A stretch of 64,000 nt of DNA from positions 31,563,540 to 31,627,539 of the forward strand of contig NC_091134.1 of assembly GCF_041381155.1 (NCBI RefSeq), read 5' to 3'. Position 1 is the stretch's first letter. Every line of letters begins with the position of its first letter. The stretch is from Argopecten irradians (lineage: Eukaryota; Mollusca; Bivalvia; Pectinida; Pectinidae). The notes beneath the pieces were generated by a model, which saw only the letters and a program-made list of their open reading frames with translations, had not been told where the DNA came from and ran no database searches. Position numbers and translations under genes: made by a program. Below are positions 1 through 64,000 of the stretch, in pieces.

Positions 1-1140
1 CCCAGATAACCATTTTCCTTCTCCTTAAATAAGACATAAAACAAATTCAAACCCACACCTAAATATAAGTTACTGTAGGTTTTCACAAATGAACAGTCCG
101 TCAGATTTTCTCATAGGGATATTAAGAAGACAATGATACCTTCTGTCGTATTTTAAAGTACTCAGAACTTGCTATGGTCTACTACAATTCAGGCGCCGGG
201 ATACATAGGATAAGATAGATACTTTTGAGAGCGTGACATGATCATGTTTGTTCAGCTCCAGGTAACAATAATATTAATGAGATACATTAACTACATCGAC
301 AGACTTAGTTATCCGTGGCGACAATAAGCAAATCAAACAAAGACGCACTGTTCTATACTAATATCAAAAATATACTGTGAACCAATTATCTTTCGCGTGC
401 GATTTACTTTCGCGAATTTTTTGATCCAAGTATTTTCACCAAAGTTTATTTCCTTGATTTATCATTGACATCATTGATAATGATATATTTTTTCCGTCAA
501 TTTTTTAAGTATACGAATGCTTATCTTCGCGGACTTGTTTTGATATAAAATTCGCATAATTTAGTAGCCGCGAAAATAGTTGGTTTACAGTAACTTCTGT
601 TTCTTCTGGCACGGAAATGTAAGTTGCATAAAGCGATATAACGCATGTGTTGACCTGATTCGACCTAAAGGCGACTGACATTGGCCTAAAGGTGACCGTT
701 TTCAAAATAGAAAAATACTAATCGTGACCATGCCTGTCAAGATGAAATACAAAACATTTAACCAGGATTAAGGTGTAATGTGTATTAATAAAGATCTGGA
801 TGCTCGTTCACGTGAACTGTAGTGTTTATCCATAAATTATAAATGATACGTAAATCAGGTAACTGATACAAAAATGAATCCACTGTAAATCATAATTGCA
901 TATAAGTAGGTCACCTTAACTAAAACAATTACCTATTTTGTATTCTGAGTGATCAAAAAGATATTATTCTAAAATCCTTTACATCGTTTGTACAAAAATG
1001 GAAATAAAATTTTCTACATGTTTGACACTTTATTCATTTCTTATCGGAACCAAAAGTGTCATAAGTTTGCTTCGTTTCTATCCACCCATTCTTCTGTCCT
1101 TGGCATTATCTTGCCAGCACACTGTGTTTAATAGAATAAT
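1..1140. other. A+T-rich intergenic DNA, no gene seen
   Basis: I see no coding exon with splice sites, no RNA gene and no clear repeat in this stretch. The only open frames are short and lack similarity to a family I know. Confidence 0.5.
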
Positions 1141-1175
1141 ATAAACTTTATTGATTTTACATCGATTAAGTTATA

Positions 1176-1373
1176 AAACTTATACAAATTACTCTCGATG
1201 ACCCGGATGTAAGCGCGCGAGGGATCTTAGTGAGGGAGGAAACCGGAGAGTCCGGAGAAAACCCACGTGATCGGGCAGGTGACCCCTAACCTTTTCACGT
1301 CCGTGCCGGGCATTGAAACCCGGCCGGCTAGGTAAAAGGTGGGTGGCTTAACCGCTACACCACACAATCACCT
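1176..1373 (-). mobile_element. tRNA-derived SINE, minus strand
   Basis: Read on the minus strand it begins with a tRNA-like head (ggtgattgtgtggtgtagcg followed by ggttaagccacc), which supplies an A-box-like block. Next come a ccgggtttcaatgcccgg arm and a conserved body with gggttttctccggactctcc. The same body and the same 3' end (cttatacaaatcact-like) recur at 30130-30283, so this is a dispersed family. A tRNA-like head joined to a shared body is the usual SINE layout. The parent tRNA is not identified. Confidence 0.7.
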
Positions 1374-3200
1374 ATGTTTAATACAATACTATACCTGTTG
1401 TATTGTTCCATCAAGATGAAGGGGTATGTCGAGAAGCGAACCTAACTAGGACACTGAAGCCTACATTTTGAGCTTATGCTTCCATTTAAGTAAAAGTTAG
1501 TTCGGAAACTTTATTATACATCAAAACTCACTGGACACATAAGTGTCGTGTATTTATGAGTCTATCTAGATATAGGTGGTGCCAAATACGAAAACCAAGT
1601 ACCGTAAACTACATCTTGAACTTTGATCTATAAGCCAGAAATGAACTTATGCGGACTCTCTCGATCTTACTACGAGGCACCAAAAGTGCATTCTGTGGAT
1701 CCACCATCCCTCTTGTTTTTGTTGTTGTTGGTTTTTTTTTCAATTTGTTTTTTGTTTTTTTCGTGTTGACAATCTAACTGGTATTGAGATTTTTTTCAAA
1801 AATGTATCTTGTACTAGTAACGGTGACGTACGTGTTTTCCTGATGACAGGATATGTGTGTGAAGAATATGCTATCTGTCAAATGCAACGACAAGTTTCTG
1901 CAATAACGATGGAATAATATATTATGACACGTTGAATTATTAAATATGCTTATCAACGTAAGAAAGGTTGAGTTTGTAACCTCTTTAGGGCCATGTGTTT
2001 TAAAATAAAAAAAAATAAAAAAAATTGATTTAATTATATCTGTTCCCCTCTTCTCTATAGTAACGGTATCTAAGAGTTCATCACAATTCGTTTCAATTTC
2101 TCTAATGTTAAACCAGAAACATTTTGAGGACTTGATACAGATGTATCGAGTATGTATTTCTTAATAGACTGATGACCTCAATGTTATCTACATAACAGCA
2201 ACATGGCCACAGTTAATCATTTTGTGTTTTAATTTAAAAAGAGTATTTGGCCATTGTTCATTGCAAGTATGTATGGTAGGAGATATCTCAGAGGAATCTT
2301 GGTGCCCTCCGTTATATATTCTATAATTCAATCAATCGTACAGATCTCTTATTTGTATAACAGTAGCATGACCACTCTCATCCAATTTGTGTTTGAATAC
2401 TTAAAAATGAAATGGATATAGGAAAACTAAGAAGCAAGCTGAAAAAGACTAATTTTAAGAAGACCACTTAAGTGCTTTCTAAGTATCAAATTGTAAGTTA
2501 GCTGATTATTAGTCATGGAGTTTCCTGATCATCCACAACACTCTCAAGGAACCAAAAGGAATTAATATACATAATATATGTATAAGAAATCTCAGACATC
2601 CTTCATTATTTTTACAAAAAAACGTGGCGTTTTAAATTGCAACAATCCCAGATCTTGTTTTCTTATAAACCCATTAATGTTTCCATGACGAGCCTACGTA
2701 TGACATTTGAAACAGATCCCTTCCGTACTTTCTGAGAAATAGCGGTTACAACCTTCAGCTATCACATAAACTTTAGAACACATCAATATATCTTATAATC
2801 TCATTGTAATTTATAATAAAATGATATCATTATTTCAACGTAGACGGATTTACACATAATATTGATTAATAATAACAATTTTCTTTTTAATATTTGAAAT
2901 GAAATTTACAAAAAACCTATGAATATGTATAATCCCTTTTCCTTTCTCCCATTTGGAGTTTGTGGTCAGAAAATGAAATAATATTATCTTAGAAATAATT
3001 AAACGATATATAAACTCGGAGGACGAGATATTCTAATGTACAGCCTAGTCCAAGGATACATATTACTCCCATAACATATATAGACACTAAACTATAACAA
3101 TGTTTTCCATATTTAGCATGTATGATGCACTGTGTTAATGTGATATTATATGATACATTGTACATCACCTTCTTTTACTCCATAGCACAGTTTAATAAGT
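1374..3200. other. intergenic DNA, no gene seen
   Basis: A+T-rich sequence with T-runs near 1730-1760 and A-runs near 2005-2025. No exon of the SLC23 gene that begins at 3885 could be recognised here, although its N-terminal exons should lie upstream. Confidence 0.45.
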
Positions 3201-3215
3201 ATTCTTTAACTTAAT

Positions 3216-3525
3216 AATGCTCCACCACCGACAGAACAGAAAGATACTCATCATCTGAACAATAATTGATCCTTACTCATGTAAACGTTTCTCTTTTTAA
3301 CACGAACATAATTTGAAATGATTTATTTTGCTTTTGGTGGAGGCAGAATCAGCATTTCATTCCATATAGGACATAGTGCCATGGACATTTTTTCGGGACG
3401 CAATTAATTGTTTTTAATGTTTTATCCTGATGTAAATTAAGAAGCTCAAACTTCTCAAAGGTGATAATGGTGTAAAGTAAATAACTTTTGTAATTGAAGA
3501 AAAATACTAATCTGTTTGCACATGT
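3216..3525 (-). mobile_element. MITE, same family as 24201-24510
   Basis: The left edge carries aatgctccaccaccgacag. The right part (about 3430-3515) matches the reverse complement of 24250-24340, for example aagaagctcaaacttctc and ggtgtaaagtaaataactttt. The family has gatgctccacca terminal inverted repeats. This copy is more diverged, and its right terminus is not clear. Confidence 0.6.
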
Positions 3526-3884
3526 TTTTGAAAGAGAACCATTACTAGCGACCATTTATAACGTTATCATACGTTAACTTGAATACTAAAATTACAGTAT
3601 TCCCCATATATGTTGAGTGTATTCATCAGTGTTGCCTATCAGAGTTGTACTCAAACATTAAAATGTTCATGACAAAACATTGAGCTCTTATAAATTAACA
3701 CATGCGATAAGTCATGCAATGCTAATATAATATGGTTTGATGTACATATGTTTCATTGGTAAGGTATTTAAGCATTATTCTCAAAAAAATGGAAGGACAT
3801 TCTTCCTAAGATGAAGTTCCATGAGAGACATTTGTTGAGGGTTATTTAGCTTTATACCACGATGTTTCTGTTCCTCTGTTACAG

Positions 3885-4005
3885 GACTGCCATCACCTCA
3901 GTAATCCTGTCTCTGTATCTCAGTAAGCTAAACATGCCGTGTCCTGCCTGGTCTAAGAAAAAAGGCTTCCACGTCGTCCGGTATCCTTTACACCGGGTTT
4001 TCGCA
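3885..4005 (+). CDS. SLC23A: SLC23 exon (TM segment and cytosolic loop)
   Basis: Acceptor ttacag before 3885 and donor gtatgt at 4006. It enters with one base completing a codon and leaves in phase 0. It encodes TAITSVILSLYLSKL and a basic loop ending in VRYPLHRVFA, the position where SLC23 relatives have a short loop before the next helix. Confidence 0.7.
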
Positions 4006-4395
4006 GTATGTTTATCTTAAGGCTATGAAAATGGGGGTGGGGATGGTGGTAGATGTGCGCCGAAAGCAGAGAAGTTTCGATTTGGGTTCGGGAGTGTCAC
4101 CCCAAGGAAAGTTTTTGATAGCGGAAAGTTATTTAAAATTGACTTGGATATGATGTCTAAATGTTGGTATTGTCTTGTAAAAACATGTTTTTGAAAATGA
4201 ATTCTATAATGATTAATAATGGTTGACGAAATTTGATTTACCTTGTCTTTATAATGATTTAGTGTCATTTAAGCCCAATTTCATTTTCCTTATTATGCTT
4301 TTTAGCGGATTATGTGGAATTTTATTTTCTTTGTTTATATACTTTGTTTATATTAAATTAGCGCCCCACGAAACTAATCGATATATTTGATACAG

Positions 4396-4552
4396 ATCCT
4401 AATCGGTATGATGGTTGGTTGGATCATGGCGGCCATCATGACACATGCTGGAGCCCTCACAGATAATCCTAAGGATGCAGAATAATTAGCTAGAACGGAC
4501 GCTCGAGCCGGGATCATCCGGAACGCCACGTGGTTCCGTGTGCCCTATCCCA
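4396..4552 (+). CDS. SLC23A: SLC23 exon with in-frame stop
   Basis: Acceptor gatacag; donor gtattaat at 4553 (phase 1). It encodes ILIGMMVGWIMAAIMTHAG, then a TAA at 4483-4485, then LARTDARAGIIRNATWFRVP. The reading frame, both splice sites and the conserved downstream block are intact apart from the stop. Confidence 0.8.
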
Positions 4553-4804
4553 GTATTAATTCCATTGATCATTAGCGATATATTATTTAATTTCTAAAAT
4601 TAAGATTGGGGTTTTTATATTTTACAAATTAAAATGAATCCATATATATATGTGTGCGTTGAAAGATAGATTTCCGTTAGTTAAATTATAATAAAATGGT
4701 TGAATGTAATAAAAAAAATGTCATAAAGTGTATTTTGTGATTAAGGCATCAATCCGCATTATGTTTATACCTAAAAAGAAATTTCTTATTTTCTATTTTA
4801 TTAG

Positions 4805-5058
4805 GTCAGTTTGGAGCTCCAAACGTCAATGTGGGCTTTTTTGTCGCTTTCCTGATTGGAACAATAGTATCAATCTTAGATTCCATTGGCGATTATAACG
4901 CATGCGCACGTACATGTAACGTGCCACCTCCGGCTCCACATAGTATTAACAGAGGAATTGCTATTGAGGGATTCTGTAGCGCTCTTTCAGGTGCCGTCGG
5001 GTGTGGCCACGCAACAAGTACAATAGGCGCTAATATAGGAGCTGTCGGCGTCACCAGG
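4805..5058 (+). CDS. SLC23A: SLC23 exon with SIGDY motif
   Basis: Acceptor ttttattag; donor gtacgt at 5059. It encodes a membrane segment (FFVAFLIGTIVSILDSIGDY), the ACART/PPP loop and the first half of the NAT signature. Phase 1 in, phase 0 out, so it joins the flanking exons cleanly. Confidence 0.88.
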
Positions 5059-5590
5059 GTACGTTAACCAATATTTACAAACCAATTATTATTACCATGG
5101 TTTGTAGATCGTGAAGTTAATATCATTGAATATCTGCAGACCAATTCCAGCTTATTATCATAGAAAATGTGACTTCCAAAAGTGGATTTGCATACGACAG
5201 TAAAATATTATCATATAAGTCGTTGACGAGATATGCAATTACTAAAATTGACAATTATTTCTATAGATATTTCGGGGGTAAACTTTAAAGTATTGTTATC
5301 TTTAAAAGTAGTATATTTGATTGATTAAAAACATTTACATAGTAATAAAAAATTACACAAAAATAGAAATAAAATGCAGAAAGAAGCCAATAATTTAAAT
5401 GATTACATTGACGTCTCTAGCATTTAATTCCTGAAATAGTGAAATGCATGTAAAATTGGTGCTTTGGGTACTGCATCTGTTGTCCAAAAGAGACCAAGGG
5501 AACAATTTTATTCAAATATAATTTCAATGGTAAGAAGTTAAGAGCAGAAATTTCTTGATTATATAACACAAAGTTGTTGTTTTGGAGCAG

Positions 5591-5864
5591 GTGGCTAGTC
5601 GGAATGTGTTTTTGTGGGTTGGCGTGATCTACATGATATTTGGCGTAGTGGGTAAGGTGTCTGCCGTCTTCATTACGATGCCCTATCCAGTCCTAGGGGG
5701 CGCTATGATCATCATGTATGGCATGTTTAACGGGATCATACTGTCCAACTTACATGCTGTATCACTGTCCTCAACAAGGAACGTAGCCATCATTGGTATA
5801 GCCATTCTGGTCGGTCTCATGATCCCTGATTGGTTGGAAAAGAATCCCGGGGACATCAACACAG
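5591..5864 (+). CDS. SLC23A: SLC23 exon after the NAT signature
   Basis: Acceptor ggagcag; donor gtaaaa at 5865. It encodes VASRNVFLWVGVIYMIFGVV, a conserved MPYPVLGGAM-type segment, LSNLHAVSLSSTRN and NPGDINTG. This is the last exon of the family that I can recognise in the window. Confidence 0.88.
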
Positions 5865-6283
5865 GTAAAATTTGATGTCGAAATATCTGAGATTGTATAC
5901 ATTAAGCTTTAAATACTGCATAACATCGTCGTGTCGTTGCTTTCATGTCTGCTGTGAGACCGCAAATATAAAAAATGATGAATATATTATAATCATTATT
6001 GCTCCAAAAGCTAATCATGAATATTTCTTCCCACGAAATAGTATCAAAACTCCACACCACGACAAAAAAATGCACACGAAAATTTCATCTTAAACATTAT
6101 ACTAAAGAGTTTTAACATTCATTTGCTTGTCGCCATTTTAGTTTACATTTTTTTGTAATTTATCGTCATTGATATCGCTAGTTGGAGGTAAATTTGGGGA
6201 AATTAATCGTGAACAAATTTTGATTGAAAAGTCGAGAGGTAAGCATATGATTAACGAATGGAACTTTTGATTCTACGAACAGG

Positions 6284-7592
6284 GCATTCTCGATACTCTT
6301 GCGGTTACTTTCACTGTTGTTATATCCACCTATGGACTATCTCATAGTAAAACTGGAGGCATTTCAAGAGAAACAAGAGGCCCAGAGGGCCTGTATCGCT
6401 CACCTGGTTTGTAATGCCAAGTAATGTTCTAAATACAGGTTCATTGTTTCTTTTCTGAAGGAATTCGAATATTTACCTCTATTTATCCTATTGGGCCCCC
6501 GCCCCTCCTGCCCCCGGGGGGTCAGAGCCAAACTTTATACAAGTTCTGTTCCCCTTCCCCCAAGGATGTTCCCCCAAGGATGTTTGTGGCCAAATTTGGT
6601 TACAATCCATGCAGAACTCTAGGACAAGTAGCGATTTATAGGATTTACCTCTATTTCCCCTATTGGGCCCCGCCCCTCCTGCCCCCGGGGGGTCAGAGCC
6701 AAACTTTATACAAGTTCTGTTCCCCTTCCCCCAAGGATGTTTGTGGCCAAATTTGGTTACAATCCATGCAGAACTCTAGGACAAGTAGCGATTTATAGGA
6801 TTTACCTCTATTTCCCCTATTGGGCCCCGCCCCTCCTGCCCCCGGGGGGTCAGAGCCTAACTTTATACAAGTTCTGTTCCCCTACCCCCAAGGATGTTTG
6901 TGGCCAAATTTGGTTACAATCCATGCAGAACTCTAGGACAAGTAGCGATTTATAGGATTTACCTCTATTTCCCCTATTGGGCCCCGCCCCTCCTGCCCCC
7001 GGGGGGTCAGAGCCAAACTTTATACAAGTTCTGTTCCCCTTCCCCCAAGGATGTTTGTGGCCAAATTTGGTTACAATCCATGCAGAACTCTAGGACAAGT
7101 AGCGATTTATATGATTTACCTCTATTTCCCCTATTGGGCCCCGCCCCTCCTGCCCCCGGGGGGTCAGAGCCAAACTTTATACAAGTTCTGTTCCCCTTCC
7201 CCCAAGGATATTTGTGGCCAAATTTGGTTACAATCCATGCAGAACTCTATGACTAGTAGCGATTTAAAGGAAATGTTGACGGACGGACGACGGACGGACG
7301 ACGGACGGACGACGGACGCCGCGCCATGACATAAGCTCACCGGCCCTTCGGGCCAGGTGAGCTAAAAACACAGGCCTGCAGAGACTTCCTTTGAAGATCA
7401 AAGAGAGAGCGACACCCGACTTCAAAGTCACACAGTCAACCACCGTATACTGCTATTCGATTTTTTTATGTACATCAAAGAACAAAATTCAACTAAAATT
7501 CTTGTGTCTTATGTTGCCTTCAGTTTTACTATGACATGGTCCAGGGGTGGATATAATGTTAATCACAGTAGCCTCTGGAGCATCGAGGGTGC
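6284..7592. mobile_element. composite foldback transposon with nested 157-bp minisatellite
   Basis: The left end (6284-6361: gcattctcgatactc ... ggactatctcatagtaaaac) is the imperfect reverse complement of the right end (about 7518-7592: gttttactatgacatggtcc ... catcgagggtgcg). These long terminal inverted repeats are shared with the compact 320-bp element at 11574-11893. Inside is a second palindromic element: agaggcccagagggcctgta near 6370 and ggcccttcgggccaggtgag near 7342 are its arms. It contains the 157-bp tandem repeat and a ggacggacgac-rich tail. No transposase frame is visible, so it is non-autonomous. Confidence 0.75.
6483..7265. repeat. 157-bp tandem repeat, about five copies
   Basis: The block ctctatttcccctattgggc ... 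gttacaatccatgcagaact recurs with a spacing of 157 bp (for example at 6580, 6737, 6894 and 7051 measured at aaggatgtttgtggcc). Copies are nearly identical, suggesting recent expansion or homogenisation. Overlapping short open frames of similar sequence come from the repeat and are not genes. The first copy carries a small extra duplication (about 6562-6575). Confidence 0.93.
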
Positions 7593-7679
7593 GAATAGAG
7601 AACTGTACTGAACAATCCTTTAATTAGCCATTTATATGACTGGTTATGATCTGGGGCGAGTTTAACGGCCTGCCACATA

Positions 7680-8050
7680 AATGCAGGTAAGAAAACCTTT
7701 ACATGAGACGCTTTAAAATCATCAAAATACATCGTAAAACTCATCTCAGCCATTCTAAATCGTAATTTTTTTTCCGGGGGGTCTACCTCCTTAACAACAA
7801 AATCTCGCGCTTTCGGGCGCTCGCAAATTCATCAAAACTCATTTAAGCTATTCTAAATCGTACTGTTTTTCCCGGGGGAAGCCCCGAGCCCCCAAACACC
7901 AAAATCTCGCGCTTTCGGGCGCTCGCAAAATCGTCAAAATACATTGTAAAACTCATCTCAACCATATTTAATTACAATGTTTTTTCCCGCGGGTCACCCC
8001 CAGACCCCTAAAACACCAAATTATCGCGCCTTCGGCGCTCACACGCTAAT
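7680..8050. repeat. three diverged tandem units with gcgctttcgggcgctcgc motif
   Basis: Blocks near 7740-7825, 7850-7930 and 7965-8045 each combine a ccgggggnnncccc segment, an aaatctcgcgctttcgggcg-like segment and a caaaatacatcgtaaaactc-like segment. They are imperfect copies of a unit of about 100 bp. Confidence 0.6.
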
Positions 8051-8249
8051 TTCCTTTTAGCTACCTCACTGTCTATAAATGAGTACAAGGATTATATTTA
8101 ATGATATATAAAAAAAGTATATAAAGCATATATGGTGGTGTGTTGAATTAATCTCCTCCTGTAGGTGCGGAGCGGGGGTGTTACAGAATATTGAGGACCT
8201 TTGCACACCCCCCCCCCCTTACATTTCATCTTCCTACGCCACTGTTGAG

Positions 8250-8690
8250 GCGTGGTGATATCGTGTGGCAGTGGGCAGATGTTGCAACTAGAGCAAGATG
8301 GGGAACAGCTACGGATGAGAGCTTGTACAGAAGGAAGTCCGCCAGATGGAGAGACACACAAGAACGGTCCGGGCAACAAGCTTGACGCAGCAGGGAAGTT
8401 GGTTAAATTGGGAAGGAGTACTGGTCAAAAGAAGTTAACATGGAGCGATATCTGGTTTATGGACTCGCAGAAACTGCAGTTCCAGCTGAAGTCAGTATAT
8501 GATGTTTTGCCATCATCAACAAACTTCGTAACATGGGATATAAGAGGAACCCAATTGCCTGGGGAAAACCAGCAAATGTAGAGCACATCCTGTCTTCATG
8601 CTCAGGAACGTTGACGGATGGACGATATATACATGGCGTCACAACAATTCGCTCAGTATTCGCTCAGTTGATATCGTTGGTAAGCTAAGA
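8250..8690 (+). mobile_element. retroelement remnant, RT C-terminal region
   Basis: A reading frame at 8252-8579 gives GNKLDAAGKLVKLGR, then KKLTWSDIW and SVYDVLPSSTNFVTW. A shifted frame from about 8572 continues with VEHILSSCSGTLTDGRYI and a short tail. This order is typical of the C-terminal part of reverse-transcriptase proteins that are abundant in invertebrate genomes. At least one frameshift and the absence of upstream RT motifs mark it as dead and truncated. Family assignment is from recall. Confidence 0.6.
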
Positions 8691-8889
8691 CTAGCTTGTG
8701 GAGATGTATTAAAGTTTCTTCAAACAATGACATTGTGTACTCCTAACGCGTACTATTGACTTCCGGTTGCTTAAAATAATGTATATACAGTCATTTCATT
8801 AATGTTGAAATCCTTTTCCGTTATTAAGGGAACAGGCGATATATATATAACACATTGTTACATAGTAATGAGATACCGACATATATAAG

Positions 8890-10125
8890 TGCCAGACACT
8901 GATAAAAAACACTGATTAAAAAGTTTCCATGGATTTAGAATATCACAGGGTTTGCTGTCCATTCCTGTGAGTAATTTTTTCACCCCGATTTGTACAATTT
9001 TGTCAGAAAGATGGTTGAAATTTTGCTGGGCGGTTTTTCCAGTACTTATTGAGTCTTGACTTGAAGGTGTTAAGAGATGGTGAACACACCACTTCCTCTG
9101 GTAGAGAATTCCAGATGTTGATAACTCTGTTGCTGAAGAAGTGGCCTGATTTTCCCAGTCTGAATTGCCTTTTATATAGTTTTCTGGAGTGCCCCCTTGT
9201 TGAAGTTCGTCCAATTTCATCGAATAGTGAGTCAACGTTCAGTATGTCCAAATGATTTAGAATTTTGTAGGTTTGGATGATATCTGCGCGTTCTCTACGA
9301 TATTGAAGTGTTGGTAGACTTAGACTCTTTAAGCGATCTTGGTAGGATAGATGTTTTGAACACGGTATACTTTTTGTTGCTCGTCTTTGTACATTTTCAA
9401 TGATGGTCATGGTGTTGCGTGTTCCACAATTGGACGAATAAGTGATTTATACAGTGCCAGGAACATTTGAGGGCTCATATATGAGAATGATCTAAACATT
9501 AAACCGATGATTTTGTTGGCCTTTGAGCTTGACGAGTTGGCATGAATTGAGAACTGCAGGTTTTGGTCAATGTTCACTCCTAAGTCCTTTTCCGACTCTA
9601 CTTTTTGTACTGGTGTTGCGATGCCATTTTGACTAATAGTATAAACATGGTTTCCCTGAGATCTGCCAATCTCCAGGTATTTACATTTGGATGTATTTAG
9701 TTGCATTAGCCAGGTCTGTGTCCATCTACACATTTGGTCTATGTTGTGCTGCAGGTTTTGTCTTTCATCCATATTGTTGATTTTGGGAGTATAACTTTGT
9801 GTCGTCAGCAAAAAGTTTAATTGTACAGTTTAGCATGTCTGGCATGTCATTGACATAGATCAAGAAGAGGATTGGTCCTAGTACACTCCCCTGCGGTACT
9901 CCACTTGTAACTGGATGGGGTTCTGATGTTGCTCCATTTACCGTTACTCGTTGTGTCATGTTGTCGAGAAAGGCTTTGATCCATCCCAACAGTTTACCGT
10001 TGATTCCGTACTGTTTTAATTTATGGAGGAGGAATTTGTGCGAGACTTTGTCGAAAGCCTTGCTAAAGTCCAGATAAATGACATCAACACTTTTTCCTGA
10101 ATCTATGCTTCTGGCCCAGTTAAGC
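8890..10125 (-). mobile_element. 5'-truncated non-LTR retrotransposon (RT C-terminal half)
   Basis: On the minus strand, from 10125 downwards, the frames read DVIYLDFSKAFDKVSH, then GVPQGSVLGPILFLIYVND and the catalytic-type motif FADDTKLY (about 9800-9990). Next come the thumb/connection region with KCKYLEIGR and DLGVNIDQNL, and a C-terminal block with QRRATK, RERADIIQTYK and NIWNSLPEEVV (9003-9410). Frameshifts occur near 9770-9810 and 9408. The homology starts abruptly at about 10125, the usual 5' truncation of LINE insertions. The Jockey/CR1-like type is my best guess. Confidence 0.85.
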
Positions 10126-10633
10126 CGGGATTACATAATTTACACGTGCTCCATTATCATTATACCCTCATAACCTCCACAAAATAAAAATCTATTCCTT
10201 AAATATACCATTTAATATGAGGCGCCGTTTTCATATTCATTTACATCTTTCAAGGTACATCTGTAGATAGGTATGTTTATTTCTATTTTTTTCATATGTA
10301 AAAAAAAATCCGTTTCGTAAGGAAGTTCCGTCAAGTCTACTATCCTCAAAGCCCCAAAGAGTCACTCAGGATACATGTAGGCCTCAAAGTTATATGTGCC
10401 GTAACTGGGCGATAATTTTGACATGCTATTTTTTCATCATTAATTTATTAAAAACCACAAGGTTTGATGAATAAAGCTGTAAAAACCATTCAAATGGCTT
10501 CAGATGACTAATAAACGTTAGTTATAATACAGAAATTTTGTACTGAAAAAAATTTGTTTTTATGCCTTAAATATGTTTAAATGAAAACATACTTGCAGAA
10601 GTCCCTTTATAATTACTAAAAACATTGTAAAAT

Positions 10634-10790
10634 TGCGTAATGAAATTGTAGACCACAATTTGGCTTCATGGTCTCACCGTATGCACTCATTTCATTTCAC
10701 TATTGGTGTGTTGTGTAATGAAATTGTAGACCACAATTTGGCTTCATGGTCTCACCGTATGTACTCATTTCACTTCACTATTGATGTAAA
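10634..10790. repeat. two tandem copies of a unit of about 80 bp
   Basis: Both copies carry gtaatgaaattgtagaccac, aatttggcttcatggtctca and a tcatttca...actattg tail, with only a few differences (gcactc versus gtactc, and so on). Confidence 0.9.
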
Positions 10791-10793
10791 TAA

Positions 10794-10823
10794 ATGATTT
10801 TTGGCAGTACTGCCAAAAATCAT
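10794..10823. other. perfect 30-nt palindrome
   Basis: The first 15 bases (atgatttttggcagt) are followed immediately by their exact reverse complement. It lies inside the foldback element at 10386-10970. Confidence 0.9.
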
Positions 10824-11045
10824 TTTCAGCTCTTATTTGTACATGTAAAATTAAAACCTATGCATTTAAAGCACTGTAATTTTCAAAAAGTTGGTAATTC
10901 TTGGTGATGAATAACATATTAAAAGCTTATCTTGATTCGTGAGTATGAAAAATACGGCACATATAACTTTAAATCTTGCAAATGGAATAGAAGCGAGTAA
11001 AACATTAACGCATAGAGACTTGTCAAGTTCATGTACAGATAAAAA

Positions 11046-11183
11046 CTAGTCCGCTAAACCTGCCTACATTTGTATATTATTAGGCTTTCTTATGATTTTT
11101 TTTTTTTTTTTTGCCTAAATATATATATATTAGGCAATTTTTTTTAAAGAAATTCTAATAATATAGGCAGGTTTAGCGGCTAG
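11046..11183. mobile_element. small foldback MITE
   Basis: ctagtccgctaaacctgcct at the left end is mirrored by aggcaggtttagcggctag at the right end. The interior is A+T-rich with T-runs and repeated taggc segments that also pair. No coding capacity. Confidence 0.75.
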
Positions 11184-11573
11184 TAGAAAACGGACCTATT
11201 AATTTGATTTTAATAACTTCAGTTTAGCATTACCAAACATTACCAAATATCATTTTAGATGGTGCTGCCCTGGACCCGCTGGGTGCCTAGGCGAAGCCCT
11301 GCAGATCTCGCCTTAGTGACAATACACCTCGACCCTTCCGGTTTCGGTCTAAGACGTCTCGGCCCTATATTCTGTTTTCGGCTAAGATTCTTCGGCCCAA
11401 AGATTGCCGGAAATTTCTCCGAGATGTCGCAAATTGACCTCGGTCATGTACAATGTAAGTCGTTCAGGTTTTTACCTATTAAAATGAAAATATCTCTATT
11501 GAATTAGAGATATCTTTAATTTAAATAAAAATATCTCTATTTAAATAAAGATGTATTAACTCAAGGATTAACT

Positions 11574-11893
11574 CATCCTCGATACTCCAGGGGTTCCGAT
11601 CACTTACGATCTCTACACCCCTGGACTATCTCATAGTGAAATTGAAGGCAGCTCAGCGGAAAACATTTGACCAATCACAGGCTAGCAAATATTTCATTTA
11701 AAGACTACAGAGAGAGCGACGCCTAACATCAAAGCCACACAGTCAACCACAGTGTACCGTTATACGGTTCTTTTGATGTACATCAAATGACTAAATTACC
11801 TGTTCTATTCTGTTGCCTCCAGTTTTACTATGAGATAGTCCAGGGGTGTAGAGATCGTAAGTAATCGGAACCCCTGGAATATCGAGGATGGGA
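11574..11893. mobile_element. compact MITE with long terminal inverted repeats
   Basis: The left arm (11574-11650: catcctcgatactccagggg ... ctacacccctggactatctc) and the right arm (about 11819-11893: gagatagtccaggggtgtag ... ggaatatcgaggatgg) pair over about 75 bp. The core is short (acagagagagcgac ... agtcaaccacagtg). The core and arms also match the ends and interior of the composite element at 6284-7592, so this is probably the minimal form of the same family. A partial copy lies at about 18200-18258. Confidence 0.85.
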
Positions 11894-11999
11894 TTAACTA
11901 TGTTGTAAATGAATCAAGGTAGATAATGCAAAAACTGCCAAAAGCGACCAAATGGCACCATTTGGAATATAGATTTTCACTCTTCCCCCCGAGGAGACT

Positions 12000-13094
12000 C
12001 CCCCGGACCCCATTTCAAATTTGGTACCATATACATAATGTACTGTACCTATGTTAATTGTTGAAATTGTTAATATGTTCTTTAACTTCGCCAATCATTA
12101 TACAGCAGGCATATTGTAAGTGTATACTTTACATGTACAGTTTCATTGCACGTACTATATGTACATGTATGGGTCACACAATGTCAGAATCGGATATTGT
12201 CAAATTATCAGAGTTTCTAAAATTAAAATAATTGTGACAAAATCAGGCATGTGACCTACATTTTTAGCGACCAGGTTCCATGTAGCAAATGCATACGTAT
12301 ACATTTGATAGGGCTAAAACTATTTCGCGCACCTTGCCGTTTTTAAAACTATATATCGTACATTCATAGTTCAACATTTTATGAAGGACTTAATCTGTTT
12401 ATGTTTATATGTCCTTGCAATTATTATGTCCATCAATATCCTTTTTAATCAAAATATTTTGCTGATCAAACTTAGGCGACGATTTGCCAACACTGAGAAT
12501 CTTACGTACATGTACTTCACGTAAGTTCATCACTTTATGTGTTCGAACAAGAATTTCATCTACGTCCTTGGTTCGAAACTGTATATCACTAGCTAAGAAT
12601 ATTTTTTTTGCTGGGAAAATGCGGACTTCAACTATCCATTGATGAGACATAACCAGTACGTGGTTTACCGTAACAACCTGTACGCAGTTAATATGCTATG
12701 CAGTTAATTTGCTTTTATAACTTCTACTAAACGTCCTCATTTATAAATTAAATTGTATGATAATATGTATTGATAATATTACTTTATATGTATCAGTTCA
12801 TATAAACATTACAGTACTAAAGATTTCCAGAAATTAACGGCAATTTTATGTTGCAATAAATATCATGTTTCTGATTGCAATAAATATTTCTATCTGTTAA
12901 AAGTTCATATAGACTGCAGAATATATGTATTTTCTCATATGTCTGCAACACAGCATCGTGTCTGTCTGTGGTCTGAATGTAGTGGACATATTACCTGGAC
13001 ACGATGTCCACTTGTAAAAAAAAAAAAAAAAAGAATTGAAATTGAACCTGTAGTGGACACCGTGTTCATACGTAGTGCACTCCGTGTAGCTCAA
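12000..13094. other. intergenic DNA, no gene seen
   Basis: A+T-rich, with an A-run at 13016-13032. No exon or clear repeat was recognised. Confidence 0.4.
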
Positions 13095-13515
13095 AAGACT
13101 TAGAACTACAATCGGTGCCTATTATTGCTAATGGAGCAAAGTAATGATCATGCAAACCATTATAAAACGTTTCTTTGTATTTTACCATACTTGCTTGATA
13201 TCGCTTACCTACTAGGGAATGAAACTGAACTACATAAAATATCAAATTCTCATCGAGGCATTATTTTTTACATAATATATATGAAGGTCTTTCTGAAGGG
13301 AATTTTTACGGCAAGACCACAAATTGTGAATTTGACGTCTTGTGAGCGGAACGCTAGATATTAAGAATGGTAGTTATGCTTGTTTTGGACAAAAATATGT
13401 AAATGCATGTATACGCATGAAATAATTGGAAACCTACAAAAAAGTGTAGAAAACTGTGTCCGAGTGATTTTCGGGGGCAGTGCTCCACTACGACACATAG
13501 GGACCAATTCGTACC
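13095..13515 (-). repeat. dispersed repeat, partner of 56520-56965
   Basis: The reverse complement of this segment matches 56520-56965 nearly end to end. Shared landmarks are gggtacgaattgg, cctatgtgtc, tgtaggtttccaattatt, aacgttttataatggtttgc and cattactttgctccattagc. A further piece at 14291-14331 matches 56498-56538, so this copy may be a longer element that also includes the RT remnant at 13540-13750. Confidence 0.85.
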
Positions 13516-13539
13516 CGAATCACAAGATGAATTTCATAG

Positions 13540-13750
13540 ATACTTAGGTTTAACATTTAACAAAAAAGGGATCATGGTCGGATCACATCTTTAATATTTG
13601 TGAAAAAGCTTCATCAAGACAGAACTTATTACGAACATTGAAACATAAACTAGATAGAAATTCACCAAGAACTTTATATCTCTCCTATATCAGACCAATT
13701 TTAGAATATACAGACATTATCTGGGATACCAGAATGGAACAGTTGACTTG
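13540..13750 (+). mobile_element. reverse-transcriptase fragment, decayed
   Basis: YLGLTFNKKG, then after a one-base frameshift near 13570 GSWSDHIFNICEKA, NLLRTLKHKLDRNSPRTLY and YIRPILEYTDIIWD. This is the thumb-region pattern of non-LTR retrotransposon RTs (an L-G-x-x-F/I strand followed by IRPxLEY). It is short, frameshifted and ends in a stop, so it is a remnant. Confidence 0.75.
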
Positions 13751-14331
13751 ATGACATATGCCGACTCATGATCAGCATCACAGTTGCTTCACCTTGCTTT
13801 ATTTTGCATAATGCCATACCTTAAGTGTAAATTACTTACACTTTGGAATATATATATATGCGACACTTTGATAATATCTTATTATTATATGATTATTTTG
13901 GAAAACATTGAATTAAATGAGTGCTAGGATATTTTAATTACTTTAAAATATGTACCAATTAAAATATCTTATTAGAAAATACACATTCTGTATAACTAGT
14001 GCTTCCATCAATTACTATTGTAAAATATGTGGGGCACTTTTATTTGATATTGTACAGTGTGTTTTTATATGAAGATTAAAAAAGTAATAATAATTATATA
14101 ATTAATAATATAAAATATATTAATGATTGCTTGAACTTAATTAACAAACTGTTGTATAGCTTATGATGTATCTTATCATAGGTATGAGTATAAGTTACCT
14201 GAGTTGGTGTTAGAGTTTGAAACAGACTATAACTAAACTTCAAAGGGTCCTCTACATAAACACCTCCCATTGTATTAACCAGAGTTGGTGTTCGGGGAAA
14301 GGTATGGTAGGCCGGGTACGTATATTCGTTC

Positions 14332-15890
14332 TAGGCCTATTTGTAATCTAGATTTTCATTCCATCCTGTGGGGTTCTCAGTACAGTACCTGTAGATTTAC
14401 ATAGATGTAGAGCAACTTCAGGTAATATCGACCCCTATCAATTATCGACCCCCTACAGTTAATATCAAAAATAACTCAATTTATGGTGATATTTTTGCCA
14501 ATTAATCTCCAAATTAACAAAGATTAATGCATTCGGATCATCTTTTGACTATTCCATAGTCTCAAGCAATAATGAAAACTTCCGAAAACTGACTTAGACG
14601 TAAGTTACTTTTACGGCATAGTTTAGAATCGATGTTGTTACGCAACAAGTTAGTAGTATGCACGACCCCCTACGATCACGAAAACGGATGCGGAATACGT
14701 ATTATAAGAGTTATCTTTCTTAGACCGTGAACCAAGTCACTGTCAACGAAAGTATATAAAGTATTGTAATCAATTTTCACGATTATTTTAACGATATTTT
14801 GTCTAAATGCACTGTACTGATATTAATACAACAGTGCAGTTATTTTTGCTCTTAGTAAAAAGAAAATAAATTATTTGCGATGGCTTTCTTGTTAATATTA
14901 TTCTAACTATTACATTGCAATTACATCTGTAATGATAATGATTTTGAGAAAATGAGGCACTGTGGACTTATTCTAGATGTTAACGACTTGATTAAATAAT
15001 TTGATAAAAAAGAAGATGAAGAGAGCAGAGTTAAGATAGAAAACAAACAAAAGAACGAGGGAGATCTGAGACATTTCTATAAAATTAGGAATTGACAGGA
15101 AGAAAAAAGAAAGAGAATTAGAAACAAACCGAGACTGAGAGAAAGAGTTAAAATTCAAGCAAAGTATGAAAGAGAATTAAGCAGTGACATCAAAATGTCT
15201 GAAACAAAATGACAGGATCTCAAATTCGATTTATAGGATGCAATGTTTTGTCAGGGATGTCATTCGAGCCATAGACCGTTTCCATAAATATGACATGTAT
15301 GCAGTCTTTGGTAGTATATCGTATGATTGGCTTTGCTAGCAAAACAGAAAATATCATAAGTGACCTGACTCTTATGCCAGACATATTTAAAATGTAGAAG
15401 TTCAATTGTGTATTTTACACGTAAATATTCGCTAGTAATAGCAATTTCTAAAAAAAAACTGTATGAATATACACATTTTATACGTTTAATCAATTATATA
15501 TTTTGAACAATTATATATACATTTTCTTTAATATAAATCAAGTCTCAGTGAGTGTTTGGTTGGTTGATATATCAGTTTCAAAGTCATCTTTTTATGGAGT
15601 TTTGTATTCCATGTGTCCCGCAAAAACGATAGTACATATATATATAGTCCCTGGATGCCAAGTTTCGTAATATGTATATGTAGATCTAGACTGGAACATA
15701 TTACATACATGTGTAATTATTTTTTTGATCTTGATAATACCAGAGATTTAAATATACTATTTGAATCTCTGATAATACAGGATTCATTTATTGCAATATT
15801 CTGTGCAAAATACAATTATAAAGCGGGTGTACCATTTTAAATGGGATTTGCTTGACAAAGTTCTCTTTACATTTGATAAAAAAACGTTTC
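14332..15890. other. intergenic DNA, no gene seen
   Basis: No exon with splice sites and no family resemblance. A purine-rich patch lies at 15005-15175. Confidence 0.4.
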
Positions 15891-15897
15891 TTCTGAA

Positions 15898-16394
15898 CAG
15901 AAACATATATACATAGAGATTGGCAACTCCTCCAATTTTACGATCGGCAGATGTACCTCTGTATGTGCTTAGGGGTTTTTAGATAAACTCTTAAATAGTT
16001 TAATATAAAAGAATAACTTTGATATGTTGTAAAAGTTCAGTAATTTACAGATGGTTTGAGTACGATTTTGGATGGAAAAAATAATATTTTAACTTATTTA
16101 TTAATAAAACAAAACGCACTTCCGGTTTTGAATGCCTGATTTTCGAAAAACCAGGTAAAATTGCTTATTTTCGTGTTTTCAAAAATCATATTAAATAACA
16201 TCAATCGGGAAAACTAAACACATCAAACTATGATATAACTGTTAATGTTTAAACTTTGTGTTGATGCAAAAATATCATGATTAAAAGAATGCACAAGAAG
16301 TTAGCCAAGGCAAAATGCCTATAAACCGGAGGTCCCGCTGCCTGTCAACAAAGACAAAGAAGGAGTTTCCAATCTCTATGTATATATGTTTCTG
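15898..16394. mobile_element. MITE with terminal inverted repeats of about 33 bp
   Basis: cagaaacatatatacatagagattggcaactcc-type ends: the left end at 15898-15930 (cagaaacatatatacatag, agattggcaactcc) is mirrored at 16362-16394 with one mismatch. The roughly 500-bp interior has no coding frame. Confidence 0.8.
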
Positions 16395-16410
16395 TTTTGA
16401 ATATAATTAT

Positions 16411-16437
16411 TTTTTTTTTTTGGGGGGGGGGGGGGGT
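16411..16437. repeat. T-run to G-run homopolymer junction
   Basis: About a dozen T are followed directly by about 15 G. The same arrangement occurs at 36871-36896. Such tracts are hypervariable and prone to sequencing error. Confidence 0.9.
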
Positions 16438-16915
16438 CGATAGAAGGTCTATATAAGATCCTGTTTCTCCAAAATAAGACCTTATTGCATAGCTAAACAA
16501 CACTAAAACACTCGTAAAAAGGCCAATTCAAAGCTTTTTTATGTCACTCTAGAAATTCCCGATTGCATTCTTCACTTATAAATTAAACATATGGGTTGAT
16601 AATAACTCAATATGCTCTAGTCAACATTAATAAGTAAAGTCTACTCGTATACTTTATTTCTCAGATCCTAATTGTTAGATTGTACATTTTGTATTACCTG
16701 AATTTTTTTTCGAATTATGAAATATGTAAATATTGGGACGAAACGTCTTAGGCTTCTAGTCGTACTACGGGCGAAACGTCTGGATACTGCATGGCTACTT
16801 CCTGTATGCTACCCACGCCTGTCCCTACTATTGAACTTTTACACGTGGAGTAATAAGTATATATCTATTATATGTATGACACAGTCTAGCTAGACAATTG
16901 ACGGACGATGTTTCC

Positions 16916-17029
16916 CTATAGTCACAGGGCCATGTATAGTCTCTGTATGAAAAAATAGCCAGAAATACATATTTATACTATTTCTGGCTATTTTTTCATA
17001 TAGCGGCTATACATGGCCCTGTGCTATAG
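16916..17029. other. near-perfect long hairpin
   Basis: The left arm 16916-16967 and right arm 16979-17029 pair over about 50 bp with few mismatches (shared segments cacagggccatgtatag and atgaaaaaatagccagaaat), leaving a loop of about 11 nt. It could be a minimal MITE or a transcribed dsRNA/miRNA-like precursor. Nothing in the sequence shows expression. Confidence 0.75.
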
Positions 17030-17440
17030 TCGTAAATCGTCACACTAATTTATTTGATCATAAAAATTCAATTTAGATCAAAGCTAAGTTTAGCGTTACC
17101 TACGAAGCCTATTTGAAAAGCGTTTCATTTTGGGTTTGCGTACCAATATGGGACCCAAGTGTCAGTTATATAATTATGTAATATATAACGAAACCCTAGC
17201 CAAATTGGAACGCTACCCAAAATGGAACACTTTTAATACATGTGATACAGAATTTTCAGTTTATAATCTAAACCTACAATAACTGTCATGAACAAAAATT
17301 AAGGTGCTGAATAGTATCTGTGACAATTTGTTTATGTCAGTTTCTTTCCTATATCACTTATTATCTCTGATTAACATGAAAATTACGAAATTGTGAAAAC
17401 ATCCCGGAAACGATGCCGTGCGACCTCCGTAAATACACTT

Positions 17441-18003
17441 GTAACAGGAGAGGAGAAAAATGTAGCAGCCAGACCGGGAATTGAACCTGTGACCCTCCGA
17501 ACACTAGCCGAGTGCTCTACCGACTGAGCTACCTGGTCACAGATGATCGACCCAGTCCAATCCCGCTACACTCCTCCCTCCTTTCTCGAAGACACACGAG
17601 ACCCTTCCAAACACCACCACCGTGGTTTATTTAGTTGGGCGCCAATTCTGTAACAGGAGAGGAGAAATGTAGCGGCCAGACCGGGATTCGAACCAGGACC
17701 CCTCCGAACACTAGCCGAGTGCTCTACCGACTGAGCTACCTGGTCACCGATGATCGACCCAGTCCAATCCCGCTACACTCCTCCCTCCTTTCTCGAAGTC
17801 TTCGCCCTCGAAGACACACAAGACCCTTCCAAACACCACCACCGTGGGTTATTGTAGTTGGGCCCCAATTTTGTAACAGGAGAGGAAAAAAATGTAGCGG
17901 CCAGACCGGGATTCGAACTAGGACCCTCCGAACACTAGCCGAGTGCTCTACCGACTGAGCTACCTGGTCACTGATGATCGACCCAGTCCAATCCCGCTAC
18001 ACA
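17441..18003 (-). repeat. three tandem tRNA-like units
   Basis: Each unit starts (on +) with gtaacaggagaggagaaa, carries a minus-strand tRNA-like segment (17464-17539, 17672-17746, 17896-17970) and ends with acccagtccaatcccgctac. Spacings are about 208 and 222 bp. On the minus strand, A-box-like (tagctcagtcggtagagcac) and B-box-like (ggttcgaatcccgg) blocks and a loop with ctagtgt are visible. The acceptor and anticodon stems contain mismatches, so I favour tRNA-derived SINE or pseudo-tRNA units over three functional tRNA genes. Confidence 0.75.
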
Positions 18004-18199
18004 CCATATATTGTAAAAAACAAGAAAAACAACTGCATAATGGGATATTTTTGACAGATATTTAACTTGGATAAACTTACAAATGTTGGAACTTTCCTTA
18101 AATGAATTCGAACATTTTTTATGATGACTAGACAATTTTTTATTAAACCAAATTCTTAAGGTGTTTCATTTTGGGTACTCAACAGGCCTGTGCTTGGTT

Positions 18200-18258
18200 C
18201 AGATGTTTTCTGCTGAGCTGCCTTCAGAGTGATCAGAACCCCTGGAGTATCAAGGATG
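18200..18258. mobile_element. fragment of the 11574-11893 MITE family
   Basis: ttttctgctgagctgccttc followed by gatcagaacccctggagtat and caaggatg matches the arm of the MITE (aatcggaacccctggaatat, cgaggatg). Only one end is recognisable. Confidence 0.6.
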
Positions 18259-18403
18259 CACAATGTACAATTCTGTTAATTACGGTATAGATCTAGTTTC
18301 ATAGTTATGACAACAGTCGGCACTTTAAATGTAGTCCTAGTTTTAAAAGGATTCCTAATTGCATGGTTAAAAAGCCTGAAGAAATTTACGGTTTGATATT
18401 TGT

Positions 18404-18735
18404 TTGCTACTGTAATTTTTAGCTCATCTGTTAGAAGGACAAGTGAGCTTATGCCATGGTACATAGTACCATCTGGCATCACCTTTTTTCTTTAAATGAC
18501 TTCTTCCAATATTGAGTGTGTAGTATTTAAGCAGTGAACATCTTTCAGTTGGCATTCGTATTGGCTAAAAATGCCAACTGAAAAACGTTCAATGCTTATA
18601 TGAATGCAATCTGCGCTTGGTAAGGTTGCATGGTTGGACTGGATTGAAAATGTAAATATACTGGGATGAAGGACTACCAAGTTTTCCAAATAACCTTCAA
18701 GGTCACAGGGGTTCAATATGCAAATTCAATGACAT
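18404..18735 (+). repeat. fragment of the aaggtcacaggggtcaa element, with a gccaactga repeat
   Basis: Carries the head (agctcatctgttagaagg), the aaatgacttcttcc segment and a unit with gggatgaaggactaccaagt and ttcaaggtcacaggggttca. It therefore belongs with the elements at 32284-32975 and 58801-60760. At 18530-18620 it is interrupted by an inverted agttggcattc / atgccaactga repeat that recurs near 34160-34735 and 45500-45720. Confidence 0.65.
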
Positions 18736-19053
18736 TTATACAGGTATTAAATTGGTTGGCTGATTCCGTTTAACATCCTATTAACACCCAATGTTATTTA
18801 AGGACAGCCTCCACTGTATCCACTAAAATGCATTTGGGTGGGCATGTGTGAATGTCTGTATGCTTTGGGAGGCTGTGGCATATTTGTGTTGTGTCTCCTT
18901 GCAACAGTGTAACTCTTGCCCATTTTATATTACTAACTCATTCAAATACAACAACTTACATGATAAGATATTGCCCAAAGGTCTTTTAACATGCATTTAT
19001 ATTTTTTTATTTCCATCATTTTTCAGATTTGAATTCAGCCATTATGGACCTGG

Positions 19054-19132
19054 GTTGTGCCTCCTTGACCCAATTGCTTTGAAAAAGAACTTGACAAGAG
19101 GATAACAAGTTTTTGTGTCAAGGAGGCACAAC
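19054..19132 (+). promoter_or_regulatory. hairpin in the putative IAP 5' leader
   Basis: gttgtgcctccttgac (19054-19069) is the exact reverse complement of 19117-19132, giving a 16-bp stem with a loop of about 47 nt that ends 18 nt before the predicted start codon at 19151. Whether this region is transcribed is inferred from the gene model only. Confidence 0.5.
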
Positions 19133-19150
19133 TCGCTGTAGGTCTTTATC

Positions 19151-19309
19151 ATGGAGAGGAGGTGTTCTGGGGGGAAAGAGCTATACAAGGAGTTGCCATG
19201 GATTTTTGATGGTGCAACAACTTGTAGAAACAATAATCATGCTATTCTGAAGCCATCAGATGTTGACGAGGGCTACGACGGTGATGATGAAAATGGATTT
19301 CACTGTGAG
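19151..19309 (+). CDS. IAP exon 1 (predicted start)
   Basis: ATG in frame with 53 codons and an upstream in-frame stop; donor gtatga at 19310, phase 0. It encodes [17 protein letters not shown] and an acidic end, [17 protein letters not shown]. No known domain. Included because exon 2 and exon 3 phases fit exactly. Confidence 0.55.
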
Positions 19310-22300
19310 GTATGAAAAAATATAACAGAGGTTCCTATATATGATATTGTAAATAAAACAGGGACATCTGGGTTTTTATCACATAATCCGCCCGACACCA
19401 GTGATTTCGCCCATGTTACATTTTTGCGTATGTCAGTAGTATTATATGACTTGGCTGGAAATTCATTGTGACATCAGACAAAAACAATCAAATGACGTCA
19501 GAAAAAAATATGTGACATCTGGATTACGAGGACAGCGGGACAAAATTGGGCCTCTGCTAGATTTCCAGAATACATTTTGACGTGAAATTCTTTGTTCATA
19601 TATATATATGTCAAATAGATTTTCGATTCAGTGTAAATGACGAATGTTAATTAGCCTTGAAGTCTTATATGGTTAGTCAAGATTTTTGGCAGTGTTTATA
19701 GCAACATGCTTGTAGAGTGCTTACTAGTCAAAGTTGTTCACTTGGTTTACAATAGTACCAAAAAAAATTAATCCCTATTCTGCATTTACATATTGCAGAG
19801 TTATCTGCCCTTGAGGGTAGGTATTGATTGTGTTGTCATGTGTGTACGACGTATGTCATACTTTTCAAAGAAAACAATGTAAATTGATCGAGCTCACAAA
19901 ATAATGACGTCACAATGGATACCTACTTGCAAGGGAGTTAACTCTGCAATATGCAAAGACAGAATATCTACTCTACAGATCCCTGCAAATCTATATAATT
20001 TTTTTACAGGAGACCAGCTTAATTGAACCTTTTAAAGGTAAGCTATGTATTCAACTTGAAACTTAAACATTGTCTATACGTTATGCCTGGTGGCCGGGAT
20101 GAGGGGTGGGGCCAAAAGGGATTGATTCGGCTATTTCCATATACCTGGTAAATAACTTTATCTCTGAAACAGAGCAATGGATAGCACTCATATTACATTG
20201 GTATTATTCTTATTGGGTGGGATTCAAAATTGTACAAATGGTGGGGCCTGACCCCACGTCAGCCTGAAGGGTGTGGCCATATTTATAAAGGGTCAGTTTG
20301 GCATTTTGTTATATAGATGACTAAATCTAAGGATTTGACAACTCATATTTCATTGGTAGCATCCCTATAGGGTGGATTGTGGTGATTCAAAATTGTAAAA
20401 ATGGTGGGACTTCATAACCCACTTGAGGATTGAGAGGTTGGGCCAAAAGGGGTCAATTTGCTATTTCTATATAAACGACTTCTTTTCTGAAACTATGTAT
20501 GCATGCGGTGGAGATTCAAAACTGTGCAAGTAATGTTAATTCAAACCCTTTGAGGATGTTGGGTGTGGTGCCCAAATTGGTCAGTTTGACAATATTTATG
20601 TGAACAGATTTGTCCCAGAAACTGAGCAATTGATATAACTTATACTTGACTGGTTGTATATTTTTGCTGGGGTTGGGATTCCAATTGAAAGAGATTTTGA
20701 GATTTTTGCTAAATTACCAGGTGAATGATACAAGCCCTTTTGGCCTCTTATATTTATGAAGATTGATATGCCAATTGCATTTGTCAATAGCACAAAATTA
20801 TTATATAACATAATGAAGTCAAACATCATTAAACATAGTCAGGGAAGCCATAATTAAAAATTTCTAATAATAACCTATCCAGGTATTCAAGTTCATTAAG
20901 TGTACTCAAGTTTTATTTAAGTAATGAAAATAGAGAATACATGGTTAGTATATCTTACAATACAAGGTTTATTTTGGTGTGAGACCTAGGAAAGCAGAGA
21001 TGACGAGGCTTTGCCAAGTCATTTCGGCTTTCCGTGTCGAGCACCATAAAACTTGTATTGTAAGATACTAACTGTGTATTCTGTTTATCCTGCAACCATT
21101 ATGGCATTCAAAATAAAAGCAAATTGACAGTTATTTACTTGGTTTCGCTCGAAGCGAGGCGCTTTGATGCGGAGGTAAAGATTCATTCACTAAACTGAAT
21201 GAGAGTGTACCCCTTTTTTCTGCTGTTGGAAATAAATACGGGCATTCAATATCTGAATTCTATTTATTGTGATATATCACTGAAACAAAATGAAAATACT
21301 CAAAAAACAATAAATACCCATTAAAGAATTACTTTACAATACGTAACTTTGCCATGAGCTAAGAAAAAGACGACACCCCCATACAAGATTTTCGATATCA
21401 TAAGAATGTGAATGTGAATGTGACGTCATGTTTTAGCGGGACTGAATGACGTTTCATTCATGTCAGATATGGAACAAATTCTCGTGATCGTATTGACGGA
21501 TAAAGCATTTCGTATTGACAGATAAAGCACATGTTTATCCAGCAGTAGTTATCGGTCAGTACGTATGTGGGACAGTTGCAGGATAAAAGATAAGTCAGAA
21601 CCAACAAAATACTTGACACAAAAAAGATAGAATCTGAACCATTGCATATATACGCAGATGAGACCATAAAGTTTCCATTTTGTATTTTGAGAATTGTTTT
21701 GTATTTTACAGGGAATGAACATCAACAGCGCTGCCATGGGGAGTGCCATCTTGATGATGCAGTCGAACAAGAAAAACTACCACAGTTGTGTAAAAAAAGA
21801 GAACATGAAAATGATGATTGTGAGGCAGTTGTTTATTCTGATGTTGATTTGGAAGACTGTTCAGATTTGGACCTGCAGGACCTGCGTAACGATTGTTGTG
21901 AATGGCCATATATTGAGAGCGCTGATCACCACTCATCTTCTGTCAGCAACACAGAAGTTGCGGAGCCTGAAGCCTTCATTGATATACATTCTAGAGAACA
22001 CAGAAGTGATTTGAACGAGAATGAAGTTGATTTGATATCTTGTGCGAATAGCTCATTTCAACCAGTGTGTTCCATTTGTCTATCACATAAAAATCATGTG
22101 GATGGTTTTTCCTTTAGCTTATCTTCATTAAATATTGGGCACTCATTAAATGACACAACATTATCGATTGGATCTCTGCAACCTTACAACATATTCCAAA
22201 ATGATGTTTCAATTGATCATGATATCAGAATGTCTGACTCTGGTCAGAGTAGGTCTGAAATATCCTTTAGGTTTTCAAGTTCTGAACTGCCAGAGGAGAC

Positions 22301-25300
22301 AGATGACAAGATGATGCCAAAGAATGTTAGATTTGATAGTGGGCTTTCAATAAATACCAGTTTACATTCGTCAACACATAGTGCCGATTATAATTTAAAA
22401 GAACAAGAAATTAAAGTGAATTTAGATTTACTGCAAACTGATCCTGAAAACGAAAGAAAAGTGTTGTACGATATCAGTTTTGATAGCGAGTTTCTGATGA
22501 ATATCATTTCACTTTCATCAACACATAGTGTTAATTCTGCTTCAAAAGGACAAGAAGATGAACAGAATTTAGGACTACTGCGAGAAGTTGAACAGAATCC
22601 AGAATTACTGCAAAGCGATTCTGAGATTGGAAGAAAGATGACATACGATTTTAACAAAGATAAAAAGGCACATTTTTATTCAGATGCTTGTGATCATTTT
22701 TGTCATTTTAAACATAACTCCAAGGAAAGAAAGAAGAGAAATCATGAATATTTAGTAACTGGTACCTCCTATGAGAACACTTTAACGACAGAAGACACCG
22801 TCAGTAGTATTTCCCCCTTAGACAGTGACATTAGTTATATCATGTTCTACATCATCCATAAAAAATCTAGTCAAAAAATCATTACATTCCACAACTTAGA
22901 GGTTAAACAAGATTATCAGCAGAAGACATTTTGCAGGTTGAAGTCATTTGGTCTTCCCATTCCCAGAGGTTTGTGGTTAATAAATCACCTTGAAAGACTC
23001 GGACTTCTGACTTTCCACCAAATCACACCTACAGTTTTTATTGTCGAGCCCGCACTGCACGGACTCGGTGGCTATTTCCAACAGATGGCGCAAGGTCAAC
23101 GTGTCACTGTCATGGACAGTATGCAGTATGAATGGATGCGTGTTCGGAGTTTCTGGTCCTTTCCAAGGAACGCTGGTGTCTCCTATCTACAGTTAGCCAG
23201 GCTAGGGTTTTACTACACCGGAAGAGTATCGGAGACTTGCTGCTACAGTTGTGGCAGAATATATCGGGAATGGAAGGAAGGCGATGATCCAGTGGAAATT
23301 CATCGACGTCTTTCTCCTAATTGTCCTCATCTTAATGGACAGGAAGTCCGAAACAGACCCATCTACCCAGATATCAACCAACAATGGCCTGCCATTCCTT
23401 GGGATCCTTTTGGGGGTCCAGGCGAAGGTCCCAGGGAAGGGGAGGGGACACCAGACTTAGAAGGAGCTGGTATGTAATTTATGTTGTGTATTACAGTGAA
23501 CTATCAATAATATGAACACCTTTGATCCATGCTGAAAACTGTCCAGATTACAAATTTTAGGAACTGCTGAATATTGTGTTCTTAGTTAATATATAGCCTT
23601 ACGGTAATCTGGTCCCTAACATTTCTGTCTGGACTGAGAGTCTTCTAGACTATTGGCGTCCGGATTATCGAGGGTCCACTTTATAACGTTGGTAACACAT
23701 TCTTCAGAATATATTTGAGTGTAGATTATATTAAGAGATATATTTATATCCTGTTTTAGAATGTATTGCATCTGTTTGGAGAAATTGAAAATGCTAAAAT
23801 GAAAAATAGGCAACTAGTTATGAAAGTTATCTCCCTTTACACAGATTCTTGATTTCCAGTTTGATGTTGATGCATCATGTGATGCAACGAAATCTTAGTT
23901 AAAATTGAATGATTTTTAATGTGTTGGCACATTTATGAGTTTGTGTATTCATAAAAATTGCTATAAAGGGCATAAACAAAATGAGAAATTGGCAAAAAAA
24001 ATAATGGTCATATTTTAGCTTAAGAATTGAATCTTGGCCAAAAAATACAAACAGAAACATGGCTGCCACAAAGATAGGTTTGTTTAAAATACATGTAACA
24101 TTGAATGCCCTTTTTTCAACAAATGAAATTAAAATGTTAGTGTCTATATTTCATGCTTCTGTTTTTGAGAAAATTAGAAATCATGAAATATACAATAGTT
24201 TAAAGATGCTCCACCACTGACAAATGGTATTTTTTCACTATAAAAAACAGGAGCAGACAATTCAATATTTTTCTTCAGTTACAAAAGTTACTTATTTTAC
24301 ACCATTACCAACATAGAAGTGTGAGCTTCTAATTTTACCTTAAGTTAAAAAAAAAAAAAAAAAATTAGTTTCATCCCGAAAGGCAAAATGAATTATTTTA
24401 TATTATTTTTTTGTGTTAATTAGACATATATATATATATACAATTTAACACAAATTATTGTTCAAATGTTGAATATAATTTATGCTGTGTCTGCAGTGGA
24501 GCATCTTTAATATTTTTAACTGTTAATTGGTCTTCAGAATCATCAAATAGGGACACAGAACAAACTTCTATAGAGGACAACAGAAGCCAGCCTCGAGGTG
24601 CAGAAGTCAATGTCCCAGTGGAAACAACACATGACCTCCCTTCACTTGAGGCTAATCCTTTGTCCAATATAGCACAACCGAGACCCCAGCATGAGCCTGA
24701 GATAGGCCAGCAGGATCTATCTCAAGTTGAAACTAATCCAGCTGTCCTTGACAGTACACCACACATCGTCCTAGAGGCCCAAACAACTGTGGATCCATCA
24801 GGGCCTGGCTCAGTGTCCAGTGGTAAGGGTATATAAGATCGGATTTCAGTGAGGAGTGGTGAGTAAATGTTTGATATCAGTTCAGTGTTATGTGGTGAGG
24901 GTATGTAAGATCTCAGTTCAGTGTGGGATGGTAAGGGTATATTAGATCTCAGTTCAGTATAGAGTGGTGAGGTATGTTAGATCTCAGTTCAGTGAGGGAT
25001 GGGAGGGAATGTTAGATCTCAGTTCAGTGTGGGATGGTGAGGGTATGTTAGATCCTAGTTCAGTATAGAGTGGTGAGGTATATATGTTAGATATCATTTC
25101 AGTGAGGGATCGGAGGGAATGTTAGATCTCGGTTCAGTGTGGGATGGTGAGGGTATGTTAGATCCTAGTTCAGTATAGAGTGGTGAGGTATGTTAGATCT
25201 CAGTTCAGTTTGGGATGGTAAGGGAATGGTGAGGGTAAGTTAGATCTCAGTTCAGTGTGGGATGGTGAGGGTATGTTAGATCTCAGTTCAGTGTGGGATG

Positions 25301-28300
25301 GTGAGGGTATGTAAGATATCATTTCAGTATAGAGTAATTAGGGTATGTTGGATCTCAGTTCAGTTTTGGATGGTGAGGGTATGTTAGATCTCAGTTCAGT
25401 GAGGGATGGGAGGGAATGTTAGATCTCATTTCAGTGTGGGATGGTGAGGGTATGTTAGATCCTAGTTCAGTAAAGAGTGGTAAGGGTATGTTAGATCTCA
25501 GTTCAGTGAGGGATGGGAGGGAATGTTAGATCTCAGTTCAGTATGGGATGGTGAGGGTATGTTAGATCCTAGTTCAGTATAGAGTGGTGAGGTATGTTAG
25601 ATCTCAGTTCAGTGTTGGATGGTAAGGGGACGGTGAGGGTATGTTAGATCTCAGTTCAGTGTGGGATGGTGAGGGTATGTTAGATCTCAATCCAGTATAG
25701 AATGGTGAGGGTATGTTAGATCTCAGTTCAGTTTGGGATGGTGAGGGTATGTAAGATCTCATTTCAGTATAGAGTGGTGAGGGTATGTTAGATCTCAGTT
25801 CAGTTTGGGATGGTGAGAGTATGTTAGATCTCAATTCAGTATAGAATGGTGAGGGTATGTTAGATCTAAGTTCAGTTTGGGATGGTGAGGGTATGTAAGA
25901 TCTCATTTCAGTATAGAGTGATGAGGGTATGTTGGATCTCAGTTCAGTTTGGGATGGTGAAGGTATGTTAGATCTCATTTCAGTATTGAGTGGTGAGGGT
26001 ATGTTAGATCTCAGTTCAGTGTAGAGTGATGAGGGTTTATTAGATTTCAGTGAAGTGTGGGATGGTGAGGGTATGTTAGATCACACTTTTAGTTTAAGAT
26101 GGTGAGGGTATGTTGGATCTCAGTTCAGTATAGAGTGGTGAGGGTATGTTAGCTCTCAGTTTAGTATAGAATGGTGAGTGTGTGTTAGATCTCAGTTCAG
26201 TTTGGGATGGTGAGGGTATGTTGGATCTCAGTTCAGTATAGAATGGTGAAGGTATGTTAGATCTCAATTCAGTATGGGATGGTAAGGGTATGTAAGATAT
26301 CATTTCAGTATAGAGTGGTGAGAGTATTTTAGATCTCAGTTCAGTATAGAGTGGTGAGGGTATGTTAGATCTCAGTTCAGTTTGGGATGGTGAGGGTATG
26401 TTAGATCACTGTTAAATGTAGGATGGTGAGGGTGTTAGATCTCAGTTCAGTGTAAAGTGATGAGGGTTTAGTAGATCTCAGTTCAGTATGGGATGGTGAG
26501 GGTATGTAAGATCTCAGTTAAGTGTGGGATGGTGAGGGTGTTAGATCTCAGTTCAGTGTAAAGTGATGAGGGTTTAGTAGATCTCAGTTCAGTGTGGGAT
26601 GGTGAGGGTATGTAAGATCTCAGTTAAATGTGGGATGGTGAGGGTATGTAAGATCTCAGTTAAGTGTGGGATGGTGAGGGTGTATTAGATCTCAGTTCAA
26701 TGTAGAGTGATGAAGGTTTATTAGAACTCGGTTAAGTGTGGGATGGTGATGCTATGTAAGATCTCAGTTCAGTGTAGAGTGATGAGGGTTTACTAGATCT
26801 CAGTTCAGTGTGGATTGATGAGGGTATGTTAGATCTCAGAACAGTGTAGAGTGATTTTGTTTTTTAAGATCTCAGTTAAGTGTGGGTGATCATATATCAA
26901 TAATGTCCATTTCAAATAAAAACTGATATAGATATAACTGATGCGGAACGAATAGCAGTATGTATCGTTGTCAGGGTTGAGATTAGGTCCTAAGTGCAGC
27001 GAGCCGCCATATTTTTAACCGAAGAAAGTTACTTTGATATAGCCTGTTGATGGTATGACCGGTGAGCTGCTCGGTTCATATTTGTCATGTATGTATCGGT
27101 CTACGAACGCGATATAGACTAAATTCCTCAAAGTCATGACTTTTATTTTATTTGTCTTACTGACGTAACTATGGAATTCCCCGAACATTCATGAGGAAAG
27201 CCCCTGGTTGTAGCCCAGAGCAGCGATTCATTTTGTTGTTTATTATTGTTACAATTTTTGAACACATATTCTGTTTTGATGTAAAATACATTTTTTTTTT
27301 TTTAAATTAATTGGTTCTCACAACAACTCTTTATTGTTATTTTGAAATCCGACAACGAGGCAACTTTGTTTACACTTCATACAGTAGGCCTACTGTCAAC
27401 CGAGTACTTACGAACATAATATTGTCTGTGCCGCCTAAGGATTAGTCTTGAGACCAATAGAAGACCGAAATTGTTTTTAGCTTATGATTAATTTAATGCA
27501 AATCTTTTATCAGTGAAAAGGTAAAATGTCAATTAAATAATTAAAGTTTATTTAGATTATCATATGAATCTTTACCAAAGCGTGAACTAGAAGTAGTCCG
27601 ATCCTGCTTTTGGTTTGTATTCATACGTCGTTGCGTTTACGCTAATTTGAACACAACTTCCCTCCCGTTGACTATATAGTGGCATATGTAAATATAGGTG
27701 CCACAGCTTTATTGTAATTTCCCTAGACACTTATAAATTATGTTTTAACTATTTGCACCAAATCTTGCATGTTTGATTGGTATCATATTTAAGTCTTAAA
27801 TATTTTAATGACAGAAGGAACATCTAGCAGACAGTCTAGTGGATCAGACAGACCAGCACAGCACCAGGATCCACCAGCAGCTAATCCAGGCCCACAGCAA
27901 CAAGATGCTTACAGACCAGATCAGTCTGTACCCAGAGGAGTCCCTAGGACTGACCCCCGTACACAGTACATGCCACGCTATCCTCTCTATGCTGGCCAAG
28001 AGCACAGAGCAGAAAGTTTTAGAAATGGGTGGCCGGCTTACCTCAACCAAACTCCTCATGAAATGGCCTCTGCAGGATTTTACTATGCAGGTGAATTAAA
28101 AGCTACTTATATTTATATTGATGATGACAAAAAAAAGCAGATACAAAAACTATATATATTTATGATACAATTTAATTAAAGCCTGTATAATCTAGAACCT
28201 GTACATACCTTATAAATTAAGGAAAGAAACACTGTATTAATGTGTTTAGGAAGATTTGTAGAGGATAGCGTTAAACTATTAAATTTTTTTTTTTTTAGTT

Positions 28301-28992
28301 ATCTATGTGAATGTCTATACTTGTGCTTCTCCAGTTTTATTGAGGAGGTCAAGTGGCATTCAAGTGACAGTAGTGCAGGTCTATGCAGACCGAAATTCCG
28401 GTTATGATCTAAAATACAAGATGACAGAAATCACTATCTACTAAGTACTTACTTCCTTGTCACTCAATGTTCTTTTTTTGACAGGAAACAGTGACTATTG
28501 TCAACTTCTTGTCACTATCTGTTCTTGTTTTGACAGGAAACGGTGACTATTGTCGCTGTTATCACTGTGGGGGAGGACTGCGGAATTGGGAGCCTGGCGA
28601 TGATCCATGGGTGGAGCATGCTCGTTGGTTTCCCAATTGTCTGTTTGTGAGACAAAACAAAGGAGAAAGATTTGTTCGACTTGTGCAGCAACGTCAACAA
28701 AATAATGTATGTATTTAGAATGTTTAATCCAGTATGATTTAGTTGTATCATCTTAATTTTGTCATTGTACAAATTTTAGTTGGTAATCACTAATTGCTGA
28801 CTTTTTTATCAGCGACAAAATGAACCCCCTCGCCAGGAACCTGTTTTACAACTCCCACCAGCCAACCAACCACCTCCACCTCCTGTTGAGGGAAATCGGC
28901 TCCAAGGGCAGGCAACTCCACAATCAAATCAGCAAAGTCAGCAAGCAAGGTCACTCTCACCAACTGGTCAGCAGAGTCCAGGTCAGGGTGGA

Positions 28993-29027
<35 letters not shown>

Positions 29028-32000
29028 AAGACAGAGTGCTAAAGAAAATACAGGTAAATTGTAGATGTGGCATATGAGTATTCAGTAAATTAACATAAAG
29101 CTCGTATGAGGATATTTCTGCTATTTCATGTTGGAAAAAAATGTATGTAAAATTTGTTTTACAAAATTACAAGACAAAGAACTGAAAAATTGTCTTATTA
29201 CATTAATTGGCCCAATGGGCCAAAGTGTCCAGGTTGGGTTTTGGTGCAATTGTTGTAATACTGTTATCCATCACAACTGACATTGAATTCTACAATCATT
29301 TTGGATTTATAATTGTTGTGGTGGGTATGGACAATCATTTAAGGGAGGAACATGCTGGATTTTGATCATTTCAAATGGCCCAATGGGCTGAAAAAATAAG
29401 TTATGTAATGATATTCTATAATTTATGATACTGGAACCTTATCTAAAACAACAAATCTCCAGAGGCGATCTCTGACAGCTTTGCTATTCTATATTGGAAT
29501 TATTGAAATCTTTTCTGTGAAGGTATTAAAAAAAAAATGAATCAGATACATTGTATCATGCAGAAGCACCAGTGGATGAAATGAGCCTTGCAGCTGTGGA
29601 AAGCTTAAAGGTGAATGGTATCAGCTCAAGTCGCATACACCAAGCACTGCAGATATGGAAGAAGCAACGAAAAAAAGGTATGGAATAACACTAATTATCA
29701 GTTCCTGTAACTATCTTTGTAATAACAGACTACAACATTCACTGTACTTTTAGGGGTTTTGTATGCTGCCGGTTGACTTGAGATTGACTTCACATTCATT
29801 TGGTTAAATTTTCAGAATACAAGATCACTGATATCACATCTGCGGACCTGATGCAAATTATATTTGACATAGAAGACGATGATCGGCGCTTTACAGAAGC
29901 AAGTAGTCAGTTTGCCTCAGCTCTGTCTCTTACGAGTGCAGAGGCTGTCAGGGGAGAGAGATCCGATGGTGCAGGAGCACAGTTCTCGGGAACTACATCT
30001 GAAGCTCCAACTCCCACTGATCCTGAAAGTGAGTCTCGTACAATTTATTGTTCAACAGCTAAATTCAAGTTACTACAATCAATTACAGTGTAATCCTGAT
30101 TCTAAGTCATGCTAGAAATAGAGATCATTTAACTTATACAAATCACTTTTGATGACCTGGATTAAAGCGTGAGGGGTCTTAGAGTGCCAGGAAAACAGAG
30201 TGCCTAGAGAAAACCCATAAGATCGGGCAGGTGACCTCTGACCTTTCAGGCAAATGCTTAACCACTACACCACCCAATCACCAGATATTCAGTATCTGTG
30301 ACCTCATCATACATGCCATACCTCCCGGCGTGAGACAAAACCTCCCGTATTTTAAAGCCTTTTATTGTCTCCCGACAGGAGAGTTTAAATTCCCGATTTC
30401 TATAAACCCCTCCGTTTTATTTTCGTTGCCACATTTGTGTATATGCTAGATTAATTTTAACACGAGAGTAACCACTCCCTGACCAACACCCAAGTGGCCC
30501 TAATTAGCAGCCTTGGGCTATTTCCACCTTGGCTTGTAGTGTCACTTTCACTCATGTCTGTGTATTACGTAAACTGAAGTCAAGCTGCCGATCGGCCGCG
30601 TAGAAAAACTGGCCTTTCAATAAATTTTATGACTACAGCTAGTGAGCATTACAACAAAACAAATACTGCTTACAACTGTGAATGATTTACACACGTTTTT
30701 AATGTTAAATAGGCCTATCTGTATTTGATGGATGTCACAACCTTTGCAATCGAAATGGCCACCATTTTGGGTAATTGTTATAGATGATCCGGATTTTATA
30801 GAATTTCCGGATTTCCTAATAACAACGTTTTTAAAAATGGAAAAAGTATTATTTTTTTAGAATTTCTGTGTGAATTTATTTTCAGAAAAAAAATATATCA
30901 ATAATAAAAAATTATCAGTAGTAACTGAATTTAAATAAATAAAATTAAAAAGAAATTTACTTTTTTTCTCTCAGATTAAATCACATTTTGTATACTACTG
31001 TAACGATTCTGGGTTTTTTTTTTTAATTTAGTGCTTATAAATTTAAGAACTTTATCTAAGTTAATTATCCGTTATTGTGAAAGATTATTAAAAAGCCCAG
31101 TATAATATTTCGAACAATAAAACTGCTCCAGACTGGGTGTATATATTGGGATGTGACCACACATTCCTTTATTTCAGTAAAATTCAATATGAACACAGAA
31201 TTTCATCATAAAAAAGCAGATATTTAATTAATTCATATATGTCGCGCGTATACCGTACCTCCCTCTTTTGAGACCAAAATCCCTTAAAGTGGTTATCAAT
31301 CTCCCTTTCCACCCCTAGAAAAATATGGGCATGTATGCCTCATTGTCAGTTTAATTACAATAGTTTCCATAAATATCAATGATAGGTAAACATGTTGAAT
31401 GATCAATACCAATTTTACTGCTTTAATTGTTATTCCTGGCTAACATCCAGGCCTGAGTTATCTTAATCCTGTTAAATGTCAGTGCCTGATGTTAATTATT
31501 ATTACGATTGATATCAGAAAATCAATATCCTGATGAATGCCAAAAATCTTGATCATGATTGATAATGATAATTTATCAAAACTGATTTATGTTGGAGAAT
31601 CAAAATCTTGATTAATGCTGATGAATCATTATATTTATTAATGATGGTGTATCATGATCAGGAGCCTAATTATTCTGGGTTTTGAATTCACAACAACCAT
31701 GACCAATTACCAAGTGCACAATATGTGTTGTTGATAGAGAATGATTACAATAGGCAATATTTACTCTTTGTAATTGTATATCTTCCTTTTGTATAAATGT
31801 ACTTTTCCTTATAAAGAAGTTTTAATATGCTAATGGTAGACTATTAATATGAAATGGATAAAAAATTCTTCTTGACAGTACGATATTTCAATTGTCTTAC
31901 TTTTATAGTGGCTGAGTTGGTGGCTCTTCAGAATGAGATAGAAGAGAGGAGGAAGAAACTAATGTGTTCAGTATGTGGAGAGAATGAAGTGACTGTCGCG

Positions 32001-32111
32001 TTCATTCCATGTGGACACCTTGTGGTCTGTTATCAATGTGCACCAGCCATGATCACATGTCCAAACTGCCGGGAGCCAGTGAAGGGCAGTGTCAAGGTCT
32101 TTCTCATGTAG
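19151..32111 (+). CDS. inhibitor of apoptosis protein: 2 BIR, UBA-like, RING (10 exons)
   Basis: IAPs bind caspases or IAP-binding-motif partners through BIR domains and act as RING E3 ubiquitin ligases in apoptosis and immune signalling. I joined ten exons by GT-AG sites and phase: 19151-19309, 20010-20037, 21712-23469, 24538-24822, 27815-28090, 28537-28706, 28813-29053, 29564-29677, 29816-30028 and 31909-32111. The sum is 3447 nt, predicting 1148 residues. Zinc ligands of BIR1 are C573, C576, H593 and C600; of BIR2, C843, C846, H863 and C870, both C-x2-C-x16-H-x6-C. A UBA-like helical segment lies at about 975-1032 and a RING from C1101 to the end. A TAG at 19139-19141 is in frame just upstream of the chosen ATG. 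The protein is about twice the usual cIAP length because of a BIR-free N-terminal half. Exons 1-2 are the least certain part: no homology supports them, only phase and splice sites. Confidence 0.88.
19390..19592. mobile_element. MITE (intact partner of the split copy at 58690-60870)
   Basis: Its left part (ccagtgatttcgcccatg, tttttgcgtatgtcagtag, gaaattcattgtgacatcag) matches the reverse complement of 60770-60870. Its right part (ctggattacgagg, tctgctagatttccag, ttttgacgtgaaattctttg) matches the reverse complement of about 58690-58770. It lies in IAP intron 1. Confidence 0.8.
19776..19966. mobile_element. palindromic MITE, copy 1
   Basis: The ends tattctgcatttacatattg / caatatgcaaagacagaata are inverted copies, and the pairing runs inwards through gagttatctgccct and agggagttaactc. 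A second copy with the same ends and the same core (gagctcacaaaataatgacg) lies at 42774-42961. In IAP intron 1, just before micro-exon 2. Confidence 0.88.
20010..20037 (+). CDS. IAP exon 2, 28-nt micro-exon
   Basis: Pyrimidine-rich acceptor (tttttttacag) and a strong donor gtaagc at 20038. It enters in phase 0 and leaves in phase 1, exactly what exon 1 and exon 3 require. It encodes ETSLIEPFK. Confidence 0.5.
20085..20760 (+). repeat. degenerate tandem-unit element in IAP intron 2
   Basis: Units of roughly 130-150 bp share ggtgggattcaaaattgtac, tctctgaaacagagcaa-like, ggtcagtttg-like and ggtgtggcca-like blocks. The end, caagcccttttggcctctta, resembles the ends of the elements at 32284-32975 and 58801-60760. 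Confidence 0.65.
20932..21083. mobile_element. small foldback MITE
   Basis: gagaatacatggttagtat and cttacaatacaagg at the left are mirrored by cttgtattgtaagatac and taactgtgtattctg at the right. The loop carries a gaggctttgccaagtcattt segment. A further 13-bp inverted pair (tttatcctgcaac at 21085, gttgcaggataaa at 21574) may mark another element between this one and exon 3. Confidence 0.7.
21712..23469 (+). CDS. IAP exon 3: long N-terminal region and BIR1
   Basis: A single open exon of 1758 nt (acceptor ttttacag, donor gtatgt). The first part is acidic and Ser-rich, with two diverged repeats of about 55 residues (about 22320-22660) sharing a SSTHS core and a LLQxD segment. A hydrophobic, probably folded segment follows at about 22812-23100. 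BIR1 (about residues 534-604) contains GFYYTG, CCYSC, a GDDP turn, H and C in canonical spacing. The exon ends with a PG-rich tail. Confidence 0.92.
24201..24510 (+). mobile_element. MITE abutting IAP exon 4
   Basis: taaagatgctccaccactga at the left end is mirrored by tgcagtggagcatcttta at the right end. The interior has a poly-A run and a TA microsatellite. The related copy at 3216-3525 is in the opposite orientation. Its right end is 27 bp before the exon 4 acceptor. Confidence 0.85.
24538..24822 (+). CDS. IAP exon 4: low-complexity linker
   Basis: Phase 1 in and out; acceptor gtcttcag, donor gtaagggt at 24823. It encodes an E/Q/P/S-rich linker between the two BIR domains and has no known fold. 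The acceptor lies 28 bp after a MITE, and the donor is the first unit of a minisatellite. Confidence 0.8.
24823..26890. repeat. 36-bp minisatellite filling most of IAP intron 4
   Basis: The unit gggatggtgagggtatgtta + gatctcagttcagtgt recurs some 55 times. The 36-bp period also shows as a 12-residue periodicity in reverse-strand frames, which are not genes. Two unit types tend to alternate (tatagagtgg versus tttgggatgg), suggesting a 72-bp higher-order form. The array starts at the exon 4 donor: exon end plus gtaagggtatataagatc is recognisably the first, diverged unit. Confidence 0.95.
26900..27814. other. remainder of IAP intron 4, nothing recognised
   Basis: Ordinary A+T-rich intron sequence between the minisatellite and the exon 5 acceptor. 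No exon, RNA gene or clear repeat seen. Confidence 0.5.
27815..28090 (+). CDS. IAP exon 5: linker and start of BIR2
   Basis: Acceptor aatgacag, donor gtgaatt at 28091; phase 1 in and out. A Q/P/S-rich linker leads into the N-terminal half of BIR2 ([10 protein letters not shown] and GFYYAG). The BIR is split by an intron just before the zinc-binding half, as exon 6 confirms. Confidence 0.9.
28433..28588 (+). repeat. tandem duplication across the exon 6 acceptor, period 52 bp
   Basis: cttgtcact + ttcttttttgacaggaaac + gtgactattgtc is present twice, giving AG acceptors ending at 28484 and 28536. The downstream copy gives the frame that completes BIR2. The upstream copy would shift the frame and reach TGA at 28545-28547, 20 codons in. 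Confidence 0.9.
28537..28706 (+). CDS. IAP exon 6: zinc-binding half of BIR2
   Basis: Encodes [20 protein letters not shown], then H and C in the BIR spacing, and a charged helix ([12 protein letters not shown]). Acceptor tgacag at 28531-28536; donor gtatgt at 28707, phase 0. A duplicated acceptor with a matching start of exon lies 52 bp upstream. Confidence 0.92.
28813..29053 (+). CDS. IAP exon 7: Q/P-rich linker with poly-Ala
   Basis: Phase 0 in, phase 1 out. It encodes a P-rich segment ([12 protein letters not shown]), Q-rich stretches and a run of 12 Ala from eleven GCT codons plus GCA (about 28993-29028). A pure trinucleotide run of this kind is likely length-polymorphic. Confidence 0.88.
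29564..29677 (+). CDS. IAP exon 8: UBA-like segment, first half
   Basis: Encodes a helical segment ([20 protein letters not shown] and [11 protein letters not shown]) in the position where cIAP-type proteins carry a ubiquitin-associated domain between the last BIR and the RING. The UBA call rests on position and pattern, not on an invariant motif. Phase 1 in and out. Confidence 0.8.
29816..30028 (+). CDS. IAP exon 9: UBA-like segment, second half, and linker
   Basis: Encodes [20 protein letters not shown], completing a UBA-like three-helix pattern, then an A/S/G-rich linker. Acceptor attttcag, donor gtgagt at 30029; phase 1. Confidence 0.82.
30118..30283 (-). mobile_element. tRNA-derived SINE in IAP intron 9
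   Basis: Minus-strand copy of the family at 1176-1373: ggtgattgggtggtgtagtg head, ggttaagcatttgcctgaaa, gatcttatgggttttctcta body and the same cttatacaaatcact edge. Confidence 0.75.
31909..32111 (+). CDS. IAP exon 10: coiled segment and RING finger
   Basis: Acceptor ttttatag; stop TAG at 32109-32111. A charged helix ([14 protein letters not shown]) precedes a C3HC4 IAP-type [24 protein letters not shown], then CYQC and CPNCR. The C-terminal tail VKVFLM is typical of IAP RINGs, which dimerise through this end. Confidence 0.95.
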
Positions 32112-32283
32112 ACACTAACTATTTCCAACAATTGAGTGCATTTTGATTTGATAACACTGTCTATATTAATGACAGAACCTACCGGAGATCTTGGATATTG
32201 TTCAATTTTTAAGAGAATTATTCAGCAATTATAGTGCCCTTAAAAATCAAGGCAAACACCTGATCAAAACAATATTTTGTCAA

Positions 32284-32975
32284 CTGACCCGAAGGGTCAG
32301 GATGACCTGTGGTCACCGTGTTTCGTCCGTTGTCGTCTGCCGTTCGTTATACGCCATGGGTAAACTTTCATTTAAATGATTTCTTCTCAATAACCGAAAG
32401 GCCTAGGGTTTTAAGGAAGCGTGCTTGGATAAAGGGCTACCAGGTTTATTCAAATGAATGACCTTGACCACCATTCAAGGTCACAGGGGTCAAATAGGCT
32501 AAAAGCTCTAAACAAATTCTTTTGTTTATACCTAAGAGGTCAAGAAACTTAATATTATGCATGTAGCATGCTGGAATGAATGGCTACAAAATTTGTTCAA
32601 ATAAATGACCTTGACTGCCATTCAAGGTCACTGGTGTCAAATAGGCTAAATTCTCTAAATGATTTCATGTGACTAAAACAGAATCCTAGAGACTTGATAT
32701 GCTAGGATGAAGGACTACCAAGTTGTTTGTTCAAACGGATGACCTTGGCTTTCATTCAAGGTCACAGCTGTCAAATATAGCAGAAAGCATTGGATAATTT
32801 CTAGGATACAATGATTTAATGGTTAGTTGAAGAAAAGGTGGACATTTTCAGTCTATTTGATACTTTTGTATTGATGCAAAGTTGTTTTGCCCTACTGTAT
32901 ACATGTACTTTGAATGTACTGTATTGTGTGACATCAATAGTCAGATAACCGTTTAGACCCAAGGGCCTCTTTCCT
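32284..32975 (+). repeat. element with aaggtcacaggggtcaaa units, copy B
   Basis: Head ctgacccgaagggtcaggat, a gtccgttgtcgtctgccgtt stretch, then three or four degenerate units with gatgaaggactaccaagt-like and gaccttgactgccattcaag-like blocks. The end is caatagtcagataaccgttt + agacccaagggcctctt. It has the same order as the longer copy at 58801-60760. It lies 170 bp past the IAP stop codon and may be part of the 3' UTR. Confidence 0.8.
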
Positions 32976-33024
32976 TTTAGTATATGTTTCTAGTCTGAGA
33001 TTATTCTGCTGTTCTGTCGCCTAA

Positions 33025-33240
33025 GGGGCCGCGGTGGCCAAGTGGTTAAGATGTCCCGACATATTACCACAAGCCCTCCTGGGATGCGAGTTCGAATCCC
33101 ATGTGGGGCAGTTGCCAGGTACTGACCGCTGACCGGTGGTTTTTCTCCGGGTAATCCGGCTTTCCTCCACCAACAAACCTGGCACGTCCTTACATGACCC
33201 TGGCTGTTAATAGGACGTAAAACTAAACAAACAAACAAAC
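33025..33240 (+). mobile_element. SINE with tRNA-like head and target-site duplication
   Basis: tRNA-like head with A box (tggccaagtgg at 33035) and B box (gagttcgaatcc near 33088), a body with ccggtggtttttctccgggt and a tail of (aaac)n. It is flanked by a perfect 10-bp direct repeat tgtcgcctaa at 33015-33024 and 33241-33250. The intact duplication and tail mark a recent insertion. It belongs to a different subfamily from 1176-1373 but shares the tttctccgg body motif. Confidence 0.92.
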
Positions 33241-33250
33241 TGTCGCCTAA

Positions 33251-34140
33251 TTTAAGATGAATGGAAGAATGGTTAAGACTTCTATGCTGCTTTCGAGTGG
33301 TCATGCAAACATGTCAAAAATGCCATAAAAGTGTGAAGTAAGATAAATGATCTTTTTGCATTGTATTCTTAGTCAACAATTCCATAAAAATTAAAACATC
33401 AGGTACAAAGTAGCTAATGCTTAAAAGCATGATTATGAAAATAACTATATACATGTGATTGGCTGTAAAAGAACCAGAGAAAATTGATACAAGTAACTAT
33501 CAACCTTGGTGTTGGGCCTTTTTGAAATAGAGATCAACAATATTAATGTACAGATAGAGATCCACAAGTGCCAACAAGATAGTATAAAAGGAGTTAGTTG
33601 ACATGGCTAGCATATTTATAATGTTAAATATGGTCACTTAGATTTAAATTACAGAGCTTGCTTTTATGGCTCATTAGTTGGTGGAGCATTTGTTTTATCA
33701 TGCCATAGACCAGAGTAGATTCTAAGTAGGGCCACTTGACAGGAATGTTTAGTTTCACTATATACTCTAACAAGCTGTCAACTGATATAAAAATTATTGT
33801 AAACATAAATTTACATATTTTAGTGGTAATATCTTATTTCAGCAATGGAACATTAGAATAAGATTGCCACAATCTGTGGCAAATTTTATTTCTCTATATC
33901 CTTTATATAGCTATTATGGTGATTGTGTGGAGTCAGCATTGTGGTTTCCTGTTCAATATTGCCTTTAATTTGCGCTCTGATTTGATTTCGTCAATATAGG
34001 TACATTTACAGTTATTCCTTTTAAATTTGATCTGGTTATGTTCCACACCCATCCCATCATCAGGCATGCATTTCATGTCATTAAAGTACTACATGTAGGT
34101 GCCGGTTATCAAAGGTGGAGGAAAGCAGAATTGCACATAG
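33251..34140. other. intergenic DNA, no gene seen
   Basis: No exon or clear repeat recognised. Confidence 0.4.
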
Positions 34141-34159
34141 AAAATTCACATATCTCTTT

Positions 34160-34735
34160 TTATGTTTCTGCGTTATAGTTAAGCATTCACATTGGCAATT
34201 ATGGGAGTATGAATGCCAACTGGACAGTGGCAAATTGTGTTAAATTTGCTTCTTCATACTTTCATAATTGCCCAATGAATACAGCAAAGCAATTTTTTAA
34301 CAATTTTTTTTTTTATGAAATCGCAAAAGATTTTGCATGAATAATGAATAAAAAATCATTATCGTCAAAGACAGATCTAAAACAGCCATCTTCCATGATC
34401 ACTAGCATGACCATATTGACGGCACAATGATAATGACGTCATAATTATATGCAGATAGCAGTACATATAAATGCCAACTGAAAGACGTTCAATGCTTATA
34501 TTTACATTTTTGATAACAATTTTATGATGAAATCCCAAGAGATTTTGTATATACCTGGTATATGAATTAAGTATAATAAATAAAGAATTCATTATCGTCA
34601 AAGAGGGAACAGACATTTGAACATGCAGCCCCCTTCCATGATCGTTAGCAAAATTATGATGTCACAATGATAATGACATCTTAATAAGTGGATGGCAGTT
34701 CACGGACTGATGAATGCCAACTGTGCTTGGTAAGG
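34160..34735. repeat. dispersed atgccaactg inverted-repeat family
   Basis: Contains ttcacattggcaattatggg / gtatgaatgccaactgg and twice the block tcattatcgtcaaaga ... ttccatgatc ... cacaatgataatgac. Related pieces are at 18530-18620 and, inverted, at 45500-45720 (ttagttggcattcatagcca / atgaatgccaactgg). The copies at 34434 and 45512 each hold a perfect TGACGTCA. Confidence 0.65.
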
Positions 34736-34739
34736 TTAT

Positions 34740-37700
34740 AAAGTGGGGCTGCAATGAAAATAGGAATATACAGAGATGGATGGCTAATACCAGAACCAAT
34801 AATGATAATCATAATTATACACACCTACATACAACCCCCACCCCCCTTCCACTCTCTGGTATACTGGAAGAAAACTCCTCCTAAACTACTTGACATATTT
34901 TGATAAAATTTGGCACACAGAACCCTGACATAAAGAGGAGTTGAGTAAACTATACAGGGTTCTGCAATGTCCCCTATTAATTGAGTTATTACTAAACTTG
35001 TGCAGCGGGATGTATTGGTCGTCGACTTGGCGACAGTTCTAGTTCTAACAAGAAATGATTCTTTTTAAGTGTGAATGAGCAATGACTGGAAATAGATGTG
35101 ATTAGTTTCTGTTACTAATACATGAACTTGGAAAGTAAATAAAGTATAGAATATGACTACAGTACCGGTATACACTCTGTGTATCTAAAGTTAATACTTT
35201 TGTCTGATACACCTAAAGAGTATATAGTCAATATGAATATCTGGGCAAATAATTCTTCCAATATGTGTTCAAATGTACGAGCATTTATTAAAGTGAACAG
35301 TCGGGCAAGGATGGCTAAAGTCGGTAAAAATGGCGTGAATGTATCCAGTATAATTTCTTATGAAATAGAAAAATAAAATCTTGTCAAAATCGAAGAAATT
35401 AATTTAAAGTATATGAGTCCTAAAACGTCCTCCCGGCTGACTATGTCCGTGTTTACATTTCCTCGCAGCCTCGCTTTCAATGCTTTCAACTTTTCTTTAT
35501 TTCAATTGTCAGAACTGGGAAACGTAAGCAGAATTTGACCGTCGTATTAATATGTGAGAACTTTTGGAAGGCCAATGAACGCATTTAGACTGGTTTTCTT
35601 TGCCCGACTATTCTCTTTAAAAGATTGGCAGTGATAATTCATTGTTATATCTAAAAATGTGAACATTCGCCTCATTTTTCATCATAGATACATAGATTTG
35701 TTGCCATCAAAATTCATCATTTTTCCATCAGAATATCTTCAGTTGATGTTTATGTGCAATTTACATTCTGCAAATTAGAACATACTGTGATAGATACATG
35801 TATCTTTATGTGTTTCTGTGCAAATATAGATAACTTTGCAATTTTTATGCATATTGGAATTTTGCTTGATGCTCTGTATTAATTTAATTTGTCTGCAGAA
35901 GAGGTGAATGTAGTCTTATTTCGAAAAATAGGTAATTTGTCAAAAGAGCCTTCGGTGTCACCAATAAAGTCGTTTATAAAGTGACCTATTGTCGTAAATT
36001 GACGGAAACTTTTGATTTTACCCTTGTAGTTTTCTTTTCTGATATGCTTTTCAAATGTGTATGATGTTTTACATAACTATTTTATTTTTCATTTCCACAA
36101 ATTTTATTGATATACATGTATAAATAATCAATAGTATTTGGCAACAGGCTAGGCCTATGTAAACCCTCTCCTAGCCAGAGATTTGACAAATTGAAATATA
36201 TGTACAGTTGATAACTAATTATGAGGTTTTATACAATCAGAGAAGAAAACAAGATACAGTGTATCAATCGAAATAAACAGACAACAAAATCAGAAGATAG
36301 TTCAAATTAAAGGAGAGTATACTGTAGATTATACAGAGACAGGTATTGGTGCTTATATATTATTCAGACGTATTGTGTTGTATGGTTTAGCCCAACATTA
36401 CTTAAAATTTAAGATTTCAATATATTCATAATCTTTAACATGGCAATGACAACGATAATTTTTCAGTGTTCAGTAGTGTAGATTTTATGTTGATACCTTA
36501 ATTATACTTATAGTTTTGACTGCACCATAAGTACATGTACATGTATATAATTAATACATTGTTTATGTTTAATGCTAAATGAAGTTTTCCTTTGATTTTG
36601 TTTTTGTTTATCAGTATAGGTTACAATCTTAAAATGATTTGGATGAATACATCATGTGATAGCATTATATTGGATACTTTACAAGGTAATGGAAACCGTA
36701 TTGTATGATACTGGTATAATAACCTTTAAATAGATTTACTAATTTCGAATATATTTTGTATAAGTAGTTATACTTTATTTTTTACGTTTTTTTGTTTTTA
36801 TGATTTTGTGTCTCTATATAACAACATTCTATCACAGCATAAGACATGTATTAATTACTGTAAACCGGACCTTTTTTTTTGGGGGGGGGGGGGGGTCACA
36901 AAAGTTAGCAGCCATGAAAGAAAGCTGGTTTACAGTAAGTTTAATATGGTGTATAAGAGGAATCAACTAACTTATTTCCCAGGTTCCAGCAAAACTGCAT
37001 TTACATATTTAAAGTGTATATAACACTTACATATGTAGCTTTGTGTTATATTTTCTGCATTTACATTGTGTAGTGACTTTATCAATGCAGCTTCATGCTT
37101 TCAAACTGACCATTTTATGCTATTTTTTTCTTCTATACTCTTGCATTTAAATATGAAATTATCCTTAATAATATGTTTTTCATGATAATCTTTCTGGATA
37201 AAACACAAATGTTACATGGAACATTATTTGACCTTATACTAGCACTTTTCACGCTATACTAAAATAAAATTGCGATTTAATAAATATTGCATTCCTGGTG
37301 GTTATATTTAAGGATGTTTTAATGCACAAACTGATATTTTTGTTGGCTTGTCTAAGATCAAGTTTATGATAATATTTGACAGCACATAAATAAGTTAATT
37401 AACACATGTACATGGGTTAGGCCTAGTACATGTAAGTCTTGTTTATAATATACGTATGTATTGCTAACGATAGCAATACATGTGATTAATTGCATACTTC
37501 GTTTTTATTTTGTTTTTTTTTATGGTAAATACAATGATTATAATCGAATTATTGAATAATTTGAAGTCTCGATATTTCAAAGTTTTTCTGACGGTCCCTT
37601 GAACTTCGATACATCGAGGTTTGACTGCATTCCCCTCGTTCATACTTGATGTTTTTGATTGAGACCTATTAAGTCATGTTGAATTGCTACACGTGTGTTT

Positions 37701-40700
37701 AATGCATTAAATTATGGTACAATGTATATACCCCTTGAGTTACTTTTCAATTAATTTACTTATTAATTAATACCTTTTTCTTATTCGGCAAATACGATAT
37801 GAAAAAACCTATTATATATATATATATATCTAACAAACTGATATCTTTGTGAACTTTTAAAATAAAAACTGCCTCTATACTGGGATAGAGACCATCAAAT
37901 TTCTTTGTAACTCATTTTAAAGATTATTGTACTTTGAATACAATTTGCAGTTGTTGTTTACAATTTATTTTTGATTTAAGTACACACAAAAATGAATGCA
38001 TAGTAGAAGAGGTCATAGTAACACAGACCTGAATGAGTAGTTGTCTAATCTTGAGTTCTGACAACAAAATAATTCTCATAGATATGACAGAAACTCTCTG
38101 TGGTCTTTTTGGCATTTTGTTTTACTGACAAACAATTGCAATATTCGTAAAAATCATCTTTCAATTACAAAAGTATCTAAAAAAAACATCTTAATGGAAT
38201 TTAACTTGCATTTTAGTAAGTGTCGTTACTAAGCTGTATGTGAAGGATAAATGCAACAAGATTTTCAGATAGCGAAGTGGAAAGGAAAGAATACGAAAAA
38301 ACATTTATTTACGCCATTGAGAATCGTGCACATATTGTACTTAAAATTTTTAGTAAAATCATATAGAGGACACTACAGGATAGGTGATTCGTCAAGACTC
38401 CAAAAATGCTAAAAAAAAATGCAAAGAAGGTTGTAAAACTCGTCAGTGAAAGAATATATTTTTTTTTGAACTGGAAAAGTGAACAATGAAGAGTCAAGAA
38501 ATATTCTTGTGGAATTCGAGAGCCGTTTCAGATGAAAGCAATTTATTAAAAAAAAAATCGTTTATAGCAGGAAAATAGCTCGGGTTTTTGGAAGAAAAAG
38601 AGCCGAGAACGGTACGACATAAATGGAAATAAAAATTCTTTAACAGGTGGTTCAGCGAAACGTACTATTGTACACATCGGAGCCCGGGGACTGCTGCAAG
38701 GGTGCGCACTTGAACCAGTTCTTTTTCCAATATATTACTAACATATTCATGCATCAACATATGCATCAACCGAAAATGGATTGGACATAAGCTTATACAT
38801 TTGAACACATTTAAATATTATCTTGAGAGTGGATGAAGTATTAGAGGCAGTAGGATCAGCTACTGAAATTAGAATGTGGCAGGACAAAATCATATTAATG
38901 TAAGAATCCGGGAAACCATGGAAACGAACCAACCTAAACAATGAAACAATTATTGTAGGAGTCATGCCAAATGATAAATATCGAAATTGTAGTATACAGA
39001 TGCACATTTCTAGACCGTTCTTGTGTTCTAGGAACGCTGCGTGAAATATGTTTGCATTTTAATGTCGGGTGAAACATGCTTATGAATGTGAACGCTCTTT
39101 GCTCAAATAAAACATGTATGCAAATAAAATCCATGTGTCTATACTGTATATGGCATTCATACTTTTAAAGTATTTGTGTATTATATATATTTAAGTCTCG
39201 TATCAGTGATCAGGCAAAAAAATATTGATTTATATGAAACATTCGAAGAAATTCTGTTTATTGATTATGAAACATTCGAAAAAATTCTGGTTTCAAAACC
39301 GTATACCAGTATATCAATGGACCTATACCCATTAGCGATCCAATGTTGTTTTTCCACTTCTTGAAGCAAGCTCGGTTAAAGGTTAGGGAGTTAGAGACCG
39401 CATACGGCCATATGTTGTTTGGGTATAAAGATCATAAAACGTTTCGCAAACAAAAATTAGCAACATCGTACAGGAAAAATCAAAATAATATTAGCACTTA
39501 AGCAGAACACATTGATATAAATAAAACATTATACTATGTCAATATTGTATATTAGCATGTTTGATGTGTGTTACAATGTACAGTGTGTCTTTGGAAATTC
39601 TATTTAGCAATCCCTAAATTTCCGAGTACATTAACAAATCGTCAACACTCTTGTCCTCCTTTGATTCAATTATCATCAGAAATTTGTAATTGTAGTAATT
39701 CCGTGAAAAACAATGAGAAGTCGTACAAGTGAACCACGAGTGAACCGACTTTGTGGAGTTCCATATGCTTGAATTGCAGTCAATTGGTTTCGGTTTTCCG
39801 CTCTGAATTTATTTCCAGATGCAAATCAATGAAACTAAACAAATGTTTCCATGATTATACCCGTAAGTGTTAATTCAAATGGTGAATTTTTCAGCCAATC
39901 ATGCTCCCAATACACGACATGTACTGCATGTACGTACATGTTCAAGAATATAGGGATTTCCTACATTATCTTCCCTGTATTTCAATTAATGTTTTAACGG
40001 GAAATATTTATCGATGTCTTAAATTTGAGTCTGTCAATGTGTGAGAGGGTCCTTTTGTGATCGGCGTTACTGTAAATTTTAGAAAGGTTCAAATAATTCT
40101 AGACCGGGCCGTGGTCGCCAAGATTGGTCATGAAGAAACACGTGATCTAACCGAGGAAACTTTTATCACGATTCTCACACCGTTTTACTTAATAACAGGA
40201 AGACGTTGGTATCCAAGTAGATTTATATGCGGCGAATCTTGCTTTATTAATTTAAGGCATTTGCCTAATACAAAGAAAAAGACCGAAATACAACTTGTTC
40301 ATGACATGTGCATTAAAGTTCGAGTCATAGCACACGACCCTGCGAACTTCCCGAAGCCTGCATACAGTCAAAATAATCGTTATGATGCATTGATTACGAC
40401 GAAGGTCAAGTGTGAACTTCATATTGTATTGTACAAATTAATTATATATATAAAAAAATATATTAACTTACCGTCTATAGAGAGACACAACTGTAGATCA
40501 ATGCCGTATATATACGCCTCTTTTTAGAAGTTCAATACATGTATATATTCCAGCTTTGTGTGCCAATTCTGAACACACACTAGGTCATTTTACAATTTTA
40601 ACCATAAAGTTTACCACGGGTTCATTGGGATTTTCCTTATGCCAAGGTATATCTTCTAGTGTTGTCAATGGCTCTGTGTAACTAATTACCTCTGCCATCC

Positions 40701-41650
40701 ATGGTTCACAAGTTCTAATGACGTATACTGTAATGTTCTTTTTATATGAATAGTTCCAGGAACCCAGTGACAAATATAGATCATGCCATGACATAATACT
40801 CTACTTTTATATACCGACTACAATGAATAAGTAACCTTGTTCAAACGTGATTACATTTTTAATCGTCGATAATTGGCGACCACGATTTCAAATGTTTCGG
40901 TCAACATTTGAAATAATTAGATAAATACACATATCTTATCTCTACCTCCATACGAGCTTTGTTTTTTTAGCTATCCATACTTGTATTTTATAATAGTTAC
41001 CAGTTTAGCATTCGTAATATTGCTTATTCGAAAGACATATCAGAAGACCACGACATTTTGATTTAGACTAATAGCCATAACTTGTTCTTCCAAGTACGCT
41101 TTGTCACCCCTTTCTGCGTTGTTGTTGAGTAACCTTACAGTGGCAAGGTTGACTAATTGTAATGACATGTACAGCGATCCTTTGTCAAGACTGTATTGAA
41201 ATATTACTTATTGGTACACACACTTACTAAATGTTACATAGATCTATGTTGAGGTAATAACATCAATATCATTTTTACCTACAAACACATTCAAATTTTC
41301 CTTATCTATAATGAACTTCTTAACGAGTGGTGTTTTCTTGTAACTCCAGTTCGCTTAGAGTGCTACTGCCTTCAGTTGACAAAACAACTCTTATTCCCCT
41401 GGTATATAAACTTATGGACAATCTGAGGCTTTCTCCGTTTTTAAAAGTTTAAATTTCTTCTATTTCATCTTCATTGAGCCCATCAAATACCTCCGTTCTT
41501 AACCATATCTGTACCATGCGTTTTCTTCCTCATTAATGTCAATCTCCTACACTTCCATGTAACTTGTCAGACTCGGATTTTCCCCCATATTTTATGTCAT
41601 CGCTCACTTCTGTTTTAATACCATCGAAAACGGAGTGTGGTAGAGGAAGG
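34740..41650. other. gene desert, no supported gene
   Basis: About 7 kb of A+T-rich DNA. It holds a T-to-G homopolymer junction at 36871-36896, a TA microsatellite near 37815-37830 and a 33-bp duplication at about 39232-39296 (tatgaaacattcgaa units). The longest open frame (40057-40527, +) has no recognisable family and no splice or codon evidence, so it is not called a gene. Confidence 0.5.
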
Positions 41651-41660
41651 AAGCGATCAT

Positions 41661-42452
41661 TCAGTCCAATACTGAGATGTAATCAGTCCAATATTGAGAT
41701 ATGCAAATCAGTCCAACATTGAGATATGCAAATCAGTCCAATATTGAGATATGCAGATCAGTCCAATATTGAGATGTGCAAATCAGTCCAATACTGAGAT
41801 ATGCAAATCAGTCCAATATTGAGATATGCAGATCAGTCCAATATTGAAATGTGCAGATCAGTCCAATGTTTAGATATGCAGATCAGTCCAATATTGAGAT
41901 ATGCAAATCAGTCCAATATAGAGATATGCAGATCAGTCCAATATTGAGATGTGCAGATCAGTCCAATTTTTAGATATGCAGATCAGTCCAATATTGAGAT
42001 ATGCAAATCAGTCCAATATTGAAATATGCATATCAGTCCAATATTGAGATGTGCAGATCAATCCAATATAGAGATATGCAGATCAGTCCAGTATTAAGAT
42101 GTGCAGATCAGTCCAATATTGAGATGTACAGATCAGTCCAATATAGAGATATGCAGATCAATCCAATATTGAGATATGCAGATCAGTCCAATATTGAGAT
42201 ATGCAGATCAGTCCAATATTGAGATGTGCAGATCAGTCCAATGTTGAGATGTGCAGATCAGTCCAATGTTGAGATGTGCAGATCAGTCCAATATTGAGAT
42301 ATGCAAATCAGTCCAATATTGAAATATGCATATCAGTCCAATATAGAGATATGCAGATCAGTCCAATATTGAGATGTGCAGATCAGTCCAATATTGAAAT
42401 ATGCATATCAGTCCAATATAGAGATATGCAGATCAGTCCAATATAGAGATGG
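41661..42452. repeat. 25-bp satellite, about 32 copies
   Basis: The unit gatatgcagatcagtccaat + attga repeats without interruption. Variants change atgcagat to atgcaaat, atattga to atataga, and gatatg to gatgtg. Ends are sharp. The 25-residue periodic open frame at 42001-42222 is a by-product of the repeat. Confidence 0.97.
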
Positions 42453-42773
42453 ACAACGTTTTCTTACTTTACCAACAAAGACACAATGGTAATATTTAAA
42501 TTGTTGAGGATGTCCGTAGAATATTTAGGATGGGTTCCATGCGTTGGTAAACATTTTTATATGAACGACTAACGCTTCGACGACGTCATATCAATACGAA
42601 ACAGAAGCAGACTGGGGTGAGCTGTTTTGTTCCATGCAAACATTTTAACATATTCGCCCCTGAAATTGTGTAATGGACTGCTCGAGTCTTTGATTTAGAA
42701 GAGCCTAAATGTGTCTTCAGGAGTGGATGGATAAGGTAAGGTTGATTATTTTTATAGATACGTATCATGCACA

Positions 42774-42961
42774 ATTCCGAATTTGCATATTACAGAGTTA
42801 TCTGCACTTGCGGGTACATATCGATTGTGACGTCATGTGTGTGTGAGCGTAACGTCATACGTTTCGGAGAAAACGACGTGAATTGAGCTCACAAAATAAT
42901 GACGTTACAATCGATACCTACCCACAAGGGAGCTAACTCTGCAATATGCAAAGACGGAATA
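42774..42961. mobile_element. palindromic MITE, copy 2
   Basis: Partner of 19776-19966: gaatttgcatattacagagt at the left, ctctgcaatatgcaaagacg at the right, and a shared core gagctcacaaaataatgacg. It contains a perfect TGACGTCA at 42828-42835. Confidence 0.88.
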
Positions 42962-42964
42962 CTT

Positions 42965-44925
42965 CTCTGAAGAAAGTAGGCTTTCAAAACCGCGAAACTA
43001 ATTAGGTATTAAACCTCACCAAAGAGAAATGACTAATTTGAAAAAGCTGGCGAAAGAAGAGTTTTACAGAGTTATGACATGTGTATATCATTAACAAATC
43101 TCATAGAAATTGAAAAAAGTATTACAGTAACCTTAGACATATTGCTGAATAGTTTATTTGCATCTTCATTCAAATTAGCGGCGAATAGTTTGCTTTTTGG
43201 TTTCAAATGATTTTGCATTGGAATCTAAATGGGAAAATGCCAACTTGTTCACATACAAGGCTACGTTCGGGTCAAATATGGTTAAACGGAACTCTTCGTG
43301 ATGTCTTTACCATATTCGTATTTCTACCTTGCAACCGAATATTGCTTTGTTCCAAGCACGCGAAAATGCAATGATATAATTAGAAAAAAATGGAACACTT
43401 GGCATCATTACAATTGAAAATAGTAATTGCCTTCAGGTAAAATAACATCGAGTAACGGAGTAACATGGACGTCGATTAGATATTCGACATTCTGAAAACA
43501 AATCGTAGAGTGGAAACCGCAACAAAACATTTTATATAAACATAAAATTTGAATTTTTGAAACAAATAACAGTCAAACAATGCAAGGAAGCAACTCCATG
43601 AGGCTTTTATGTGCATGTGACATGTGGTCTTATACTTACGCAAGTAAAGATTCTTCTTACATGATCTGTGTTTTTTACTTAATCTACTATGAGTGTTGTA
43701 AAGTTTAAATATTGCCGAACAGGACGTCTACACGTAGACATCTTTCTTGGTTGAGAGTATTTGTTACTTTTGTTGAGAATGTGGTTTCTAGATTTCGGTT
43801 CCGCTTTCTTTTTATTTTGTTTTATTTTTTGTGTGTTAAATATTGGTTGCCATTTTAGACCATTCAAACAATTGTTGTATATCATATTGGTTATCTTCAA
43901 TCCATTAGGTAAAATTATACTGGGAATAGTACATTACCATGGAGAACACCGCTGCATGTATAGATCTTGATCCAATCTTTATTTTGTTTTCTGTTTGTTG
44001 AGGTGCTTACTATCTTTTTAGAAGTCTGGTGACGATGTCGTGTACACAATCAAGGTAAATGCGTGTATACTGAAGTTTATATACTAAGGATCAAAGGTAC
44101 AGTATAAAAAAAATTAAATCCAACAACACCAACACACCGATTTCTGTTTCTAATTTTAGATATATATCAGGAGAAATTGGAGCATTTAAAATAGAGAGTT
44201 AAAGCATAAACATATAGGTACAGTATATATATGAGTGAATTTCCTGTTAAAGATGTCTGAAACGAAATAGAAATAACACTAATGTGTTTTTTTGCGATTT
44301 ATTTTTTCCGGATAATTTGCATCCGATTTCCGTCTAAATTTAAAATCCACCACAAACTTCCGGTTACCGATAATCAAAATGGAAAAATATGTTAGGCTTA
44401 GCTTTTGATCAGAGTTCATTTATGGGTGCTATTTATTACGATGCCTGGTGGACGTCGGATACTCTCCAGGATACAGTCATCTTCGTTTTCCAATAACACC
44501 CACAAAACTGGAAACGGAAGGTGATAATTAATTATTCTCACCCGTCTACGTTGTCATTTCTCATTGGTTCTGTGTGTCGTTTGCATGAAATTAATATTAC
44601 GATCATTGATTGAATAGTGAGAAATACAGCTATTTAAAGCTTGTGTATCGGTGTCCAGTTTCAGCAATAAACAACTGTCATTTTGTTGGAAGGATACGTG
44701 TATATATATCATCGTCGTTGAATTGATCACAATGGTGATCAGCTGATTGTCATTTGACATATTACCAAATAATACATCTCGGTGATCAGACGGTATTTAT
44801 GAATTTATAACCATGTCTTCATTATAAATATGTCTATAATGTGAAATGTCTATATCTAAGCTTAGTAACAGGTCAGAGCAACTTTTGCATGAATTGTTTC
44901 AGGTTTGATCCTAACCACAGGAACC
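42965..44925. other. spacer upstream of TMEM39, no exon recognised
   Basis: The 5' exon and promoter of TMEM39 should lie here or further upstream. Candidate short open pieces (for example 43940 and 44021-44053) do not join in phase with 45162 or resemble the family's N-terminus. Confidence 0.4.
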
Positions 44926-44928
44926 TAA

Positions 44929-45045
44929 CTACTATATTATATATATGTTTTCAGTCACTGGGTATCTTATTGGGATATAACGTACCCAGTGACTGAAAAC
45001 ATATATTATTATATAAAGAGTAGTTACACAACTTACGGGTCCCTG
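44929..45045. mobile_element. hairpin element next to TMEM39
   Basis: The left arm taactactatattatatata + tgttttcagtcactgggta is mirrored by tacccagtgactgaaaaca + tatattattatataaagagt. It is a compact foldback of about 115 bp ending some 115 bp before the first TMEM39 exon seen. Confidence 0.8.
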
Positions 45046-45161
45046 TGTCCTGACTGCGTATTGTTATCAATTACATGTAGATTCTATAATATATATATTT
45101 AAAAAAATAGTATTTTGAATGAACAACATTGTAGTGATTTCTTTTTAATTGTTATTTTCAG

Positions 45162-45372
45162 TAGTGTTGAAGAAAGAGATACCAATATGATCCCATTAGC
45201 TTCTATGGTGGTGCTACCTAAGCACTCGCACCTACCAGAGATACCAGGAGACAGTAACATCTCGTTTGAGGCCATGCTTTACATGTTCGGAGTGATAGTC
45301 ATGGGACTTCAGTACATTAACCTGTACAAAACGGTCTGGTGGCTACCTCACAGTCATGCCAATTACGCACTT
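45162..45372 (+). CDS. TMEM39A: TMEM39 exon: N-terminal region and first helix
   Basis: Acceptor attttcag, donor gtaagt at 45373 (phase 0). It encodes a polar head and [20 protein letters not shown], then YKTVWWLP. Confidence 0.9.
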
Positions 45373-48300
45373 GTAAGTATTGAACTATCCTTATATGTAT
45401 ATATTTACATTTTCACTGCAGTCCGACAATGTAGCCTTACCAAGCGCATTTGGCAGTCATGTTGACTATGCACTTCAATCGCTTATTATATTATGAATGT
45501 CATTATTATTGTGACGTCACAATTGTTGTGCCAGCGATCACGGAAAACAGCTGTTCAAATGGCTGTTTCATTCATGACAATAACGAATGATTAATTCATT
45601 ATAGATGCAAAATCCCTTGGTATTTCAACATAAAATGTAACCAAATGTAAATATAAGCATTTTAGTTGGCATTCATAGCCATTATGAATGCCAACTGGAC
45701 AGAGGCAAATTCAACATGAAGCGCTAGCCCACAATTAAGTGTTCAGATTACCAAGGCTCCAGTGTGCACTGTATGCTATCATGCACTTGTGTCATGATCA
45801 GTGACATTAATGAAAATTTCATATCATATTTGGGTGAAATCTAATGAAATCAAATACGGCAAACCTTAGGTTAGTTCAAACAAAATTAAATAAATATTGA
45901 TGGACCAGTTCAAATTGTCCTAAATCAAACTCCTGGAAAAAATTATGAGTTTGAACTATCCGAGTTGAAATTAGTAAGAAAATTAAAATCAAATGTGATT
46001 TCATGATCTTGCAACAATTAATTATGTTAAAATTTGAGATATTCCCTTATTTTCAGAACTTTTATCTCATTGATCCCTATCTGGTGCTGTTTCTGTCAGC
46101 GCTTATGAGTAGGAGACTGGTGTGGTGTTTTGTTCAAGAGGTAGGTGCCTTTTAGGGTTCCATTGATTCTATAAGTAACCTAATAAGTGTTGTCCTGATG
46201 ATTGATTATAATCAATGTCTAATCGAAAAGTCAATCCATTATGAGGTATCAGCATCAATGATCAGTATCAAAAATGAAAGTGGGAATTCTACTTTCATTT
46301 ATTCATGTATTAAATTGATTACTCCTGTTTACATTAATTGACTTAAATACCGACTGAAACTTTAATTTGAAAACCATGAATATCTCTTTATTTGTTTTCT
46401 TTTTTAAATTGCTTAATGACTTACTCAGTGCAATCATTTTGTAAAATGTCAGCCCAACTTTGGTCCTGTTATAAGAGCCGCTTCATTTTTCAATTCTGGG
46501 CGCTTATTGGTTTGAATCTGGTATTCATTATATAATGCAGAGCCAAAATCTTGAAATTGTTTAATTCCTTGAAAATTTTGTGCAATATTTTGATATATTC
46601 AATAAAGCTCTAATTTTGATTTCATATGGTGTATTTATTGCAAATAAAATGGAATTATTTTGTTTCAGATTTTTGGACCAAAATCAAGTAAAAATGTTTT
46701 ATTTTGGCTGGTGCAGTTTCTGAAGATTCTTGTACTAGTTTTGGTGTCCGTTTTTCTAATATTTACAGCTTACAACGTCATTGTGAAACATTCTCTCTTC
46801 TATTGTCTATTTCTTTGTTGTCCGTAAGTATCATTCCATTGCATCATTTCTGTAAATATCCAAAGATATACTTTACAATTTTGATGTCTTATTCAAATAT
46901 TTGATCAATTTCCTCAGAAAATTACAATAAATAGTCAAACTTTGACAGCTCAAATGTGGTGGAAAATTGTAGAGGAAAGTTTGGTTTAGACCAAAAGAAA
47001 CGATTTCCTATAGGAATGATCAAGGTTCAACTGATATACATATAAAATCATTTTATTGCGCTGATTTTCCACAAATGTTTTAACTTCCCATTATTTATGA
47101 CAGATTTCTAGAAGTGATATTTTGGATTTCATTATTAGTGATAAAAGTGTTTAATACATATAAAGATGTGTAAAGAGGTAAAGTTTCCACATTGTCTGTT
47201 AGAACTGGATGTATGCTAACTGTGAAAAAGTTAAAAAAGGATAACTTGATATAGGAGATATGTCAAAATACTCTTTATAAACATTTATCAAATGTGTTTT
47301 CTTTCTCCCTGTTTTTCAGAATTGTAACATACGTTTTATTGTTTGGACCTTCTATCAAACCATTGTATCATAAATCATTAGTATGGCCAGTCCCAGTACA
47401 GGATAAAATAAGCTCAGCCAAATTTAAGGGTCGGGATACGGTGGAGATGGAAGCTCTACTCACTCATAGCTGTGTCCTCACACCAGACATCATCAGATCC
47501 GAAGTCGAAACCTTCAAAAACGACTTTAATGGCCGCATTAAACAAGTTCTATTCAACTCATTATTGACAGCATATTACATGACATTTGTGCCCCTCTGTT
47601 TTGCCCAGGTAATTATATTTTATCATCATGCTTTATTTCATATATGAAATAAATTAACACAATTCACAATTATATCTACCATATAATGCAATTGATCTGT
47701 GAACCATTGTATGCAGATAATATATATGCTTGATGTTGTTTGAATTTTGCTCTAATTTGGTAACCATGTACATGCACAAACCGGATTATAAAATTATTTA
47801 GCAGAACACTAATTCATTTCAGTTATAACCAAGGCGGACAATTTTATATTAAAGTGATTTTTTTAGCTGATAGCTAGATAAAGCAGTTGTTTGTCTATCT
47901 AAAATGGTCCAAGTGATTTCTGTAATAGCATAACATGTTCATACTGTAGAAAATGTTCTGCTGGAGAACCTTATGTGTCAATTTGAATCACATTCCTATA
48001 ATACTACTTTGTAGAAAATACCCGATGCGTTGTTCTGAAAATGTTCTGTCTGGTTTAAAATATCTATAATGATACTCATTATTGAAAATAATAGCTAAGG
48101 CTCTTAAATTGAACTTCAAGATATGAAGTCATCATCGTGAAGAAGTAATTATAAGATTCTTGAGAAAATAATGACTTTATATCTTGGCATATCAACTTAA
48201 GCTAGTTACACATATATAAGAATTATCCTACCATTGCATCAATGAGTCATGGAATTTCCTCTTAGGCTAACCACTCACCATATGCACATCTGTATCAGCC

Positions 48301-51300
48301 TGAAACAAAATATAATGAACATTGTATGAGATATACTAAAAACATAACCTTTTCACCACCCATGTACGTTATGAATCTAATGCTTTTTAAAACTAACCTT
48401 CCGTTAGCATGTCCAAAACCATTGTGACACCTGCTGGGTAAGTGGTTATGATTGGCTGTTGTGATTGTTGCACCGTTGCTGTGTTCATTGGTGTTGTTTA
48501 TAAGTTAGACTCTACATGTTTGTTTAACATTTTTTATTTTATTTCTTATTGTTAACTGGTCTACATTTGTTATTCCTTTTATTTCTTATTGTTAAATGAT
48601 CAACATTTGCTATTCCTGTGAAGAGAGTAATTTGGAGTAGATTTTGTCTTCTCTTTTAAGGAGGTATTCTGGCTTTTTATTATGCGAATTATTCTGTTCT
48701 TGTAAGGTCTAGAGAATAATGTCATAAATCTATTAGAAAATAATAAGATATTTTTCTAAAGCAATTTATGAAATAATTTTCCATTTATGAAATAATTTTC
48801 CACCAATAATATTTAATGCTTCTGGTCCAGAGGATACCATGATCAGTAAGGTGGTTCTTCTATTGTACACCGGTTATGATTTCATTGCTGAATGGTGGTT
48901 CACTTATTTAAATTAATTTGGTGATCTACCTTAGCTCCTGTACCAGGTTAGAAAGGTGAATTACTTATTAAGCGCAACATTTGATTTTGCCTAGTAAGAA
49001 GATATATTAATAAATGAAGAATTTTGATTCCTTACTCCGCTTGAAACAATGTCACATCTTCATAAAGTCATAATCGTAACTGTTCATAAGAGCAGTTTTC
49101 TTCATATTATCATGATGGAAAGAATATCAATATCTAAGACCCCTACAATAGGCTTAAACGAAAATTAAATTATAATAGGTTGAGTGCAAAATTATTGTTT
49201 TTCAAATCGGATGATGGATTAAAAAGACTCAACCTCCAGTTAGTCTGATTTTTTTCCACTACAATGAAAATACACCATCAATGATCAATTTAATTCGTTT
49301 TTGTTATACATTTAGATTATTTCCTTAGTTTTGTCTTTGTTTATGTTTTTTTTTTCCATTTTTGTAGATTTTTGAAATTTCCAATAGATCACAATTGTTA
49401 TACTTTAAAACGTAGGATAATCCAAGAAAATAGTAAAAATAGTATTTTCTGCAGAATATAATTAACAATATTTATCACAGAATTCCAGTAAATTAAATAA
49501 TTGTGTCAGAACTCTTTATAATGTATATTCTATCCTTTTACATTATTTATACATTGTAACTTTAAAATATAAATTGAAATATGCAGATTAGCATTGTTGT
49601 CTGTCAGGATGTGAAAGATAGTATTGTTGTTGTTTGTTGTAGATTAGAGTTGTTGTTATTTTGTGTTGTGAAATAAATACACAAATAGGGATTGGTGTTA
49701 TTTTATATCCGAATTGGATACATATAAATATAATTGATATTTCTTTCTCTTAGAAAATGTTGACATTGAATTTGCGTGAGATCGTTATAGCTGAGAGAAT
49801 GTGTACATGTATTTGAATGGGTGATGTTTTGTGAATATGAAAAAAATGAATTAAAAATTCACTCTGTTACATTTCATTTCATTATGCATCAGCTATTGAA
49901 TTAACCTCTTTTATCACGAAGCTTAGTGTTTATGTATATCGAAATCTTGAACTTAAATCTAAATGATTAAAAAAAATCGCACAAGCTTAATGACTCTCAG
50001 TCTTAATTTGTAACACTTATCGATGATATTGATTTGTAACACTTATCTATGATATTAATTTGTAACACTTATCGATGATATTGAATTGCCATTGCTTTGA
50101 GCAAGAGTTAATGCATGCGATTAATTATAAATAAAATGTCCTGTTAATATCCATAAATTTAAGTATCGTAAGTATAAAATAAGGTTTCTTGTTGACCATC
50201 GAATCTCTCACTTGACAACATTAAAAGATATTAGTTGTGTAAGAAATTTGGGTATTTTCGTTGTTAACGTTGCGTAAGAACAAAAAAAAAAATCATAAAA
50301 ATAAAAAAAAACAAAGGAATATGCATTACTGATAACACTTAAGACCGACTTCGACTATTTTTATCAAAGAAATAATTTGAAAACTAAAAACCAACAAGAA
50401 AGACCCACAGATATTTTATATTATAAAATAGTCATCAAGATATCGTTTCATAAACAAGTTACTTTGGCCTATCAATTGTGCAAATCTGTAATTTCTGGAC
50501 CGGGTCCCTTGAAATCACAAATTAAACAAATCGAATATATTTTTTGCTTTTTGCTTTAGACTCTACCAATAACAAGTGTTAACATGTCTATTGCACAAAG
50601 TAGACGAGATACTATATATTGATATTAGAATGTAAGATACACTTACCTTATCTATTACAGAATACATTATATTACGATACCTGGTGGGTAGGCCAACATG
50701 TTTGTATGACATGGCTCAGTGTCTTCCTTATGCTGATTGTTCATTTCCTCCCCCCGAAATACCTTGACCTCCTCCACAAATCAGCTCTACACCTAGGGCG
50801 CTGGCAGAAGGTCGAAGGCAGGCATGCGCATGTACCTTATAATGCGTAAGTATTCTAAGATTTTGTAGACAAGTATCAATAATTTCACCAATATATACTG
50901 ATAAAGTTGCTTTTGATTTTCATAGCTAAAGATATATCGACAGCATTTATGATTTTTATGGATCTTTTTAAACAAGCCTTATTACCAAATGAAGGACGGA
51001 TTTTGGGTATTTTCGATATTTGTGAATGTTTGGCAGTTTCAACACATTTCTTCCTGCCTTAACTGTAATTATAAAAAGAAGATATTTTGACCCGATCATT
51101 TATTTTGTTCAATAGTTGGTCAGAACTGACAGTTTGGCCTCAAGGAGCACTCGTGAAACATGTGCGTGGTTTATTTAAAGCTGAGGGAATAAACGTTACA
51201 GCTGAACCCGGGAATACAATGCACGGTAGATTTTATGTAAGTATATTCTTCTTCTTGCATTATTCGTTGTTAGAATGAATAAAAAAAAATGTCATTAATT

Positions 51301-52044
51301 TTTTACTGAAATTTAAACAAGATGCATAGTTAAGCTGTTTAACAAGAGTATGCATAGTTAAAAGTTGTTTGGTTTCAAAATAGAATTACCATTGATATTT
51401 ACGTAATGGTATTACATGATCTGGACCGGGTCCTCCTTCAATAAAATGCGGTAATACTTTTGTGTATTAATCAATTATTTTAAGGGAGAAAATATGTTAT
51501 ATGTATGATAATGTATGCTAACAGCCTTTTCAAAAGTAAATAAACAATGAAGTATTAAACAAATATAACTACTGGATTGGACAACAAATACAATAGTATC
51601 ACTATTGGTCAAAACCTTCAATGTAGCAATATAGACTATGGAAAATCAACCTCCATTTCACTTCCATACACATATAAAACTATTTTCCCTTTTGTATTGG
51701 GAATAGACTGTTTATTTAGCATAAACAACTCTTTTTTGATAGGACAAATAATAATAAGTTGGATGCATTCGGTTGCATATTTTTCGAAATTAGAAAAATG
51801 TTTTTTATTATTTTTTCAGTTTTTATTCCACCAGCCAATGCGTGTTGTGAATTGGCTCCTTGTGCTGACGTGGCTTTTGGTTGGATACCAGTTCGTTTGT
51901 CTCATACAGAGTACAGAGTGGAACCACATAGTCTCCATAGCGCTTGTTCTTTTCTGCAATTATTATACCTTATTCAAGTTGCTGCGAGACAGAATTATAC
52001 TCTCCAAAACATATCGCGAAGAGAATAGTTCAGAACAATTTTAA
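45162..52044 (+). CDS. TMEM39A: TMEM39 family ER membrane protein (7 exons, 5' partial)
   Basis: Vertebrate TMEM39A is an ER multipass protein linked to autophagy and to SAC1 traffic and PI4P control. Seven exons join in phase: 45162-45372, 46057-46140, 46669-46823, 47320-47608, 50661-50845, 51116-51236 and 51820-52044 (1270 nt, about 422 residues). Matches to my recollection of the family include [94 protein letters not shown] and [21 protein letters not shown] blocks. Several hydrophobic helices are visible. The start codon is missing: the first exon opens at an acceptor with one base completing a split codon. Invertebrates usually have one TMEM39, so A versus B cannot be decided. AATAAA signals near 52471 and 53514 could end the transcript. 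Confidence 0.93.
45500..45720. repeat. copy of the atgccaactg repeat family in TMEM39 intron
   Basis: Carries ttagttggcattcatagcca / ttatgaatgccaactggaca as close inverted arms, plus cacaattgttgtgccagcga and a perfect TGACGTCA at 45512-45519. Related to 34160-34735. Confidence 0.6.
46057..46140 (+). CDS. TMEM39A: TMEM39 exon: second helix
   Basis: 84 nt, phase 0 on both sides. It encodes [20 protein letters not shown] and LVWCFVQE. Confidence 0.9.
46669..46823 (+). CDS. TMEM39A: TMEM39 exon: third helix
   Basis: Phase 0 in, phase 2 out (donor gtaagt at 46824). It encodes a strongly hydrophobic segment, [20 protein letters not shown]. Confidence 0.85.
47320..47608 (+). CDS. TMEM39A: TMEM39 exon: cytosolic loop and next helix
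   Basis: Phase 2 in, phase 0 out. It encodes a loop with [20 protein letters not shown] and [18 protein letters not shown]. The loop is shorter than in my recollection of the vertebrate proteins. A 3.05-kb intron follows. Confidence 0.92.
47609..50660. other. TMEM39 intron, 3 kb
   Basis: No embedded gene seen. It contains short local duplications: about 48535-48610 (atttcttattgttaa units), about 48765-48800 (atttatgaaataattttcca twice) and a threefold 27-bp repeat at about 50003-50092 (tttgtaacacttatcgatga units). Confidence 0.6.
50661..50845 (+). CDS. TMEM39A: TMEM39 exon: YYDTWW block
   Basis: Acceptor tctattacag, donor gtaagt at 50846 (phase 2). It encodes [18 protein letters not shown], a hydrophobic helix, [12 protein letters not shown] and [11 protein letters not shown]. 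Confidence 0.93.
51116..51236 (+). CDS. TMEM39A: TMEM39 exon: WPQG block
   Basis: Phase 2 in, phase 0 out. It encodes [20 protein letters not shown] and a short N-glycosylation-like NVT. Confidence 0.92.
51820..52044 (+). CDS. TMEM39A: TMEM39 terminal exon
   Basis: 75 codons ending at TAA 52042-52044. It encodes two hydrophobic segments around a [20 protein letters not shown] core and a polar tail. Confidence 0.93.
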   Translation, partial: FLFHQPMRVVNWLLVLTWLLVGYQFVCLIQSTEWNHIVSIALVLFCNYYTLFKLLRDRIILSKTYREENSSEQF

Positions 52045-55000
52045 TATTGACAATCGGTTGATAACAACTACAATTGATTCGAGATTATCTAGCCAGCGAA
52101 CATTGTACAAAACTAAAACAATAGTTTGTGAGTTGGTTTTGAAGAAAGGTTATATCAAAAAGAGGAATGCAATGTTATATTCTGGAATGAAGGAAGAGAA
52201 AGGACATGCACGAAAACAAATTCCGTGAATATTTCTACGATAACATAACGTACTGTCAGGCTTTAATATTTCGAATAGCACAAAACATGACAATGAGATT
52301 GAATTAAGATAAATATATACCCAAGAGAGGGCACATTTTCTGAAATAATGTTAATAGAGATTTTTGTTTCTTTATCAGAGCTCTCTAGTTCAACGTGTGT
52401 ACGAATTATACCAAACTAACATACACCTAGATAATTATGCCTTACCAAATTGTTAGCTTAACGTAACAAGAAATAAATATAAACCTGTTTCTGACGTAAC
52501 GGGGGTAAAATTTCAGTATTAAATAGTCATACATTTATTTTCAAACTTTTCCATATCCAGGTATTAATGGTTAAAACAGTTTTTAAAAACTTATTTTTAA
52601 ATAGATGTCTATTGCTTTTTTTTCACAAGCTGGTCTTGCGGTTCTTGTTTTATGATGTATTAATAATTTACTATGGATCAAGATATCTTTCTTCACGTTT
52701 TGGTTGAACTTGTATTTTATTTTTGTTCAATGGAAGAATATCGTGTAATAATTATCACATTTTGTTGTAAGTCTTCAAAATTTTATAAGCAAGGGACTCA
52801 CGAGTTCTCTTGATTATGATTTAAATTTTAATAACCAGAATACTTGCCAATTCTTGAATCATTTAATTACCTATTACAACGTACCAGATATTAATTTAAT
52901 TTGGTATTTTTGTTTATCTGTTCAATTAGATAAATCATAAAATTGCAACTGAACTAAGGAAACACACAAAACATTTTAGCGTAACAGCACGGAAATTAAT
53001 TGATAGCTACCTTGCCAAATTTCGTTCATGACTGGTTCTTGCGCAAATGTCTGTACTATCGATTGATCATGGAGTCTTCTCGGATGTTTTATTTTGTAAT
53101 TGTTCGGAAGAAAGCTTACAAAAGAGTCGAATCAAGGCCTTGGGTATGATTGTGTTTTGCAGTTGTTCTGTTGTTATGTCAATGTATAACAAATTAAAAC
53201 TGTCGTTTCATGTCATACGTGCTGAGCATGCCAGTAAGACAATGTATATCTATATTTTATGTTGTAATAAAAGCATTTTGCAAATTTTCTGTCTCATCCT
53301 TATGATCAGAGGTTTAAATAAATAGTATTATATTATATTAAATCTCTGTTATGATGTACAGATCTTTCTATTTATATGGGACTCCATTTTGCAACCAAGA
53401 GATAAAGTATCGAAATATCAAACAATCATTCTTCATCACGGATGTAGAAAAATAACATTAACTTATTCAATTTGAAAATATAAATTATATATAAATATGT
53501 GTTAATGGTGTCGTTAATAAAGATTTTCTGATGTTGAATGAAACTTTTAGATATTTATATATTTGGATCTCAGGGCATTTTCTGACTTGTACTAAAAATA
53601 ACCAACGCACTTGGATAAGGGTCCGCTATCTTTCCGAAACAAAAATTATATGTATATATCGATGGCGTCAGACTAGGTTACAACACCGAACCAATGCGTA
53701 ATCTATATTACATTGCAGATTCACTTCACTGTTTTGCCGTCTAGCGCAGTGATATTCAACTATATAACGCACGGTAATCAAGACGATGGCGGGAAACAAA
53801 AGACGACCCGCGTTATGAAAATAAATATTTGATTTATTTAAATTAAATTGTTGAGAAGGTGATGATAAGTAAGAAGCTAATAACTTGCGACACTCAAAAT
53901 TATCAATCTCGTTTTACATGTACATTTAGAAGCTTCAGAAAGCTTAGGTAGTGAACACTTAGAAACAGTATATTGTAACTATAATTTCGTCACAGAAGAA
54001 GAAAAACCAGGTAAAATTCCAAAAGCAAAAATCACTAATGGAAATACTTCAATGCAAATATTTATACAATTAAAAATGCATTGAAGGACAACTGGGTAAT
54101 TGAAAAGAATATATTTTGAGTTCACCTGGCAGTTGAGCTCATACCATGACACTTTGGGTATAATCTTCTACCGTTTGTGGGCTTAAGGTCTTTTCTACAC
54201 GAAAACACCAAACAAATCTTTTATTCATCACATTGTATATTTAATGTTATATATGTATTATATTACATGTGCGTTACATTACATCACTGCCAGCCTTAAT
54301 GTAATTGTAATTAGTGTCCCATATGTTACGAAGTGATCTGTACGGAGTGAGGTGTACAACGAAGAATAATACTCAATAAAATACCTCCGACAAGGTAATA
54401 CAGACTTGTTAGTTACAGTGGCATGTGTTTGATATAAAATTCTAGGTTTGGCTGGTAAATAACCTATTACGTAATGGTTGAATATGCTAATCACAATACC
54501 CGAAGATTTGTTCGTATCGTCTGTGGGATAGATTGTTGAGTAAAATGCTGGTATTGCTTTGCATTTCATCACTTGCATGTTTGATTACCGATAAGATACA
54601 TCATTCGTTGGTATCGATTGTCTACTATCTTATCTGATTCTATTGGTCTTTGTAACAGCTGTGTCAGCGGTCAGGGCCTCTCATCCTGATTCTGTAAAAC
54701 AGCTGGGTAAACTTGACCAGCTAGCCTATTTCGTAGGTCTGGTGTTTCCGTACACTGGATCGGAGTCCACTTGTATAAACATCTGTAAGACGAGGGAAAT
54801 ATCAAGCAATACATTGTCTCTAGGAAACAAAAGGGGCGAGGAAACATCAGTCCGTAAGAAGATTTCTACAAGTGAACACGCAAACAGTATGTACATATAA
54901 TTGCATATTGATATCAACAGCAATAGCGTTGTTCTGGGATATATGGCGACTTAAGTCTCTTCAGAAATAGTTTAAGGTAGACATGCACACTCTACATAAT

Positions 55001-55651
55001 ATGTAATAATGATTAAAAAGAATGATAATATATTTGGGAACATATTAATTATTCTCTTATTTATTCATTTTGCTAACCATCATCAACTTTTCTACCGATA
55101 TTTCCATATTATCGAGCTCCTGTTAGATCTAGGACTCGCAGTTCAAACTTTCTGATCATCTTCCAATGAGAACCCTATTTATAGCATTAATTAACGTTAA
55201 ACTCCACTGAGACATCCAGTTGACTGTTTTTCGGTGGGGGTTCTAATTACTCCGCCACAGTTTTCTCATCATTCTAACGATTATTGAGTAATTAATGTTG
55301 CTGAATCGCGTGACTCCGTAACGAACATGATAGTTGTAATTTGAATAGGCAATCGAGAGGAGTACTGTTCGTTGATGTTTTGAAACAGACATGCCTTATC
55401 TGGACATTTAAACCAGTACACAACAATCATGTACTCCTAATCTACGTACTTCTGGCTAGCCATGACCACATTACCGGCAAACTATTTCGATACCTAGGGA
55501 CTACTCTGCCGGTTCACTAGCCAGACTATCGCCAACCACAGAGTCTCCTTCGGTACCTAAGGCCTACTGTACGTTAACTAAACTTGGAGTCTCATTCAGT
55601 AACTACTAACTAAGTATATAATAGTGACTAGAAAAACTATTACAGCTATCA
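52045..55651. other. 3' UTR and intergenic spacer
   Basis: Downstream of TMEM39. Possible polyadenylation signals AATAAA lie near 52471 and 53514. Open frames at 53047-53325 (+), 54279-54578 (-) and 54643-54900 (+) have no recognisable family. No clear exon was seen. Confidence 0.45.
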
Positions 55652-55993
55652 ATGATGCGATATTTTCTCCCGGTTTTCGCCATATTATCTTCGTGTCTGT
55701 TTTGGTGTGTTACTTGCTCCTTTAAGTTGGCTATTATCCATACCAATGATATCCACGCACACGTTGAGGAAATGAATAAATACTCCTCGGAGTGCAAACA
55801 AGCGGAAAAAGACGAGGGTAAATGCTATGGTGGAATTTCCAGGAGAGTTACAAAAGTGAAGGAACTGAGAAACTCATATCCTGACCACGTTCTGTTGAAC
55901 GCTGGGGACAACTATCAAGGGACGCTTTGGTTCAGCTATTACAAGGGATCGGTGGCTGCTAAATTCATGCAGGAACTGGAATATGACGCAATG
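55652..55993 (+). CDS. NT5E: 5'-nucleotidase (CD73-type) first coding exon, partial gene
   Basis: Ecto-5'-nucleotidases hydrolyse extracellular AMP to adenosine and are usually GPI-anchored. This exon starts MMRYFLPVFAILSSCLFWCV, a signal peptide that probably ends near TCS. It continues with the metallophosphatase signature LAIIHTNDIHAH (metal-binding D and H), YGGISRRVTKVKELR, and VLLNAGDNYQGTLWFSYYKG (the GD-x2-QGT block). Donor gtgagt at 55994, phase 0, after 114 codons. Human CD73 splits its gene into several exons, and the next would carry GNHEFD; I could not find it up to 64000. Either the intron exceeds 8 kb or the gene is broken. The ATG choice (55652 or 55655) makes little difference. 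Confidence 0.9.
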
Positions 55994-56497
55994 GTGAGTA
56001 GTATACAAAAACATATATATATTGCCTATAATGCTGAAACATGTGTTGCTTATATGTTTTTATTAAACTTTAGATAAATATGATTTTATGAATATATGGT
56101 CATTTATTATTGAAGTTGCCAAACATATTCCACATGCACATAAAAAAGGTAAATTATTTATCTATATTTCATTATTTTTTTTACCGAAGGTATCTACAGA
56201 TGAAGTGGTTGTTTTACCTAAATATTGATATCTATTCTCAACTTCATTCATTTGGGTTTCCTATTTCTTTATTCCTCCGTTCAATTGCTAATGAGCTAAA
56301 ATTTTGATATATTCGTAAAACCTACTCTTTTTAAAACTTCCAATTCAATTCTTTATTACTTTGGCCTATACATTTTGCTACACGTTTACATATGCAACTA
56401 CATAACCTCACATAGAAAAAAACCACACACACATATATATCGGAAAACGTGAAATATTATTTAACTAGCCAGCTCATTTATTCATTCACGGATTTTA

Positions 56498-56965
56498 TTA
56501 GAACGAATATACGTACCCGGCCTACTATACCTTTCGGCCGGGTACGAATTGGCCCCTATGTGTCCTAGTGGAACAGTGCACCCGAAAAACACTCGAGCAC
56601 AATTTTCTATACTTTTTGTAGGTTTCCAATTATTCTGTGCGTAAACAAGCATTTATATATTATTTTTGTCGTAAACAAACATAAGTACCATTCTTATATC
56701 TACCATGCCGCTCACAAAACGTCGTAAATTGTAGACTTGCTGTATAAATTCTCTTCAGAAACGCCTTCATATGTGTATACGCTTAAAAAAAATGTGTCGC
56801 TGAAAATTTGATATTTCATATGGTTCATTTTTATGGCCTTGTAGGTAAGTGATATCAAACAAGTACGATTAAATGCAAACAAACGTTTTATAATGGTTTG
56901 CATAATCATTACTTTGCTCCATTAGCAGTAATAGGCACCAATTGTAGCTCTAAAGACGACAACAT
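56498..56965 (+). repeat. dispersed repeat, partner of 13095-13515
   Basis: It begins with cgtacccggcctactatacc + tttcggccgggtacg, a short inverted pair. The rest matches the reverse complement of 13095-13515 closely. The first 40 bases match 14291-14331 (reverse complement). Confidence 0.85.
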
Positions 56966-58154
56966 TTTCTGTCTAAAAGTCTTTTGATCAATATTGCAGC
57001 TAGGATTTTATCTGCAATGCAGTTTTCGTTTATAACTGAGCTACCTAAATGATGTGTACATGAGTACATGCATATCCATTTGATATGGGAAGATGAACGT
57101 GAGTTTGATTATATTACCATTACCAAATACGCTTTGTGATATATATTTATCTGCAGCTGGTTTTGAAAAAGCCGAAAAGCATTTTATTTTTTCAAGTATG
57201 ACGGCAGATGTCGTATTGGTTTTCCTAACACGATACGGTATTGTGTAGGTAGTGTGATTTGGTGCTGATATAACGATATAGATAATAACACTGAAGATTG
57301 ACGGTAGGATTGCTATCCATTTCGGGTGACCAAATTATCAACCTGGTGTTTACAGCCATACACACAACTCTTACTTGTTTTTCCCCTCGTAATTCAACTT
57401 ATCATATTATATGATCTTCTGCTCCAACATTAATCCATTCAAACTACACATATTATTGAAATTTCTTGAAATTGGTCTTCACAACAACTACAACATATAA
57501 AAATGTTATCAAATTTCTTAATTTTGTATCTAGCTTTGACAATTGCTTCCTTTTATTTTTGTGTTATTAAATAAATGTGTCTTAAAGTGATGTTTTTGCC
57601 ACTAGTGTAATTGTACATCAAAATTTTTATTGTGCTCTGATACGCTGTGTAGTATTCCTAACATGTTAGATAATGTTTTACAACGACGCTAATTATTACT
57701 GTTTAGAAAATGATTTACCATGATAAGTTAATTTGTCTGTTCTTTATAGAACGATGCACTAGCTCACCAAGGAATTTTTAGGTTAGCATGTCTACACCGG
57801 TCACCTGATGTCTAAACCTCCAAAAATATTACTTTGTGACAGCTATGTGAATGAAAAACAGTCTTATCTATTATGTCATATTTCTTGTTTTTATTTATGG
57901 TGAAAGTATATGGGGAATAGTTATTTTCCTTCTTAAGACTTCTATAATATGTCCTTCCTACAATCAATCCTCTTAACTACTGATTCATCAACTTTTAATT
58001 TCATTATAAATGTACATGATAGATTTTAAGAGCACTACTACTAACCGATGACGACCGAACATATATCTGCTTCCTTCCATTTGCGTATGATTCGGAAACG
58101 AGATCATTTTATTGCGCAGTTAAGTTGAGTATGCTTAATGGTGGCGATTTATCA

Positions 58155-58604
58155 ACTCGAGAATGTGATATCACCCTAGACCGAAGGCCAAGGGTTATAT
58201 CACTTTCGAGGGTAGATAGATAAATATAGGATCTTACATGAGTGTCCATTTCATTTCATCATTATATATAGGATCTTACACGAGTGTTCATTTGATATAT
58301 TAGATCTTACAGTGTATATGGATCTTACACGAGTGTTCATTTGATATATATAGGATCTTAACGAGTGTTCATTTGATATATTAGATCTTACAGAGTGTTC
58401 ATTTGATATATATGAGGATCTTACAATGAGGATTCTTATATATCTACATGAGTGTTTCATTTCATATATATAGGATCTTACATGAGTGTTCATTTGATAT
58501 ATGTAGAATCTTACATGAGTGTTCATTTCATATGAGACTTTATGAATCGAGCAAAAAATTAAAACTTCGAGACGAGCTCAAAAAATCTCATATGAAATGA
58601 ACAC
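58155..58604. repeat. hairpin, 33-bp repeats and foldback end
   Basis: A hairpin at 58155-58210 (ctcgagaatgtgatatcacc / gttatatcactttcgag) leads into about eight irregular copies of a unit of about 33 bp: atataggatcttacatgagt + gttcatttgat (about 58225-58525). The stretch ends with an inverted pair, gttcatttcatatgagac / tctcatatgaaatgaac (58519-58604). A 45-bp duplication (aatttaagatac ... attatatatgtaaataag) follows to about 58687. Confidence 0.75.
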
Positions 58605-58689
58605 AAATTTAAGATACTTTTTATTATATATGTAAATAAGCACACAAATTTAAGATACATGTACTTTTTATTATATATGTAAATAAGCT

Positions 58690-60870
58690 ACATAAAGAAT
58701 TTCACGTCAAAATATATTTCGAAAATCCAGCAGAGGCAGCCATTTTGTCTCGCTGCCCTCGTTATCCTGACGTCACGTCATTTTTCCTTAAAACATTTTA
58801 GGTCATCTGACCCGAAGGGTCAGGATGATCTATTGTCATCATGCACCGTCCGTCGTCGTGCGCCGTGCGCCGTCCGCCGTGTGCCGTGCGCCGTCCGCTG
58901 TCGGCTGTTCGCCGTCGGCCGTGCGCCGTCCGCTGTGCGTAAACTTTTCATTCAAACGACTTCTCAATAACCGAAAGGCCCAGGGTACTGACATTTGGCC
59001 TGTAGCATGCTAAGATGAAGGACTACCAAGTTTGTTCAAATGAATGACCTTGACCTTCATTTAAGGTAGCAGGGATCAAATAGGCTAAAATCCTTTAAAC
59101 AACTTCTTGTGAATAACTAAGAGGCCTAGAGACCTGATATTGAGCCTCTCACATGCTAGGATGAAAGGCTATCAAGTTTGTTCAAATCAATGACCTTGAT
59201 CTTCATTCAAGGTCACAGGGGTCAAAAATGCTAAAATCTTTAAACGACTTCTTCTCAATAACCAGAAGGCCCAGGGTACTGATATTGGGCATGTAGCATG
59301 CTTGGATGAAAGGCTACCAATTTTGTTCAAATGAATGACCTTGATCTTCATTCAAGGTCACAGGGGTCAAAAAGGCTAAAATCTTCAAACGACTTCTCCT
59401 CAAGAACCAGAAGGCCCTGGGTATCAATATTAGGCCTGTATCATGCTGGGATGAAAGGCTACCAAACTTGTTCAAATGAATGACCTTGACCTTCATTGAA
59501 GGTCACAGGGGTCAAATAGGCTAAAATCCTTTAAACAACTTCTTGTGAATAACTAAGAGGCCTAGAGACCTGATATTGTGCCCCTGATATGCTGGGATGA
59601 AGGGCTACCAAGTTTGTTCAAACCAATGACCTTGATCTTCATTCAAGGTTGCAGGGGTCAAAAATGCTAAATTTTTTTAACGACTTCTTCTCAAGAACCA
59701 GAAGGTTCAGGGTATTGATATTGGGCCTGTAGCATGCTTGGATGAAGGGCTACCAAGTTTGTTTAAATGAATGACCCTGACCTTCATTCAAGGTCACAGG
59801 GATCGAAAAAATCTTTAAACGACTTCTTCTGAAGAATCGGAAGGCCAAGTGTACTGATATTGGGCCGGTATCATGCTGGGATGAAAGGCTATCAATTTTT
59901 TTCAAATGGATGACCTTAACCTTTATTCAAGGTCACCGAGGTCAAATAGGCTAAACTCTTTAAACAATTTCTTCTCAAGAACCAGAAGGCCCAGGGTACT
60001 GATATTGGGCTTGTAGCATGCTGGGATGAAAGGCTACCAAGTTTGTTCAAATGAATGACCTTGACCTTCATTCAAGGTCACAGGGGTCAAATAGGCTAAA
60101 TATTTACACGACTTCTTGTGAATAACTTAGAGGCCTAGACCTGATATTGGGTCCCTGACATGCTGGGATGAAGGCCTACCAAGTGTGTTCAAATGAATGA
60201 CCTTGATCTTCATTCAAGGTCACAGGGGTCAAAAAAGCTAAAATCTTTAAACTACTTCTTCTCAATAACCAGAAGGCCCAGGGTACTGATATTTGGCATG
60301 TATCATGCTGGGATGAAGGGCTACCAAGATTGTTCAAATGAATGATCTTGATATTCCTTTAAGGTCACAGGGGTCAAGTAGGATAAAAATTTTAAACGAC
60401 TTCTTCTCAAGAACCAGAAAGCCCAGGGTACTGATATTGGGCCTGTAGCATGCTGGGATGAAGGGCTACCAAGTTTGTTCAAATGAATGACCTTGACCTT
60501 CATTCAAGGTCACAGGGGTCAAATAGGCTAAAATCTTGAAATAACTTTTTTTTGTGAATAACTAAGAGCCCTAGAGACCTGATATTGGGCCTGTGACATG
60601 CTGGGATGAAGGACTACCATATTTGTTTTAAAATAAATGACCTTGATCTTCATTTAGGATCACAGGGGTAAAAATGGCTTAAATATTTAAATGACTATGT
60701 TGTATTGTGCCAATAGTCAGATGATCGTTATGGCCCATGTGCCTCTTGTATTGTTCTGTCTGAAGTCACAATGAATATCCAGCCAATGAAAATCGTGCCA
60801 GGTCATATTACACTAATGACATACGCAAAAATATTAAACGGCCGAAATCACTGGATATCAGGGGGAATGG
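58690..60870 (-). mobile_element. MITE split by a 2-kb insertion
   Basis: 58690-58797 matches the reverse complement of the right half of the MITE at 19390-19592, and about 60765-60870 matches the reverse complement of its left half. The 2 kb between them is the tandem-unit element at 58801-60760. This is a nested insertion. Confidence 0.8.
58801..60760 (+). repeat. tandem-unit element with aaggtcacaggggtcaaa blocks, copy C
   Basis: Head tcatctgacccgaagggtca, then a cgccgtgcgccgtccg-rich stretch (58850-58945). More than ten degenerate units follow, each with tgggatgaaaggctaccaag-like, gaatgaccttgaccttcatt and caaggtcacaggggtcaaa blocks. Two unit types alternate: cttcttctcaataaccagaa and cttcttgtgaataactaaga. 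The end is caatagtcagatgatcgtta + tggcccatgtgcctctt. The short reverse-strand frames at 59314 and 60321 come from the repeat. Confidence 0.9.
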
Positions 60871-63800
60871 ATATATATACATGCGTGTATCTCCTCTCCA
60901 TGATTATGAGGGACCCCTCTCCCCGGTATTGAGTAGTCCTCTTAAATAATTCAAAGAGAAAAATGAAGGCTGATAATATCAATAAAATAGAGAAAAAAAC
61001 ACACCACGTAATACATTTCACTAATTATTTTAAAAAATATCTGACAAAAATATACAAACAAATATTGGAAGGATCACATTGATTCCAGTAAACATGCTGC
61101 TCTCCGTCACGTCTCGCTGAATGATGACGTGACAATAGATCTTATACATCATGGAAATTCCCTTTACGCTTCCTGTGCCCATTGGAATCTTATATCAACC
61201 TGTGAAGAGAATGTGGCGTCCTTTTACATGACGTCACAATGCAAAATTTCTATATTTGGGCACGACCTGGGGATTTGGAATCTTATATCGTCCCGGAAGG
61301 ACTTCACATGCATAGTTCGGAATTTTCTGGTGGATATCGTGTTGTATCATAGCGGAAAAGTGTAGTTTCAGCCAATCAGGAGTGAGCAAAACACACAGCA
61401 ATGTAATAATACGAATTTATTGCATCAACATGCGTCAGAAGTCTTTTGCCTTTTGACAAGCCTTTCGGACTTTCTAGGAAACATGATTTGCTTACCTTCA
61501 AAACTGTCCCAATCACCTATAGAAACATCAAACGATGACAACATTAATATAAAAATCAATACATGTACTTATATGTCTACAGACAACTGGAGAATGTAAG
61601 GGTTTTGAATCTTGTTATCATCATCTATAAGGAAACGTTATATTGACCTGGATTTCACTGTTCTTATACATAAACGAAATGGAAACTTTGATTTCTCCAA
61701 GCACTAGTTACTTGTATGTGATCAATAGAATGGTATACTTGATGCTCTTTAAGATCTTACATTATTCACTCAAGACTCTTTTTAATAAAGTCATTACGGA
61801 TAAAATGTCACATTAGATAATTGCTCAACAAAACCCAAAATACTTCAATTAGCGCTCATGTCCTTTTTGATCAGTATCTTTCATATAACATACGTTTTTT
61901 TTCTGTTTAAAGTACCGCATAAACAAAATCCTTCTTTTCATGATGTTTCGAGAAATGAAGAATTGCATTTTCATATTTCGCGATTGCGAACGTAAAATCA
62001 CAAGAGAGAATAGAGCTAGAAATTAAGCTGTTAAAATCAGATAATCCCTATCTCTATCCTATACACATTTTACATATACGTTTACCTATAATTAGCCTAC
62101 AACTATCTTGTAAAGCTATGTGTAGCTATGTACTAAGAACACATGGATTATGAAGTTAAGCGAATACAAATGTTTATATGCCGACACACGAACTCAGAAT
62201 CCTATCTACACTGTTTAGATTGCTTGATCACTAACATATGCTAGCTCTATAGAATATGGCCTGGTCATCAAAAATAACATTATTTAAACAAAATGTTATA
62301 TGTAAACGCATGAGCTAACTAGTTTATATTTAATGAGTGTTATCTATTTAGAACGTGCTAACGACATAATCCAGTCATTTTATGATAAAAACGAGTATAA
62401 CCTCAATTCAAACTTATATTTTAAAATTAAAATTTGTATCTTATTTCCCCCCCTTTTGGTTGCAAATATCAGAATGTCATTCATTCATGTTATCGTGGCT
62501 ATGGGTGAAGTGAATCTGTAAATATCCGATTAGACAAAAAATCGAAATGAGGTACATGGACGAAGTCTTAATATCAAACTTTAATGCTTTTTGTGGTTAA
62601 CCTCTATAATTTCATTCTGCTTTTCGCCACCATAAGACGTCGTTAAGGTTAAACGAGATAACTGAAAGAACTACTATATACAAAGATAATGCGAGCGAGT
62701 TGGTCCACATTAAAGAAACTAATTAGTGTAATCACAGATGAATTTCCTAGTTGCATGGAAACCACGTAGACATTAACCTGTTAACCCTGACAAGATAGTA
62801 AGTACGCGTTGATGATGCGTCTACCTATGTTCATAAAGATGACCTCAATGTTAAGGATGTCAACCAACCCATATCAAAGGAATATTGAGAGTTTCAAATA
62901 CAAACATGTATCAAGATGTCATATGCTCTCAAAGATTATGCTACTATAATTGAAGATTATGCTTCTATAATTGCATATTTTATCTTTATACTGGGATTTT
63001 ACTCACTGACCCATTTGGCAGCCATTTTGAAAATATGTGTCTTCGTTTTGAGTATCAAGCGAAAATTTGTTTTACTTCACTTGTTTTTAATTAAATCATC
63101 AATGCGATAGGATGTTTAGCTGTTTTGAGATATGCTGTATATATTTACTAGGTTCATTATTATTAAAGCATGTGGTAACTGATACATTTTCGCACTTTAT
63201 TTTTACGTTTTAGTATAATTTGAGCACTTGAATTATACCCAAAACTATTGAGGCAAAAAATTAAGCATACGGACCCCCTATTTTTTACCTGTTTTAGAAA
63301 GACCAAACTCTTCCCCCTTTATATATGAAAAATGTTTGCTATTTGTTTTTTCCTATAAAGCTATCAAAATCGGTTGCAAATAGTGCATTTTTAACACTTG
63401 TAGAGTAAATGTAAATATACACTTTTTAATTTGATTTTTATCCAAAAGAAATACCAAGTTCTACCTTGCTCCAGACACTTTTATCGCTAAGGCCATGTTT
63501 TAAATGTATCATGTGACTCGTGTCTGAACTTCAACTGAAAAAAATATCATCGAATTTTTGTGTTGTTAAGGACTTAACTGCAAACACATGAGTATGTGTT
63601 TTGGGACGAATTTTAAAAAGACCCTGTAGACAAAATACATTAATCAAATGGAACACTCTTTTGATTGACATTTATTCTCCAGATTTAACGCATAACGTTA
63701 TCTCGACAAGGAAGTAGCAAAATAGAGGGGGAAAAAAAGAAGAAAAAAAACCATTGTCGTTTTGCGATAAAGTTGATATAAATGGTACGCCTTACAAAGT

Positions 63801-63930
63801 AATGTAACTATATTGATAGCCTCTTTGATGTTCTTAATTTGAAAGCTATACAGTAAAATTTCATATGTATTCATATTTACATTAAAATACAAATATTTAG
63901 GATTCCTTATAGTAGAAGTCCAATTTGTAT
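60871..63930. other. A+T-rich DNA, no gene seen
   Basis: Could be intron of the 5'-nucleotidase gene or intergenic. A perfect TGACGTCA lies at 61229-61236. No exon of the nucleotidase was recognised. Confidence 0.45.
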
Positions 63931-63938
63931 AAGTAGAT

Positions 63939-63956
63939 CAAGAACACGTGTTCTTG
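63939..63956. promoter_or_regulatory. 18-bp perfect palindrome with E-box core
   Basis: caagaacacgtgttcttg, followed by a partial second copy (ttcgtgttcttga). The centre is CACGTG, and the flanks form an AGAACA/TGTTCT pair with 2-nt spacing. Function unknown. Confidence 0.6.
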
Positions 63957-64000
63957 TTCGTGTTCTTGAAACCCACTACGCTGTTGCTGAATGATGTGTT

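Follow-up and report, generated by a model that had tools for sequence, protein, structure and literature searches.

A long minisatellite overlaps the exon-4 5′ splice site of an inhibitor-of-apoptosis gene in Argopecten irradians

In an inhibitor-of-apoptosis (IAP) gene of Argopecten irradians, a minisatellite runs across the exon-4/intron-4 junction, so that the donor lies in the first unit of the array (unit 0) and is followed by many donor-like sites of equal or greater strength. The array is a new, long example of a donor-spanning minisatellite, a type known from human IFI6. Judged from the sequence, the explanation that we consider probable as a whole is that the donor was copied passively, that the first donor is mostly used, and that the array is mostly tolerated.

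The exon-4 donor lies in register with the array

We analysed a window of 64,000 nt of contig NC_091134.1, and all coordinates are positions in this window. Exon and intron boundaries, including the exon-4 junction, were inferred from reading frame and consensus, and the number of exon 4 was taken over from the initial annotation. The relevant features are as follows.

21594–23469, plus strand: upstream IAP coding region with the first BIR domain (Pfam BIR, 4.6e-15), ending at a phase-1 donor GT at 23470
24538–24822, plus strand: exon 4, 285 nt, phase 1-1, inter-BIR linker, inferred boundaries
24810–26886, plus strand: 36-bp minisatellite, 57 full units (0–56) and a 10-nt stub, from wrap-around alignment
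24823–24828, plus strand: presumed true exon-4 donor, gtg/GTAAGG, with its GT aligned to that of the other units
24834–24836, plus strand: in-frame TAA, met by read-through or by use of any later donor
24859–24864, plus strand: nearest in-register rival donor, in unit 1, gtg/GTGAGT, 36 nt downstream
27815–28090, plus strand: exon 5, 276 nt, phase 1-1, in which the second BIR domain starts
31909–32111, plus strand: RING exon of the same IAP gene (Pfam zf-C3HC4_3, 1.3e-14, on the ORF 31848–32108)

The gene belongs to the BIR/RING class of IAPs, with BIR domains and a C-terminal RING recognised by Pfam. The upstream coding region, whose position 21594 marks only the start of a stop-to-stop ORF, also matches IAP/BIRC chains in the PDB, and its spliced frame is consistent. 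The ORF of exon 5 matches Pfam BIR at 7.2e-05, with a score of 23.7 bits (cut-off, 22.9). The introns flanking exon 4 measure 1.07 and 2.99 kb, and the junction of 24822 with 27815 given in the initial annotation agrees with the reading frame. Passages on the IAP genes of oysters report that alternative splicing increases their domain diversity, and these passages mention no repeat located at a donor (PMC8917759).

The array begins 13 nt inside exon 4 and occupies the 2 kb of intron 4 that follow; TRF calls it at 24810–26885, with a 36-bp period and 57.2 copies. The last 13 nt of exon 4 (TCAGTGTCCAGTG) form the left part of unit 0, and wrap-around alignment places the inferred exon-4 junction, donor included, in exact register with the other units. 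Specifically, unit 0 shares 28 of 36 positions with each of its best partners, units 2 and 3, while the best of the 61,843 36-mers outside the array reaches at most 23 of 36, which bears out the earlier proposal that the junction is itself the first unit. With the nine donor columns removed, unit 0 still matches at 20 of 27 positions, a value reached by none of the 61,843 outside 36-mers (best, 19). As for the exonic part, the unit-profile score of TCAGTGTCCAGTG is equalled by 9 of 61,886 window 13-mers and its best identity (11/13) by 11 of them; among the 158 13-mers that precede a GTRAG outside the array, none equals it on profile or identity. Bases −13 to −4 taken by themselves are weaker evidence, with 206 of 61,886 scoring as well. 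The homology ends at 24810, the 36 nt immediately upstream matching at only 11 of 36 positions. On these 36-mer and 13-mer comparisons, chance was rejected as the source of the likeness between the exon end and the repeat.

Two other readings of the array were rejected. The frame that continues exon 4 meets 52 stops over the array, which argues against an exon, and a minus-strand ORF of 158 aa (25604–26080) is a 12-residue periodic frame arising from the 36-bp period, with 35 stops in the same frame across the whole array, which argues against antisense coding.

Donor-like sites across the array

The initial annotation counted some 55 decoy donors, one in nearly every unit. There are indeed dozens, at a lower count: 44 of the 57 units, counting unit 0, keep the in-register GT, and GTRAG is present in 38 of 57 units as aligned, or in 41 with alignment gaps closed. 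On its plus strand the array holds 58 GTRAG motifs including that of the true donor, and on its minus strand none. In addition, a second motif resembling a donor, GGTATGT, lies a few bases downstream in 35 of 57 units; it was absent from the initial annotation.

The decoys had also been described as weak, and in this respect the description has to be revised, because 38 downstream GTs in the array equal or exceed the score of the true donor (8.33, on frequency tables not trained on Argopecten irradians, as for all donor and acceptor scores here). The remainder of the window holds 29 such GTs on its plus strand, the minus strand of the array none, and 200 dinucleotide shuffles at most 15. In particular, the donor of unit 1 scores 9.17, and its best duplex with U1 is −10.8 kcal/mol, compared with −8.5 kcal/mol for the true donor.

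Column conservation over units 1–56 gives no sign of selection on these motifs: the donor columns average 0.891 and the other columns 0.878, and the donor block ranks 22nd among 36 nine-column blocks. Passive copying predicts this outcome, namely donor columns no better conserved than the rest. The units at the edges have diverged, unit 0 matching at 26 of 36 positions and unit 56 at 24 of 36, compared with a median of 32 for units 3–50. Within the array of the single haplotype analysed, units 5–11 and 16–22 are identical at 246 of 263 alignment columns, an internal block duplication that is suggestive, and no more than suggestive, of length variation.

Two pieces of the unit, of 23 and 29 nt, have no copy elsewhere in the window on either strand when up to 6 and up to 8 substitutions are allowed, respectively, and a 23-nt piece has no exact match in viral contigs; a dispersed or transposed repeat was rejected on these grounds. 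A search of viral contigs for an orthologue of exon 4 returned 17 stretches that fit the peptide pattern and no confirmed relative. A known RNA family or a special RNA structure was likewise rejected: no Rfam family reaches its gathering score in 24400–28200, and the fold of 24790–25000 is ordinary (z = +1.44, with 188 of 200 shuffles at least as stable).

Predicted consequences for splicing of exon 4

Published results suggest that exon 4, flanked by introns of 1.07 and 2.99 kb, is recognised by exon definition; most splicing would then use the donor closest to its acceptor, that of unit 0 at 24823. In one study, with exon definition and two identical strong donors, the upstream donor was used exclusively in five of five minigenes, and in human events with near-equal donors it was preferred in 60% (PMC9225289). 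The minigenes of this study combined strong donors with a strong acceptor, and when the donors were weakened the constructs with larger exons mostly skipped the exon (PMC9225289). Skipping of exon 4, which would keep the reading frame, is possible because the exon is 285 nt long and has a modest acceptor (4.5). The same study reports that the stronger donor dominates in 86% of events, and that before strength matching about 60% favoured the downstream donor (PMC9225289). Both figures count against preferential use of the first donor, as does the higher score of the unit 1 donor.

Extension of exon 4 to any donor past 24822 brings in the TAA at 24834, so that leakage to unit 1 or beyond would be unproductive and would give no variant of the linker; the resulting transcripts would likely be removed by nonsense-mediated decay. 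None of the extra donors thus yields an in-frame isoform, and the initial suggestion that donor choice varies the inter-BIR linker gives way to truncation. With the first donor mostly used, the array would be mostly tolerated intronic repeat DNA, possibly at a low-level cost of unproductive splicing.

The decoys could have a larger part. It is conceivable, though we regard it as unlikely, that those in units 1 to about 10 are really used and that the content or length of the array, through the stop at 24834, sets the level of full-length IAP. The greater strength of the unit 1 decoy by both score and U1 duplex speaks for such a role, as do the arrival of all extensions at the same TAA and two reported precedents: IFI6 is said to use two downstream repeat units as donors (PMC4526556), and an intronic VNTR in TERT is said to shift splicing, with products that decay (PMC11830802). 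The exon-definition results, however, favour the upstream donor (PMC9225289), and the donor columns carry no extra conservation. An allele-length effect, in which the number and quality of repeat-borne donors would set the fraction of transcripts ending at 24834, appears less likely still; if it were true, array turnover alone would alter IAP dose between individuals. We give little credence to the idea that the array is a platform of U1-binding sites and G-runs that strengthens the exon-4 donor or shields intron 4 from cleavage at an AATAAA lying at 26915, just 3′ of the array. The array does hold 77 GGG runs, compared with one in the rest of intron 4 (0.93 kb), and U1 is reported to prevent the cleavage of transcripts at polyadenylation signals within introns (PMC5499120), but a lone hexamer is weak evidence for a cleavage site, and the unexceptional donor columns, the ordinary fold and the lack of an Rfam match all argue against it.

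Least probable of all, in our estimation, are micro-exons, which the initial annotation had considered: in-frame 9-nt units (tgtgggatg) spliced into the linker. The exact form CAG/TGTGGGATG/GTRA occurs in only eight units, and its 9 nt would preserve the frame. The acceptor of exon 4 scores a modest 4.5 and that of exon 5 a modest 5.5, both below the three best AGs of the array (6.6, 5.7 and 5.7). These three are nevertheless the only array AGs scoring at least 5, where about 11 are expected from the density outside (5.3 per kb), although at a score of at least 3 there is a mild enrichment (37 against about 21). Moreover, a 9-nt exon is hard to define unless special enhancers are present.

Origin of the array and comparison with known systems

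The simplest reading of an array that starts within an exon is that it was born at the exon-4 splice segment, which fits the sequence and is unproven. In this scenario, a segment made up of the last 13 nt of the exon and the first 23 nt of the intron would have been duplicated in tandem and then expanded by unequal exchange, copying the donor passively. The claim that the array grew out of the splice-site segment is thus compatible with its exonic start, but the outermost units have diverged at either end, and position therefore gives no direction of spread. Unit 0 is no closer to its neighbours, units 1–3, than to random units (p = 0.25), and closeness to neighbours was therefore dropped as a sign of local birth. 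The variant pair +3A and +11A is shared by unit 0 with unit 3 alone, indicating that array and junction exchanged sequence or share descent. This pair and the diverged edges could also be accounted for if the array arose within intron 4, or if its edge was copied onto the end of the exon, and so supplied the donor and the last 13 exonic bases. We think this improbable: an older donor must have been lost, and the invasion must have preserved the exon frame through 13 bases into the join with exon 5.

The minisatellite of human IFI6 (6-16, G1P3) has a short repeat unit, whereas the unit here is 36 bp, in about 57 copies. A donor minisatellite in IFI6 was reportedly described by Turri, Cuin and Porter in 1995 (NAR 23:1854). 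Both arrays span a donor, and in IFI6 two downstream units are reported to act as donors and give different isoforms (PMC4526556), whereas in Argopecten all extensions would stop at once. Because they all stop at 24834, the Argopecten array is a donor-spanning minisatellite and not an IFI6-like generator of isoforms. Passages on human segmental-duplication genes likewise describe minisatellite expansions at exon–intron boundaries, which can alter splicing and form new introns (PMC2812944). All the gene-modifying repeats analysed there, with transcription evidence, average 30-bp units, four copies and 160 bp (PMC2812944), compared with about 57 copies and 2 kb for the Argopecten array, known from its genomic sequence. 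The intron-6 VNTR6-1 of TERT is similar in its intronic position, unit length (38 bp) and copy number (24–66.5); it is reported to affect splicing, with products that decay, and G-quadruplexes are proposed to mediate its action. Its distance from exon 7, which lies downstream, is about 3.5 kb, and the passages on it describe no overlap with a splice site, in contrast to the Argopecten array (PMC11830802). A published tandem duplication across an intron–exon boundary also carries splice signals along, but it creates a new intron, whereas in Argopecten an existing donor is multiplied with no sign of a new intron.

The locus is a natural test of donor choice, with one acceptor facing similar donors at 36-nt steps, only the first of which leads to full-length protein. 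It could show to what extent the first donor prevails over the rest, and whether the level of an apoptosis inhibitor can be tuned by a minisatellite. Should the first donor prove to be the only one in use, the locus would offer clean natural support for cross-exon proximity rules.

Register of the exon-4 donor within the minisatellite

The gene around the array carries a first and a second BIR domain and a RING domain on the exons flanking it (Pfam), and its first BIR region resembles BIRC and XIAP chains (PDB match). The exons and introns next to the array, with boundaries placed from frame and consensus, are as follows.

Exon 4: 24538-24822, plus strand, 285 nt, phase 1-1
Exon 5: 27815-28090, plus strand, 276 nt, phase 1-1
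Introns 3 and 4: 1,068 and 2,992 nt

Joining exon 4 to exon 5 keeps the frame open into BIR2. The frame is likewise open into BIR2 when exon 4 is skipped, since its phase is 1-1; skipping would thus preserve the frame, with the loss of 95 residues of the inter-BIR linker.

TRF places the array at 24810-26885 (period 36, 57.2 copies), and wrap-around alignment against the consensus TCAGTGTGGGATG/GTGAGGGTATGTTAGATCTCAGT resolves 57 complete units plus a 10-nt stub over 24810-26886. Unit 0 begins at 24810, which puts its GT at 24823, precisely on the proposed exon-4 donor, so that 13 nt of exon 4 lie inside the array; leftward of 24810 homology to the unit stops (11/36 positions). These results bear out the initial annotation, in which the exon-4 donor was the first unit of the 36-bp intron-4 minisatellite.

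The closest units to unit 0 elsewhere in the array, units 2 and 3, agree with it at 28/36 positions, and the best match outside the array, among 61,843 window 36-mers, reaches 23/36. With the nine donor columns left out, to keep the donor consensus from shaping the score, unit 0 retains 20/27, a value attained by none of the 61,843 36-mers (best, 19). The unit-profile score of the 13 exonic bases is equalled by nine of the 61,886 window 13-mers and their best identity, 11/13, by 11; none of the 158 13-mers preceding a GTRAG outside the array equals them by profile or identity. The ten bases from −13 to −4, taken alone, are equalled by 206/61,886.

Turnover and origin of the array

Units 5-11 and 16-22 agree at 246/263 alignment columns, indicative of a block duplication, and several aligned units are mutually identical; together these features argue that the array has turned over. 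Across units 1-56, conservation is 0.891 in the donor columns versus 0.878 elsewhere (rank 22 of 36 blocks), and donor columns no better conserved than the rest fit passive copying. The edge units match the consensus at 26/36 and 24/36 positions, against a median of 32 for units 3-50, and because both ends have diverged, edge divergence gives no direction of growth. The closeness of unit 0 to units 1-3 is not above chance (p = 0.25), and the variant pair +3A with +11A occurs in units 0 and 3 only. Birth of the array from the splice junction is the simplest reading, albeit an unproven one.

Tandem repetition also touches other parts of the gene. A 52-bp tandem duplication (28451-28554) spans the exon-6 acceptor, so that two splice sites of one gene both lie within tandem duplications. 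On an approximate table, the upstream-copy AG at 28484 scores 12.3 versus 11.2 for the frame-consistent AG at 28536, and its use would shift the frame to a stop. A GCT run of 11.7 copies (28993-29027) lies in an open frame of this gene and reads as polyalanine. Intron 4 contains a single AATAAA, at 26915, 29 bp beyond the array end, and two ATTAAA, at 27532 and 27540.

Donor-like and acceptor-like sites in the array

Donors were scored with an approximate table, on which the true exon-4 donor scores 8.33 and 38 further array GTs score at least as high. The same table gives 29 such GTs on the plus strand outside the array, 26 on the whole minus strand and none on the array minus strand. At most 15 were found in any of 200 dinucleotide shuffles (mean 6.7), and the highest count in any other 2,064-bp stretch is five on the plus and eight on the minus strand. 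A table-free count of GTRAG gives 58 on the array plus strand (including the true site) and none on its minus strand, versus 80 and 78 on the plus and minus strands of the remaining window. The in-register GT is kept in 44/57 units and GTRAG in 38/57 as aligned, or 41/57 with alignment gaps closed; GGTATGT, a second donor-like site a few bases further, is present in 35/57. On their richer strand, four other window arrays hold 0, 0, 0 and 4 donors of at least 8.33. The large arrays at 41661-42450 (25-bp units) and 58960-60696 (145-bp units) show donor enrichment on neither strand.

Acceptors were likewise scored with an approximate table. Array AGs of at least 5 number three, compared with about 11 predicted from the density outside the array (5.3 per kb), while those of at least 3 number 37, compared with about 21. 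The three best (6.6, 5.7 and 5.7) exceed the real acceptors of exon 4 (4.5) and exon 5 (5.5), both modest. The exact micro-exon form CAG/TGTGGGATG/GTRA occurs in eight units. Splicing of array micro-exons into the linker, as proposed initially, is possible and finds little support in these counts. A minus-strand 158-aa open frame (25604-26080) with 12-residue repeats was rejected as a product of the 36-bp period.

Donor choice and its predicted consequences

The nearest in-register competitor, the unit 1 donor at 24859, scores 9.17 versus 8.33 for the true donor on the same approximate table, and its best U1 duplex is −10.8 versus −8.5 kcal/mol. Because its flanking introns exceed 200-250 nt, exon 4 falls in the exon-definition class of PMC9225289. 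In that study, the upstream member of near-equal human donor pairs is preferred in 60% of events, and each of five minigenes with a pair of identical strong donors was spliced solely at the upstream site. Pointing the other way, the stronger donor is dominant in 86% of events, and the downstream donor is favoured in ~60% prior to strength matching. Unlike those equal-donor cases, the unit 1 donor here is stronger than that of unit 0. In the same study, larger-exon constructs with weakened donors mostly skipped the exon, which bears on exon 4, with its 285 nt and modest acceptor. We judge from these comparisons that unit 0 is probably the main donor, and that leakage to later donors and skipping of exon 4 may occur.

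A TAA at 24834 lies in the exon-4 frame, so any extension to a downstream donor would cut the protein short after the first BIR and the linker. Nonsense-mediated decay is expected when a premature stop lies upstream of later exon junctions, and transcripts extended to array donors, with later junctions downstream, would be expected to undergo it.

Minisatellites affecting splicing are known: one is reported to supply several donors in human IFI6 (PMC4526556), boundary minisatellites are described as changing splicing (PMC2812944) and an intronic VNTR is reported to act on splicing in TERT (PMC11830802). Our literature search, largely of open-access papers and with a single IAP-specific query, found no such array in an IAP gene, and absence is not claimed. 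Judged by its sequence, the exon-4 array appears to be a new, long case of this group of minisatellites, one set apart by extra donors that are predicted to be unproductive.
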